From Rhodocyclaceae bacterium (GTDB lineage Bacteria; Pseudomonadota; Gammaproteobacteria; Burkholderiales; Rhodocyclaceae), in contig VEQD01000001.1 in assembly GCA_018883385.1 (NCBI GenBank), forward strand, positions 26,747-90,746: a stretch of DNA of 64,000 bases, in the 5' to 3' direction. Below, piece after piece: positions 1 to 64,000 of this stretch. Position 1 is the first letter of the stretch. Every line of letters starts with the position of its first letter. The notes beneath the pieces were generated by a model that saw only the letters and a list, made by a program, of their open reading frames with translations, did no database searches and was not told the DNA's origin. The position numbers and the translations under genes were made by a program.

Positions 1-324
1 CATGACAGGTAGGTGACGGATATGGCGTTCGGTCATGATGCTCATACAGTCCGCGATAGTCTGCTGCGGCGTGATGGTGATCAGCTGGCTGGTCATGAGT
101 TCCCGAATGACCGTGTCGCGCGAATTCCGACCACGCAGAATCACCTTGCGCGCGTAGTCACGTTCGGTGAAGATCCCCTTGAGTTCTTCTCCCTCGGTGA
201 CCAGTACCGAGCTGATGTCTTCGCGCGCCATAAGTTCCAGAGCTTCCAGAACGGATGCATCCGGGCGAAGCGAATAAATGCCGGAAGATTTACGATCCAG
301 CAGCTGACGTACGGTGAGAGGCAT
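1..324 (-). CDS. CBS-domain protein, C-terminus beyond the left window edge
   Basis: Reverse-strand translation from ATG at 324: MPLTVRQLLDRKSSGIYSLRPDASVLEALELMAREDISSVLVTEGEELKGIFTERDYARKV..., typical of paired CBS domains. No stop inside the window, so absent from the ORF track. Confidence 0.85.
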   Translation of the reverse strand, partial: MPLTVRQLLDRKSSGIYSLRPDASVLEALELMAREDISSVLVTEGEELKGIFTERDYARKVILRGRNSRDTVIRELMTSQLITITPQQTIADCMSIMTERHIRHLPVM

Positions 325-452
325 GCCTGTCTCCTGTGTTTTTTTGAACCGGGATCTAACCCGTTTTATGGCCGACGCATTGCGACCCAAGGGTAGTAAG
401 ATATGCTGCCTCGCCACTTCTGGCAAGAGGCTGTGCAACACGATGATTTTTT

Positions 453-1253
453 TTGGCTCACCTTATGGACTCCCGCCCTGGTATTGAACGACTTGAGCAA
501 CTTTTGCGCCAGCTGGAGCGCTCGCCGGCAGGCGGTCACGTCAGCTTGGTGGGTGCGGGCCCCGGGGATCCGGGTTTGCTGACGTTACGGGCGATGCACC
601 GCATCATGATGGCTGAGGTGGTTTTGTATGACAACCTCGTCGGGCCAGAGATTCTGGCCTTGATACCATCGAGGGCGGAGCGACATTATGTGGGCAAGAA
701 GGCAGCTCAGCACGCGCTGCCTCAGGATGAAGTGAATGCCTGGCTGGTGCGCTTGGCGCAATCCGGCAAACGGGTGGTGCGGCTCAAGGGTGGGGATCCG
801 TTTATTTTCGGCCGTGGCGGCGAAGAAATGGAAGCCCTGTTGGCCGCCGCTGTGCCGGTGGAGATTGTGCCGGGTATTACTGCAGCAACCGGTTGCGCGG
901 CGTTTGCGGGTATTCCGCTGACGCATCGGGATTGGGCGCAGTCTGTGACCTTTGCCACGGGGCATTTAAAGAGTGGCGTAGTTGATCTGGACTGGGTTGG
1001 CTTATCCCGGCCCCAACAGACGGTGGTGTTCTATATGGGCCTAAGCGCCGCTGCGGGCATTGCCGATGCGCTGATTACGCACGGACGCGCACCGGAGACC
1101 CCGGTGGCGGTGATTTACCACGGTACGCGACCCGACCAGCAAGTCCTGGTCGCGACGCTTGAAACGCTTGCCCAAACGATTAACGCCGAAGGTTTAAAGC
1201 CTCCGGCGCTATTGATCGTGGGCGAAGTTGTCCGGCTCTATCGGCCGAACTGA
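453..1253 (+). CDS. cobA: Uroporphyrinogen-III C-methyltransferase (SUMT)
   Basis: VSLVGAGPGDPGLLTLRA, VRLKGGDPFIFGRGGEE, VPGITAATGCAAFAGIPLTHR motifs. Start could be TTG 453 or ATG 465. Confidence 0.92.
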   Translation: MAHLMDSRPGIERLEQLLRQLERSPAGGHVSLVGAGPGDPGLLTLRAMHRIMMAEVVLYDNLVGPEILALIPSRAERHYVGKKAAQHALPQDEVNAWLVRLAQSGKRVVRLKGGDPFIFGRGGEEMEALLAAAVPVEIVPGITAATGCAAFAGIPLTHRDWAQSVTFATGHLKSGVVDLDWVGLSRPQQTVVFYMGLSAAAGIADALITHGRAPETPVAVIYHGTRPDQQVLVATLETLAQTINAEGLKPPALLIVGEVVRLYRPN

Positions 1254-1260
1254 TCGCTAT

Positions 1261-1641
1261 TTAAGCTGCTTGTGCAGGAATACCGTTGCCGATGCGGGCA
1301 ATCCGGTTGTTGGCATCGGCGTACACCAGTTGCGGCGCGTAGTTAGCCAGCTCGACTTCGTTGTACACGGCAAACGTCGCGATGATCAGCAGATCGCCGG
1401 GCGCAGCGCGGCGGGCGGCCGAGCCGTTGACCGAAATGATGCCCGATCCACGGGCACCGCGGATCGCATAGGTCGTGAAGCGCTCGCCATTGTTGATGTT
1501 CCAGATGTCGATCTGCTCGTATTCGCGAATGTTCGCGGCGTCGAGGAGATCCTCATCGATGGCACAAGAGCCCTCATAGTGCAATTCCGCATGCGTGGTG
1601 GTCACGCGGTGCAGCTTCGACTTGAGCATGGTTCTTTGCAT
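1261..1641 (-). CDS. panD: Aspartate 1-decarboxylase
   Basis: [29 protein letters not shown] with the GSC self-processing site. Confidence 0.95.
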
Positions 1642-1757
1642 GGATTCTTAACCCTAAGCGGCAAAAGGAAACGCATTGTGTCGCGTCATTTTAAGCCTGT
1701 CAATAACCTTTTTTGGATTTTCATGCGAAGCTAAAAATCCATATAAATCAGTGGGTT

Positions 1758-2594
1758 CTAGATCTCAAGGTTGTCAAGTAGGCGGGGGGTTCCCAGCCGC
1801 GAGGCGGCAACAACGACCAGATTGTGGTCTTCCGGGCTAGCGGGCATGAGATCTTGCTGCCGTCGTATGCTGATGTAATCAGTCTGCCAGCCATGGCTGT
1901 CGAGCTCTGTGCACGCTTTCTGGCAGAGGGCGTCAAAGTTTTTTTCGCCGTTCAGCACCGCCTGACGAATGTCTTGCAGGCATCGCTGCAGGCGTGGCGC
2001 CTCGGCCCGTTCCGCCGGACTCAGGTAGCCGTTACGAGAGGAGAGCGCCAGGCCGTCCTCGGCTCGAACCGTCTCGCCCCCGATAATTTGGATGGGTAGC
2101 ATGAATTGACGGCCCATATTGCGTAGCACCATGAGCTGCTGGTAGTCTTTTTTACCGAACAGAGCGACGTCCGGTTGTACGATCTGGAACAGCTTCATGA
2201 CGACCGTGGCAACACCGCGGAAATGCCCCGGTCGGCATTCGCCCTCGAGCATGAACTGTATGTCCGGTGGTTCGATGGTGTAGGTCTGCGGTTCCGGGTA
2301 GAGATCCGCTTCCGTCGGGGCGAAGAGTACGTCAATACCGGCTTGACGCAGTTGGGTGCAGTCGGCTTCGAAAGTTCGTGGGTATTTGTCAAAATCTTCG
2401 TTGGGCCCGAATTGCAGGCGATTCACAAAAATGCTGGCAACGACAATATCCGCGTGCCCACGTGCCTGGTGCATGAGGCTGATGTGGCCGGCGTGCAGGT
2501 TACCCATGGTCGGCACAAAAGCAATCGTCTTGCCGGCACGGCGCAGCTGACTCAGCGTCGCACGCAAGGCATCGACGGATGCGTGAATTTCCAT
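1758..2594 (-). CDS. panC: Pantoate--beta-alanine ligase
   Basis: [14 protein letters not shown]...[16 protein letters not shown]; internal ATG at 2594 of the longer ORF chosen, since the upstream part overlaps panB. Confidence 0.94.
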
Positions 2595-2598
2595 GCGT

Positions 2599-3417
2599 TT
2601 ATTCCGGATATTGCTGATCGGGGCCCGGGAAGGTACCGGCACGGACTTCACCCACGTAGGCATTGATGGCTGCCCCCACCGAGTCTTTGCCAGCCATGAA
2701 ATTCTTGACGAAACGGGGTTTCTTGCCCGGCGCGATGTCGAGCATGTCATGCAACACCAGCACCTGGCCCGAGCAGCGGGCGCTCGCACCGATCCCAATG
2801 GTGGGAATGTGCAGATGATCGGTAATGAAGTCGGCCACTTTGGCGGGCATGGCTTCCAGAACGAGTAGGCTGGCACCGGCTTCTTCCAGAGCCATGGCGT
2901 CGGCCAGGAGGCGTTCGCGCTCACCATCGGAGCGCCCTTGGACTCGGTATCCGCCCAGTTGAAAGACCGACTGGGGCGTGAGGCCGATATGACCACACAC
3001 CGGAATGCCGCGATTGGTCAGGAACGCAGTGGTGGCGGCCATCTCTCGCCCCCCTTCGATTTTAACCATCTGGGCGCCAGCCGCCATAAGTTGGGCGGCA
3101 TTACGGAAGGCCAGCTCGGGGCTCTCCTGATAGGTACCGAAGGGCATATCGGCAATAATCAATGGCCGGTCGCAGCCTCGCGCAACGCAGGCCACATGGT
3201 AGGCCATGTCGGCCTGGGAGACGGGTAGCGTCGAATCATGCCCCTGCAGCACCATGCCAAGCGAATCACCGACCAGCAGCGCATCGACGCCACAGGCTTC
3301 CGAAACGCGCGCAAAGGTCGCGTCGTAGCAGGTGAGCATGACAATCTTCTCGCCGCGCTCACGTTGGCGGGCAAGGTCAAGGGGTGTTAGGCGTCGCTGT
3401 GCAGTTTGGGCAGACAT
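2599..3417 (-). CDS. panB: 3-methyl-2-oxobutanoate hydroxymethyltransferase
   Basis: [39 protein letters not shown] motif. Confidence 0.95.
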
Positions 3418-3493
3418 GCGGGTATGGGTTCACAAAAGAGTGCGTGAGGTTGCCTAGGATACACAGCTGATTATTTAGGGCAAGCCCCGTCGA

Positions 3494-4012
3494 TTAATCC
3501 GGAATACGGGTAATGGCCTGGTCTGAGACCATAGGAAGATACTGATCGAGACGACCCAGCCCGGGAAGACTGACCTCGGGTAGCAGATCGACTAGCGGTC
3601 GCAGCACAAAGGCGCGCTGATGCAGGCGGGGGTGAGGTAGTGTCAGAAGCGGGGAGTGCAGGGTGACCTGGTCAACTATGAGCAAATCCAGGTCGAGCGT
3701 CCGCGGGGCGTTCGGCGCAACGTCCTGACTTCGGTCGCGACCAAAATGCCGTTCGATGTCCAGTAGCCATTGCATCAGCGCCTCTGGTGCAAGGTCGGTA
3801 CGGCACGCTCCCACCGCGTTAATGTAGTCGGGCTGGGCCAGGTTCGAGCCAATAGGCGCTGTTCGGTAGAAGGGCGATATGCGCCAATCGCTCGTGCGGG
3901 GGTTCGCCTTCAGGGACTCGATGGCGCTCTCCAGTGTGCTGATTGGGTCCCCGAGATTGGCCCCCAGACCCAATATCGCAAGTGCCGAGTGGTGGGGCAG
4001 AGCGCGTGTCAT
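3494..4012 (-). CDS. folK: 2-amino-4-hydroxy-6-hydroxymethyldihydropteridine pyrophosphokinase
   Basis: LGLGANLGDP, FYRTAPIG, PRTLDLDLLIVD, LPHPRLHQRAFVLRPL motifs. Confidence 0.94.
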   Translation of the reverse strand: MTRALPHHSALAILGLGANLGDPISTLESAIESLKANPRTSDWRISPFYRTAPIGSNLAQPDYINAVGACRTDLAPEALMQWLLDIERHFGRDRSQDVAPNAPRTLDLDLLIVDQVTLHSPLLTLPHPRLHQRAFVLRPLVDLLPEVSLPGLGRLDQYLPMVSDQAITRIPD

Positions 4013-5394
4013 TCTGCGCCGCTATCGACGGGATGGTCTGAGCGCGCGTCACCGCCACTCGCCGCACCAGAGCGGCGTCGGCGAGTGCCGCCACGACGAC
4101 GTTTCTTGCTCGGTGCTGCATCTCGCGGGGCACTGGCGATCAGGGTTTCCTGGTCGTTATGGTCGCCTTCGATAAAGGCGGTCCACCAGTCGGCAATGGC
4201 GCTATCGATCTCGCCGGTTTGGGCGCGAAGCAGCATGAAGTCGTAACCCGCTCGGAAACGAGGGTGCACTAGTAAGGCATAAGGACGTTTGCCGCTGCGT
4301 TGCTCGAAACGAGGTTGTAGCGACCAGATTTCTTTGATGTCACCGACCAGGCGTTTGGTGATGGCGAGTTTTTCTGCCTGGCGATCTAGGACGTCGCTCA
4401 TGGCGGCGAACAGCCCCGGGATACTGATTTCTCCCGCTGCTTTGCGTTGATTCCAGTTGCCTAGCACTTCGTGCCAGAGCAGCGCGGCGAACAGGAAGCC
4501 CGGCGAAATCGATTTGTCTTCGCGAATACGCTGATCGGTGTTGGTGAGTGCCTGCTCAACAAAGCGCTCACCCAGGGGTTGCTCCAGAATCACATCGAGC
4601 AGCGGCAGCACGCCGTGATGCAGACCTTCGGCGCGCAGACGCTTGAGGCATGCCAGCGCATCACCGCAGGTGAGCAGCTTGAGCATTTCGTCGAACAATC
4701 GTGCAGGTGGGACATGGTCGAGCAGCGGCGCCATGCCGCGAATCGGCTTGCGCGTATCGGCGTCAATCTCCAGTCCGAGTTTTGCGCCGAGGCGGACGGC
4801 ACGCAACATGCGAACCGGGTCTTCGCGATAGCGTACTTCAGGATCGCCGATCATCCGTAACTTACCAGCCTTGAGATCCGAAAAGCCATGGTGATAGTCG
4901 TGAATGGTTTCGTCGTATGGGTCGTAGTACAGAGCGTTCACGGTGAAATCGCGACGCGCGGCGTCGTCGGCCTGCGAACCAAAGGTGTTATCACGGAGCA
5001 CACGACCGTGTGCATCGGTGGCAGTATCGTCATCGTGGAGCGCACGAAAGGTGGTGACCTCAATGAGCTCCTGTCCGACCATCACATGCACGATCTGAAA
5101 GCGTCGACCGATGATGCGCGACCGACGGCAGACGCGTTTCACTTGTTCGGGTGTGGCGTTGGTCGCGATGTCGAAATCTTTGGGGTCGCGTCCGAGCAGC
5201 AGATCGCGCACGGCGCCGCCAACGACGAAGGCTTGATAACCAGCCCGCTCTAGGTCTTCGCAGACGCGCTCAGCGCCACGGCTCAGCATGTCGTGCGTGA
5301 TGCCATGTTTTTTAACCGGAATAATTTCCGGTTCGGTGCGATGTGTTGCTCTGCCAGGTCTCTGGAATATCTTTTTGACGAAACGGCGAATCAT
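4009..5394 (-). CDS. pcnB: Poly(A) polymerase
   Basis: GGAVRDLLLGRDPKDFDIATNATPEQVK, RRDFTVNALYYDP, basic C-terminus KKRRRGGTRRRR. Confidence 0.92.
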   Translation of the reverse strand: MIRRFVKKIFQRPGRATHRTEPEIIPVKKHGITHDMLSRGAERVCEDLERAGYQAFVVGGAVRDLLLGRDPKDFDIATNATPEQVKRVCRRSRIIGRRFQIVHVMVGQELIEVTTFRALHDDDTATDAHGRVLRDNTFGSQADDAARRDFTVNALYYDPYDETIHDYHHGFSDLKAGKLRMIGDPEVRYREDPVRMLRAVRLGAKLGLEIDADTRKPIRGMAPLLDHVPPARLFDEMLKLLTCGDALACLKRLRAEGLHHGVLPLLDVILEQPLGERFVEQALTNTDQRIREDKSISPGFLFAALLWHEVLGNWNQRKAAGEISIPGLFAAMSDVLDRQAEKLAITKRLVGDIKEIWSLQPRFEQRSGKRPYALLVHPRFRAGYDFMLLRAQTGEIDSAIADWWTAFIEGDHNDQETLIASAPRDAAPSKKRRRGGTRRRRSGAASGGDARSDHPVDSGAE

Positions 5395-6122
5395 CCGGTG
5401 AGTCCGATCTTCTTGAAAATTTCCGTGGCCGGTGTCTCGTCACGAAGGGAGATGATGGGCCAACAGGCAGCCCGGGCTTTGGCTGTTAGCGTGTCATCGG
5501 CATCCACGGCGACCGGCCGTGTCGACCAGGCGAGTAACGGTAGATCGTTGTGCGAATCGCTGTAGAACCAGCACTCGGCAAAACTGCCTTGCCATAGACC
5601 CAACGATTCTAGCCAGGCTTCAACCCGGGTGATTTTGCCATTCTGGAAAGACGGTGTGCCTACGGGTTTGCCAGTGAATTGGCCATTTTGACAACCGGGT
5701 ATCGTGGCGATGAGGTGCGTCATACCGAAGTCGCGCGCAATAGCGCCAGTAACGAAGGCATTGGTGGCGGTCACGATAGCGCAGAGGTGGCCAAGCTCCA
5801 GATGGCGATCGACCAAAGCGCGGGCCTTGGTCAACATGATGGGGCTGATGTGATCTGACATGAATTCGTGATGCCAAGCGTCAAGCTGTGCACGCGGATG
5901 GCGTGCCAGCGGTGCTAGCTGAAAATCGAGAAATGCGTGAATATCAAGCGTGCCGGCTTTGTAGTCGGCGTAGAACTGGGCGTTCTTGGCTGCCTGCAGT
6001 TCGGGATCGACCACGCCTTTTTTGATTAGAAACTGTGCCCATTCGAAGTCAGAGTCCCCACTGAGCAGGGTGTTGTCCAGGTCGAAGAGGGCAAGTTGAG
6101 ATGGTGTGTGCATAGAGATCAT
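5391..6122 (-). CDS. HAD-IB family phosphatase
   Basis: LFDLDNTLLSGDSD, IVTATNAF, YSDSHNDLPLL motifs. Confidence 0.9.
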   Translation of the reverse strand: MISMHTPSQLALFDLDNTLLSGDSDFEWAQFLIKKGVVDPELQAAKNAQFYADYKAGTLDIHAFLDFQLAPLARHPRAQLDAWHHEFMSDHISPIMLTKARALVDRHLELGHLCAIVTATNAFVTGAIARDFGMTHLIATIPGCQNGQFTGKPVGTPSFQNGKITRVEAWLESLGLWQGSFAECWFYSDSHNDLPLLAWSTRPVAVDADDTLTAKARAACWPIISLRDETPATEIFKKIGLTG

Positions 6123-6799
6123 CCAATGGGCGCATTCGCCTCGTTGAGTGCCGTGCGCAATAGTGGCAACGTGATGCGCCGCTTCTGTTCCAACGATAGC
6201 TGATCGAGTCGTTCAATCAGGCGCGTGAGATTCGAGAGGTCACGTGGCGCGCGTTGATAGAGCGTGTCGAGCACATCGTCGGTTAATTGCCAACCGCGCT
6301 GTGCTGCTCGTTGCGCGAGTAGGATGCGTTGCTGATTTTCGTTCAAGGGCGTCAATCGGTAGATGTGCCCTGCGCCCAGGCGCGTGCGGACATCCTCGCG
6401 CAAGATCCGTTGCATGTCTGGCGACGTATCAAGGGTCACGAACAGGCGTTGGTTACTCTGTGCCAGATGAATGAGGTGCCGGAATAGATCCTGCTGCCCA
6501 GTGGCGTCGAGGTTCTGGACATCGTCGAGCAGCCAGCCGGTTCGGGTCAAGGGTGCCAACGGCTCGCTCAGTGGCAAAGGGGCAAAGCCTTGTTCGGCCA
6601 GGCAGCGGCTAAGAAAAGATTTGCCGACACCTTCGGTACCCCAGACCACAAACAGATTCGCCGGGTAGGCCTGTGGGGCCTCCAGCCAGCGTCGGAGCGC
6701 TTCAAGCAACTCGGCATTGTCACCGGGCATAAAGTGGCTCAGTGACGGCGTGTGGTCTGGAAGAAGGTTCAGCAGCAGTTGTTGCATGGGCGCCTGCAC
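6119..6799 (-). CDS. hda: DnaA-related regulatory protein Hda
   Basis: Short DnaA-like AAA+ protein: FVVWGTEGVGKSFL, WLLDDVQNLD, DVRTRLGAGHIYRL; lies beside HAD/pcnB/purM. Confidence 0.87.
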   Translation of the reverse strand: MQAPMQQLLLNLLPDHTPSLSHFMPGDNAELLEALRRWLEAPQAYPANLFVVWGTEGVGKSFLSRCLAEQGFAPLPLSEPLAPLTRTGWLLDDVQNLDATGQQDLFRHLIHLAQSNQRLFVTLDTSPDMQRILREDVRTRLGAGHIYRLTPLNENQQRILLAQRAAQRGWQLTDDVLDTLYQRAPRDLSNLTRLIERLDQLSLEQKRRITLPLLRTALNEANAPIG

Positions 6800-6909
6800 A
6801 GCGAGGCAGGAGAGGCAAGAGGGGGTCTCAATCGGTTACAATTTAGGCCTTACGGCCGCAAGCCGCCATTTTACACGGCATTGCGCCTAACTTTGCCCGA
6901 GGATTGCTC

Positions 6910-8001
6910 ATGTTTTGCCCGCTGATGCCCGTTCGTCAATTGTTTGCTGCCCATGATGCCAAGGCGGGAGGCGGTTTGTCCTACCGCGATGCCGGTGTGG
7001 ATATGGAAGCGGGCGACGCGCTGGTAGAACGCATCAAGCCGATGGCCAAGCGCACGATGCGCGAAGGGGTGATGGCCGGTATCGGCGGCTTTGGGGCCAT
7101 GTTCGAAGTCTCCAAGAAATACAAAGAGCCGGTGCTGGTTTCGGGTACGGATGGGGTGGGTACCAAGCTACGCCTGGCCTTCGCCTGGAATCGGCATGAC
7201 ACGATTGGTCAGGATCTGGTCGCCATGAGCGTCAATGACATCCTGGTGCAGGGTGCCGAACCGCTGTTCTTTCTCGATTACTTTGCGTGCGGCAAGCTGG
7301 ACGTGGATACCGCTGCATCGGTTGTGGGCGGCATCGCCAAAGGGTGTGAACTGGCCGGTGCGGCACTAATTGGCGGTGAAACGGCTGAAATGCCCGATAT
7401 GTACCCGGCCGGTGAATACGATCTGGCTGGTTTTGCCGTCGGTGCCGTCGAGAAGTCGCAGATCATCGACGGCAAGAACATCAAGGCCGGCGATGTTGTG
7501 CTGGGTCTAGCCTCCAGTGGTGCCCATTCGAACGGTTACTCGCTGATCCGCAAGATCATCGAGCGCAGCGGCGCTAAACCGACCGATCTTCTGGAAGACG
7601 TTAGCCTGGGTGATCGGGTCATGGCGCCCACCCGTATTTACGTAAAACCGGTGCTGGCCGCCTTCGCCGCGCTGCCGGGCGCCATCAAGGGTCTGGCGCA
7701 TATTACCGGTGGCGGCATCACTGAAAACGTGCCGCGTATTCTGCAGGCCGGCCTGACCGCAGAGATTCAACGCAACAGCTGGCAGCGTCCGGCGCTCTTT
7801 AACTGGCTGCAAGAAGCTGGCGGCGTGACTGACGACGAAATGCACCGCGTCTTCAACTGCGGTATCGGCATGGTCATCGTCGTTGCCCCGGAAAACGCTG
7901 ATGCGGTCAGTAAAGTACTGGCCGATCATGGCGAACAGGTGAGCCGTGTCGGCGTGATCCGGGCCAGCCAGTCGGGTGAAGCGCCGACGGTGGTTGTCTG
8001 A
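6910..8001 (+). CDS. purM: Phosphoribosylformylglycinamidine cyclo-ligase
   Basis: [65 protein letters not shown]. Confidence 0.96.
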
Positions 8002-8952
8002 TCAGGCGCCTTCCAGAAATGCTCCGACGCGTCGACCGATTTGGTCGGCGTTGTTGTTTTGCAGGCAGTCGAAAGTTTCGCAAGTAATCGAATTCGTCAG
8101 CCAGGTGATCTGGCGCTTGGCCAGCTGGCGTGTCGCGAAGATGCCGCGTTGCTCGAGTTCTTTGGCGGCTAAGGTGTTTTCCAAAACATCCCACGCCTGG
8201 CGGTAACCTACGCAGCGCATGGAAGGCATCTCCGGATTGAGTGTGTATTTGGCGCGGAGCATCTCGACTTCTTCGAGAAAGCCTTGTTGCACCATGTGTT
8301 TGAAACGTCGGGCAATACGTTCGTGCAGCCAGGCGCGGTCGCTCGGCAATAGGGCGAGGGCAAGGAAACGATAAGGCGGTGCCGCTTGTTGCTGTTGTTC
8401 GGCATAGAGCGCCGAAGCGGGTCGCCCACTGAGCAAGCAGATTTCGAGCGCACGCTGGATACGCTGGGAATCGTTGGGTGCCAGGCGAGCGGCGGTTGCG
8501 GGATCGCGTCGCATCAACTCTTCATGCAGCGCCGGCCAGCCCTGTTGTTTGGCGCGCGCGTCGATTTCGGCGCGGATTTCTGGGTTGGCTTGCGGCAAAT
8601 CGGCGAGGCCTTCAAGCAGTGCCTTGACGTAGAGCATGGTACCGCCGACGAGTAACGGGATCCGACCACGCGCCCTGCTGGCAGCCATGGCGCTTAAAGC
8701 ATCGTCGCGGAAGCGGGCGGCAGAGTAGCTTTCTTCCGGCGTAATGACATCAACGAGAGCGTGTGGATGACGCCGCAGGGTCTCGACATCGGGCTTGGCC
8801 GTGCCGATATTCATGTCCTTGAAGACCAGCGCCGAATCAACGCTGATCAGGTCAATAGGATAGTGATCCGCGAGTTGTAGCGCCAGATCGGTTTTGCCGC
8901 TGGCCGTGGGACCAAGGAGCAATAGGGCCGGCGGCAGAGGTTTATCGGCCAT
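8002..8952 (-). CDS. miaA: tRNA dimethylallyltransferase
   Basis: LLGPTASGKTDLAL, DLISVDSALVFKDMNIGTAKP, VGGTMLYVKALLEGL. Confidence 0.95.
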   Translation of the reverse strand: MADKPLPPALLLLGPTASGKTDLALQLADHYPIDLISVDSALVFKDMNIGTAKPDVETLRRHPHALVDVITPEESYSAARFRDDALSAMAASRARGRIPLLVGGTMLYVKALLEGLADLPQANPEIRAEIDARAKQQGWPALHEELMRRDPATAARLAPNDSQRIQRALEICLLSGRPASALYAEQQQQAAPPYRFLALALLPSDRAWLHERIARRFKHMVQQGFLEEVEMLRAKYTLNPEMPSMRCVGYRQAWDVLENTLAAKELEQRGIFATRQLAKRQITWLTNSITCETFDCLQNNNADQIGRRVGAFLEGA

Positions 8953-10762
8953 GTAGGAAGAGCGCGTCAATGGCCGGTAGATCGACGAGGATCCAGGTGG
9001 GACGGCCGTGGTTGCATTGATCGGCGCGCTCGGTGGCTTCCATCTGGCGCAGCAGCGCGTTCATCTCGGTCAGACTAAGGCTGTGTTGACCGCGTATGGC
9101 GGCATGGCAGGCACAGGTGCCGAGCAGTTTTTCACGGCGGGCGATGAGGTTGGCCTGCGCCGGTGATGCCTGCAGCGCATGAAGTAGTTCCTTGATCAGC
9201 GCGGCAGCGTCGATGCGGCCGAGCCCGGCAGGAACCTGGCGTACAACGAGCGTGTTGGGGCCAGCCTCGGACACTTCGAAGCCTAAGTCAGTGATGGCGG
9301 TCGGTTGCTCCTGCCAGGTGGCCATATCGAGATCGCTGATGTGGACCGATACCGGAATGAGCAAGGGCTGGCGGGCGGGTAACTGCAGACCACAATGGGT
9401 CTTGAGTTTTTCGTAGAGCACGCGCTCGTGTGCCGCGTGCTGATCGATAAGAATCATGCCCTGCGCGTTTTGGGCAAGGATATATCGGTCGTGCAGCTGG
9501 CCGATGGCGAAACCCAGCGGTGGGATGTCGTCGTTTGGTGATGCGACACCTGCCGCAGGCGCTTGCCAGGTGATCGCAGCATCGACGCTGGCGGGTGTCG
9601 TTGGAGCGTTTTGATAGGACGAGCGTTGTTCGGCCAGGTGGTGGGTCTGTCCCAGCCCCAGCCCCGGTTGCTGGTAGGTGGCCGCAGGCACCAAGCTGGC
9701 AACACGGTCAAGGCGGATGGGTGGCGCCGCGTCGGTGCTGACGGCGAGTACCTGTTTGAGTGCGTGGTAGATAAACTGGTGGACAGCGCGACTGTCGCGG
9801 AAGCGGACTTCGGTTTTGGCGGGATGGACGTTGACGTCGACCAAGGTCGGATCGATGCTCAGAAACAGACAGCACCCCGGCTGCCGGCTGCCGTGTAACT
9901 GGTCACGATAGGCTTCACGGATAGCGTGCTGGATGACCTTGTCGCGCACATAGCGGCCGTTGACGAAGGTGTGCTGGGCCTCGCGATCCGACAGGATAGC
10001 GGTAGGAATCATGGCCCAACCACGCAGTTGTAAAAGGTCGTTGCCTACCTCAACCGAGCGGCAGGCCTTGAGGAAATCATCACCGAGTACCTGGCGGATG
10101 CGACCTTCGCCACTGTCTTTGAGCCAGTGATGCGATTCCTTGCCGTCGCGGCTGATGGTGAAGGCGATCTCAGGATGTGCCAACGCCTGACGGCGCATGA
10201 CCTCCATGCAGTGCGCCTGTTCGGTACCGGCACTCTTCAGAAATTTTCGGCGGGCGGGCGTATTGAAATACAGATCGCGCATTTCGACGACGGTGCCCGT
10301 GGGCAGCGCGTCGGGGGTTAGTTCTCCATCTGCGTTGATACGCCAGGCATGGTCGCTGTTGCGGGCGGCACTGGCCAGCGTGAGCCGCGAGACACTGGCA
10401 ATGGCCGCCAGCGCTTCACCGCGAAACCCCATCGTGGCAACGCGTTCGAGGTCATCGAGAGAACGGATCTTGGACGTGGCATGCCGGGTAAGCGCCAGAC
10501 CGAGTTGCCCCTGTTCAATGCCGCAGCCGTTATCGGTGATGCGGATCAGGCGCATGCCGCCTTCTTCCAGATCGATGCGGATGCGGCTACTGCCGGCATC
10601 GATCGCGTTTTCCAGGAGCTCCTTGAGCACCGATGACGGGCGTTCAACGACTTCACCCGCGGCGATCTGGCTGATCAGGTGATCAGACAGGGCTTGGATC
10701 ACCGGCGGTGAGGCTGCGGGCTGCTGGTCGGGCAAGAAGGGCGAGGCAGGGACATTCATCAA
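8942..10762 (-). CDS. mutL: DNA mismatch repair protein MutL
   Basis: IAAGEVVERPSSVLKELLENAIDAG, DNGCGI, TMGFRGEALAAIASVS, VNGRYVRD, VHPAKTEVRF. Confidence 0.96.
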   Translation of the reverse strand: MMNVPASPFLPDQQPAASPPVIQALSDHLISQIAAGEVVERPSSVLKELLENAIDAGSSRIRIDLEEGGMRLIRITDNGCGIEQGQLGLALTRHATSKIRSLDDLERVATMGFRGEALAAIASVSRLTLASAARNSDHAWRINADGELTPDALPTGTVVEMRDLYFNTPARRKFLKSAGTEQAHCMEVMRRQALAHPEIAFTISRDGKESHHWLKDSGEGRIRQVLGDDFLKACRSVEVGNDLLQLRGWAMIPTAILSDREAQHTFVNGRYVRDKVIQHAIREAYRDQLHGSRQPGCCLFLSIDPTLVDVNVHPAKTEVRFRDSRAVHQFIYHALKQVLAVSTDAAPPIRLDRVASLVPAATYQQPGLGLGQTHHLAEQRSSYQNAPTTPASVDAAITWQAPAAGVASPNDDIPPLGFAIGQLHDRYILAQNAQGMILIDQHAAHERVLYEKLKTHCGLQLPARQPLLIPVSVHISDLDMATWQEQPTAITDLGFEVSEAGPNTLVVRQVPAGLGRIDAAALIKELLHALQASPAQANLIARREKLLGTCACHAAIRGQHSLSLTEMNALLRQMEATERADQCNHGRPTWILVDLPAIDALFLHGR

Positions 10763-10842
10763 CGGAATTATAGTGGGATCGGCTAAAATAGCGCCTTTGT
10801 GAATAGACCGGCACTCTGACTGCCCGGCGTGAAAGACCCTTT

Positions 10843-11499
10843 ATGGAATGGCTGACTTCGTTTGCTGATTTGGTGCTGCATCTGGATAAGCACCTGGTGT
10901 TTTTTGTTCAGCAGTACGGTGATTGGGTCTACGGCCTCTTGTTTGCCATTATTTTTACCGAGACCGGTGTCGTGATTGCGCCTTTTCTGCCCGGTGATTC
11001 GCTGCTCTTCGTGGCCGGCGCACTATGCGTGACCGAAGGGTTGAGCCTGTCTGTGTTGATGGTGCTATTGATCGTCGCTGCCATTCTGGGGGATGCGGTC
11101 AATTATTCGGTGGGTCGCTGGTTTGGTGATGCCTTGATGAAACGCACCCGTCTGATTAGCCCAGAGAAGATCAAATACACGCAGGACTTTTTCGAGAAGC
11201 ATGGCCCAAAAACGATTGTGATCGCCCGTTTTCTGCCAATTGTTCGCACCATGGCGCCCTTCGTCGCTGGTTTCAGCGGCATGGATGCCAAGCGTTTTCT
11301 CACCTATAACGTTTCAGGCGGCATCCTCTGGGTAGTCTCGTTGACGGTGGCCGGCTACCTCTTCGGCAATATTCCGCTCGTCAAGAACAATCTCACGGCC
11401 GTGATCCTGCTGATCATCTTCCTATCGATTTTGCCGGGAATCATTGCTTACTTCCGCGCACGCGCCGCCGGAAAAAAGATCCATCAGGTTGGCAACTGA
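10843..11499 (+). CDS. DedA family (VTT/SNARE-associated) membrane protein
   Basis: FTETGVVIAPFLPGDSLLFVAGAL, FEKHGPKTIVIARFLPIVRTMAPFVAG. Confidence 0.93.
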   Translation: MEWLTSFADLVLHLDKHLVFFVQQYGDWVYGLLFAIIFTETGVVIAPFLPGDSLLFVAGALCVTEGLSLSVLMVLLIVAAILGDAVNYSVGRWFGDALMKRTRLISPEKIKYTQDFFEKHGPKTIVIARFLPIVRTMAPFVAGFSGMDAKRFLTYNVSGGILWVVSLTVAGYLFGNIPLVKNNLTAVILLIIFLSILPGIIAYFRARAAGKKIHQVGN

Positions 11500-11502
11500 C
11501 CC

Positions 11503-12171
11503 ATGGCTGTTGTTAAGACCCGCTGCGTCATCCTCATCTCCGGACGCGGCAGCAATCTTTCAGCAATTTTGAAGGCCACGCAGTCGCCGGATTACCCCGC
11601 AGTGATTGCCGGGGTGGTCGCCAATAGGGCTGAGGCGGCAGGATTGCAACTTGCCCGTGATGCCGGGATACCTGTCTCTGTCGTGCCAAATGGCGACTAT
11701 GCGGATCGCCCCAGTTATGATCTCGCGCTGCAAACCGCGGTGGATGCTTATGCTCCAAATCTGGTCGTGCTTGCTGGATTCATGCGTATTCTTACCCCCG
11801 CATTTGTGGCGCATTACGCGGGCCGTATGATGAACATTCACCCCTCGCTTTTGCCCGCATTTACCGGCTTGAGGACCCATGAGCGTGCTTTGGATGCCGG
11901 GGTGCGTTTGCATGGGTGTACGGTGCATTTTGTAACGGCCGAACTAGATCATGGCCCGATCATTGCCCAGGCGGCGGTATCTGTTCATGATGGCGACGAT
12001 GTAGCGTCGTTGGCGGCGCGCGTACTCAAGGTTGAACATCAGCTCTACCCAATGGCTGTTCGCTGGTTTGCCGAAGGGCGCTTACATATCGACGGCGCGC
12101 GTGTACGGGTCGATGGCATAACGCATGATACGTTGCCATTAATCTCCCCGGTTCTGGAATCATTCCTATGA
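11503..12171 (+). CDS. purN: Phosphoribosylglycinamide formyltransferase
   Basis: VLISGRGSNLSAIL, LAGFMRILTPAFV, NIHPSLLPAFTGLRTHERALDAGVRLHGCTVHFVT. Confidence 0.95.
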   Translation: MAVVKTRCVILISGRGSNLSAILKATQSPDYPAVIAGVVANRAEAAGLQLARDAGIPVSVVPNGDYADRPSYDLALQTAVDAYAPNLVVLAGFMRILTPAFVAHYAGRMMNIHPSLLPAFTGLRTHERALDAGVRLHGCTVHFVTAELDHGPIIAQAAVSVHDGDDVASLAARVLKVEHQLYPMAVRWFAEGRLHIDGARVRVDGITHDTLPLISPVLESFL

Positions 12172-13583
12172 CCAAGAAGACCAATGGCCGCAAGCTGACT
12201 AACCGTCGCCCGGATAACAGGCCTGTGCGCAAGCCAACTGGCCAACAGCCGGATAAACCAAAGAGCCCGGCAGAGCTGGCATTGCCGCGTCCTTTTATTG
12301 CACAAGCAATCAGCTTGCTGGCGGAGGCACTGCGTTTTGAGCGGCCGGCGGATGGGGTGTTGTCTCAGTATTTCAAGACCCATCGTGAGCTCGGGCATAC
12401 TGATCGTGGTCGCCTGGCTGAATTGATGTATGCCATTCTGCGCCACCTCAGTAGTCTGCGCGAGGTCGTAAGCCGCTCCGAGCCGCCTGAAGGTCACGAG
12501 GCGCGTTATCTGGTGTTGGCGGCACTGATTCGTCTGCAACGTCGTAACCTGCGTGAGATCGAACACCTGCTCAAGGGTGATGAGACCGAGTGGTTTGGCC
12601 GTCTGAAGGCGGCGGGTCAGGAAAAGTCCGACATGATCACGTCGGCGGTTCGCCACGAATGGCCCGAATGGCTGGAGGCTGCGCTGTCGGTCATGCCTGA
12701 TGTCGAACGCGATACTTTGGCCAAGTCGCTATTGCAACCGGCGCCGCTGGATTTGCGGATTAATCCGCTTCGAGCCAAGCGCCCGGAGATTCTGGCGCAA
12801 CTGGAGAAGCACGGCATCGTTGCAACGGAAACGCCCTATTCGCCCTGGGGCATGCGCGTCGAAGGCAAACCGGCGATCCAGCGTCATCCAGCCTTTGAAA
12901 AAGGCGATATGGAGGTACAGGATGAAGGCAGCCAATTGCTTGTGGCGCTGCTTGCACCGAAGCGTGGCGAGATGGTGCTGGATTTCTGTGCGGGTGCTGG
13001 TGGTAAAACTTTGTTGATGGGCGCGCTGATGAAGAATACGGGGCGCCTCTATGCGACCGATGTGTCGGAAAAGCGTCTTGCTAGACTGGGGCCGCGCGTG
13101 GCACGTGCCGGCCTGTCCAATGTGCAAGCAATCCGTCTCGCCCATGAACGCGATGATCGTATCCAGCGTCTTGCTGGCAAGTTTGATCGGGTGCTGGTTG
13201 ATGCACCGTGTTCCGGGACGGGTACTCTACGCCGTAACCCGGATTTGAAATGGCGCCAGAAGGGCGAACAGATTGAAGAGCTGACCGCCATGCAGACCAA
13301 AATTCTTGAAGCCGCTGCGCCGCTGGTACGCCCGGGCGGGGTTTTGGTTTATGCGACTTGCAGCTTGCTTCATCAGGAAAATGGCGCCATTCAACTGGCC
13401 TTCAGCGCACAGCATCCGGAATTTGATGTGATTGATCCGGTGCAGCAGTTGTCGGCGGTCGGCATTGACTTGCCGGCCGATGCCGTTACCCATACGGCTG
13501 ATGGGCTACCGGGGCTTCAGCTGCAGCCGCATCGCCACAATACGGACGGCTTCTTCGCGGCCATCTGGCGCAAAAAGATCTAA
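12168..13583 (+). CDS. RsmB/NOP family rRNA (cytosine-5) methyltransferase
   Basis: VQDEGSQLLVALLAPKRGEMVLDFCAGAGGKTL, VDAPCSGTGTLRRNPDLKWR, YATCSLL. Confidence 0.92.
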   Translation: MTKKTNGRKLTNRRPDNRPVRKPTGQQPDKPKSPAELALPRPFIAQAISLLAEALRFERPADGVLSQYFKTHRELGHTDRGRLAELMYAILRHLSSLREVVSRSEPPEGHEARYLVLAALIRLQRRNLREIEHLLKGDETEWFGRLKAAGQEKSDMITSAVRHEWPEWLEAALSVMPDVERDTLAKSLLQPAPLDLRINPLRAKRPEILAQLEKHGIVATETPYSPWGMRVEGKPAIQRHPAFEKGDMEVQDEGSQLLVALLAPKRGEMVLDFCAGAGGKTLLMGALMKNTGRLYATDVSEKRLARLGPRVARAGLSNVQAIRLAHERDDRIQRLAGKFDRVLVDAPCSGTGTLRRNPDLKWRQKGEQIEELTAMQTKILEAAAPLVRPGGVLVYATCSLLHQENGAIQLAFSAQHPEFDVIDPVQQLSAVGIDLPADAVTHTADGLPGLQLQPHRHNTDGFFAAIWRKKI

Positions 13584-13931
13584 TTACTGGCCGCCGAATT
13601 CTTCAAAGGCGCGCATGGCCTCGCCGGCGTACATGAGCGACGGTCCGCCACCCATCATGACGGCAACCCCGAGCATCTCCGCCAGTTCGGCCTTGTTGAC
13701 GCCGAGCTTGATCAGGGCCTGCGTATGGAAGCCGATGCAACCATCGCAGCGGGCGGCCACGCCAACGGCCAATGCGATCAGTTCTTTGGTTTTGGCATCC
13801 AGGGCGCCGTCTTTCATGGATGCCTGATGCAAGGCGCTGAAGCCAGCCTGAACCTCGGGTACCTGGGCTCGGAACTGGGCGAGGCCTTTGCTGATTTCCT
13901 GGGTGACGGCTTTGAAAGATTTCTGAGTCAT
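13584..13931 (-). CDS. Carboxymuconolactone decarboxylase / AhpD-like protein
   Basis: KTKELIALAVGVAARCDGCIGFHTQALIKLGVNKAELAEMLGVAVMMGGGPS, CxxC plus His. Confidence 0.88.
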   Translation of the reverse strand: MTQKSFKAVTQEISKGLAQFRAQVPEVQAGFSALHQASMKDGALDAKTKELIALAVGVAARCDGCIGFHTQALIKLGVNKAELAEMLGVAVMMGGGPSLMYAGEAMRAFEEFGGQ

Positions 13932-14021
13932 GGCGATCTCCTGTGAGGGTTGTTAGGTTATACAAAAACATATAATATCAGCTTGTGGTGTATAAAGGTG
14001 TCATTCATCAAGGAGAAAAAA

Positions 14022-14267
14022 ATGATTCAAAACGTTGGCGGTCTCGACCGTGTGTTACGTATCGTTGTTGGCCTGTTGCTGATTGGCCTTGCCTTCACCG
14101 GCACAGTCGGCGAGTGGGGGTATATCGGTGTCGTGCCGTTGCTGACAGGTCTATTCCGTTATTGCCCCGCCTACAGTATCTTCGGTTGCAAGACCGGTGG
14201 TGCCGGCGGATGTGGCACGGGTTGCGGCACGGGTTGTGGCGCTGGCGGTAACACCGATTGTAAGTAA
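14022..14267 (+). CDS. DUF2892/YgaP-like inner-membrane protein with Cys/Gly-rich C-terminal tail
   Basis: MIQNVGGLDRVLRIVVGLLLIGLAFTG...GVVPLLTGLFRYCPAYSIFGCKTGGAGGCGTGCGTGCGAGGNTDCK; RBS aaggagaaaa upstream of ATG 14022. Confidence 0.82.
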   Translation: MIQNVGGLDRVLRIVVGLLLIGLAFTGTVGEWGYIGVVPLLTGLFRYCPAYSIFGCKTGGAGGCGTGCGTGCGAGGNTDCK

Positions 14268-14285
14268 GTCGTGGTGACCGCCGCT

Positions 14286-15338
14286 TCAGCTTGAGGTGGT
14301 AAGTTGGTCTAGAGCCCAGTCGATGTGCTCCTGAACGAGGGGGCTGGGTTGGGCTTTTTTGTTTTTTAGGGCTTCGATGTGCGCGGTCGATGGTGTGGCA
14401 TTCCCCAGAGCCACCGCGATATTGCGTTGCCAGCGTTCATAGCCGATTCGACGGATCGGGCTGCCTTCAAAACGGTTCAGGAAGGTTGCTTCGTCCCATG
14501 CGAACAGATCGAGCAGGGTGGTGGCGTCGAGTTGGTGGCGGGGTAAAAACGCCGGGTCGCCAGCGGTCGTGAACCGGTTCCAGGGACAAACCAATTGGCA
14601 GTCATCGCAACCATAGATGCGGTTGCCCATGGGTTTACGGAATTCGACGGGGATGCTCCCGTGATGCTCAATCGTCAGATAGCTGATGCAGCGCCGGGCG
14701 TCGACCCGGTAGGGTGCGATGATGGCACCGGTGGGGCAATGGTCGATGCATTGAGTGCAGTCGCCGCAATGGGACGCAATTGGGGGGTCATACGTTATCG
14801 GCAGATCGCAGAGGATCTCGCCCAGAAAGTACCAAGACCCCTGGCGATCTAGTGATAGGGTGTGCTTGCCCTCCCACCCCAGTCCCGACTGCGTGGCTAA
14901 CGCCACTTCTTTAACGGGCGCGGAATCAGTGAAAGCGCGGTAAGTGAAGGGCCCCACAGTACCGGTCAGATGATCCGCCAGCGTCTGCAGGCGGTTACGG
15001 ATGACCTTATGATAGTCACGTCCGAGCGCGTAACGTGACACATAAGCCGCGTCTCGATCAGACAGTTGTGCCTCAGCCGATTTGGCCTTTGCCGGCCAGT
15101 AGGGGAGACGCACGCTGATCACTGTGCGCGCTCCCGGTACCAGCTGTTCAGGGTGTTTGCGTAATTCCGCGTGACGCGCCATGTAATCCATGGTGCCGTG
15201 ACAGCCATCGCGCAACCACTCATCCAGGCGTTGTTGCATGGCTTGCGGCACGCGCGCCGGGCCTATGCGGACATCGCTAAAGCCGAGTCGTTCGGCTTCT
15301 CGGATGATGCGCGTTTTAAGATCGGGCAAGTCAGTCAA
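14286..15338 (-). CDS. queG: Epoxyqueuosine reductase
   Basis: GWEGKHTLSLDRQGSWYFLGEIL, CGDCTQCIDHCPTGAI, GCDDCQLVCPWN (two 4Fe-4S motifs). Likely TTG start at 15338 overlapping the cupin stop. Confidence 0.92.
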   Translation of the reverse strand: MTDLPDLKTRIIREAERLGFSDVRIGPARVPQAMQQRLDEWLRDGCHGTMDYMARHAELRKHPEQLVPGARTVISVRLPYWPAKAKSAEAQLSDRDAAYVSRYALGRDYHKVIRNRLQTLADHLTGTVGPFTYRAFTDSAPVKEVALATQSGLGWEGKHTLSLDRQGSWYFLGEILCDLPITYDPPIASHCGDCTQCIDHCPTGAIIAPYRVDARRCISYLTIEHHGSIPVEFRKPMGNRIYGCDDCQLVCPWNRFTTAGDPAFLPRHQLDATTLLDLFAWDEATFLNRFEGSPIRRIGYERWQRNIAVALGNATPSTAHIEALKNKKAQPSPLVQEHIDWALDQLTTSS

Positions 15339-15813
15339 AGCGAACGCGCCATGCCTGCCAGAGTTGCGCGGCGGCCGCTGTCCCTTCGGCCGGTGACCAT
15401 GAAGCGATTTCGTCGATCCTGAGTGGGACAAAGGGCCCCGCCTTCGCTTCGAAGAACACGCTATTGGTTTCCAGTGCCAATAGGGTGTGGGTGGTGCCAT
15501 GTGGAATGTCGATGCCAAAGACGGGTCCTTGTGGACTGAGCGTTACAGCTTCAAGCACGGCGCCTTGATCATCGAAGCTCAGGTAGCCGAAGCGACCTCG
15601 CAGTGCCACGATACTTTCGTCTTTGTTTGGATCCAGGTGCCGGTGTGGTCGCACGTAAGAACCAGGCTGCATGGCGTTGATGAGCCGATGCGCCGGAAAA
15701 TCATCTGACGGATGAAAGTTGGCGTTCTTACGCTGCCGGTCCGCCATGGCGGCTGCCTGGCAAGTTTGATCAAGTAGGGCGTGGTCAATGAGGGTGGTGC
15801 GTGGCATGCGCAT
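15331..15813 (-). CDS. WbuC-family cupin-fold metalloprotein
   Basis: RKNANFHPSDDFPAHRLINAMQPGSYVRPHRHLDPNKDESIVALRGRF; start probably ATG 15813 or 15807. Confidence 0.83.
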   Translation of the reverse strand: MRMPRTTLIDHALLDQTCQAAAMADRQRKNANFHPSDDFPAHRLINAMQPGSYVRPHRHLDPNKDESIVALRGRFGYLSFDDQGAVLEAVTLSPQGPVFGIDIPHGTTHTLLALETNSVFFEAKAGPFVPLRIDEIASWSPAEGTAAAAQLWQAWRVRFD

Positions 15814-15941
15814 GGGCTTTGGTAATGGATGTGCATGAATTATCCGCGATGTTGGAGACAGATCAATGGCATATTCGAACAACTTGCGGCAACATTCGGG
15901 CTTTGCAGAACGATTTCGGATTGACCAAGCCACCTTATTCC

Positions 15942-16424
15942 ATGCAGACGATTTCCCGAATCCTTCCTGACGAGGCGGCCACGCTGGCGGCGGGCGAGTC
16001 TATCGGTCGCCTCTTGGGTACCCAGCAGGGGTCAACCTTGCGGCTCCACGTCGATCTGGTCGGTGATCTGGGGGCCGGTAAAACAACCGTGGTGCGCGGC
16101 GTGCTGCGCGGCCTGGGTTACACCGGGCGTGTGAAAAGTCCGACCTATCCCTTGTTGGAAAACTATCGGGTGGGCGATCTGAATCTGGCCCACTTCGATT
16201 TGTATCGCCTGGAAAGACCCGAGGCTTTTATCGAAGCCGGATTTGACGAGAGCTTTGTCGGCTCTGGCGTCCGTTTTGTGGAGTGGCCTGCGCAAGCCAA
16301 ACCATACTTGCCCGCGGCTGACTGGCGGCTGACATTGAGCGAGACCCCGCAAGAGGGGCGTCTCATGTCGATTGAGGCGCTGAGTTCGGTGGGCGCCGCT
16401 TTATTGGCAGATGGGACCCTATGA
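15942..16424 (+). CDS. tsaE: tRNA threonylcarbamoyladenosine biosynthesis ATPase
   Basis: LVGDLGAGKTTVVRGVLRGLGYTGRVKSPTYPLLENY, HFDLYRLERPE, VEWP. Confidence 0.94.
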   Translation: MQTISRILPDEAATLAAGESIGRLLGTQQGSTLRLHVDLVGDLGAGKTTVVRGVLRGLGYTGRVKSPTYPLLENYRVGDLNLAHFDLYRLERPEAFIEAGFDESFVGSGVRFVEWPAQAKPYLPAADWRLTLSETPQEGRLMSIEALSSVGAALLADGTL

Positions 16425-17743
16425 AGTCTCGGGTTTGTCTTGTCCCCCCAATGTCTCAGAACACTCGGCGCCGATTTCTCAAGTCGGTAGGGTCGCTTTG
16501 TCTGATGTCGGTCACACCGGTGGGCGTGCTGGCGGCCGGAGCTTCGTCGATTGTGGCGGTGCGTGTCTGGCCGGCCGAGGATTACACGCGCGTCACCATC
16601 GAGCATAAGGGTCCGGTGAGATTCACCCAAAGTGTCGTTCACAATCCGGAACGGCTGGTGGTGGACATTGAGGGTATCGAGCTGAATGGGGTCATGAAGA
16701 GTTTGGGTGACAAAGTCGGCCCGAATGATCCATATATCCGCCAACTGCGCGCGGCCAATTACAAACCTGGGGTTGTGCGTTTGGTAATGGATCTCAAGGG
16801 CGAAGTGGCGCCGCAGGTATTCAATCTGCCACCGGTGGGTAACTATGAGAGCCGGCTGGTGATGGATATCTATCCCGTTGTTCCGCAGGATCCATTGATG
16901 CAGCTGGTGAACAGCAAACAGGTGCCGGAGCAAAAAGCCAAGAGCGAGATCGCCAAACCGGAGCCTGCTAAGTCGCCGCTCGAGCCAGAGGTGCCGCCCA
17001 AGCAGGCAGAGGCGGTGCCCTCGCGGAGTGCCAAGAAATCGGCCAGGGCAGTGACGATCATGCTGGATCCGGGTCATGGTGGCGAAGATCCGGGTGCGGT
17101 GGGTGCGCGCGGTTCAATGGAAAAGAATGTCACCCTTTCAATCGCCCGGCGTTTACGCGAGCGCATCGAGAACGATCCGGCGATGAGGGCGGCCCTGACC
17201 CGTGATGGAGATTTTTTTGTGCCGTTGCAGACGCGCGTGCAAAAGGCCCGTCGGGCCAAAGCCGATCTTTTTGTGTCGATTCATGCCGATGCCTGGATCA
17301 AGCCTGAGGCGCGGGGCTCTTCGGTCTTTGTTCTTTCGGAAAAGGGCGCATCGAGCGCTGCTGCCCGTTACCTGGCGCAAAAAGAAAACGACGCCGACAA
17401 AGTGGGTGGTGCCAACTTGACGGTGGCGGATCCACACTTGGCGCGTACGCTGATGGACCTGACCCAGACGGCGACCCAGAACGACAGCATGAAGCTTGGT
17501 AAATCCGTACTAACCAACCTGGGGAGTGTGAACGCATTGCACAAACCCGCTGTTGAACAGGCCGGCTTTGCCGTCCTTAAGGCGCCGGATATTCCCTCTA
17601 TCCTGGTCGAAACGGCCTTTATTTCTAATCCAGAAGAGGAAAAGCGCCTCAACGACGAGGAGTATCAGGAAAAACTCGCCGAGGCGATCATGCGCGGTAT
17701 TCGGCAGTATCTGGCAAAAAACCCTGTATTCAATAAGGCCTAA
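16421..17743 (+). CDS. amiC: N-acetylmuramoyl-L-alanine amidase with AMIN domain and Tat-type signal
   Basis: Twin-arginine signal TRRRFLKSVGSLC; MLDPGHGGEDPGAVGARGSMEKNVTLSIARRL; SILVETAFISNPEEEKRL. Confidence 0.93.
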   Translation: MKSRVCLVPPMSQNTRRRFLKSVGSLCLMSVTPVGVLAAGASSIVAVRVWPAEDYTRVTIEHKGPVRFTQSVVHNPERLVVDIEGIELNGVMKSLGDKVGPNDPYIRQLRAANYKPGVVRLVMDLKGEVAPQVFNLPPVGNYESRLVMDIYPVVPQDPLMQLVNSKQVPEQKAKSEIAKPEPAKSPLEPEVPPKQAEAVPSRSAKKSARAVTIMLDPGHGGEDPGAVGARGSMEKNVTLSIARRLRERIENDPAMRAALTRDGDFFVPLQTRVQKARRAKADLFVSIHADAWIKPEARGSSVFVLSEKGASSAAARYLAQKENDADKVGGANLTVADPHLARTLMDLTQTATQNDSMKLGKSVLTNLGSVNALHKPAVEQAGFAVLKAPDIPSILVETAFISNPEEEKRLNDEEYQEKLAEAIMRGIRQYLAKNPVFNKA

Positions 17744-17818
17744 AGCCGAAGGCGCCCAGAATCGGGCGGCAAGCCTTTATAATGCAAGGCTTACCGGTTT
17801 CTGCCCCGTTTTTAATTC

Positions 17819-18799
17819 ATGCGCGTATTTCGCGGTCTTTATCCTGCCGCCGATGCGGATGCCGTCATCACGATTGGTAATTTCGATGGCATGCACCTAG
17901 GGCATCAGGCGTTGTTGCGTCAGCTTCGCGCTGAGGCACACTCGCGCGGCCTCAAATCGTCGGTGCTGACCTTTGCGCCCCACCCGCGAGAGTTCTTCGC
18001 CAAGCAGCGGGGTGGGTTGAATGCCGTGATACCGGCCCGGCTGCATACCTTGCGTGAAAAACTCGAAGCGTTGGCGGCAGCCGGGGTTGAAGAGACCCGT
18101 ATTTGCCACTTTGATGAGGCCTTTGCCAGTCTAAGCCCCGAAGATTTTGCGCGCACCGTTCTGGTGGATGCGATGCGAGCCAAGCACGTGATGATCGGGG
18201 ATGATTTTCGTTTTGGCGCACGACGTGTTGGCGACTTCGCCTTGCTCAAATCGCTGGGCGAACACCTCGGTTTTAGCGTATCTGCCCTGGATGCGCAGTG
18301 CTTGGCTGGTGAGCGTGTTTCCAGCTCACAAGTACGTGATGCGCTGGCGGCCGGCGACCTGGTGCGTGCCGAAGCATTGCTTGGCTACCCCTACGCCATG
18401 GAAGGCCGAGTTGTGTCTGGCCGCCAGTTGGGCCGCACCATTGGTGTGCCAACTGCCAATGTCAAGATTCGACACAACCCAATACCGCTGTGCGGCGTGT
18501 TTGCGGTCGATGTCGCGTTGGATGAAACGCGGGCGGCGGTGCCAGTCGCGACCCGTCGCCATGCCGGTATTGCCAACCTAGGGTACCGTCCCACATTGGG
18601 TGGTGATAAAAGGCCACTACTGGAAGTACACCTCTTCGACTTTGCCGGTGATCTTTATGGCGCACATCTTGATGTGCGTTTCCTCGCCAAGTTGCGCGAC
18701 GAGATGGCTTTTGCCGATTTTGGTGCGTTGACCGCGCAGATCCAGCAGGATTTGACGCAAGCGCGTTCGTTTTTTGATCAGTTTCCGATTCCTTCTTAA
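17819..18799 (+). CDS. ribF: Bifunctional riboflavin kinase/FAD synthetase
   Basis: [53 protein letters not shown]. Confidence 0.96.
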
Positions 18800-18819
18800 A
18801 CCGTCTGTGTAGTCCTCTC

Positions 18820-21666
18820 ATGACCGAAAACAACAAGAATGCCCCGCAAAATGATCAGGCCAAAGAAGCGCGTGCGACGCTGAATCTGGCCGATACCGCG
18901 TTCCCTATGCGGGGTGATTTACCCAAGCGCGAGCCGGGTTGGATCGCCGACTGGCAGAAGCGTGGTCTGTACCAGAAGATTCGGGCGCACACGCAAGGCC
19001 GCCCGCGTTTCGTGCTACACGACGGCCCTCCGTATGCCAATGGCGATATTCATATTGGCCATGCCGTCAACAAGATTCTCAAGGACATCATTGTCCGTTC
19101 GAAAATACTCAGTGGATTTGATGCGCAGTACGTCCCGGGTTGGGATTGTCACGGTCTCCCCATTGAACATCAGATTGAAAAACAACACGGTCGTAATCTG
19201 CCTGCCGACGAGGTGCGAAAGCTTTGCCGTACCTATGCTGCCGAACAGGTGGCACGGCAGAAAAAGGATTTCATCCGTCTGGGCGTGCTGGGCGACTGGG
19301 ATAAACCCTACCTGACGATGAATTTTAGCGCCGAGGCCAATGAAATTCGTGCGCTAGGCAAGATGCTGGCCGATGGGTATCTGTATCAGGGCCTGAAACC
19401 CGTCAACTGGTGTCTGGATTGTCGCTCGGCGCTTGCTGAAGCCGAGGTGGAATACGAAGACAAGCATTCGCCGGCGATCGACGTCGCCTTTGAAGTGCAT
19501 CCGAATCACGCATCTAACGTGGCCAAGGCCTTTGGTCTCGATCATCTGGACGGCCCGGCTTTTGCCGTGATCTGGACGACCACGCCTTGGACATTACCGG
19601 CAAACGAGGCAGTGAGTGTCCATCCGACGGTCGAATATGTTTTGATCAGTACCGCCAAGGGCAACCTGATCCTGGGGGCTGAGCTGGCCGAAAGTGCATT
19701 GCAGCGATATGCGCTGCAGGGGCAGATCTTGGGTAAGTGCCATGGTGCTGCCCTTGAGCATGTTCTACTCAGGCATCCGTTCTACACGAAGGAAGTCCCC
19801 ATGATCTGTGGCGAACACGTCACGACCGAAGCCGGCACTGGTCTCGTGCACACGGCGCCGGCCCATGGCGTTGACGACTTCACCATAGGTAAGAAGTATG
19901 GTCTGCCGGTTGAGAACCCTGTGGGTGACGATGGTTGCTTCCTGCAGAAGACACCGCCACTGCCAACCGGTTCGCTGTCCGGCCTCAGCGTCTGGGAAGC
20001 CAATCCGAAGGTTCTCGAAACCCTGCGTGACAACCGACGACTTTTAGCCGAAGCCAAGCTGCAACATAGCTATCCGCACTGCTGGCGGCACAAGACGCCG
20101 ATTATTTTCCGGGCGACCACGCAATGGTTCGTCGGTATGGATACGCCGCCCAAGCCGGGCGCGCCGACGCTGCGGCATCTCGCCGAAGTTGCGGTGGGTG
20201 ACACCCACTTCTACCCGGCCTGGGGGCGTGCGCGCCTCGAAGCCATGATTCGCAATCGCCCGGATTGGTGCGTGTCGCGTCAGCGCAACTGGGGTGTGCC
20301 GATCCCGTTCTTCCTCAACAAGGAAACGAACGAGCTGCACCCCCGTACGCCGGAACTAATCGAAGAGGTCGCCAAGCGTATCGAGCAGTCTGGTATCGAT
20401 GCCTGGTTCCAGCTGGATCCAACCGAGCTGCTCGGTGACGACGCCAACAATTACCGTAAGCTGTCCGATACCCTGGACGTTTGGTTTGATTCGGGCACGA
20501 CGCACTGGCACGTCATGCGTGGTTCGCATGCCGGTGAACACGCCTTTCCGGCCGATCTGTATCTGGAAGGCTCGGATCAACACCGTGGCTGGTTCCAGTC
20601 GTCTTTGCTAACGGGCTGTGCACTGGATGGCCGTGCGCCTTACAAAGCACTACTGACCCACGGTTTTGTGGTGGATGGCAAGGGCCGCAAGATGTCCAAG
20701 TCGGTCGGCAACGTGATCTATCCGCAAGAAGTCGCCGACAAGATGGGCGCCGAAATTCTGCGCTTGTGGGTGGCCAATACCGACTACTCAGGCGAACTGA
20801 CGATTTCCGATGAAATTCTAAAACGCGTCGTTGAAGGCTACCGTCGTATCCGCAATACGCTACGGTTTCTCCTGGCCAATACCGACGACTTTAATCCGGT
20901 CACCGACAGCGTGCCTGTCGAGCAGATGCTCGAAATCGACCGTTATGCCATCGAGATGGTGCATGCGCTGCAAAGCTCGATCCAGGCCGATTATGACCGT
21001 TACGATTTCCATCACATCGTGCAGTCACTGCAAAACTTCTGCTCGGAAGAGCTCGGCGCCTTCTATCTGGATGTACTCAAGGATCGCCTGTACACCACGG
21101 CGCCTAATTCGCGCGCTCGTCGTTCGGCGCAGACGGCACTATGGCTGATCACGCAGGTGATGCTACGTCTGATGGCGCCGATTCTGGCGTTTACGGCTGA
21201 AGAGGTCTGGACACTGCTGTCAAAGAGGCTGCCTGGTGCCCTGGATTCCATCATGCTCAGCGATGCCGTCGCGCTGCCCGATATCGCCGGTGCGGCGGTG
21301 CTCTCTGACAAGTGGGCGCGTATTCGCGATATCCGTGCCGAAGTTGCACGCGCGATGGAAGCGGTACGCAGTGAAGGTGCGATAGGTTCCTCGCTGCAGG
21401 CCGAGGTGAGCGTCACAGCCACGCCTGCGGACGCGTCGGCGCTGCGGAGTCTGGGCGACGATCTGAAGTTTGTGTTCATCAGTTCCGCTGCCAATGTGGT
21501 GGATGGGGATGACCTGGAGATCCGCGTCACGCCGAGTCAGCAACCGAAGTGCGAACGCTGCTGGCATCAGCGCGACAGCGTCGGACAGGATACCGCGCAA
21601 CCGGGCTGGTGCGATCGCTGCGTTGCCAACGTCAACGGTGCCGGTGAGGTGCGTGTCTGTGCCTGA
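18820..21666 (+). CDS. ileS: Isoleucyl-tRNA synthetase
   Basis: [35 protein letters not shown]-terminal zinc-finger CERCWHQ...CDRC. Confidence 0.98.
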
Positions 21667-22168
21667 TCAATTGAAAAAGTCAGGTAGTGGCGCCCTCGGT
21701 TTTGGCCTATGGGTGTCTGCACTGGTCATCTTGTTCGATCAGTTGACCAAGCTCTGGGTGTTTCATACCTTCGTGCCCGGCGAATCGATTGAGGTGACGC
21801 CGTTCTTCAACATGGTGCTGGTCTTCAACCCGGGGGCAGCCTTCAGTTTTCTGGCTGATCATGCAGGCTGGCAACGCTGGTTCTTCGCGTTGATCGCACT
21901 GGTCATTAGCAGCTGGATTGTCTGGCAGCTCCGTTCGTTGCGTCCTGGGACGTTCTATAGCTTGGCACTGGCGTTGATTATGGGCGGCGCATTGGGCAAC
22001 CTGATCGATCGTCTCTGGCTCGGCATGGTCGTTGATTTCATTGACTTACATGCTGCAGGGTGGCACTGGCCGGCGTTTAATCTGGCGGATAGTGCTGTCT
22101 GTGTCGGCGCTGTCCTCTATGTGCTGTGCCAGTCGCGTCATGGTGATCTTAAGGAATTAAAGGTATGA
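21659..22168 (+). CDS. lspA: Signal peptidase II (lipoprotein)
   Basis: GTG start inside the ileS end; [56 protein letters not shown]. Confidence 0.94.
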
Positions 22169-22617
22169 GTCAGCAACATCAGCAGCACGAGTCATCCATT
22201 CAGGCAGATAGTTTTCTGACCCTGCATTATCGTCTGACGACACAGGACGGGGAGGAGGTTGTGAGCACCTTCGATCTTGGACCGGCGACGATCCAGATGG
22301 GGAATGGCGAGTTGAACGAAAACCTGGAGGCCTGTCTGGTTGGGCTGGTGCCGGGGGAACACGCCATCTTCGACGTGCCTGCCGAGGCAGGTTTTGGTCA
22401 GCATAATCCCGGTCTGGTGCAGCGTATTGCCATCAGTGCCTTGCCCGTGGGGCAGGATCTCAAGGAAAATACCCTGATCGAATTTACGTCGCCGGAGGGG
22501 GCCGAATTTGCAGGTTTTGTTCGCGAGCTCGACGCCACACACGCGCTGATGGATTTCAATCATCCGCTGGCAGGCAAGAGCCTGTGTTTCGAAGTGCAGA
22601 TTATCGGATTGCTATGA
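22165..22617 (+). CDS. fkpB: FKBP-type peptidyl-prolyl isomerase (SlpA/FkpB type)
   Basis: Short FKBP with IF-domain organisation: [38 protein letters not shown]; between lspA and ispH. Confidence 0.9.
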
Positions 22618-23558
22618 GCACGACTGAATCCAACACGATGCCGATCATTCTGGCGAACCCACGCGGTTTCTGTGCCGGCGTGGAACGCGCGATCGCGATC
22701 GTCGAGCGTGCGCTGGAACAGTTTGGCGCGCCGATCTACGTGCGACATGAGGTGGTGCACAACAAATTCGTGGTTGAAGGCTTGCGTGCCCGCGGCGCCA
22801 TCTTCATCGAAGCTTTGGCCGATGTGCCGCAAGGGTCGACACTCATCTTCAGCGCCCATGGCGTTCCTAAATCCGTGCGCGATGAGGCGGCCGAACGGGG
22901 TTTGCGTATTTTTGATGCCACCTGTCCGCTGGTGACCAAGGTGCATGTAGAAGTCTCCAAAATGCGCGCTGAGGGTCGTGAGATCATCATGATCGGTCAT
23001 AAGGGCCACCCGGAGGTTGAGGGTACGATGGGGCAATCCACGGGCGGCATGTATCTTGTCGAGACTATCGACGACGTCGAAAAACTCGAAGTGCCAAATC
23101 CCTTGCTGCTGGCCTATGTGACCCAAACGACCCTGTCGGTGGATGATGCTGCAACGATCGTCAATGCGTTGCGCGCAAAATTTCCGGAAATCGTTGGGCC
23201 AAAAAAGGACGATATCTGCTACGCGACACAGAATCGACAGGACGCTGTGCGTGCACTGGCTCAAAATTGCGATCTGGTGCTGGTGGTGGGTTCGGTCTCC
23301 AGCTCTAACTCGAACCGCTTACGAGAGTTGGCTATATTACTGGGTCGGCAGGCATACCTCATTGACGGTGCCGCGAATATTGACCCCGCCTGGCTGGAAG
23401 GGAGGCCGCGCATAGGAGTCACCGCTGGGGCGTCCGCGCCTGAGGTGCTGGTCGAAGAAGTCATTGCACGGCTTCACGCACTGGGCGCCGGTTCGGTAGA
23501 GAGTCTCGATGGTGTTGTCGAAGACGTGAAGTTTCCGTTGCCAAGTGGGCTGCGTTGA
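22614..23558 (+). CDS. ispH: 4-hydroxy-3-methylbut-2-enyl diphosphate reductase
   Basis: [53 protein letters not shown]. Confidence 0.97.
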
Positions 23559-23567
23559 TCGGAGCCC

Positions 23568-26063
23568 ATGAGCAACCGGGAGCAGGGTAGCGCCGTGCCT
23601 GAACTATTAGTATCAGAGCGCCTCGCCTGTTACCACTGCGGGTTGGAGATTCCTGAGGGTGTCGACCTGCAGGTCTCGATCAGCGGTCAAAATCGTAGGA
23701 TGTGCTGCGAGGGCTGTCGCGCCGTTGCTGAAGCCATTGTGGCGAACGGACTGGAAGCCTATTACAGCAATCGGGATTCGCTACCGGAGTCACCGCGCGA
23801 AGCAAGACCCGACATTCTCGATTCACTATCACTCTACGACCAGGTCGAGTTTCAAAAGACCTTCGTGCGCGCGCTTGGCGAGCATGAGCAGGAAGCGGCT
23901 CTTGTGCTCGAAGGGATTACCTGTGCGGCCTGCGTCTGGTTGAACGAACAGCACGTGGCACGGCTTCCCGGGGTGCTTGCCGCCGAAGTTAATTACACGA
24001 CGCGTCGAGCACGCATTCGTTGGGATGATCGTCGTATTGCCTTGTCACAGATTCTCAAGGCGATTGCCGATATCGGTTACCGTGCGTACCCCTTCGACCC
24101 GGCCCGTCAGGAAGCGCTTGCCCAGAAAGAGCGGCGAGCCATGCTCTGGCGTCTGGCCGTCTCGGGTCTCGGCATGATGCAGGTGATGATGTATGCCTAT
24201 CCGACCTATGTCGCAAATGAAGGGGAGCTGACACCCGATGTCGAGACCTTGTTGCGTTGGTCGAGTCTGCTGCTGACGCTGCCGGTGATTCTCTATGCCT
24301 GTGGCCCGTTTTTCAGAAACGCCTGGCGCGATATCAAACTGCGGCGTGTCGGTATGGATACACCGGTAGCGCTGGGTATCGGCGCGGCGTTTGTGGCGAG
24401 TGTTTGGGCAACGGTGATTGGACAGGGCCACGTCTATTACGACTCCATCAATATGTTCGTGTTCTTTCTCCTGGGAGGACGCTATCTGGAATTGCTCGCT
24501 CGTCAGAAGGCGTTGCGGGCAACCGAGGAGCTGGGTCGTTTGGCGCCGGCGTTTGCCGATCGCTTCATCGGGCGAGGGGATACATCCGACCTGGAGCGGG
24601 TGTTAGTGTCGGCGCTCAACGTAGGCGATGAGGTCCTCGTGAAGCCCGGCACCCAGATACCGGCGGATGGCGTTGTCACTGATGGTGCATCCAACGTCGA
24701 TGAATCATTGCTCACTGGCGAGAGCCATCCGGTTGCCAAGGCCATCGGTTCCGTAGTCACTGGTGGTTCGATGAATATCGACAGTCCTCTGACGGTGCGT
24801 GTGTCTCAGGTCGGCGAGGGGACACGGCTGGCTGCAATTCTAAGATTGATGGAGCGCGGGGCGCTGGAAAAGCCGGTCGCCGTGACCATGGCGGATCGCG
24901 TGGCCTCCCTGTTTCTCTGGGGGCTGTTGGGTTTATCGGCGCTGACGGCGGTGGTCTGGTGGCTGATCGATCCGGCGCGGGCCTTGCCGATCACGGTGGC
25001 GGTGTTAGTGGTCAGTTGTCCTTGCGCCTTGTCTTTGGCCACGCCCGTGGCGCTGACGATTGCCACGGGGCGGCTGGCGCGTGCGGGTTTGCTGGTCACG
25101 CGCGGTCATGCGATCGAGATGTTGGCGCAGGTGACGGACGTTGTCTTTGATAAGACAGGCACATTGACCACGGGCGTGATGCAACTGGGGCATATTGAAA
25201 CCCTGTCTGGGTTGGATGCTCAGGCGTGCCTGACATTGGCAGCCGCGCTGGAGCAACGTTCGTCGCATCCGCTTGGGCACGCCCTGTTGCGGGCAGTCGA
25301 GAATTCGCCTCTGCCAATCATCGTGGACGAGCAGCACGAAACAGGTGGCGGTATCGAGGCCACCATTGCCGGTCGTCGTTTGCGGATCGGGCATGCGGAC
25401 TTCGTGCGTCAACTGGTTGGGCAGGATTTGCCGTCCCAAGCACCTGCAGATAACGCCCGTGCGGTGACAATGCTCTATTTGGGCGAACCCGGTGCTTGGT
25501 TGGCGCGTTTCGAGATCGCTGATGAAATTCGAGACGATGCCCATGAAACCATTCGTGATCTTCAATCGATGGGCTACCGCGTCGCGTTGCTGTCAGGCGA
25601 TGCCCCCGAGGTGGTGGCCGAACTGGCCTCGAAACTGGGCATTTCGCTGGCCTATGGTCGGGAAACCCCGCAATCCAAACTGGATCGGGTTGCCGCGTGG
25701 CAGACCGAGGGTCGGGTGGTTTGTATGGTGGGGGATGGTGTCAACGATGCGCCGGTCCTGGCCCAGGCGCAAGTGTCCGTGGCCATGGGTGAGGGGACGG
25801 AGCTGGCGCGAACACAGGGAGACTGTGTGTTGCTGGGACGCCATCTGTCTGTGCTGGTCGAAGGGCTCGCCCTGGCTCGGGCGGCACGCCGGACCATTCG
25901 CGAGAACCTCTGGTGGGCAGTGATTTACAATACCGTGGCATTACCCGTGGCGATGGGCGGCTTTTTGACCCCCTGGATGGCCGGGATCGGTATGTCGTTC
26001 AGTTCGCTCTGGGTGGTCTTGAATTCTTTAAGGCTACAGCGCAAGGTTGTCGTCGGCCGTTAA
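23568..26063 (+). CDS. ccoI: CcoI/FixI-type P1B copper-translocating ATPase
   Basis: N-terminal CYHCGLEIP...CCEGCRAVAEAI, ITCAACVWL, SCPCALSLATPVAL, DKTGTLT; followed by ccoS and ccoN. Confidence 0.94.
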   Translation: MSNREQGSAVPELLVSERLACYHCGLEIPEGVDLQVSISGQNRRMCCEGCRAVAEAIVANGLEAYYSNRDSLPESPREARPDILDSLSLYDQVEFQKTFVRALGEHEQEAALVLEGITCAACVWLNEQHVARLPGVLAAEVNYTTRRARIRWDDRRIALSQILKAIADIGYRAYPFDPARQEALAQKERRAMLWRLAVSGLGMMQVMMYAYPTYVANEGELTPDVETLLRWSSLLLTLPVILYACGPFFRNAWRDIKLRRVGMDTPVALGIGAAFVASVWATVIGQGHVYYDSINMFVFFLLGGRYLELLARQKALRATEELGRLAPAFADRFIGRGDTSDLERVLVSALNVGDEVLVKPGTQIPADGVVTDGASNVDESLLTGESHPVAKAIGSVVTGGSMNIDSPLTVRVSQVGEGTRLAAILRLMERGALEKPVAVTMADRVASLFLWGLLGLSALTAVVWWLIDPARALPITVAVLVVSCPCALSLATPVALTIATGRLARAGLLVTRGHAIEMLAQVTDVVFDKTGTLTTGVMQLGHIETLSGLDAQACLTLAAALEQRSSHPLGHALLRAVENSPLPIIVDEQHETGGGIEATIAGRRLRIGHADFVRQLVGQDLPSQAPADNARAVTMLYLGEPGAWLARFEIADEIRDDAHETIRDLQSMGYRVALLSGDAPEVVAELASKLGISLAYGRETPQSKLDRVAAWQTEGRVVCMVGDGVNDAPVLAQAQVSVAMGEGTELARTQGDCVLLGRHLSVLVEGLALARAARRTIRENLWWAVIYNTVALPVAMGGFLTPWMAGIGMSFSSLWVVLNSLRLQRKVVVGR

Positions 26064-26080
26064 TTTGTTCGGAGCCCTCT

Positions 26081-26266
26081 GTGGAATCGCTTTACCTGCT
26101 TATTCCCGTATCGATCGTACTGGTCTTCGTGATCGCCGGCTTATTCTGGTGGTCGGTGCGTTCGGGTCAGTTTGATGACCTGGAGGGTCCGGCGCATCGG
26201 ATCCTGATGGATGGCGAAAAACGACGGAATGACCGCAAAAATGTGGCTGATCGCCTTCCGGACTAA
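26081..26266 (+). CDS. ccoS: cbb3-type oxidase assembly protein CcoS
   Basis: GTG start: VESLYLLIPVSIVLVFVIAGLFWWSVRSGQFDDLEGPAHRILMD. Confidence 0.93.
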   Translation: MESLYLLIPVSIVLVFVIAGLFWWSVRSGQFDDLEGPAHRILMDGEKRRNDRKNVADRLPD

Positions 26267-26285
26267 AGTTGCGCCGCAGCATAAA

Positions 26286-26299
26286 TTGACGGATATCAA
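26286..26299. promoter_or_regulatory. FNR/ANR box 1: TTGACGGATATCAA
   Basis: Matches TTGAT-N4-ATCAA with one mismatch (TTGAC); FNR-type regulator encoded at 32618-33403. Confidence 0.65.
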
Positions 26300-26338
26300 T
26301 AAAGTGTCATGTAGTACCGGTTTGGTGGGTTTTGAGTC

Positions 26339-26367
26339 TTGTATCAGTCATCTGATCTGAGCATACT
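26339..26367 (+). promoter_or_regulatory. Candidate sigma70 promoter (TTGTAT-N17-CATACT)
   Basis: -35-like 26339-26344 and -10-like 26362-26367 with 17-bp spacer; predicted TSS near 26374. Weak hexamers, as expected of an activator-dependent promoter. Confidence 0.3.
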
Positions 26368-26373
26368 TGGAGC

Positions 26374-26454
26374 TGCAGGGTCTCAGGACTCGGTCCTCAC
26401 CCTGCTTCTCTGTTGGGGTTGGGGTGCGCTGTCTTGGCAGTGCACCTTTTTTTT
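26374..26454 (+). ncRNA. Candidate FNR-associated small RNA between ccoS and ccoN
   Basis: Hairpin GCAGGGTctcAGGACtcgGTCCTcACCCTGC (26375-26405), single-stranded CU/G-rich linker, then intrinsic terminator (26423-26454); FNR box 1 upstream. No convincing coding potential. Confidence 0.4.
26423..26454 (+). terminator. Rho-independent terminator
   Basis: GGTGCGCTG-tcttgg-CAGTGCACC followed by TTTTTTTT. Confidence 0.85.
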
Positions 26455-26505
26455 GCCCTTCTGCCGGCGTCTCAATCCCAAAGACGGCAGGTGTCGGGAG
26501 GAACT

Positions 26506-26519
26506 TTGACGTAGATCAA
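26506..26519. promoter_or_regulatory. FNR/ANR box 2: TTGACGTAGATCAA, upstream of ccoN
   Basis: Matches TTGAT-N4-ATCAA with one mismatch; TAGAAT -10-like hexamer at 26536-26541; ccoN ATG at 26610. Confidence 0.75.
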
Positions 26520-26609
26520 ACAATGCGAATTCAGTTAGAATTAAGGCTACGTTAAGGAATGGTTTTCGTGCAAAATCATGGTGTTTGTTCAATCAAAGAG
26601 GTGCGTCCA

Positions 26610-28049
26610 ATGTCTGTAATGTCGGATACGCAATCTGTATACAACTACAAGATTGTTCGGCAATTTGCCGTAATGACGGTGATTTGGGGGATTGTCGGCA
26701 TGCTGGTGGGGGTGATCGTTGCCGCCCAGCTCGTCTGGCCTGAACTCAACTTCGCTCCCTGGCTGACTTTCGGTCGTCTGCGTCCGTTGCACACCAATGC
26801 CGTGATTTTTGCGTTTGGTGGCTGTGCCTTGTTCGCGACTTCGTACTATGTTGTTCAGCGCACGTGCTACACCCGCATTTTCTGCGATAAGCTTGCCGCC
26901 TTTACCTTCTGGGGCTGGCAACTCATCATTGTGCTGGCTGCCGTGACACTGCCGCTGGGCATGACCTCCGGTAAAGAGTACGCCGAGCTGGAATGGCCCA
27001 TCGATATCCTGATTGCTGTGGTGTGGGTTGCCTACGCCGTGGTTTTCTTCGGTACAATCGCTAAGCGCAAGGTTCAGCATATCTACGTGGCGAACTGGTT
27101 CTACGGTGCCTTCATCATCGCGGTCGCACTGTTGCACATCGTGAACAGCGCCGAAATGCCGGTCAGCCTCTTTGGCATGAAGTCGTACTCGGCTTACTAC
27201 GGCGCACAGGATGCCATGGTGCAGTGGTGGTATGGCCACAACGCCGTCGGTTTCTTCCTGACGGCAGGCTTCCTGGGCATGATGTACTACTTTGTGCCGA
27301 AGCAAGCGGGTCGTCCGGTGTATTCGTATCGTCTGTCGGTCGTCCACTTCTGGGCGCTGATTTTTACCTACATGTGGGCGGGTCCGCACCATCTGCACTA
27401 CACGGCGCTGCCGGACTGGACCCAGTCGCTGGGGATGGTTTTCTCGCTGATTCTGCTAGCACCCTCGTGGGGCGGTATGATCAACGGCATCATGACCTTG
27501 TCGGGTGCCTGGCATAAGCTGCGTGATGACCCGATCCTGAAGTTCCTGATCACCTCACTGTCTTTCTACGGTATGTCGACCTTCGAAGGTCCGATGATGG
27601 CGATCAAGACGGTGAATGCGCTGTCGCATTACACCGACTGGACCGTGGGTCACGTGCACTCGGGCGCCCTCGGTTGGGTGGCCATGGTGTCGATCGGTTC
27701 GATCTACTTCCTGATTCCGAAGCTGGTGGGTAAGCAGGAGATGTGGAGCACCAAGCTGGTGACCACGCACTTCTGGATCGCCACCGTCGGCGTGGTCTTG
27801 TACATTGCTTCTATGTGGATCTCGGGGGTGATGCAAGGTCTGATGTGGCGTGCGGTTAACGCCGACGGCACGCTGACCTACAGCTTCATCGAAGCCGTGA
27901 AGGCCAGCTATCCGTTCTGGGCGATTCGTGTACTGGGTGGTCTGATGTACCTGGTTGGCATGCTGCTGATGCTCTACAACGTGGTGAAGACGATGCAGGG
28001 TGCGCGTATGGTTGACGACGCGGCTGTCCCGGCACCGGCACACCACTAA
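26610..28049 (+). CDS. ccoN: cbb3-type cytochrome c oxidase subunit I
   Basis: [87 protein letters not shown]-like region; RBS aaagagg. Confidence 0.97.
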
Positions 28050-28073
28050 GCTCAACAGAATCGGAGAATTACG

Positions 28074-28739
28074 ATGAAAATTACGCAAGAACTCGTTGAG
28101 CGCAAAGTAGGGTTGCTGATCGTGCTGACCTTCCTGACCGTTCTGGTCGGCGGCGCGATCGAGATTATCCCGTTGTTCTGGCAGAAGTCGACGACAACCC
28201 CGATTGAAGGCCTCAAGCCTTACGATGCCGTTCGTCTGGTTGGTCGCGACATCTACATCCGCGAAGGCTGCTACAACTGCCACTCGCAGATGATTCGTCC
28301 GTTCCGTGCTGAAACCGAACGTTACGGGCATTACTCGGTGGGCGGTGAGTCGGTGTACGACCACCCCTTCCAGTGGGGCTCAAAGCGTACGGGTCCGGAT
28401 CTTGCCCGTGTTGGCGGCCGTTATTCGGACACCTGGCACATGGTTCACCTGAATAATCCGCGTGACGTGGTGCCTGAGTCAAATATGCCGGCTTATCCGC
28501 ACCTCATGACCACCAAGGCTGCCGCTACGGTGGGCTCGGATGTGGATGCCAAGATGGTTGCCCTGCGCCGTGTCGGTGTTCCTTACTCGGATGAGGACAT
28601 TGCGGGCGCCAAGGAAGCCATTGGCGACAAGACCGAGATGGACGTCCTGGTTGCCTATTTGCAGGGTCTGGGCACGCTGCTACCGAATACCGCGGCCGCG
28701 ACTGCAGCCCCGGCGCCAGCGGCTCCTGCAGCGCAGTAA
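28074..28739 (+). CDS. ccoO: cbb3-type cytochrome c oxidase subunit II
   Basis: [46 protein letters not shown]. Confidence 0.97.
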
Positions 28740-28744
28740 TTACC

Positions 28745-28969
28745 ATGGATCAGAACGATTTTCGTATCGCAGTCACGGTGGTGTCTTTCATCGCCTTTGT
28801 TGCGATTTTGTTTTGGGCATACAGCCGGAAATCGAAGCCCTCGTTTGACGTGGCTTCACGCATTCCGTTTGAAACCCTTGAGCAGGCCAAGCAAGACGAG
28901 GCTCGCGAATCGTCTCTGAAGTCGTCCAAACCCGTTACGAACTTACGGAAGAATCATCATGCTAACTAG
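28745..28969 (+). CDS. ccoQ: cbb3-type oxidase subunit CcoQ
   Basis: Small single-TM protein between ccoO and ccoP: VTVVSFIAFVAILFWAYSRKSKPSFDVASRIPFE. Confidence 0.88.
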   Translation: MDQNDFRIAVTVVSFIAFVAILFWAYSRKSKPSFDVASRIPFETLEQAKQDEARESSLKSSKPVTNLRKNHHAN

Positions 28970-29858
28970 TGTTGCTTCGATTATCGTCACCATCGTGGTG
29001 CTGGGCAGCATCCTCGGTTGTGGTTTTATCCTCTGGAACCAGAGCCGGGTGAAGTTGCCCAAGGGCAAGGTTGAGACCACCGGTCACGAGTGGGATGGCC
29101 TTGAGGAATACAACAATCCGCTCCCCAAATGGTGGATGTGGCTGTTCTGGATCACTGTGGTCTTCGCGCTGGCCTATGTCTTTTTGTATCCGGGCCTTGG
29201 AAATAACAAAGGCTTGCTAGACTGGTCCTCGACCGGTCAGTGGCAGAAGGAAGTGAACAAGGCCGATGAGCAGTATGGCCCGCTGTTCGCCAAATACGCG
29301 CAGACACCGATTGCGGATCTTGCACAGGACCCTCAGGCGGTAGAGGTAGGTAAGCGTCTCTACCTGACTTACTGCTACCAGTGTCACGGTTCGGACGCTC
29401 GCGGTGCCAAGGGCTTCCCGAATCTGACTGACAACGATTGGCTATACGGTGGTTCGCCGGAGACCATTCTCCAAACCATCACGGCAGGTCGTAACGGCAT
29501 GATGCCGCCGCATGCCCACTTGGGTGCAGAGGCTATTAAGGATCTTGCCAACTACGTCCGCTCGCTGTCGGGTCTGGCCAATGACTCGCTGGCCGCTGCC
29601 AAGGGCAGGGAGTTGTTTGCTTCATCCGGTTGTGCCGGTTGCCATGGTGCGGATGCTAAGGGCAATCAAGCCATCGGTGCCCCGAACCTGACCGACAATG
29701 TCTGGTTGTACGGTAGCTCGGAAAAGACTATTACCGAAACCATCGTCAATGGGCGTCAGAATATGATGCCGGCGTTTGCCGACCGTCTGAACGAGGGCAA
29801 GTTGAAGCTATTGTCGGCCTACGTCTATAGCCTCTCACAGAAGCCTGCCGCCAAATAA
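28959..29858 (+). CDS. ccoP: cbb3-type cytochrome c oxidase subunit III (dihaem)
   Basis: TTGHEWDGLEEYNNPLPKWWMWLFWITVVFALAYVFLYPGLG; CYQCH and CAGCH haem motifs. Confidence 0.97.
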   Translation: MLTSVASIIVTIVVLGSILGCGFILWNQSRVKLPKGKVETTGHEWDGLEEYNNPLPKWWMWLFWITVVFALAYVFLYPGLGNNKGLLDWSSTGQWQKEVNKADEQYGPLFAKYAQTPIADLAQDPQAVEVGKRLYLTYCYQCHGSDARGAKGFPNLTDNDWLYGGSPETILQTITAGRNGMMPPHAHLGAEAIKDLANYVRSLSGLANDSLAAAKGRELFASSGCAGCHGADAKGNQAIGAPNLTDNVWLYGSSEKTITETIVNGRQNMMPAFADRLNEGKLKLLSAYVYSLSQKPAAK

Positions 29859-29876
29859 TTGGTCACGGTTTTCAAG

Positions 29877-29905
29877 CGCCCCGCTGGTTTCCGGTGGGGC
29901 GTTTT
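29877..29905 (+). terminator. Rho-independent terminator after ccoP
   Basis: CGCCCCGCTGG-ttt-CCGGTGGGGCG followed by TTTTATTTT. Confidence 0.85.
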
Positions 29906-29973
29906 ATTTTGAGCTTCTAATCGATATATAAACGCGTAAAATGTTTGTATCGCAATAGTTCTTCGGAAATGAT

Positions 29974-31398
29974 ATGAGCCAGCAAGAGACGTCCCCACAA
30001 AAACCTTCTGATAACGCGCCGGTTGAGCAGTCGCTTTATGCCAAGCACAAGAAGGTTTATGCACGTGAAACACCGGGTAAGTTTAATTCGCTGCGCTGGT
30101 TCTTCGTTTTCCTGACGCAGGCCATTTTTTATTTCGGGCCCTGGTTAGAGTGGAATGGTCGCCAGGCGCTGTTGTTTGATCTGGCAGAACGTAAGTTCTA
30201 TCTTTTCGGGTTGGTGCTCTGGCCGCAGGACGTGATTTATTTGTCCATTATTCTGCTGCTATCTGCGTTCGGCCTGTTCCTGTTCACCGCCATGGCCGGA
30301 CGCCTGTTCTGTGGTTATGCCTGCCCACAAACGGTGTATACCGAAATCTTCATGTGGATTGAAAACCGCCTAGAGGGAGATCGTAACGCCCGTATCAAGC
30401 TCGATCAGTCACCGATGTCCGGCCGTAAATTGCGCATTAAAGCTACAAAGTTTTTCTTGTGGGGCGTTCTGTCGTTGTGGACCGGGATTACCTTTGTGGG
30501 CTTCTTCATGCCCATGAAGGATCTGATGCAGGAATTGATGGCGTTGACCATCAGTGGCTGGTCTGCATTCTGGGTTTTCTTCTACAGTGCGTTCTGCTTT
30601 CTGCAAGCCGGCTTTATGCGCGAGCAGGTCTGCAAATATATGTGTCCTTATGCCCGGTTCCAGGGGGTAATGTTTGACCCAGACACACTGATTGTGACGT
30701 ATGACGAAGCGCGCGGTGAACCTCGCGGCGCACGCCGTAAGACCGATGACCTCAAAGCCAAGGGTCTAGGCGATTGCGTTGATTGCAAGGTCTGCGTTCA
30801 GGTCTGCCCGACAGGCATTGATATTCGCAATGGGTTGCAGTACGAATGTATCGGTTGCGGCCTGTGTATTGACGCTTGCAATGAGATCATGGCTAAGATG
30901 GACTATCCACCCGGTCTCATTCGTTACGCCACCGAAAATTCTCTGGCCAAACAATACACGCCGGGAGAGACGTTGCGCCATGTATTCCGTCCGCGAATCC
31001 TGCTTTACACCGGCATCTTGTTGCTGATCTTTGCGGCCTTTGTCTATTCATTAGGCACCCGCATTCCGCTGCGTGTTGATGTGCTGCGCGACCGGGGTGT
31101 GATGTCTCGCGAGGTTAGTGACGGTCTCACCGAAAACGTGTACCTCTTGCACATCATGAATATGCAAGATACCACGCGTACCTTCATCGTAAAACCAGAA
31201 GGCCTCGAGGGGATTCGTATGGATGGTCGCAATGCCTTCACGGTGCCGCCGCTCCAGAACGTCACGGAACCCATTAACGTGCGCGTGCCTAGCGGCGAAG
31301 GCAAACCCGGCGCCAATCCCATCGCATTCGTGATTGTCGACACCGAAAATCCCGATGTGCGCCGTGACGAGAAGTCCACCTTTTTTCAGCCGAACTAA
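29974..31398 (+). CDS. ccoG: cbb3 oxidase accessory protein CcoG (FixG/RdxA)
   Basis: GRLFCGYACPQTVYTEIFMWIE, CKYMCPYARFQGVMFDPDTLIVTYDEARGEPRG, CVDCKVCVQVCPTGIDIRNGLQYECIGCGLCIDAC. Confidence 0.96.
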   Translation: MSQQETSPQKPSDNAPVEQSLYAKHKKVYARETPGKFNSLRWFFVFLTQAIFYFGPWLEWNGRQALLFDLAERKFYLFGLVLWPQDVIYLSIILLLSAFGLFLFTAMAGRLFCGYACPQTVYTEIFMWIENRLEGDRNARIKLDQSPMSGRKLRIKATKFFLWGVLSLWTGITFVGFFMPMKDLMQELMALTISGWSAFWVFFYSAFCFLQAGFMREQVCKYMCPYARFQGVMFDPDTLIVTYDEARGEPRGARRKTDDLKAKGLGDCVDCKVCVQVCPTGIDIRNGLQYECIGCGLCIDACNEIMAKMDYPPGLIRYATENSLAKQYTPGETLRHVFRPRILLYTGILLLIFAAFVYSLGTRIPLRVDVLRDRGVMSREVSDGLTENVYLLHIMNMQDTTRTFIVKPEGLEGIRMDGRNAFTVPPLQNVTEPINVRVPSGEGKPGANPIAFVIVDTENPDVRRDEKSTFFQPN

Positions 31399-31403
31399 AC
31401 ATC

Positions 31404-31922
31404 ATGAGTGAATTAGGTCAGACGCCACCCGCCCCTTGGTATCGCCACCGTTGGCCCTGGATCCTCATGGCCGGCCCCGCGATTGTGATTGTGGCGGGAT
31501 TTGTGACAGCCTGGCTGGCCATTATCAGTTATGACGGTCTGGTAGAGGACAACTACTATAAAGTTGGCCTGGCCGTGAACCAGCAGCTTCAGCAAAAGCA
31601 TCTCGCAGCCCAGTTGGGGCTCAAGGCAGATTTGAACTATGTCGAAGCTGATCAGGAAGTGCAACTGGTTTTAACCGGCTTGCAGGCTGCGGCCTTGCCT
31701 GATGACATTCGGCTAAAACTGGTGCACCCAACGCGCAAGGGCGAAGATCAGATCGTCATCTTGCGGCGCACTGGAAAACAATTTTCTGGAAAATTCCAGA
31801 ATCCGCCCAGTGCTGGTCGATGGAACGTGATTCTTGAAGATCCGGTCGCCGGTTGGCGCATGGACACCGTCTGGGATTTGCGCACCGACCACCGTGTGAC
31901 CTTTGCAGCAAAATCCCAATAA
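31404..31922 (+). CDS. FixH/CcoH family protein
   Basis: PWYRHRWPWILMAGPAIVIVAGFVTAWLAIISYDGLVEDNYYKVGLAVNQQL. Confidence 0.88.
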   Translation: MSELGQTPPAPWYRHRWPWILMAGPAIVIVAGFVTAWLAIISYDGLVEDNYYKVGLAVNQQLQQKHLAAQLGLKADLNYVEADQEVQLVLTGLQAAALPDDIRLKLVHPTRKGEDQIVILRRTGKQFSGKFQNPPSAGRWNVILEDPVAGWRMDTVWDLRTDHRVTFAAKSQ

Positions 31923-31951
31923 GCTTTTATTTGATAGAAAGGAGCAGCATC

Positions 31952-32086
31952 ATGGCCTGGAAAGAACTCTTCACAACCGATGTTGGACTGGCAAGCCTGG
32001 GCGTTATCGTGTTCGTCATTGGCATATCGATCTTTTTTGGTCGCATGTTCAACAAGAAAATGAACGAGAAGCCGGGTCAAGACTGA
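31952..32086 (+). CDS. Small single-TM protein, DUF3149-like
   Basis: MAWKELFTTDVGLASLGVIVFVIGISIFFGRMFNKKMNEKPGQD; strong RBS gaaaggag. Confidence 0.75.
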   Translation: MAWKELFTTDVGLASLGVIVFVIGISIFFGRMFNKKMNEKPGQD

Positions 32087-32105
32087 TCCATCCCCCTCGC
32101 GTTCC

Positions 32106-32148
32106 AGCAAAAAGCCCGGCCAGAAGAAACCAAGCCGGGCTTTTTGCT
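32106..32148. terminator. Bidirectional intrinsic terminator between converging units
   Basis: AGCAAAAAGCCCGGC-N13-GCCGGGCTTTTTGCT, perfect 15-bp inverted repeat with A and T tracts. Confidence 0.92.
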
Positions 32149-32164
32149 GACATCAGCCTGGCAA

Positions 32165-32608
32165 TCAGCGATAGACCAGTACCGGTACTTTGGAGTGCGT
32201 CAGTACTTTCTGGGTTTCGCTGCCTAGCAGTAAGCCGCTGATGCCGCGACGACCATGCGAGGCCATGAAGATCAAATCACAGGATTTGTCCTGAGCCATT
32301 TGAACGATGACCTCGTAGGGCGCATCGCTGGTTTCTGTAATCGAACAAGTTGTGACCCCCGCTGCAGCGCAGATCTCTTCAGCGGCTTTTAGGTGACGAT
32401 GAGCGATGGTCGTGGTCAGCTTGGCGAATTCGTCCGGCGGGGTTGGATCCATCATGGCGCCATCGCCATAGTAGCTGATTGGAAACTCCGGTTTCACGAA
32501 GAGGATACTGATGGCGGCCTTGATTTCGCTGGCAAACTCGGCGGCCCTGCGGGTTGCCATCAGCGAGAGTTCTGACCCGTCAATGGGCAGCAGGATGTGC
32601 TTGAACAT
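32165..32608 (-). CDS. Universal stress protein (UspA family)
   Basis: MFKHILLPIDGSELSLMATRRAAEFA, MASHGRRGISGLLLGSETQKVLTHSKVPVLVYR. Confidence 0.93.
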   Translation of the reverse strand: MFKHILLPIDGSELSLMATRRAAEFASEIKAAISILFVKPEFPISYYGDGAMMDPTPPDEFAKLTTTIAHRHLKAAEEICAAAGVTTCSITETSDAPYEVIVQMAQDKSCDLIFMASHGRRGISGLLLGSETQKVLTHSKVPVLVYR

Positions 32609-32617
32609 GCTTACCTT

Positions 32618-33403
32618 TCAATGAGCCGGGCGACCACTGGCAATGTCCGCCAGGCCCTCCGGGTTGGTGATCTGCAGGTGACGGGTCTGAACATCAACCA
32701 GGCCGTCTTCCTGAAAGCGTGAAAATAGGCGAGAAACCGTTTCCAGAGATAGCCCTAGGTAACTGCCGATTTCTTCGCGCGTCATGCGCAGCACGAAGGT
32801 GTTTGGAGAATACCCGAGTCGCGAGAACCGTTTGCCCAGATCCACAATGAACGCAGCCAAGCGGGACTCGGAGCGCATATTGGCCAAAATCTGGAAAGCG
32901 GCCTGATCCTGAACGATACGCTGGCTCATCAGCCGATTCAGGTGAGCGTGCAGCGTGGGGAAGGATGTCGCAATCTCATCGACGTTGCCGTAGGGCATCA
33001 GGCAAACCTCGCTGACCTCGAGCGCCACGGCGCGACACGCATGACGGCCACCACCGATACCATCCATGCCGAGGATTTCTCCGGTCATCAGAAAGCCGGT
33101 GACCTGGTCACGCTGTGAGTCGTTCGGAACAAGCGTCTTGAAGAAGCCGCTCCGCACTGCATAAAGGGCATTGAACGGCTCGCCCAGGTTGAACAGCGTC
33201 TCGCCACGCTGCAGGCGGCGGCGGGTTGGAAACCATTGGTCCAGGGATTCCAGCTCTTTGACGTCGAGTGAAGGTGGGTGGCAAACAGCGTTCAGGTCGC
33301 AGTGCAAGCACTGCGCCTTCAGCTCCGCAACATCAATCCCACGCGCCTTGTGGGTGCACGGCTCTTTAGTTTTGAAATCCTGAACTTCGTTCTTGCTGGA
33401 CAT
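32618..33403 (-). CDS. fnr: FNR/ANR-family oxygen-responsive transcriptional regulator
   Basis: CLHCDLNAVC cluster ligands plus GGGRHACRAV fourth Cys; HTH EEIGSYLGLSLETVSRLFSRFQEDGL. Confidence 0.93.
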   Translation of the reverse strand: MSSKNEVQDFKTKEPCTHKARGIDVAELKAQCLHCDLNAVCHPPSLDVKELESLDQWFPTRRRLQRGETLFNLGEPFNALYAVRSGFFKTLVPNDSQRDQVTGFLMTGEILGMDGIGGGRHACRAVALEVSEVCLMPYGNVDEIATSFPTLHAHLNRLMSQRIVQDQAAFQILANMRSESRLAAFIVDLGKRFSRLGYSPNTFVLRMTREEIGSYLGLSLETVSRLFSRFQEDGLVDVQTRHLQITNPEGLADIASGRPAH

Positions 33404-33414
33404 ATAATTCGTCT

Positions 33415-34824
33415 ATGAACAGTCTAACTATGGCTCAAACAGGTTTGGTAGATCGGGATCTCTGCCGTCGATTCGACGTTAGCGGACCCCGTTACACATC
33501 ATATCCGACTGCGGATAGGTTTCAAGCCGATCCGGGCGCTGAGTTATTGGTGAACGCATTGGGTCACCGCCCAGCGCCTCAACAGGCTATTTCATTATAT
33601 GTCCATCTGCCATTCTGCAGCACGGTCTGCTACTACTGTGGCTGTAATAAAGTAATCACCAAGGATCACACTAAATCGTCACGATATCTCGACTATCTGG
33701 AGCGCGAGATCGATATGCAGGTTGCCGCACTAAGGGGCACGCGTCAGGTGGCGCAGCTCCATTGGGGTGGGGGCACGCCAACCTTTCTCAATGATGCTGA
33801 AATGGCACGCCTGATGGCGGCATTACGGAGCCGTTTTGACTTTCTCGACGCCGGTGAGTATTCGATCGAGATTGACCCACGTTCGGTCGATCCGCAGCGC
33901 GCACACACCCTTTTTGAATTAGGTTTTAACCGCATGAGTCTGGGCATTCAGGATTTTGACCCATTGGTGCAAATGGCGGTTAACCGGATCCAGAGCTTTG
34001 AACAAACGCGGGATGTCCTCCTGGCCGCTCGTGATGCCGGTTTCAAATCGGTATCGGTCGACCTGATTTATGGCCTGCCGCGGCAGACGCTCAACGGTTT
34101 TCGCACCACGCTGGAAAAGACCCTGAGCCTGTCGCCTGACCGGATTGCGCTATACAGTTACGCGCACCTGCCGCAAATTTTTATGCCACAGCGGCGCATT
34201 CACGATACGGAGTTGCCCAAGCCCGAGGACAAACTATCGCTCATGGCCATGGCGGTCGAAATGCTGGTGGATGCCGGTTATGTCTTCATCGGGATGGATC
34301 ATTTTGCCCGCCCAGATGATGAGCTTGCGTTGGCGCAGCAGGCCGGCAAGCTCCACCGTAATTTCCAGGGGTACGCCACGCACGCGGAACTCGACTTGCT
34401 GGCCTTTGGTGTGTCGGCGATCGCCAAGGTGGGTCCAGTTTATGCGCAGAATGCCAAATCGCTTGATGAGTATTACCACGATATCGATGCCGGCCATCTA
34501 CCGGTGCGGCGAGGCTATCGCATGGATGTGGATGATCAATTGCGCCGTGCGGTGATTCAGGAATTGATGTGCCATTTTGGTCTAAATTTCGCCGCAGTAT
34601 CGCAGGCCTGGGATATCGATTTTCGGACCTATTTTGCCGATGCGTTAGAGCAGCTTCAGCCTCTGGCGGATGCGGGACTGCTCCAGATGGATTCTCAGCA
34701 AATTGACGTGATGCCCAAGGGACGCCTGCTGGTCCGTATCATTGCGATGGCCTTCGACCGGCACCTGCAGGCTGATCGACAGCAGGCACCGGAAGGCCGC
34801 CAGCGATACTCCCGGGTGATCTAG
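33415..34824 (+). CDS. hemN: Oxygen-independent coproporphyrinogen III oxidase
   Basis: SGPRYTSYPTADRF, LYVHLPFCSTVCYYCGCNKVITKD, HWGGGTPTFL; start could be 33415 or 33430. Confidence 0.96.
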   Translation: MNSLTMAQTGLVDRDLCRRFDVSGPRYTSYPTADRFQADPGAELLVNALGHRPAPQQAISLYVHLPFCSTVCYYCGCNKVITKDHTKSSRYLDYLEREIDMQVAALRGTRQVAQLHWGGGTPTFLNDAEMARLMAALRSRFDFLDAGEYSIEIDPRSVDPQRAHTLFELGFNRMSLGIQDFDPLVQMAVNRIQSFEQTRDVLLAARDAGFKSVSVDLIYGLPRQTLNGFRTTLEKTLSLSPDRIALYSYAHLPQIFMPQRRIHDTELPKPEDKLSLMAMAVEMLVDAGYVFIGMDHFARPDDELALAQQAGKLHRNFQGYATHAELDLLAFGVSAIAKVGPVYAQNAKSLDEYYHDIDAGHLPVRRGYRMDVDDQLRRAVIQELMCHFGLNFAAVSQAWDIDFRTYFADALEQLQPLADAGLLQMDSQQIDVMPKGRLLVRIIAMAFDRHLQADRQQAPEGRQRYSRVI

Positions 34825-34851
34825 GGCTGTCGGTGACCAAGAGAAAATGAC

Positions 34852-35514
34852 GTGCCTGAATTGACACTACTCTCAGCCGTATTAATTGGCTGGCTCGGTG
34901 GGGTACATTGTCTAGGCATGTGCGGTGGGATTGTGAGCGCATTGGCGCTCTCGGCTCCTCAGGCGGGGCGGCACGGGATACTGCTAGCCTACAATCTCGG
35001 GCGCTGCCTGACCTACGTTGCATTGGGTGCTTGCGCCGGCGCGTTAGGATTCATCGGGATGGATCGTCTGTCGATTGCACCGGTGCTGCTTTATTCGATC
35101 GCCAATATGTTGCTCATTGGTATGGGATTGTATTTGCTGGGACTGCCATGGCTTGTTCGTCCCCTGGAGCAGGGTGGGCAACATCTGTGGCGCCACATTG
35201 AACCCTTTAGTCGACGGCTGTTTCCGGTCAATACCTTGCCCAGGGCCTTCGGTGTTGGACTGCTCTGGGGTTTTCTGCCGTGCGGTCTGGTCTATAGCGC
35301 CCTAGCGACGGCATTTGCGCTGGGCAGTGCCCAACAGGGGGCACTCTGGATGGGTGCCTTTGCACTGGGTACCCTACCGAATCTGATCCTGGCTGGCTGG
35401 GTGGGTGCGCAGACCTTACAGAAACTCAGGAACTCGTCGTGGCGTTGGTTTGGAGGCGTCCTGGTTGCGGGGTGGGGTGTTTACGGACTTGTCCGGTGGT
35501 GGGTGATGGCTTAA
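34852..35514 (+). CDS. Sulfite exporter TauE/SafE-family (UreH-like domain) membrane protein
   Basis: GWLGGVHCLGMCGGIVSALALSAPQ, YNLGRCLTYVALGACAGALG, GLLWGFLPCGLVYSALATA. Confidence 0.88.
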   Translation: MPELTLLSAVLIGWLGGVHCLGMCGGIVSALALSAPQAGRHGILLAYNLGRCLTYVALGACAGALGFIGMDRLSIAPVLLYSIANMLLIGMGLYLLGLPWLVRPLEQGGQHLWRHIEPFSRRLFPVNTLPRAFGVGLLWGFLPCGLVYSALATAFALGSAQQGALWMGAFALGTLPNLILAGWVGAQTLQKLRNSSWRWFGGVLVAGWGVYGLVRWWVMA

Positions 35515-35520
35515 TACACC

Positions 35521-37710
35521 ATGACGGATACGACAGAACATCTTTTGAAGCTCACCGGATTACGCTGTGCCAACTGCGCAAATACCGTCCGTAAAGCCTT
35601 AGAGCAGGTCGGCGGCGTCTCAGCGACGGTTAATTTCGCCACGGAAGAAGCCATCGTGCACGCTCCGGGGTCAGTATCACCAGAGACGCTGATTCATGTC
35701 GTCGAGGCTGCGGGCTATGGCGCATCAGAAATCAATGACGCGTTTGAAGACGTGGAACCGGTTGTGGATCATGCGGCGCGCCGCCGTTTCTGGATTGCTG
35801 CAGTGTGTGCATTACCACTGATCCTGCAGATGCCCCTGGCAACATTGGGCATACATGAACACCTCTCCCAGACCTGGCAGTTCGCGTTGGCGACCCCCGT
35901 GCAGGTCTGGGTGGCCTGGCCGTTTTATCGGGGTGCGTGGCACGCACTCAAACTGCGTAGCGCCAACATGGATGTCTTGGTCAGTCTTGGCACGCTCGCC
36001 GCTTATGGGTATTCCACAGCGATCTGGTGGTGGGGGCTAGCAGCTGATGTCTATTTTGAAGCCTCGGTCGTCGTGATCACCTTAGTGATGGCCGGTAAAT
36101 ATCTGGAACATCGCGCCAAACAATCGAGTGCATCGGCGATTACACGATTGCTGCATCTCGCCCCCAAAAGCGCGTGGAAGAAAAATGACGCAGCGGATTT
36201 TGTGCTGGTACCGTTGACGGATATCCGTCCCGGAGACGAGGTCAGGATCACGAGCGGCGCATCGGTGCCAATCGACGGCTGGGTGATCGAAGGTCAATCG
36301 GCCGTCAGTGAAGCCATGTTGACTGGCGAACCAGTCCCTGTTGAAAAGCGTCGTGATGACAAGGTCTATGCGGGCACGCTGAACGGTGACGGCGTTCTGA
36401 TCTGTCGCGTCAGCGGTGTGGGCCGAACCACGGTGCTGGCCGGTATCGCCCGGCTGGTCGCGCAGGCACAAGGGTCTCGGGCACCGGTGCAAGCGCTCGT
36501 GGATCGCGTTTCTGCCTGGTTTGTTCCGGTGGTGGTCCTGATTGCTCTGTTGACGCTCTTGTACGGTGGTCTTGTCCTGGATAGCTGGCAGACTGGCGTG
36601 GTCCGCGCGGTCGCCGTACTGGTGATTTCTTGCCCATGTGCGCTGGGTCTGGCAACGCCTACCGCGATCATGGTGGGGATCGGTGAGGCCGCGCGCCAGG
36701 GGATTCTCGTGCGCGATGCCGATGCCTTGCAACAAGCCGCGAGCGCCGCAGCGGTCGTCTTTGACAAGACGGGAACGCTCACCGAGGGGCAGGTTCGTTT
36801 GACGGATAGGGTGCTGCGTGATGACGATCCCCTGGGTCAACCAGCGACCCTGGTACTCGTCGCCGCCCTGGAGCAGGGCTCATCACACCCCATTGCGCAT
36901 GCTATTCGTACGGCCGCAGGTCATGAATTGCCAGGGTCTGATTTGCCGGCTGTGAGCAACTTCCGAACCGAACCGGGGGTCGGGGTCTTTGGGGTGATTG
37001 CAGGTCAGCTTTATGGGGTGGAGCGTTGGTCAGATCAATGGGCCAATGTGGGCGGGGGTTTCTGGTCACAAGCCGCTGGCCGACTCATGGCCGAGGCAAA
37101 GAGTGTCTCGGTACTCAGCAAAGCGGGACAGCCAATCGCGTTGCTGGGTTTTGCCGACACGGTACGATCGGATGCGATGGCGGCCGTTCGGGTCGTGCAG
37201 GCCCTGGGGCTCAAACCGATTTTGTTGACCGGTGATCAGCCCGAAGCCGCCCGCGTCGTCGCGGCGCAGCTAGGGATTGACGAGGTGCATGCGGGCGTAA
37301 TGCCGGCAGGCAAAGCCGGGCAGGTCAGAAAATTGATGGACGTGTTGCCGGCTGGCGTGATCATGGTGGGGGACGGCATCAATGATGCACCGGCGTTGGC
37401 GGCTGCCTCGGTCGGGGTCGCCATGGGTGGCGGGATGGATATCGCTATGGAAAGCGCCGGCATCGTTCTCATGCATAACCGCTTGACCGGGGTGCCCGAT
37501 GCCATTCGCCTTGCCCGACGCACCCTATCCAAAATCCGGCAGAATCTATTTTTAGCCTTTATTTACAATGTATTGGCGATACCTCTGGCAGTGTCCGGCG
37601 CGCTGAGCCCGATGGTCGCCGGTGCCGCTATGGCCTGTTCGTCAATTTCAGTGGTGGGAAATTCTCTCTTATTGCGCCGCCGATCGTTGCAGACGCATGA
37701 AAAATCCTGA
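35521..37710 (+). CDS. copA: CopA-type copper-translocating P1B ATPase
   Basis: N-terminal HMA LTGLRCANCANTVRKAL; SCPCALGLATPTAIMVG; DKTGTLTEG; GDGINDAPALAAASVGVAMGGGMDIAMESA. Confidence 0.92.
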   Translation: MTDTTEHLLKLTGLRCANCANTVRKALEQVGGVSATVNFATEEAIVHAPGSVSPETLIHVVEAAGYGASEINDAFEDVEPVVDHAARRRFWIAAVCALPLILQMPLATLGIHEHLSQTWQFALATPVQVWVAWPFYRGAWHALKLRSANMDVLVSLGTLAAYGYSTAIWWWGLAADVYFEASVVVITLVMAGKYLEHRAKQSSASAITRLLHLAPKSAWKKNDAADFVLVPLTDIRPGDEVRITSGASVPIDGWVIEGQSAVSEAMLTGEPVPVEKRRDDKVYAGTLNGDGVLICRVSGVGRTTVLAGIARLVAQAQGSRAPVQALVDRVSAWFVPVVVLIALLTLLYGGLVLDSWQTGVVRAVAVLVISCPCALGLATPTAIMVGIGEAARQGILVRDADALQQAASAAAVVFDKTGTLTEGQVRLTDRVLRDDDPLGQPATLVLVAALEQGSSHPIAHAIRTAAGHELPGSDLPAVSNFRTEPGVGVFGVIAGQLYGVERWSDQWANVGGGFWSQAAGRLMAEAKSVSVLSKAGQPIALLGFADTVRSDAMAAVRVVQALGLKPILLTGDQPEAARVVAAQLGIDEVHAGVMPAGKAGQVRKLMDVLPAGVIMVGDGINDAPALAAASVGVAMGGGMDIAMESAGIVLMHNRLTGVPDAIRLARRTLSKIRQNLFLAFIYNVLAIPLAVSGALSPMVAGAAMACSSISVVGNSLLLRRRSLQTHEKS

Positions 37711-37808
37711 TCAGCGGCTATAATTTTCAAGTTCGACCGCCATCCATGATGCGTTCAACCAGCCACACCAAGACCAAACCACCATCATTCCAAAAATAGG
37801 GAGCAGAC

Positions 37809-38342
37809 ATGAACATCGATAACATTTCCATCGGCAAGGATGTCCCGAACGATTTCAACGTCGTGATCGAGATTTCGGCCAATGCACCAGGCATCAAGTA
37901 TGAGCTGGACAAAGATTCTGGCGCCGTTTTCGTCGATCGCTTTATCGCGACCCCGATGCACTATCCCTGTAACTACGGTTTCATTCCGTCGACCTTGTCG
38001 GAAGATGGGGATCCGGTAGACGTTCTGGTGGTGTCTCCGTATCCGCTGCCCCCGGGCGTCGTGATCCGTTGCCGTGCGATTGGTATGCTGGCCATGGAAG
38101 ATGAAGCCGGTGAAGATGCCAAACTGGTCGCCGTACCGGTGTCGAAGCTGACGGGCATTTATGACAAGGTTCAAAGCACGAGTGACCTGCCGGAACTGCT
38201 GATCAAGCAGATCACGCACTTCTTCGAACACTACAAGGATCTGGAGGCCGGCAAGTGGGTCAAGGTCAAGGGCTGGAAAGACGCCGCTGCGGCCAAGGCT
38301 GAAATTACCTCGGGCGTTGCTCGCGCCAAGACCGGCAAGTAA
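37809..38342 (+). CDS. ppa: Inorganic pyrophosphatase
   Basis: [53 protein letters not shown]. Confidence 0.97.
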
Positions 38343-38372
38343 TCCAAGGCTTATAAGCATCAAAGGCCTTAC

Positions 38373-38403
38373 AATGGCCCTGACTTCAGTCAGGGCCATT
38401 TTT
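38373..38403 (+). terminator. Rho-independent terminator after ppa
   Basis: AATGGCCCTGAC-ttca-GTCAGGGCCATT followed by TTT. Confidence 0.88.
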
Positions 38404-38439
38404 CGTGGTGATTCCGAAAATAGGAAACGGGAGCGTTAG

Positions 38440-40053
38440 GTGCGGGTTGCGATTGCTCAGATGAATGTGGTGCTCGGCGATTTGCCGGGTAACGTCCGCC
38501 GCATTACCGAAGCTGCTGAAGAAGCCCTTGCGGCGGGGGCAGATTTATTGCTCACGCCCGAGTTGAGCCTGTGTGGCTATCCGCCAGAAGATTTGCTGCT
38601 GCGCCCGGATTTTTACCGGTTGAATGATGCGGCGCTATCCGCTCTGGCTGAGCGAACGCGGATGCTGGATCTGGCGATCGTCGTTGGCCACCCGTGCATG
38701 GAAGATGCTAAGCATTACAACGCAGCGAGCGTCTTTGTCCGTGGTCAGCGTCTTTGTACTTATCGCAAGCAACATCTACCCCAGTACGAAGTTTTTGATG
38801 AATGTCGTTACTTCTCGCCTGGTCGTGACACCGTTGTTTTTGAACACGCGGGTGTGCGTTTCGGATTGGCAATTTGTGAAGACGTCTGGTACACCGGCCC
38901 GGCTCTAAATGCCAAGGCAGCCGGCGCCGATGTGCTGCTGGTGCTGAACGCGTCGCCGTATCATCTGGACAAAGCTGTCGACCGGCAGAGTATTTTGCAA
39001 CAGCGCGTTGCCGAAACGGGTCTATCGATTGTCTATTGCAACCTGGTTGGCGGTCAGGATGAACTGGTGTTTGACGGCGCCTCCTGCTTGATGACCTATG
39101 ACGCCAGGATCGCGCTGCAGCTGCCACAGTTTCAGGCGTCTGTGGCGACGGCTGACTACGTTCGTGGTGCATGGACCACCCCTGTCGTGAGTGCGGCGCC
39201 GATATCGCTGGATGCACAGATTTATAAGGCGCTGGTGTTGGGGGTGCGGGATTATTTCGCCAAGAATGGCTTTGCCGGAGCCTACATCGGTCTATCGGGG
39301 GGGATCGATTCAGCGCTCACGTTGTGTGTGGCGGTCGAAGCCTTGGGCGTTGATCGTGTGCGGCCGATTATTATGCCGTCGCCTTATACAGCACAGATGA
39401 GTATTGATGATTCTCTGGCGCTGAGTGCAAATCTCGGTGTGAAGTCAGAAATAATCGACATCCAGCCAGCCATGCGAACCTACGAAGACATCCTGGCGCC
39501 TTATTTTGTAGGGCAGCCGGTCGACGCCACGGAAGAGAATCTGCAAGCACGGATTCGCGGCAATTTGCTGATGGCACTGTCCAATAAAAGCGGCTGGCTG
39601 GTGCTGACGACCGGTAATAAGTCGGAAATGGCGGTCGGATATTGCACACTCTACGGCGACATGGCCGGCGGTTTCGCCGTGCTCAAGGATCTGTTCAAAA
39701 CCAAGGTCTACGAGGTCTCGCGCTGGATCAATCGAGACAGGGAGGTCATCCCCTGGCGGATCATCGAACGGCCACCATCGGCCGAGTTGCGCCCGGATCA
39801 GACGGATCAGGATTCGCTGCCCCCTTATGAAGTGCTTGACGCCATCGTCGCTGCCTATATGGAGCAGGATCTCAGCCCGCGCCAAATCATGGCGCTGGGC
39901 TATCGCGAAGACGATGTCAAGCGGGTCGTCCGCCTGCTGCGTATTTCCGAGTACAAACGCCGCCAGTCGCCGGTCGGCATCCGTTTAACGCGCCGGGGTT
40001 TTGGCAAGGATTGGCGTTATCCGATTACCAACCGCTATGCCGATGAGTGGTAA
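38440..40053 (+). CDS. nadE: Glutamine-dependent NAD+ synthetase
   Basis: GTG start; nitrilase domain LTPELSLCGYPPEDLLLRPDF and YIGLSGGIDSALTLCVAVEALG. Confidence 0.96.
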   Translation: MRVAIAQMNVVLGDLPGNVRRITEAAEEALAAGADLLLTPELSLCGYPPEDLLLRPDFYRLNDAALSALAERTRMLDLAIVVGHPCMEDAKHYNAASVFVRGQRLCTYRKQHLPQYEVFDECRYFSPGRDTVVFEHAGVRFGLAICEDVWYTGPALNAKAAGADVLLVLNASPYHLDKAVDRQSILQQRVAETGLSIVYCNLVGGQDELVFDGASCLMTYDARIALQLPQFQASVATADYVRGAWTTPVVSAAPISLDAQIYKALVLGVRDYFAKNGFAGAYIGLSGGIDSALTLCVAVEALGVDRVRPIIMPSPYTAQMSIDDSLALSANLGVKSEIIDIQPAMRTYEDILAPYFVGQPVDATEENLQARIRGNLLMALSNKSGWLVLTTGNKSEMAVGYCTLYGDMAGGFAVLKDLFKTKVYEVSRWINRDREVIPWRIIERPPSAELRPDQTDQDSLPPYEVLDAIVAAYMEQDLSPRQIMALGYREDDVKRVVRLLRISEYKRRQSPVGIRLTRRGFGKDWRYPITNRYADEW

Positions 40054-40083
40054 GATTAAGCCCATCGGAATAATCGTTTTTGA

Positions 40084-40437
<354 letters not shown>

Positions 40438-40458
40438 GCGGCTAGTCTTCATCGCCGG

Positions 40459-40486
40459 GCCCTGCGCTGATCACGCAGGGCTTTTT
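40459..40486 (+). terminator. Rho-independent terminator after P-II
   Basis: GCCCTGCG-ctgatca-CGCAGGGC followed by TTTTT. Confidence 0.88.
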
Positions 40487-40509
40487 ATTTTCAAGTACGC
40501 CGTCAGCCG

Positions 40510-41097
40510 ATGCCCCTTATTGCATTCAACAAACCCTATGGTGTCGTTTCCCAGTTCACGCCGGAAGGCCGTTGGCAAGGTTTGTCGGATTATCTGAGAC
40601 TCCCGCAATACCGGGTGGCGGGACGACTAGACGCCGATAGTGAAGGCCTTCTTCTGCTAACGGATGATGGCCGTCTGCAGTCGCGTATTGCAGAGCCTCG
40701 GCATAAGCTTCCTAAAACTTATTGGGTGCAGGTGGAGGGGCAGCCGGATGATGCGGCGCTGGCTGCGTTACGGGCTGGCCCACTGCTCAACGACGGTCCC
40801 ACACAACCCTGCCGCGTCGAGCAGTTGCCGGATGACTTGGAGGAGTCTTGTCTTTGGCCCAGAACCCCGCCGATCCGTTTTCGTAAATCGGTCCCCACCC
40901 GTTGGCTGGCAGTGACCCTGACGGAAGGGCGAAATCGGCAGGTCAAGCGGATGTGTGCCGCGGTGGGCCTCCCAGTCTTGCGTCTAATCCGTGTCTCGAT
41001 CGGCGGCATCCGTCTGTTTGAACTGGATCAGGGTCATGCTTTATCCTTGGGGCAGTCGGTGCCTGTGCCCGTCGCCCATCTGGATGCCATCCTATGA
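40510..41097 (+). CDS. rRNA large subunit pseudouridine synthase E-like (RsuA/RluE family)
   Basis: FNKPYGVVSQFTPEG, RVAGRLDADSEGLLLLTDDG, EGRNRQVKRMCAAVGLPVLRLIRVSIG. Confidence 0.9.
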   Translation: MPLIAFNKPYGVVSQFTPEGRWQGLSDYLRLPQYRVAGRLDADSEGLLLLTDDGRLQSRIAEPRHKLPKTYWVQVEGQPDDAALAALRAGPLLNDGPTQPCRVEQLPDDLEESCLWPRTPPIRFRKSVPTRWLAVTLTEGRNRQVKRMCAAVGLPVLRLIRVSIGGIRLFELDQGHALSLGQSVPVPVAHLDAIL

Positions 41098-41540
41098 AGA
41101 GAATGATTCCCCGTCTTGTCTGCACGTTCATGCTGTCACTACCGATGCTGGCATGTGCGTCTTCCGAATTGTTTCGATTGAGCCTGGGGGATGGGGCGCT
41201 GCAGGTTGAGGTTGCCGCCACGCAAGCCCAGCGCGCGCAGGGGTTGATGAATCGGTCGCAACTGGACGCCTCGCGCGGCATGTTATTTGTTTATCCGGTC
41301 CCGGCTTATTTTTGCATGTGGATGAAGAACACGCTGATCCCTCTGTCGGTGGCCTTTATTGACGCCCAGGGGCGTGTAATCAATATCGCTGATATGGTGC
41401 CGCAGACCGAGACAAACCATTGCACGCGCAGTAACGCCACCTATGCGCTTGAGGCCAATCAGGGCTGGTTTGCCCGGCATGGCGTTCAACCCGGCACTCA
41501 GGTCATCGGGTTAGAAAAAATACCCAAGGGCGAGTATTGA
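41094..41540 (+). CDS. DUF192 family exported protein
   Basis: Signal peptide, then VEVAATQAQRAQGLMNRSQLDASRGMLFVYP...FCMWMKNTLIPLSVAFID. Confidence 0.9.
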   Translation: MKRMIPRLVCTFMLSLPMLACASSELFRLSLGDGALQVEVAATQAQRAQGLMNRSQLDASRGMLFVYPVPAYFCMWMKNTLIPLSVAFIDAQGRVINIADMVPQTETNHCTRSNATYALEANQGWFARHGVQPGTQVIGLEKIPKGEY

Positions 41541-41543
41541 TCG

Positions 41544-42116
41544 ATGGGTATGCGTGAAAGCCGAATCAGGTCGGATCGCTTCAAGGGGCGCAGCCGGGGA
41601 AGCCACTGGCACCCCCTAGGTAAAGCGCTGAGTCCGCCATTGACGCTGAGACGCTGGCTGCTCGAACCGCGCTCGCTCACGGTGCGATTGCAGCGACACT
41701 ATGGCGATGTGTCTTTGCGCGTTATACGACAGGCACTGGGTGAGCCCTATAACGATGAAGGAACTGGCCGTTTACCGCTGGCGGTTTGTCGTGCGGTGGT
41801 GCTGTCATCTGGTGATGGCGCGCCTCTGGTGGTGGCACACTCGATTCTTCCTGCCGTACCCCGTGGTCCGCTTTCGGTCATGTTCCGTAAACTAGGTCGC
41901 CAGGCGCTGGGGTCATTGTTGTTTACGCATCGCGGCTTCGAACGTCGGCAGCGGGAGTGGGCGTTTCTGGATAAACGACACCCCCTCTACCGTCTGACCA
42001 GCCTCGAGGATATTTCAACGCCGCCGGAACGGTACTGGGCGCGCCGTGCCGTGTTCAGTATGTCGCGTTATCCAGCGCAGTCAGTTCAGGTGACCGAGGT
42101 ATTTTGTATCAAGTGA
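41544..42116 (+). CDS. ubiC: Chorismate--pyruvate lyase
   Basis: PPLTLRRWLLEPRSLTVRLQRH, PLVVAHSILPAVPR, GRQALGSLLFTH, YWARRAVFSM. Confidence 0.88.
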   Translation: MGMRESRIRSDRFKGRSRGSHWHPLGKALSPPLTLRRWLLEPRSLTVRLQRHYGDVSLRVIRQALGEPYNDEGTGRLPLAVCRAVVLSSGDGAPLVVAHSILPAVPRGPLSVMFRKLGRQALGSLLFTHRGFERRQREWAFLDKRHPLYRLTSLEDISTPPERYWARRAVFSMSRYPAQSVQVTEVFCIK

Positions 42117-42135
42117 CATAGATGCCATCTAATAC

Positions 42136-43068
42136 GTGCTATGGTTCACAACGAGTGGCGCGTGGATGGTCTTTATGAACGCACGTCTTTGCAGTTTTTT
42201 AGGCGTGTCTATGACAAATCGCGTATTGCCCTGGGTGGCTACCCTGCTATTCAATAGCCTAGCTTTCCTTCCTCTCGCCATGCTTCAGAGCATGGGGCAG
42301 GCGGCAGGATGGATCGCATGGATTGTACCCGGTTCATTCAAGCGCCTTTCGAATGCCAATTTTGCACATGCGTTTCCGAATGCGTCGCCGCAGATGCTTC
42401 GTGGCGCAATGTTATCTGTGGGGCAGATGTTCTTGGAAATGCCCTATTGGTGGGTGCGCCGAAATGATCATGCATTGAATCAAACTGTCGCCGAGGCCGA
42501 CTGGCATTTGTTTGAAGAAGCTTTGAATCAGGGTAACGGTGTCATATTGCTCTCACCCCATATGGGCTGTTTTGAATTATTGGGTCCCGTTTATAGCTCA
42601 CGTCATCAGTCGACCGTGCTTTTTCGTCCACCACGAATGATTTGGTTGCGGGAGTGGATTGTGGCCATGCGAACCCGTCAGAAACTCAAGATGGCGCCGG
42701 CCAATCAAACGGGTGTTCGGTCCCTGGTACGCGCTTTGCGTAAAGGCCAAACAGTGGGTATTTTGCCCGATCAGGTGCCGGTTTTGGGCGAGGGAGTTTG
42801 GGCGCCTTTTTTTGGGCGTCCAGCCTACACTATGACACTGGTGCAAAGGCTTCAGACGCTAACGAGCGCGAAAATTTTTGTATTAGGCGTAGAGCGGCTG
42901 GGTATCGCGAAGGGTTACAGAATGCACATAGCACCAATGCAGGAAACGCTATCTTTGAATCCTACGGAAGCGGCAACACAAGTCAATCTCGCTTTGGAAG
43001 CGATGATACGGATCGCCCCAGCTCAATATCTCTGGGGTTATAACCGCTACAAACAGCCTGTTGTCTGA
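42136..43068 (+). CDS. LpxL/HtrB-family lipid A acyltransferase-like protein
   Basis: NGVILLSPHMGCFELLG, FRPPRMIWLREWI, VGILPDQVPVLGEGVWAPFFGRPAYT; start uncertain (GTG 42136 or downstream ATGs). Confidence 0.87.
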   Translation: MLWFTTSGAWMVFMNARLCSFLGVSMTNRVLPWVATLLFNSLAFLPLAMLQSMGQAAGWIAWIVPGSFKRLSNANFAHAFPNASPQMLRGAMLSVGQMFLEMPYWWVRRNDHALNQTVAEADWHLFEEALNQGNGVILLSPHMGCFELLGPVYSSRHQSTVLFRPPRMIWLREWIVAMRTRQKLKMAPANQTGVRSLVRALRKGQTVGILPDQVPVLGEGVWAPFFGRPAYTMTLVQRLQTLTSAKIFVLGVERLGIAKGYRMHIAPMQETLSLNPTEAATQVNLALEAMIRIAPAQYLWGYNRYKQPVV

Positions 43069-43079
43069 ACGCCAAATAA

Positions 43080-43116
43080 AAAAACCGGCCTAGTTGTGAG
43101 AACTGGGCCGGTTTTT
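43080..43116. terminator. Bidirectional intrinsic terminator
   Basis: AAAAACCGGCC-N15-GGCCGGTTTTT between convergent acyltransferase and sodB. Confidence 0.88.
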
Positions 43117-43132
43117 CAACTGACTGAATTGC

Positions 43133-43717
43133 TCAGGCGAAGTTGGCTTCGGCAAATTTCCAGTTGGCCAGTTTGTCGAGGAAGGTCTCGACAAACTTCG
43201 GACGCAGATTGCGATAGTCGATGTAGTAGGCGTGTTCCCACACATCCACCGTCAGCAGTGCCTTGTCGCCGGTGGTCAGCGGGGTGCCTGCGGCGCCCAT
43301 GTTGACGATGTCGACGCTACCGTCGGCCTTCTTGACCAGCCAAGTCCAACCCGAGCCAAAGTTACCGACCGCCGAGGTCTGGAAAGCTTTCTTGAACTCG
43401 TCGAACGAGCCCCATTTTTTATTGATGGCATCAGCAAGGGCACCGGTTGGTGCGCCACCGCCGTTTGGCGACAGACAGTTCCAGAAGAAGGTGTGGTTCC
43501 ACACCTGCGCGGCGTTGTTATAGATGCCACCGGCCGGCGCCTTCTTGACGATCTCTTCCAGGCCCAGCTTTTCGTATTCGGTGCCCGGAATCAGATTGTT
43601 GAGATTGGTCACATACGCTTGGTGGTGCTTGGCATAGTGATAGTCGAAGGTTTCCTCAGACATGTGCGGGGCGAGGGCGTTCTTGGCGAACGGCAGAGCG
43701 GGCAATTCAAAAGCCAT
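43133..43717 (-). CDS. sodB: Superoxide dismutase (Fe type)
   Basis: MAFELPALPFAKNALAPHMSEETFDYHYAKHHQAYVTNLN, DVWEHAYYIDYRN. Confidence 0.96.
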   Translation of the reverse strand: MAFELPALPFAKNALAPHMSEETFDYHYAKHHQAYVTNLNNLIPGTEYEKLGLEEIVKKAPAGGIYNNAAQVWNHTFFWNCLSPNGGGAPTGALADAINKKWGSFDEFKKAFQTSAVGNFGSGWTWLVKKADGSVDIVNMGAAGTPLTTGDKALLTVDVWEHAYYIDYRNLRPKFVETFLDKLANWKFAEANFA

Positions 43718-43805
43718 AATATTTTCTCCGTGTTTGGGGTACTGCAAACCTCTGATTCTAGACAGAGCTGGTGTGCCCTGCAAGCGTTGATTGTGCCGAT
43801 GGGGC

Positions 43806-45047
43806 TTAAGACCCGTCGGCGAGAACGGATTCAACGCGTGCCTCCAGTCGGCCATCGGCCAGCCGGAGCTGTAGGGTGCTCTGTGGCGGTGCTTTGTGAA
43901 TGCTGTCGATTAGATGCCCGTGCGCATCGGTAATCAGTGCGTACCCCCGCTGCAGTGGTTGGCTTGGATCCAGCGCCTGTAATCGCAGTCCACATTCGCT
44001 TAGGCCGCGCTTGTGTCGATCGAGCGTGCGTTCGATCCAGTGGGTCATCCGGGTCCGGCATTGGTTTAAACGATCCTGTTGCCGCTCGAGTAATGCCATC
44101 GGGCTACGCAAGCGGGCGCTGTAGCCATCAAGACGCATCGCCGCCTCATCGATTTGCCGGGTCAGCCGCTGGCGTAATCGACCTTGCTGCATCTCCAGTA
44201 ACGAGCGCATACGCGCCTGGTCCGGCGCGATCAGTTCAGCCGCGGCGGTTGGCGTGGGCGCCCGCAGGTCGGCCGCGAGATCGGCCAGGGTGGTGTCGGT
44301 TTCGTGGCCAACGCCGCAAACCAGAGGCAGCGCGCTGGCGGCGATAGCGCGGACAACGGCAGCTTCGTTAAAACACCAGAGATCTTCGAGCGAGCCGCCA
44401 CCACGACAGAGCAAGAGCACATCGGCTGCGCCATGGCGGTTGGCGCTTGCTATGGCCTGAACAATCTGAGCGGTCGCTTCGGCACCTTGCACCAGCGTGG
44501 GGTACAGAATCAAGCGGGCATAAGGTGCGCGACGACTCAGGGTCGTGATCACATCATGTAATGCTGCAGCCTGCGGGCTTGTGATGATGCCTATTGTCCG
44601 CGGGAAACCGGGTAGGGGTTTTTTTCGCTCAGCATCAAATAGTCCGCCAGCCTCCAGTTCGGACTTGAGCTGCAGAAATCGTTCATACAGCGTACCCAGC
44701 CCCCCCTTGACCAGGGTATCGATGGTCAGCTGGAATTCTCCGCGGGCTTCGTAGAGCGTGACTTGGGCGCGGGCACGCACTTTGTCCCCCTGGCGGGGTT
44801 GCCAGGCCAGTCGGGCTGCACGGGTGCGAAAAAGCGCGCAACGCACTTGAGCACCGGCATCTTTGAGGGTGAAATAGATATGCCCCGAGCTGGCCATGGT
44901 GAGCTGGGCAATCTCGCCCTCGACCCAAAGCGGCGAAAATCGAGTCTCCAGCTGATGGCGTACTGCGGCGTTCAGGTCAGAAACCGACAGGATCGGCGTG
45001 TCGATCCGGTCGAGTTCACTCGGGTTTGAGAACGTCTCGTTAAGCAT
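43806..45047 (-). CDS. xseA: Exodeoxyribonuclease VII large subunit
   Basis: LWVEGEIAQLTMASSGHIYFTLKDAGAQVRCALF, RGGGSLEDLWCFNEAAVVRAIAASALPLVCGVGHETDTTLADLAADLRAPTPTAAAEL. Confidence 0.95.
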   Translation of the reverse strand: MLNETFSNPSELDRIDTPILSVSDLNAAVRHQLETRFSPLWVEGEIAQLTMASSGHIYFTLKDAGAQVRCALFRTRAARLAWQPRQGDKVRARAQVTLYEARGEFQLTIDTLVKGGLGTLYERFLQLKSELEAGGLFDAERKKPLPGFPRTIGIITSPQAAALHDVITTLSRRAPYARLILYPTLVQGAEATAQIVQAIASANRHGAADVLLLCRGGGSLEDLWCFNEAAVVRAIAASALPLVCGVGHETDTTLADLAADLRAPTPTAAAELIAPDQARMRSLLEMQQGRLRQRLTRQIDEAAMRLDGYSARLRSPMALLERQQDRLNQCRTRMTHWIERTLDRHKRGLSECGLRLQALDPSQPLQRGYALITDAHGHLIDSIHKAPPQSTLQLRLADGRLEARVESVLADGS

Positions 45048-45329
45048 GGCCGTTACTTTAACGCGGGATTGCGGCACGTGGCGGTCGTTGCACCACAGGT
45101 CGGTTGAAGTCGTTCAAAAAAACCTGAAAAATCTATTGACAGCGGGGCATTTTCTCCACCACCCATGACAAAGCCTTGCTGGGCCTGGTTTGGTGCAACG
45201 CATCACGCTCGCAAGGCCGCCTAGTTCACTTAACCTATTGTTATTTATAGTTTTATTGGAATAGCCCCTTTTTTGAGCGCAGTAAGACAAATTCCTGCCA
45301 CAACACGAGTTAGACAATTTTGTGACAGC

Positions 45330-45364
45330 CTATCCACAAAGTTATCCACGGTTTTTGTGGATAA
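45330..45364. promoter_or_regulatory. Cluster of three DnaA-box-like 9-mers
   Basis: CTATCCACA (45330-45338), TTATCCACG (45342-45350), TGTGGATAA = TTATCCACA on minus strand (45356-45364); AT-rich patch near 45236-45262. Confidence 0.5.
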
Positions 45365-45463
45365 GCGGCGGGGTGCTCTAAGTCCTTGATCTGTGGTTCG
45401 CTTGCTCAAAACCGGGGGGGTGGCTACACTCCCATTTTGCACTTTTTTGTGGTGGGGATACAC

Positions 45464-46069
45464 GTGTTTGCGATTATTCAAGCGGCCGGCTGGCCGATCT
45501 GGCCTTTGCTGATCGCCTCCGTGATCGCTCTGGCACTCATAATCGAACGTCTTTACACCCTGCGTGCAGCACGAATTCTGCCGACGGGTCTATTGCAATC
45601 CGTGCTCTCAACCTTGCGCCAAGGCGGCTACGATGCAGCCCGTCTTCAGAGCTTGGAAGAAAGTTCGCCGCTCGGTCGGGTTCTGGCGGCGGGCATTCGT
45701 AATCAGAATAGCAGCCGTGAAATCATGCGGGAATCGATCGAAGAGTCGGGACGTATGGTGACCCATCAACTCGAGCGCTACCTGACCACGCTAGGAACGA
45801 TTGCCTCGATCGCACCATTGCTGGGCCTTTTGGGTACCTTGGTGGGTATGATCGACATCTTTGGTTCGCAATCGCCGACGACGGGTAGTCCCCAGCAGTT
45901 GGCTCAGGGCATTTCGATCGCCCTCTACAACACTGCATTTGGCCTGCTCATCGCTATACCAGCCTTGATCTTTTGGCGGCATTTTCGTGCATTGGTGGAC
46001 GGTTATGTGGTGGATATGGAACAGCAGGCCGTCAAGCTGGTCGAAGTGATTCACGGCGAACGCAACTGA
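45464..46069 (+). CDS. exbB: MotA/TolQ/ExbB proton-channel family protein
   Basis: GTG start; LTTLGTIASIAPLLGLLGTLVGMIDIF, ISIALYNTAFGLLIAIPALIFWRHF. Confidence 0.92.
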   Translation: MFAIIQAAGWPIWPLLIASVIALALIIERLYTLRAARILPTGLLQSVLSTLRQGGYDAARLQSLEESSPLGRVLAAGIRNQNSSREIMRESIEESGRMVTHQLERYLTTLGTIASIAPLLGLLGTLVGMIDIFGSQSPTTGSPQQLAQGISIALYNTAFGLLIAIPALIFWRHFRALVDGYVVDMEQQAVKLVEVIHGERN

Positions 46070-46085
46070 ACCGGGCAGACACACC

Positions 46086-46511
46086 ATGAATTTTCGCCGG
46101 GGTGCGGGGCGTGATGAACCTGAAATCAATCTGATTCCGTTCATTGATGTGCTATTGGTGATCATCATTTTTTTGATGATGACAACCACCTACAGCAAGA
46201 TTTCGGGGATCGAGATTGATTTACCAACTGCGGCAGTGAGCACTCAGACACCGCCGGATGAAATTGTCGTGACGGTATCGGCATCCGGCATCGTAGTCGT
46301 GGATGGTCAACGTTTGACGCGTCCCGGGATTGATAGCGTTGCGGCGGCGCTCAAGCAGGCATCACAGCGTAAAGGCACTGCTAAGCCACCGGTCGTTTCA
46401 ATCAATGCCGATGCTAAGGCGACCCATCAGAGTGTCATTGATGTGATGCAAGCGGCGCATCAGGCGGATCTGTCGCAGATCTCTTTCGCCACGCGTAACG
46501 GTGGTTCATGA
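46086..46511 (+). CDS. exbD: Biopolymer transport protein ExbD/TolR
   Basis: EINLIPFIDVLLVIIIFLMMTTTYSKISGIEIDLPTA. Confidence 0.93.
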   Translation: MNFRRGAGRDEPEINLIPFIDVLLVIIIFLMMTTTYSKISGIEIDLPTAAVSTQTPPDEIVVTVSASGIVVVDGQRLTRPGIDSVAAALKQASQRKGTAKPPVVSINADAKATHQSVIDVMQAAHQADLSQISFATRNGGS

Positions 46512-47539
46512 TTCTTAACCCGCAAGACGTCGAGGCCAGTTGGTATGGCCAAAAGCGGCTCGGGTTTGTGCAGCGTGGTCTGCTGATACTGCTGTCCTGG
46601 CTTTATGGGGGCGTCACCCGTTTGCGCAGGGCGCTGTATGATCAGGGGCTTTTGCGCCGCACTCGCTTGCCGGTGCCGGTCATTGTGGTGGGTAATCTGA
46701 TCGTTGGCGGTGCCGGCAAGACCCCGCTCACGCGCTATCTGGCCCAAGCATTGATTGCTGCCGGTTGGCGACCGGGCATCATCAGCCGGGGGTATGGGCG
46801 CCAGGTGCCCGGGATTCGTGCTGTCGGACAGGGCGATCCTCCCCGCTATGTGGGTGACGAGCCTTTGCTCTATGCCGAGGACGGTCTACCTATTTATGTG
46901 GGAGAGCAACGTGTGGCAGCAGGACAGGCCTTACTTGCCGCTAATCCCTTGGTCGATATCCTGATTGCCGATGATGGTTTGCAGCACTATGCGCTCGAGC
47001 GCGACATTGAGCTGGTTGTGTTCGACAACCGTGGTTTCGGTAATGGCCAATTGCTGCCGGCCGGTCCGCTGCGCGAAGGGCTGGAACGCCTCAATGATAT
47101 GAAGATGAAAGCGCTGGTATGGCAGGGTGGTGCCCCGGCGCTTAGCAATCCCGCGATCCATCGCTATCCGTCATTTGCCATGAGACTGGAGCCTGGTGCC
47201 GTTTATGCCGTGAATGATCGGACAAAAGAACAACCCTTGTCTGCCTTTGCAGGACAATCCGTGATTGCAGTTGCGGGTATTGGAAACCCGGAACGATTCT
47301 TCCAGATGCTGCGTGATCATGGCTTGCGGGTCGAAGGGAAGTCATTTCCGGATCACCACCAGTTCACCCAAGACGATATTCCAGTTTCAACCTGTCCGGT
47401 GCTGATGACCGAGAAGGATGCAGTAAAATGTCACGAGTTTTCGGCTGGTCGCGATCGCTGGTTTGTCGTTCCGGTCACTGCGCATATTGACCCGCCGTTA
47501 CCGCTGGCGGATTGGCTAAAGCATAGACATCGCGTTTAG
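46508..47539 (+). CDS. lpxK: Tetraacyldisaccharide 4'-kinase
   Basis: VPVIVVGNLIVGGAGKTPLTRYLAQAL, GIISRGYGR, VGDEPLLYAED, DDGLQHYALERDIELVVFD. Confidence 0.96.
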   Translation: MILNPQDVEASWYGQKRLGFVQRGLLILLSWLYGGVTRLRRALYDQGLLRRTRLPVPVIVVGNLIVGGAGKTPLTRYLAQALIAAGWRPGIISRGYGRQVPGIRAVGQGDPPRYVGDEPLLYAEDGLPIYVGEQRVAAGQALLAANPLVDILIADDGLQHYALERDIELVVFDNRGFGNGQLLPAGPLREGLERLNDMKMKALVWQGGAPALSNPAIHRYPSFAMRLEPGAVYAVNDRTKEQPLSAFAGQSVIAVAGIGNPERFFQMLRDHGLRVEGKSFPDHHQFTQDDIPVSTCPVLMTEKDAVKCHEFSAGRDRWFVVPVTAHIDPPLPLADWLKHRHRV

Positions 47540-47554
47540 ATGGGGAGTGGTTGA

Positions 47555-47731
47555 ATGGATCCGCGTTTACTGGAAATCCTGGTTTGTCCTGTATGCAAGG
47601 GCAAGCTTGAATTCGACAAGGCCGCTCAGGAATTAATTTGCAAACCTTGCCAATTGGCCTATCCGGTTCGCGATGGGATTCCCATCATGATGCAGGACGA
47701 AGCACGCCCGCTAACGGGTCAACAGGCCTAA
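47555..47731 (+). CDS. Trm112-family zinc-ribbon protein
   Basis: [58 protein letters not shown]; 58 aa, below the ORF-track cutoff; between lpxK and kdsB. Confidence 0.92.
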
Positions 47732-47750
47732 CCCGCGAAAGGATTAAGCC

Positions 47751-48569
47751 GTGAGTTACGTGACCTTTCGTGTGGTGATTCCGGCTCGTTTGAAGTCCAC
47801 GCGGCTTCCTAATAAGCCCCTGCTGGATCTGGGCGGCAAACCGATGGTGGTCCGCGTGTGCGAACGGGCACAACGCTCGGGTGCCGATACGATTGTCGTG
47901 GCGACGGACAGCCGCGATGTGCGAGACGCCGTTCGCGCGGCCGGCTTCGATGTTTGCATGACCCGGGAAGATCATCCGAGCGGTACGGATCGCATCGCCG
48001 AAGTGTGTGATCATTTTGGCTGGGCCGACGAAACAGTCATTGTTAACGTCCAGGGTGACGAGCCGTTTCTGCCACCGTCATTGATTGATCGGGCGGCACA
48101 CCAATTGGTTGATTCGGGTGCCGATATGGCCACCTTGGCGCACGCTATTCATGATCCAGCGGAGTTTTTCAACCCCAATGTCTGTAAGGTCGTCATTAAG
48201 GCGAATGCCGACGCCCTGTACTTCTCGCGGGCGCCGATACCGTTTGCCCGGGATGATTTTGCCGCCGACTGGCAGCAGGGTCGTTTCCCCCCGGCGCTGC
48301 CAGGTGGGGCATTTGCTGCTCACCGTCACATAGGCCTTTATGCCTACCGACGCCGTTTTCTTCGGGATTACGCCAGCCTCACGGCCAGCCCGCTGGAATC
48401 GATCGAAGCCCTGGAGCAATTACGCGCCTTGTGGCATGGCTACCGGATCAGCGTGGCCGTGACCGAGACATTGCCGCCGGCAGGCGTCGATACGCCGGAA
48501 GACGCCGTCCGGGCGCAACAGGTCTTTGCCGAGGACTTCGCTGCATTGCGCATTGACCCGCCGCTGTAA
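47751..48569 (+). CDS. kdsB: 3-deoxy-manno-octulosonate cytidylyltransferase
   Basis: [48 protein letters not shown]. Confidence 0.96.
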
Positions 48570-48636
48570 TTACCGTAAGTTTTTTGCAAGGTGGATGTCC
48601 CACACTGTCCACATGGCCTATTTGATCCATTATTAA

Positions 48637-49302
<666 letters not shown>

Positions 49303-49321
49303 TCCGTCAGCGCTTGCATTG

Positions 49322-49366
49322 TCGGGCGTCCGGTTGGCTCTGCCAATCTGGCGCCCGATCTGTTTT
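49322..49366 (+). terminator. Intrinsic terminator after adk
   Basis: TCGGGCG...GGTTGGC-tct-GCCAATC...CGCCCGA followed by TCTGTTTT. Confidence 0.65.
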
Positions 49367-49374
49367 AATGCGGT

Positions 49375-50595
49375 ATGAATAACGCACTGTACTTCCAGTC
49401 AGGTGGCGTCACCGCGGTGATTGGCGCGACTGCCGCAGCACTCATTGAGGCGCATCGGCAGGTGAGCCCGGGTCGGCTCTTTGCTGCTGAGCATGGTCTC
49501 TCCGGTTTAATGAACGCACAGCTGGTTGATGCAACGGCCTTACCAGAATCGATGCGTCTAGCCCTTAGCCACGTCCCCGGTGGCGGGCTGGGATCCGGCA
49601 GAACCCTGCTGATGCCTTACGACGAGAACCCGCAACAGTGGGAACAGGTGCGCGATGTGCTGGTCAGGCACCAGATCGGCACCATCTACGTTAATGGCGG
49701 TAATGGCTCCATGGATACGGCCGCCAAACTGGTCGAATTGAGCGATCGTTTTTACCTCGACCTCAAAGTCATTGGGTTACCCAAAACCATCGACAATGAT
49801 CTGGAGGGCACCGATGCGTCGCCGGGTTTTGGCTCGGCTTTGAAGTATCTGTCGGTGTCGCTGATGGAGGCCGCGCGCGATCACTGCGCCATGGCGACTA
49901 AACCCAGTGTCTTCATCATGGAAGTGATGGGTCGGCACACCGGTTGGCTTGCCAGCTGCGGCGCCGTAGCTCGCTTACCGGAGGCAGTTGCTTCGCCCTT
50001 GATGCTGTTTCCGGAAGTCGATTTTGAGCCGGCGCATTTTGTCAGAGCCATCCGGCAGCGTTTTGAGACACAGCATGCGGTTGTCTGTGTTGTCTCCGAA
50101 GGCATTCACACGGCAGATGGCCGTTTTTATGCCCAGCAAAATGTCGCCGCCAAGTACGGTCATGAACAGCTTGGTGGGGCGGGGCTTGCCGTAGCCGAGC
50201 TGCTCAGAACGGAGCTGGGTATCAAGGTGCATGTGGCGATCCCGGATTACATGCAACGCGCTGCAAGACATCTGGCGAGCGCAACGGATATCGCCCAGGC
50301 AGAAGCCGTTGCCCGCCACGCGATCGTTCTGGCTCAATCCGGCCAGACAGGACTGATGGTTAATATCGTTCGCGAGTCCGACGCGCCCTATCGTTGGCAC
50401 TGTGCTGCCGTTGCATTGACGGATATCGCTAACCGGGAGCGCAGTCTGCCACGTGATTGGATCAATCAGGCGCATTACACCTTGCGGCCAGAAGCGTTGG
50501 CTTATCTGAGGCCGCTGATTGCCGGTGAGATCAGCTTGCCCTGGTCAGAAGGCTTGCCAGAGTACCCTTGGGTCGAGTGGCCGAAGATTGCATAA
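49375..50595 (+). CDS. pfp: 6-phosphofructokinase, probably pyrophosphate-dependent
   Basis: SGGVTAVIGATAAALIEA, NGGNGSMDTA, GLPKTIDNDLEGTDASPGFGSALKYL; Lys in PKTIDND fits PPi-PFKs. Confidence 0.87.
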   Translation: MNNALYFQSGGVTAVIGATAAALIEAHRQVSPGRLFAAEHGLSGLMNAQLVDATALPESMRLALSHVPGGGLGSGRTLLMPYDENPQQWEQVRDVLVRHQIGTIYVNGGNGSMDTAAKLVELSDRFYLDLKVIGLPKTIDNDLEGTDASPGFGSALKYLSVSLMEAARDHCAMATKPSVFIMEVMGRHTGWLASCGAVARLPEAVASPLMLFPEVDFEPAHFVRAIRQRFETQHAVVCVVSEGIHTADGRFYAQQNVAAKYGHEQLGGAGLAVAELLRTELGIKVHVAIPDYMQRAARHLASATDIAQAEAVARHAIVLAQSGQTGLMVNIVRESDAPYRWHCAAVALTDIANRERSLPRDWINQAHYTLRPEALAYLRPLIAGEISLPWSEGLPEYPWVEWPKIA

Positions 50596-50716
50596 CCCCC
50601 CAGATGAAGGGTTTATTCCAAAACCCCTTATAAGCTAAGAAGATTTATTTCGTTCACAGCACAAGCTGTTGTGCCGCAACATAGCTCCATCAAATCTATT
50701 CCCGATGGAGAACACA

Positions 50717-51727
50717 ATGGCATCAGTACGTAAATCGCTGCTTTCAGCAGTTCTTGGTATTGCGGTCGCAGTCAGCAGTTTCGGTGTTAAAGCCGATACA
50801 GACTTCCTGAACGTATCCTACGACCCGACCCGCGAGCTCTACAAAGACTTTAACGCCGTATTTGCCAACCACTGGAAAAAGCAGACTGGTGAGACGCTCA
50901 ATATTAAAGCCTCTCATGGTGGTTCTGGTAAACAGGCACGTGCCGTCATTGATGGTCTGCAAGCCGATGTGGTGACTCTGGCGCTTGCTTACGATGTGGA
51001 CGCCATTGCCCAGAAGGGTCTGATTGCACCGGACTGGATCAAGCGTTTGCCGAACAACTCCGCACCGTATACCTCGACCATTGTCTTCCTGGTGCGTAAA
51101 GGTAATCCGAAGAACATCAAGGATTGGAATGATCTTGCCAAGCCCGGTATCGAAGTCGTGACGCCAAATCCGAAAACATCCGGTGGCGCTCGTTGGAACT
51201 TCCTGGCAGCCTGGGGATACGCCCTCAAACAGCCGGGTGGTAATGACCAGAAGGCACGTGAGCTGGTCACCAACATTTACAAGAATGTAAAGGTGCTTGA
51301 CTCAGGCGCCCGCGGCTCGCTGACGACTTTTACGGAACGCGCGATTGGCGACGTATTGATCTCTTGGGAAAACGAGGCCTATCTGTCAATTAAGGAGCTG
51401 GGTCCGGATAAGTTCGATATCGTGACGCCGTCGTTGTCGATTCTGGCCGAGCCCTCGGTGGCCGTGGTCGATAAGGTGGTTGATAAGCGGGGTACACGTA
51501 AAGTTGCCCAAGCTTATCTGGAATACCTGTACACGCCGATCGGACAGGAAATTGCCGCACGTCATTATTACCGCCCTCGTAATAAGGAAATTGCCGCCAA
51601 GTACAGCAGCAACTTTGCCAAGGTCAAATTGTTCACGATTGACCAGGTTTTTGGTGGCTGGGACAAAGCGCAGAAGACCTATTTTGGTGATGGCGGTGTC
51701 TTTGACCAGATCATTGCCCGCAAGTAA
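50717..51727 (+). CDS. Sulfate ABC transporter substrate-binding protein (copy 1)
   Basis: Signal peptide, [69 protein letters not shown]. Confidence 0.93.
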
Positions 51728-51841
51728 TCCTGATTTGTCCAAGCCTCTTATATCAAATCGGTTATAAACAATGCCAAAAATCATCTATAAACGCCATAAA
51801 GAATCACCTAGACTAGGCATCCCCCAACTAGGAGCATCCCT

Positions 51842-52852
51842 ATGAAAACCCTCAATTTACGTTCGTTGATCGGTACGGCGCTGGCCGCAGTGGCTGTTGC
51901 TTCCTCCGGTGTCGCGTCTGCGCAAACCTCGATTCTGAATGTGTCCTATGACGTGGCTCGTGAACTTTACAAGGACATCAATCCGGCATTCGCCTCGAGC
52001 TGGCAGGCCAAGGGTAATCCCCCCGTGACTATTAACCAGTCACACGGTGGTTCGAGCAAGCAGGTCGGTGCTGTCATCGCCGGACTCGAAGCGGATGTGG
52101 TCACCATGAACCAGGTGCCAGACATTCAGCAGCTCGTTAAAGCAGGCCTGGTCAATAGCGATTGGCAGAAGCGATTACCAAACGACGCTGCCCCCTACAC
52201 GACCACGACCGTGTTTGTTGTGAGAAAAGGGAACCCGAAGGGCATCAAAGATTGGCCGGATCTAATCAAGTCGGGCACGCAGGTCATCGTCCCAAACCCG
52301 AAAGTCACGGGTAACGGCCGGTATACCTACCTGGCGGCCTGGGGTTTTGCCATCAAGAACTACAAAACTGAAGAGAAAGCCCGCGACTTTGTGAAGGCGC
52401 TCTTTGCCAATGTGCCGGTGCTCGATGGTGGCGGCCGTGGTGCAACAACCACCTTCACGCAACGGAATATGGGCGATGTCCTGGTTACCTTTGAAAATGA
52501 AGCGATTCTGCTTGATAAAGAGGTCGGTGGTGATCAATTTGACATCGTGTATCCAAGTCTCTCGGTCGATGCGCCAGCCCCAGTGACGGTGGTCGACAAG
52601 GTGGTCGATAAGCGCGGTACACGTAATGTATCCACGGCTTACCTCGAATACCTGTGGACTCCGGAGGGTCAGGAGATCATCGCCAAGCATTATCTGCGTC
52701 CACGTAATGCGGCGGTGATGAAGAAATACGCCAAGACGTTTCCGGCCGTGAACACCTTCTCGGTGGAAAAACTGCTGGGCCCCTGGGATAAGGTCATGAA
52801 GGAACAGTTCGCCGATGGCGGCATCTATGACCAGATCATGGTGAAACGATGA
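51842..52852 (+). CDS. Sulfate ABC transporter substrate-binding protein (copy 2)
   Basis: SILNVSYDVARELYKDINPAFASSWQAKGNPPVTINQSHGGSSKQVGAVIAGLEADVVTMNQVPDIQQL. Confidence 0.93.
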   Translation: MKTLNLRSLIGTALAAVAVASSGVASAQTSILNVSYDVARELYKDINPAFASSWQAKGNPPVTINQSHGGSSKQVGAVIAGLEADVVTMNQVPDIQQLVKAGLVNSDWQKRLPNDAAPYTTTTVFVVRKGNPKGIKDWPDLIKSGTQVIVPNPKVTGNGRYTYLAAWGFAIKNYKTEEKARDFVKALFANVPVLDGGGRGATTTFTQRNMGDVLVTFENEAILLDKEVGGDQFDIVYPSLSVDAPAPVTVVDKVVDKRGTRNVSTAYLEYLWTPEGQEIIAKHYLRPRNAAVMKKYAKTFPAVNTFSVEKLLGPWDKVMKEQFADGGIYDQIMVKR

Positions 52853-53688
52853 CGTCTAAGCTGTTCAAGCAAAGCGTGATCCCGGGGTTTGGTGTCACCC
52901 TGGGTTTTACGCTGGCTTATCTGGGTCTGATCGTTCTGATTCCGCTGTCGGCGGTGGTGTGGAAAACAACGGATCTGACTTTGGCCCAGTTTTGGGCGAC
53001 GGTTACCGAGCCCCGTATCGTCGCCTCGTTGCGGTTGAGTTTTGCCGCATCTCTGATCGCAGCGGCCGTGAATGCATGCTTCGGTTTAATTCTGGCCTGG
53101 ATGCTGGTTCGATACCGATTCCCCGGCAAAAAGATCGTCGATACGCTCGTCGATTTACCTTTTGCGCTGCCGACGGCGGTTGCCGGTATTGCATTGACGG
53201 CGATCTACGCCAAGAACGGTTGGTTGGGTCAATATCTTGAACCCTTGGGGATCAAAGTGGCCTTCACGCCATTAGGCATCATGGTGGCGCTGATTTTCAT
53301 CGGCCTTCCTTTCGTTGTTCGCACCGTCCAACCCGTTCTTGAAGACCTGGACAAGGAAATCGAAGAGGCGGCGGCAAGTCTAGGCGCCAATCGAGCGCAA
53401 ACCGTGTTCAAAGTGGTGCTGCCCATTATTCTGCCAGCCTTACTGACCGGTTTCGCGCTGGCTTTTGCGCGTGCTGTTGGAGAATACGGATCGGTCATCT
53501 TCATTGCTGGTAACTTACCCATGGTGTCAGAGATTGCGCCACTGATGATCATTACCAAGCTCGAGCAGTATGACTACGCTGGCGCGACGGCCATTGCAGT
53601 GGTGATGTTGTTTTTCTCGTTCATTCTTCTTCTATTGGTGAATACGCTACAGGCATGGACGGCCAAACGCACCGGGAGGGATCTCTGA
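52849..53688 (+). CDS. cysT: Sulfate ABC transporter permease CysT/CysU
   Basis: [47 protein letters not shown]. Confidence 0.95.
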
Positions 53689-54584
53689 TGGCGGGCGGTA
53701 TCTCTACAGCGATTGATGCCAAGTCGATTAAGTGCAACCAGAAGCTGATCGATGCAACGCAGGAGTCATCCTGGGTTCGCCGTCTGTTGATCGGAGTGGG
53801 TCTATGTTATTTCTTCCTTTTTTTGTTACTGCCATTGGGTGCTGTTTTTGTCGAAGCGCTGCGAAAAGGCTGGGATGCTTACCTGGCCGCGCTGGTTGAT
53901 CCCGATGCCTGGTCGGCGATCAAGCTAACGCTACTCATTGCGGTCGTGTCTGTGCCGATGAACTTGATCTTCGGTGTGGCGGCCGCGTGGGCAATCACCA
54001 AATTCCAGTTTCCCGGAAAGCGTTTTTTGATCACATTGATCGATTTGCCGTTTTCGGTATCGCCGGTAATTGCCGGTCTGATTTTCGTGCTCGTTTTTGG
54101 CGCTCAGGGCTGGTTTGGATCCTGGTTTATGGACAATGACATCAAGATCATTTTCGCCGTTCCCGGTATTCTGCTGGCCACCATTTTTGTGACCTTTCCC
54201 TTTGTCGCTCGCGAACTGATTCCACTTATGGAAGCGCAGGGCAAGGAAGAAGAAGAGGCGGCGATTGTCCTCGGTGCCCGAGGGTGGCAGGTCTTTCGCT
54301 ATGTCACGCTACCAAATATTTTGTGGGGGCTCATCTATGGCGTGGTGCTCTGTAACGCGCGCGCTATGGGGGAATTTGGCGCGGTATCGGTGGTATCAGG
54401 ACATATCCGCGGTGAAACGAATAGTATGCCGCTCCACGTTGAAATTCTCTATAACGAGTACAACTTTGCAGCCGCTTTTGCGGTGGCATCGCTCTTGGCG
54501 GTGCTTGCGCTGGTTACGCTACTGATTAAAACCTTTGTGGCATGGAAAGCCGCACGGATTCATGCTGAACTGAAGGAAGACTGA
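53688..54584 (+). CDS. cysW: Sulfate ABC transporter permease CysW
   Basis: [61 protein letters not shown]. Confidence 0.95.
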
Positions 54585-54586
54585 TT

Positions 54587-55672
54587 GTGAGTATCGAGGT
54601 CAAAAACATTAGTAAGAATTTCGGCGAATTCAAGGCGCTCAATGATGTCAGTCTTGAGTTTCCGACGGGAAAGCTGGTTGCACTTCTGGGTCCATCCGGC
54701 TGCGGTAAAACGACCTTGCTGCGGATCATTGCCGGGCTCGAGACTGCCGATTCGGGCCAGGTCATACTGGATGGTGTCGATGCTTCGGATAGCCATGTTC
54801 GTGAGCGCCAGGTCGGCTTTGTGTTTCAGCACTATGCGCTGTTCAAGCACATGACTGTTTTCGAGAACGTGGCCTTCGGACTTCGTGTCAAGCCCAGAAA
54901 AGAGCGGCCCACAGAGGCGCAGATCCGGGCGAAAGTACACGAATTGCTCGCGCTGGTGCAACTTGACTGGCTGGCAGATCGTTTTCCATCTCAACTCTCG
55001 GGGGGGCAACGCCAGCGGATTGCTCTGGCGCGTGCCTTGGCGGTGGAGCCTAAGGTATTGCTGCTCGACGAGCCGTTCGGTGCGCTCGATGCCAAAGTGC
55101 GCAAGGAACTCCGTCGCTGGTTACGCCGCTTGCATGACGAGATTCACGTGACCTCGATTTTTGTGACGCACGATCAGGAAGAGGCGTTGGAAGTGGCTGA
55201 TGAGGTCGTGCTCATGAATCAGGGGAGGGTCGAACAAGTCGGTACACCAGATCAAGTCTATGATCATCCAGCAACCCCATTCGTTTACAGCTTCCTGGGT
55301 TCGGTCAATCTATTCCATGGTCGTGTTGAGGGCGATGTGGTGCATGTCGGCCCCCACCAGTTAACCCATACCGGATCGACGGCGGATGATGGCTCCCAGG
55401 TGGTGGCTTTCGTTCGTCCGCACGAACTGACCATTTCAGCCGAGGCGGCATCGGGGGGGGTACGTGCCGAAATCGAACGCATTCTCTCGATTGGCGCCTT
55501 CTCGCGCGTCGAACTGATCGGTCTGGATGCAGAAGGACAGCGCACCGCCCATAACTACGAAGTAGAAATGATGCGCTCCGAGTTATTGTCGAAGCATGTG
55601 CGCCAGGGGCAGGAAGTGTATCTGGTTCCCAGAAATCTCCGCGTGTTCCAGGAACCCGATTTCTCGATATGA
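54587..55672 (+). CDS. cysA: Sulfate/thiosulfate ABC transporter ATP-binding protein
   Basis: [67 protein letters not shown]. Confidence 0.96.
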
Positions 55673-56595
55673 ACTTCCAGCAACTCCGTATCGTGCGTGA
55701 AACAGTGCGCCAGCATTTCAACTTGACGGAAGTTGCCGAAGCCTTGTTTACGTCTCAGCCAGGGGTCAGTAAACACATCAAGGATCTTGAGGACGAACTC
55801 GGCGTTGAAATTTTTAATCGCAAGGGCAAGCGACTGACGGGGTTAACCGAGCCGGGCAAGGAGTTGGTCGGCATCGTCGAGCGATTATTGCTGGATGCAC
55901 AGAATATCAAGCAGTTGGCCGATCAATTCACGCAGAGAGATGAGGGGCAGCTGGTGGTCGCGACAACCCATACCCAGGCGCGCTATGTCCTTCCTCAGGT
56001 CGTGAAGCAGTTTAAAGCGGTTTTTCCCAAGGTTCATCTGGTATTACATCAGAGTAGCCCGGAAGAGATCGTTTCCCTGTTACAGACTGGGCAAGCCGAT
56101 ATCGGCATTGCTACGGAAGCGCTGGCGGGTGCCGAACAGATTGCCACCTTCCCTTATTACCAATGGCATCATGCTGTGATCGTGCCAGAGACGCACCCGC
56201 TGGCGAATCAGAAAAACCTGACACTGGCACAGATTGCCGAATATCCGATCATTACTTATCACGAAGGCTTTACGGGTCGAAGCCAGATCGATAAAGCATT
56301 CTCTGATGCGGGTCTTACGACAGATATCATCATGTCGGCGCTGGATGCCGATGTGATCAAGGCGTACGTCGAGCTCGGACTGGGTGTCGGGATTGTGGCG
56401 TCTATGGCGTATTCCCATGCCAGAGATCAAGGGCTGACGCTACTCGATACCGAACAGTTATTCATGTGCAACACAACGTTTATTGGTGTTCGTCGTGGTC
56501 ATTACCTGCGAAATTTTGCCTACCACTTTATGGGGCTGTGTTCTGACGACCTTACAGAGTCAATCGTCAAACAGGGCACCTCAGGCATTGTCTAG
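55669..56595 (+). CDS. cysB: LysR-family sulfur regulator CysB-like
   Basis: [63 protein letters not shown]. Confidence 0.93.
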
Positions 56596-57504
56596 TCAGC
56601 CCCCAATAATTAATCCGACGGCTAGTAATATCCCGAACAGCAGGCAACTCAGGATCGTCATCGGGATCGCGAATTCAAGCGCTTGCCGGTTTACTGGGTT
56701 CAAATGCAGCCTAGCCAGTGCAAAGCTCGCGGGAATCGCGGCGACCAGTGCTAATCCCGACCAGACAGGTAATCCGTCTTGATCGATACCGATGGCCAGG
56801 AACGTGAACGAAATGCCATACAACAGCAGGCACCCCCACACCGTGATGCTCGGCGTCCAGCGTACGATCAGGGTATGTTTGCCAACAGCCGCATCGGCAG
56901 TTCGATCAGGCACCTGGTTCACAAATAATACGTTGGCGACCCATGGTGTATAAGCCAGCCCGGCATACATTGATGTCACGTTCAGTGAGCATGTTTGAAC
57001 ATAATCGCTACCAACGACAACTGCAAACCAGGCCAGTGCGATCGTAATTTCTCCCAAGCCGCGGCTTTGCAGCTTCAGGGGCGGGGCAGAGTAAGCCCAA
57101 CCGCAAAATAGCCCCATGAGTCCGATACCCAGTAACCATGGACCACTTTGCCAGATGAGCCAAACGCCGCCGACAATAACCAAGGCCAGCAGCAAATAGC
57201 CGTAATTGCGGGTACCCCGTTCTGTGAGCGTGCCATTCTGGATCAACCGGCTGCCACCCGTAAATGGGGCAATACGCTCCTCGTTGAGGGCGTCACAGCC
57301 GCTGCGGGCATCGTAGTAATCGTTGAGTACGTTAGCGCTGGCATGGGCAAGCAGAGCAAAGCCGAGCGTCACCAGGGCGAGTGGCCAAGAGCGGTATGTC
57401 TGGTCGTAGACGGCACACGCGGTGCCGATGAGTACACCTACCAACGTGACGGATAAAAAAGCGGGGCGCGTTGCGGCGATCCAGATGCCAAGGCCCGGGT
57501 TCAT
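56596..57504 (-). CDS. UbiA-family prenyltransferase, MenA-like
   Basis: NVLNDYYDARSGCDALNEERIAPFTGGSRLIQNGTL; multiple TM segments; PWVANVLFVNQVPDRTADAAVGKHTLIVR. Confidence 0.87.
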   Translation of the reverse strand: MNPGLGIWIAATRPAFLSVTLVGVLIGTACAVYDQTYRSWPLALVTLGFALLAHASANVLNDYYDARSGCDALNEERIAPFTGGSRLIQNGTLTERGTRNYGYLLLALVIVGGVWLIWQSGPWLLGIGLMGLFCGWAYSAPPLKLQSRGLGEITIALAWFAVVVGSDYVQTCSLNVTSMYAGLAYTPWVANVLFVNQVPDRTADAAVGKHTLIVRWTPSITVWGCLLLYGISFTFLAIGIDQDGLPVWSGLALVAAIPASFALARLHLNPVNRQALEFAIPMTILSCLLFGILLAVGLIIGG

Positions 57505-57520
57505 TGCAACGTCAATTGGC

Positions 57521-57874
57521 CTAGGGCCGTCTTGGTTCGGGAGCCCTGCCCGGTGTTGTCTTGTGGACAAATACCGCCCGTTGAACTTCCGTGACCCAGA
57601 CGATGCCATCACCCAAGTGACCCGTCTGCGCGATATCGGTAATGCAGGTCACAATTCGATCCGCAATGTCATCCGGACAAACAATTTCCAACCGTACTTT
57701 TTTGGTGAAATCGGTGAGCTCATCTTTGATTGAGGTGATGGCCCCGTGCCGCGAGGGGGCAGTGCAACCCTCCGCCTGACTGATCGTCATGCCGGGAAAC
57801 CCCTCGAGTGCCATGAGCGCATTGCGAATCTGTGGCAATTTGTTGGGGCGAATGATGGCTTTGATCTCTTTCAT
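57521..57874 (-). CDS. PII-like protein of the metal-efflux-associated type
   Basis: MKEIKAIIRPNKLPQIRNALMALEGFPGMTISQAEGCTAPSRHGAITSIKDELTDFTKKVRLEIVC; lacks the [10 protein letters not shown]-loop; directly downstream of RND pump. Confidence 0.87.
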   Translation of the reverse strand: MKEIKAIIRPNKLPQIRNALMALEGFPGMTISQAEGCTAPSRHGAITSIKDELTDFTKKVRLEIVCPDDIADRIVTCITDIAQTGHLGDGIVWVTEVQRAVFVHKTTPGRAPEPRRP

Positions 57875-57887
57875 GAGCAATGCAGTC

Positions 57888-60800
57888 TTAGGCTTCTACG
57901 GGCTTGTCTTCAAAGTAAGGATACAACACCGGTAGCACAAGCAGGGTGAGTGCTGTGGATGAGAGTAATCCAGAAATGACAACGACGGCAAGCGGTCGTG
58001 TAACTTCGGACCCGGGACCGGTCGAAAAGATCATGGGTACCAGCGCCAGGAGTGCAACACTGGCGGTCATCATGACGGGGCGGAATCGGTGTTCACATCC
58101 TTCAAAAACTGCATCCTGGGTAGACCATCCCTCATCTCTGAGCTGCCTGATGAATGAGACGAGTACGACACCATTCAGTACCGCGATCCCCCAGAGGTTG
58201 ATGAAGCCAACCGCGGCTGGAACCGAAAGGTACTCGCCCGAGACGAGTAACCCGAAGATGCCACCAATTGAAGCGAACGGCAGCACCAGGATAATCAGTG
58301 CCGCCATACGAAGTGAGTTGAATAGAATAAAGAGCAGAAAGAAAATAGCCGCGATGGTCAGCGGGACGATGATCATCAGGCGTGCCATGGCACGCTCCAT
58401 GTTTTCGAACTGGCCACCCCATTCCAGCGTATAACCCGGGGGAATGGTGACCTGTTGAGCAATGCGGCGCTGTGCCTCACTGACAAAGCCGCCCAGGTCA
58501 CGGCCTTGTACGTTGACCCCCACGACGAGCCGACGTTTTCCCGATTCACGGGAGATTTGCGCGGGGCCGTCGATCACTTCGACCTTGGCGATATCGTTCA
58601 GCGGAATCAGCGCGCCGCCGGGTCCTTTAAGAATGATGTTCTCAAAAGCCTCTGGATGGTCACGGTAAACCTTGGGGTAACGCAGCACGAGTGGAAAACG
58701 TCGCTCGCCATCGTAGACCTGCGTGGCTTCGCGGCCACCATTCGCGATTTCGATGACATTGTTCACATCCTCGACGTTCAGACCATATCGCGCAATAGCC
58801 TCGCGGTCGATATAGAAGGTGAGGTAGTTCTGACCGGTCACCTGTTCGATACGTAAATCCGTTGAACCTTCCACCCCGGACAGCACCCGCCCGATCTGGT
58901 TCCCCAATTTCCGCAGTTCCTGAATATCGTTACCAAAGATTTTGATAGCCACCTGGGATCGCACCCCGGAGACCATTTCATCCACGCGCGCCGCAATTGG
59001 CTGGGAGATGGCTGTCTCGACCCCCGGCAGAATCTTGAGCGCATCACGAACCTGATCCTCGATCTGTGACTGATCAAGATCACGCTGGTTGCTGGGCTTG
59101 AGCGACACAATCGGGTCAGACTCGTTGGGTTGCCCCGGATCGGCAGGAGACTCTCCGCGACCAAGGCGCGACACGGCGGACTTGACGCCCGGGATGGCGG
59201 CAATCCGTTTCATCGCCTCGAACTCCATCCGGATGGATTCGTCGAGCGAGATATTGGCTGCTCTCACAATCACTGGTGTAATGGCACCTTCTTTCATGAT
59301 GGGAATAAACGACTTTCCCAGGAACGGAAATGAGAGAAGGCTGAGCAACAGGGCAACCCCTGCATAGAAAAGCACCCGTTGCGGGTGTTTGACCGACCAG
59401 GCCAAGGCATTGAGGTACGGCGTCTTAATTTTTGCGACAAAGGGCGTGTCATGATCTGCACCCCCTTTGAGGATGTAGGAGCACAGCGCCGGTGATAAGG
59501 TAAAAGAAAGGATCAGCGAGAGCGTGAGCGCAATGGCAATCGTGATGGCCAGCGGGCCAAACATCTTGCCTTCCATCCCCTCCAGCGAGAGTAGCGGCAT
59601 GAACACCAAAATGATGATGCCTACGCCAAACAACACCGGTTTGCCGACTTCGGCCGTGGCATCGAGGATGATCCGGAATCGTGAGACCCCTTCGCTCAGA
59701 CGTTGCCCTAACCGGGCAAAGGTGTTTTCGACCACCACGACGGAGCCGTCAACCATAATGCCGATGGCAATCGCGAGGCCGCCCAGTGACATCAGGTTGG
59801 CAGAGAGCCCGTAATGGTTCATCACCATAAAGGTGAGTAGTGGTGTCAGCAGCAGCGTCCCCGCGACGATAATCGATGAACGAACGTCACCCAGATACAC
59901 ATAGAGCACGATGATGACGAGGAGGATGCCTTCCAGGAGTACTTTTGCGATATTGAAGAGTGCGGCGTCAACCAGGTCGGTGCGGTCATAAAACGGCACG
60001 ATTTGCAGACCTTCCGGTAGCAATCGACGCTTGTTGATGTCATCCACTTTTTGTTTGACAGCGCTGACCACGCGACGCGCGTTCTCGCCGCGCTGCATCT
60101 GTATGATGCCGGCGACCGACTCGGTCACACCATTCTTGATCACGGCACCCTGTCGTATCTCAGTGCCCATGCGCACAGAGGCGATGTTTTTAACAAAGAC
60201 CGGAGTGCCGCTCACTTCCTTGAGAACGATGTTGCCAATATCCTCCGTATCCCGAATCAGACCTACCCCCCGAATCAGGTAGCGCTCCTCATAGACCGGC
60301 ATCTGCCCGCCACCGGTGTTGGCATTGTTTCTGGCCAGGGCGTCATAAACATCCTGAACGCTCAGGTTGTAGTGATGCAGTCGTTCCGGATTGGCCAACA
60401 CCTGGTATTCGCGCGCATAGCCACCCATGGTGTTGATTTCAGCAACGCCCGGCACGCTGCGTAACATCGGCCGTACAATCCAGTCCTGAACAATGCGCCG
60501 TTCGGTCAACTCCTCAACCGTCAGTGCACGCTTGCCATCTGCCGGGTGCTCGATGGTGTACTGGTAGACCTCGCCAAGGCCGGTAGAAACCGGGCCAAGC
60601 ACCGGGGTGACGCCGGGGGGCATCCGCCCCATGACCTCAATCAGTCGCTCCAGGACCATCTGCCGGGCGAAGTAGATATCAGTTTTGTCGGTGAACACCA
60701 GTGTGATCACGGCAATGTTATTCCGGTTGAGCGAGCGCATCTCGGTCAGACCGGGCAGACCCGTCATGGCGATTTCAATGGGCACCGTGACAAAACGTTC

Positions 60801-60983
60801 GACTTCTTCAGGCGAGCGCCCGGGAACTTCGGCCGCAACCTGTACCTGAACATTGGTGACGTCTGGGAATGCATCAACCGAAAGTCGGTTGATCGCCAGG
60901 AGTCCGGCCATAAAAAGCGCGACCGCCAGCACGACAACGACGATGCGCTGGGCGAGTGCCGCACGAACAATCGGTTGAATCAT
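57888..60983 (-). CDS. Heavy-metal efflux RND transporter (CzcA/CusA family)
   Basis: VDAFPDVTNVQVQVAAEVPGRSPEEVERFVTVPIEIAMTGLPGLTEMRSLNRNNIAVITLVFTDKTDIYFARQMVLERL; AIGIMVDGSVVVVEN. Confidence 0.94.
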   Translation of the reverse strand: MIQPIVRAALAQRIVVVVLAVALFMAGLLAINRLSVDAFPDVTNVQVQVAAEVPGRSPEEVERFVTVPIEIAMTGLPGLTEMRSLNRNNIAVITLVFTDKTDIYFARQMVLERLIEVMGRMPPGVTPVLGPVSTGLGEVYQYTIEHPADGKRALTVEELTERRIVQDWIVRPMLRSVPGVAEINTMGGYAREYQVLANPERLHHYNLSVQDVYDALARNNANTGGGQMPVYEERYLIRGVGLIRDTEDIGNIVLKEVSGTPVFVKNIASVRMGTEIRQGAVIKNGVTESVAGIIQMQRGENARRVVSAVKQKVDDINKRRLLPEGLQIVPFYDRTDLVDAALFNIAKVLLEGILLVIIVLYVYLGDVRSSIIVAGTLLLTPLLTFMVMNHYGLSANLMSLGGLAIAIGIMVDGSVVVVENTFARLGQRLSEGVSRFRIILDATAEVGKPVLFGVGIIILVFMPLLSLEGMEGKMFGPLAITIAIALTLSLILSFTLSPALCSYILKGGADHDTPFVAKIKTPYLNALAWSVKHPQRVLFYAGVALLLSLLSFPFLGKSFIPIMKEGAITPVIVRAANISLDESIRMEFEAMKRIAAIPGVKSAVSRLGRGESPADPGQPNESDPIVSLKPSNQRDLDQSQIEDQVRDALKILPGVETAISQPIAARVDEMVSGVRSQVAIKIFGNDIQELRKLGNQIGRVLSGVEGSTDLRIEQVTGQNYLTFYIDREAIARYGLNVEDVNNVIEIANGGREATQVYDGERRFPLVLRYPKVYRDHPEAFENIILKGPGGALIPLNDIAKVEVIDGPAQISRESGKRRLVVGVNVQGRDLGGFVSEAQRRIAQQVTIPPGYTLEWGGQFENMERAMARLMIIVPLTIAAIFFLLFILFNSLRMAALIILVLPFASIGGIFGLLVSGEYLSVPAAVGFINLWGIAVLNGVVLVSFIRQLRDEGWSTQDAVFEGCEHRFRPVMMTASVALLALVPMIFSTGPGSEVTRPLAVVVISGLLSSTALTLLVLPVLYPYFEDKPVEA

Positions 60984-60986
60984 GCT

Positions 60987-62489
60987 TTAACCACCCGATA
61001 GCCGTTTTTTACGTTCGGTATTCAGGTGATAGGCCTGTTGGGTAACGATCAGTGTGCCCGGTTCCAGCCCAGAAAGCACCGGCCGGACGCCATTACTCTC
61101 AGGACCGAGTTTTACAACAGTCATTTTGTACTGGTTGTCTCCCAGCGCAATAAAGACATGGTCGTACCCGTCTTCACGAACAACCGCAGCGGCAGGGATC
61201 ACGGGGACCTCCACCGGCTTTCCGGAGATCAGCAGGGTAGCCAGCATCCCGGGTTTAATCATTCGGTCCTGATTGGTCAGGACAGTGCGCGCCGGGACAG
61301 TTCTAGTCTCGTTGCTCACCAGCTCACCCACATAGACCAATTGCCCTTCGAATTTCTGATGGGCCAGGGCAGGAATCTCGATCTGCATGGGTTGGCCAAC
61401 AGCAAGCAACGAGGCTTCCTGTTCAGGAACCTGAGCGGTGATCCAGACTTCAGACAGGTCGGCAACCGTAAAGAGTGCGTCTGAGGGTTGTACCACCTGG
61501 CCAAGAACGATCTTACGTTCGACCACTGTGCCAGAAACGCTGGAAGTCACGGCCGAGATCGAATTCACATTGCCGTTTTTGCCCAGCCCCTCAATCTGTT
61601 CGGGGAGCATGCCCAGCACACGCAATTGGTCCGCCATGGCACGGCGTTCGGCAGCGGTCGTCTCTGCCTCACTCTGTCGACGTTGTAGATCTGCCTTGGC
61701 GATCACGTCTTCCTTGTAAAGAATCTTGGCGCGATCAAAAGCGCGGGCGGCCAGTTCATTGGCGGCCCTGGCTTTTAGGTACGCCAGTTGTGCTTGTCCC
61801 AGTTCGGTCGAGTTAATGCGACCTAGTACCGTCCCCTGGTCAACCTCTTGACCGGGCATCGCCAGGATTTCGGTGACGCGTCCGGTGACGGTCGCACCGA
61901 TTCTGGCCACACGTTGTTCGTCAAAGCCCACTTTACCGCTCACGCGGAGCGTTTCAGAAAATGGCATGACCTCAATAGGGAGCACGTTGAGCGCCCAATG
62001 AGGGTTATCCAGATCGGTCGGGTCTATGATCAACTGAATAATATCCGGATCGTTAACAGCCTGGTCATCTAAGGACTTGTGGCTATCCGGAATGAGGATC
62101 ATGAGCAAGATTGCCGCAGCCACAGTCCAGCTGAGTATGCTGCGGCGTTTGCTCTCGGGCATGGCGCGCCATTGAGCCACCTGTGCCGGGGCGACGCGTT
62201 CAACCCCGGTCTTTAGTGGCTGCCAAATCCAGTCTCGGGTTCTGGTCCACAAAAACGTCGTTATGGGGATGACGATTGGGCGAAGGTTGTCCCAGAGTGG
62301 ATCGATCCACTTGGCACGTTGGGGTGCGAGGATCTGCGCAAGATGGATTTTTTCCTGACGATAAATCCGTTTGATTTGATCCAGAAGCGGCTTTGACGTT
62401 GCCAGCGCCAGCTGTACCAGATGATCAAGCTGGCGCGCCAGGTCCCTGAATTGGGCCGCGATTTTCTTTGGAGTTTCTGGAGGCGTCAT
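60987..62489 (-). CDS. RND efflux periplasmic adaptor (CzcB/CusB family) with long N-terminal extension
   Basis: VARIGATVTGRVTEILAMPGQEVDQGTVLGRINSTELGQAQLAYLKA; TM helix ILSWTVAAAILLMILI begins only near residue 118. Confidence 0.9.
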   Translation of the reverse strand: MTPPETPKKIAAQFRDLARQLDHLVQLALATSKPLLDQIKRIYRQEKIHLAQILAPQRAKWIDPLWDNLRPIVIPITTFLWTRTRDWIWQPLKTGVERVAPAQVAQWRAMPESKRRSILSWTVAAAILLMILIPDSHKSLDDQAVNDPDIIQLIIDPTDLDNPHWALNVLPIEVMPFSETLRVSGKVGFDEQRVARIGATVTGRVTEILAMPGQEVDQGTVLGRINSTELGQAQLAYLKARAANELAARAFDRAKILYKEDVIAKADLQRRQSEAETTAAERRAMADQLRVLGMLPEQIEGLGKNGNVNSISAVTSSVSGTVVERKIVLGQVVQPSDALFTVADLSEVWITAQVPEQEASLLAVGQPMQIEIPALAHQKFEGQLVYVGELVSNETRTVPARTVLTNQDRMIKPGMLATLLISGKPVEVPVIPAAAVVREDGYDHVFIALGDNQYKMTVVKLGPESNGVRPVLSGLEPGTLIVTQQAYHLNTERKKRLSGG

Positions 62490-62503
62490 GCGCGTAAGAT
62501 GAT

Positions 62504-63844
62504 TTAGAAATCGGGAAGTTGCGGATTCTGTCCGGTCGGCGTGACGGGTTGATTCTGCTGTGAAATAGAACGAAGCCGGTCAATCTCAACGGCCACGGTG
62601 GCGAGGTCAAAGCGCGCCGCAATCAGCTCATTACGTGCAGCACGATAGGTTCTCTGTGCGTCAAGCCACTCAAGAATGCCACGCTCACCATAGCGGTAGG
62701 CCGATTCTGCAATACGTTGGGCCGCGGCTGCCTGGGAAAGTAGTTCAGACTCCAGAACTCGAACCTGGTTGCTCGCGATCTGATAAAGCTGGTAGGTTGC
62801 TTCCAATGACTCGGAAAAGCTCAGGCGTTGCGCATTGAGCTGATGTCGCGCGCTGGTGGCTTCAGCTCTTGCCTTGGAAATCTGTCCACTGCGCAGATCC
62901 CAGATCGGGATGGTCATGACCAGACCGCCGCGCGCATATTGTTGTGTCGGGTCGACTTCGCGTTCGGCGATCAGCGAAATCTTGGGCAGCCGCATCGACT
63001 TTTCCATACTCAGGCGGTGTTCCGCGGCCCGTTGTTCGGCCTCGGTTTTCATCAGCACCGGATTTCGAGCCAACAGCTCCGCTTTGAGCTTATCCATGGG
63101 CGGCAGTTGAATCTTGTTGGGCAAACTACCCTGGACGCTCCAGCCTTCGGGCAGCGGGTGGCCGACGGCGAGTCTCAGGTTAGCCCGCGACTGTTCGACA
63201 CGCAGTTTGGCCGCGTCAAGATTTTTGCGCGCATTGAGCATTTCGGTATCGGCACGAATCAGATCAAAGCGGGGTGACTCGCCTACCCGGTGCCTTAGGG
63301 CAATGCGGTCACGAATCTGTAAGGTCAGCGTGTAGTCTTCTTGGGCGGCCGCTGCCTCGGCCTCCCGTCGCAATAACTCATAGTAGGCCAGTTTGATGCG
63401 TGCCACAGTATCGTCTTCAAAGCTCTGCCGGTTGGCATCGGTGGCCTTGACGATTTGATCGGCCGCATCGATTCGCGACGATCGCACCATCGGAATTTCG
63501 ATGGGTTGTGCCAGCGCGATGTTGTAAACCTGCCCAGAAACCGGCGTGAGCGTGTTGCGCTCCTTGCTTCGACCAAGTTGCCCGCCCACTTCGGGGTTGG
63601 GGTAGGCCCGGGCAGCGGTGGCATCGCCCTTGGCGGCGGTTACCTGTTCTCTCGAAGCCAGTACGTAGGAATTTTCGTTGAGACCGATATTGATCAGCTC
63701 ATCGAGATTCAGCGCGGGCCCAGCCTGAACCATCGATGACAGCCATAGCCCGGAGATCGCCACAAACGCGGCAGAAAACCGACGTTTTGCCGAATGACGG
63801 GCGATTAGGTGGTGCCCCGAGTGAATCAGGTCTTTGGTGAACAT
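62504..63844 (-). CDS. TolC-family outer-membrane efflux protein (CzcC-like)
   Basis: LNLDELINIGLNENSYVLASREQVTAAKGDATAARAYPNPEVGGQLG; AYRYGERGILEWLDAQRTYRAARNELIAARFD. Confidence 0.92.
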   Translation of the reverse strand: MFTKDLIHSGHHLIARHSAKRRFSAAFVAISGLWLSSMVQAGPALNLDELINIGLNENSYVLASREQVTAAKGDATAARAYPNPEVGGQLGRSKERNTLTPVSGQVYNIALAQPIEIPMVRSSRIDAADQIVKATDANRQSFEDDTVARIKLAYYELLRREAEAAAAQEDYTLTLQIRDRIALRHRVGESPRFDLIRADTEMLNARKNLDAAKLRVEQSRANLRLAVGHPLPEGWSVQGSLPNKIQLPPMDKLKAELLARNPVLMKTEAEQRAAEHRLSMEKSMRLPKISLIAEREVDPTQQYARGGLVMTIPIWDLRSGQISKARAEATSARHQLNAQRLSFSESLEATYQLYQIASNQVRVLESELLSQAAAAQRIAESAYRYGERGILEWLDAQRTYRAARNELIAARFDLATVAVEIDRLRSISQQNQPVTPTGQNPQLPDF

Positions 63845-63918
63845 GCCAATAGCTTAGAGCACAAGGCTTAAGTCCAAATTAATAAAAACGCAACGAATGG
63901 AGCAATAACTGTGCCCGA

Positions 63919-64000
63919 TCAGTGGGATGTCGGGGCGGTTGACGCTAAATCTTGTTGAGAGGCCAGGACTTTGTCGATGCGTTTGCCATCCATATCCACC
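63919..64000 (-). CDS. C-terminus of an ORF truncated by the right window edge, product unknown
   Basis: Minus-strand frame ...VDMDGKRIDKVLASQQDLASTAPTSH*; only 26 residues visible. Confidence 0.4.
   Translation of the reverse strand, partial: VDMDGKRIDKVLASQQDLASTAPTSH

Follow-up and report, generated by a model that had tools for sequence, protein, structure and literature searches.

A predicted FNR-controlled small RNA in the ccoS-ccoN gap, conserved across Rhodocyclaceae

The gap between ccoS and ccoN in the window (the whole 64-kb stretch of Rhodocyclaceae DNA analysed here) carries an element that is very probably the gene of a trans-acting small RNA (sRNA) activated by an FNR-type regulator. 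The predicted gene is single-copy, restricted to Rhodocyclaceae and located between ccoS and ccoN. An FNR-controlled sRNA had been proposed for the source genome in an initial annotation of the gap; that observation was correct yet understated, as the element extends beyond this genome.

Taken as a whole, we find it likely that FNR/ANR switches on a Rhodocyclaceae sRNA that, aided by Hfq, would repress sodB and other genes. Falling oxygen would cause FNR/ANR to switch on a promoter that belongs to the RNA itself and lies between ccoS and ccoN. The transcript would begin with a hairpin, continue with an unvarying segment for pairing and end in an intrinsic terminator whose U tail would suit Hfq. 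Acting in trans, presumably with the assistance of Hfq, the RNA would cover GGAGA Shine-Dalgarno sequences with its UCUCU and pair through GUUGGGG with CCCCAAC just upstream, by which translation would be blocked. The repressed genes would be those dispensable without oxygen, sodB first, iscR in the window's genus and perhaps sbp. The U7-8 tail of the RNA and the hfq gene present in G002, a genome of the same genus, fit a putative Hfq-type sRNA. The window holds the following features.

26081..26266, + strand: ccoS, the upstream neighbour (NCBIfam TIGR00847 CcoS, 74.7 bits)
26286..26299, + strand: FNR/ANR box 1, TTGACGGATATCAA, conserved in the genus, its centre at -81.5 relative to the predicted start
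26339..26344, + strand: -35-like TTGTAT, kept in five of five species of the window's genus
26362..26367, + strand: -10-like CATACT, N17 from TTGTAT, [CG]ATACT in the genus
26374..26454, + strand: predicted sRNA of 81 nt, its start deduced from the -10 position; present once in the genome
26375..26405, + strand: 5' hairpin GCAGGG...CCCTGC, its fold kept and its sequence varying in the genus, with no sequence conservation beyond the genus
26407..26424, + strand: conserved core TCTCTGTTGGGGTTGGGG, the putative mRNA-pairing region, of which TCTCTGTTGGGGTT is the invariant part
26421..26454, + strand: intrinsic terminator, stem plus eight T (26447-26454), from the terminator scan and covariation
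26506..26519, + strand: FNR/ANR box 2, TTGACGTAGATCAA, probably for ccoN; most loci of the family have a second box, usually with a -10-like hexamer
26610..28049, + strand: ccoN, the downstream neighbour (NCBIfam TIGR00780 ccoN, 788.6 bits)
32618..33403, - strand: fnr/anr, the candidate activator (best NCBIfam match Fnr NF008365, 218.8 bits, below the curated cut-off of 228)
43133-43717, - strand: sodB (best match Fe-superoxide dismutase NF007832)
43726..43739, - strand: predicted pairing site CCCCAAACACGGAG over the sodB ribosome-binding site, by complementarity
51822..51834, + strand: predicted pairing site CCCCAACTAGGAG before sbp, by complementarity
51842-52852, + strand: sbp, sulfate-binding protein, by annotation match

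The two palindromes, the hairpin, the terminator, the TTGTAT-N17-CATACT pair, the start at 26374 and the box centre at -81.5 were all found where the initial annotation had placed them, and the intrinsic terminator with its eight Ts was recovered by the terminator scan. Three FNR-type sites with a score of 9 of 10 or more were detected in the 64-kb window (0-2 in shuffled copies); two of them are the gap palindromes and the third falls inside ccoN. The predicted 81-nt RNA folds at -39.0 kcal/mol, compared with -25.1 ± 3.3 kcal/mol for shuffled sequences (z = -4.18). A chance origin of the palindromes and hairpin was ruled out by this z-score, the box counts and the family-wide occurrence of the element. 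The generic sigma-70 promoter scan of the window did not call the TTGTAT/CATACT pair, so the promoter call rests on its being conserved in five species of the genus. Across the Rhodocyclaceae loci the -10 hexamer is most often CATACT or CATAAT. Regulators related to FNR can recognise FNR-type boxes as well.

Searching the DNA of 60 relatives showed a separate conserved block inside the ccoS-ccoN gap. When the loci were read side by side, the core TCTCTGTTGGGGTTGGGG was followed by a stem of varying sequence and then by a T-run. When GTDB genomes were scanned for CTCTGTTGGGGTTGGGG, the matches listed were mainly Rhodocyclales records, among them Azoarcus, Thauera, Aromatoleum, Dechloromonas, Azonexus, Denitromonas and Accumulibacter, with the core present in more than 100 of the listed loci; matches in unrelated groups were mostly without a terminator and look like chance. 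TCTCTGTTGGGGTT, followed by GGGG, was invariant across 45 distinct sequence rows. The covariance model R1 scored at least 39 bits in 96 of 121 Rhodocyclaceae genomes, and in other families of the order nothing scored above 30.1 bits, the matches there being mostly to the terminator only. Nearly all loci with core and terminator (125 of 126) had, within 600 nt, ccoS on the upstream side, ccoN on the downstream side, or both. The distance to ccoS is variable, and the promoter and RNA remain linked. In G021, a family genome with no match to the sRNA, the matches to ccoS and ccoN are separated by about 6 kb (C20:145581 and C20:151382), which suggests that the RNA was lost together with the ccoS-ccoN adjacency. 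One locus in G022 (L017) has a divergent core, GCTTTGTTGGGGTGGGGG, and a conserved terminator (42 bits), and it would allow a test of how the pairing segment drifts.

In the terminator alignment 97.5% of cells were paired, well above shuffled controls and compared with 32-74% in slid-partner controls. Compensatory changes, which had been suggested as a check, were evident: six of eight pairs of the terminator stem change on both sides, and the 5' hairpins of the genus vary yet keep most pairs. Box 1, the promoter, the linker, the terminator and a 5' hairpin that folds alike are retained in all five species of the genus, so the refuting condition named initially, a lack of conservation of the hairpin and box 1 in close relatives, does not hold; the linker, the terminator and an FNR box extend to the family as a whole. 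The five RNAs share one common fold in which the terminator is paired and no antiterminator competes. The linker, described earlier as unpaired, is mostly so and not entirely, for its UCUC can pair weakly (4 bp) with GGGG. Across the family the leaders vary in sequence yet are structured (109 of 112 at -5 kcal/mol or lower, mean z -2.3; the set includes the window's own locus, placed there by a chance hexamer), and the transcript predicted from the conserved terminator and promoter has a median length of 96 nt. The conserved part is the linker and terminator rather than the 5' hairpin sequence, and because the leader sequence is variable in the family, the conserved function would reside in the core and terminator. 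A coding explanation was rejected, since the stem length varies by single bases next to an identical core and no frame is kept.

The core can be read as two pairing modules, UCUCU, complementary to GGAGA-type Shine-Dalgarno sequences, and GUUGGGG, complementary to CCCCAAC. On the basis of such complementarity, sodB would be the best target candidate, with iscR (in the genus) and sbp as weaker ones. The window's sodB leader carries CCCCAAACACGGAGA; in G002 both modules are present in the leaders of sodB (CCCCAACCCGGAGA) and iscR (CCCAACGGGAGG), and CCCAACTTAGGAG is found at the gene corresponding to sbp. A strict sodB pattern, requiring CCCCAA ahead of the Shine-Dalgarno sequence plus the SodB start motif, was detected in 20 family genomes from 13 genera, that is, in 20 of 105 Rhodocyclaceae leaders vs 1 of 72 outside the family (Fisher p = 2e-4, with shared ancestry ignored; the denominators are genomes with the start motif behind GGAG). 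Pairing with iscR was strong in three of five species of the genus and absent beyond the window's genus, and iscR was rejected as a family-wide target for being limited to the genus. We give direct targeting of sodB by the predicted RNA about an even chance, while the sRNA itself and its FNR-type promoter have good comparative support.

A weak pairing site was also seen at bfr, in G002 only. Two ccoG/fixG-like genes of this genome (G002:C1 570059 on the plus strand, the other copy being on the minus strand) have identical leaders with CCCAACAG at -20, which is an 8-nt match to the core, and are possible further targets.

About four-fifths of the family sodB leaders are without the strict site, and the core is conserved more strongly than any single target site. 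Both observations speak for a variant of our explanation that keeps the same FNR-dependent sRNA and differs in targets only, the main ones being other than sodB, iscR or sbp, with the core serving a broad set or sequestering a protein. The genome-wide scans of G002 point the same way, as complementarity was not significantly above shuffled seeds either for leader matches below -24 kcal/mol (7 vs 4.2 ± 2.7) or for 9-mers (10 vs 5.6 ± 3.0); a genome-wide target ranking from a single genome is too noisy. However, the sodB sites are spread over 13 genera with hardly any outside Rhodocyclaceae, and sodB and the isc operon are among the reported targets of Escherichia coli FnrS (PMC8595263). We consider this variant somewhat less probable than an even chance would make it.

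An FNR box (at least 8 of 10) lies upstream of the core in 121 of 123 loci, vs 0.08 expected per sequence. For the loci outside the window's genus, the best -10 hexamer follows the box by 21-22 nt in 111 of 117, compared with a spread over 15-29 nt in the null of randomly placed windows; the box, at about -41.5, is thus predicted to be in a class II position. In the five species of the window's genus the boxes are centred at -81.5, -82.5, -92.5, -92.5 and -92.5, with TTGTAT and [CG]ATACT common to all. These are class I FNR distances, about one helical turn apart. An FNR-type site is accordingly found at an activating distance from the predicted promoter both outside the genus (class II) and within it (class I). 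The class I placement of box 1 at -81.5, as initially described, therefore stands, but locally, for the window's genus: the class I geometry is, by these predictions, peculiar to this genus, and other Rhodocyclaceae use class II. The class II loci also show a weak second motif, approximately GGTTTT, at +3 to +8 of the predicted RNA, preceded by AT (ATGG) in some genera, and this 5' motif is possibly a second pairing site.

The two remaining loci, L022 and L087, have no FNR box nearby. In each, an ompW-like gene comes to an end 9 nt ahead of the core, which is at 2919 in L022 and 1250 in L087 (oriented strand), and an FNR box stands 750-769 nt from the core on the upstream side, with ompW in between. 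There the RNA would be the 3'UTR, or 3' end, of an FNR-linked ompW mRNA, released from it.

Of 123 loci, 102 have a second FNR box between the terminator and ccoN, and in most cases a -10-like hexamer follows this box by 21-22 or 16 nt. Because ccoN has this site of its own, box 1 belongs to the RNA. The second box also argues against a cis-acting leader or attenuator of ccoN, in which the terminator would be conditional and binding of a protein or RNA to the core would lead to read-through. The RNA is indeed on the same strand ahead of ccoN wherever the locus includes ccoN, but the five genus folds have the terminator paired with no antiterminator, and the core does not pair with cco leaders (cco genes were rejected as targets, their complementarity not exceeding that of shuffled seeds); we hold such a leader to be very unlikely. 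It is just as improbable that the gap is simply the 3'-terminal part of the ccoIS operon, with a conserved terminator, a stable decay remnant and an incidental box 1, for although a strong terminator stands close behind ccoS in nearly all loci, a mere terminator has no need of an invariant 14-nt single-stranded segment or of its own FNR box and -10 at the fixed spacing given above, and the promoter and RNA stay coupled while the ccoS distance varies.

Rhodocyclaceae (Azoarcus, Aromatoleum, Thauera, Dechloromonas, Accumulibacter and others) inhabit oxic-anoxic boundaries and are important in denitrification, pollutant breakdown and wastewater treatment. Our literature search, which covered papers other than subscription ones, found none on an oxygen-responsive sRNA in Rhodocyclaceae and, with the core string included, no description of this RNA. 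A widespread, single-copy and highly conserved sRNA in the cbb3 oxidase locus would amount to a layer of regulation missing so far, for which the covariance model is a ready search model. The locus would also represent a natural experiment, with one sRNA kept under one regulator while its promoter was rebuilt, and if the targeting of sodB is true, it would be an independent convergence with FnrS.

The Rfam scan of the window gave no match at the gathering score, FnrS included, and neither FnrS nor RF02278 was among the matches in the gap up to E = 5; the SorY and suhB matches there (16 bits) were dismissed as noise. These scans, and the finding that RF02278/S17 is a distinct RNA encoded elsewhere in this genome, agree with the initial suggestion of an analogue unrelated in sequence to known FNR-dependent sRNAs. 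S17 of Bordetella pertussis and the RF02278 'toxic sRNAs' or double-hairpin RNAs of Burkholderia have an invariant 5' segment followed by a terminator and block ribosome-binding sites, and S17 adjoins coq7 and reaches a far higher level in Bvg+ mode (PMC11722255, PMC5688073). The RNA described here is similar to them as a betaproteobacterial sRNA with a long invariant segment and then a terminator, but their core is UGUCUCCUCCACCCUCCUCC, of CCUCC type, and differs from its core. This difference, together with a true RF02278 (S17/bdhR-like) gene elsewhere in the genome and outside the window (G000:C69:32339-32407, L165), ruled out an S17/RF02278 homologue. The RF02278 gene was found in most relatives, with 8-9 matches each in G010 and G043.

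AniS/FnrS of Neisseria and PhrS of Pseudomonas aeruginosa are FNR- or ANR-dependent sRNAs of other lineages; they are absent from the Rfam scan matches. With FnrS of E. coli and relatives the present RNA would share an FNR-box promoter, a short, putatively Hfq-type form, a 3' terminator and sodB/isc as predicted targets, whereas its sequence, neighbourhood and lineage are different and its pairing segment is GU-rich with the invariant GUUGGGG. We infer that it is a functional counterpart of enterobacterial FnrS with an independent origin. The more specific history, in which the Rhodocyclaceae RNA arose independently of FnrS and converged on sodB and partly on isc while FNR control was kept through class II, class I and ompW 3'UTR arrangements, could equally well prove right or wrong. 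The RNA would represent a new family of FNR-controlled, probably Hfq-dependent, trans-acting sRNAs that, as far as tested, is FnrS-like in its working.
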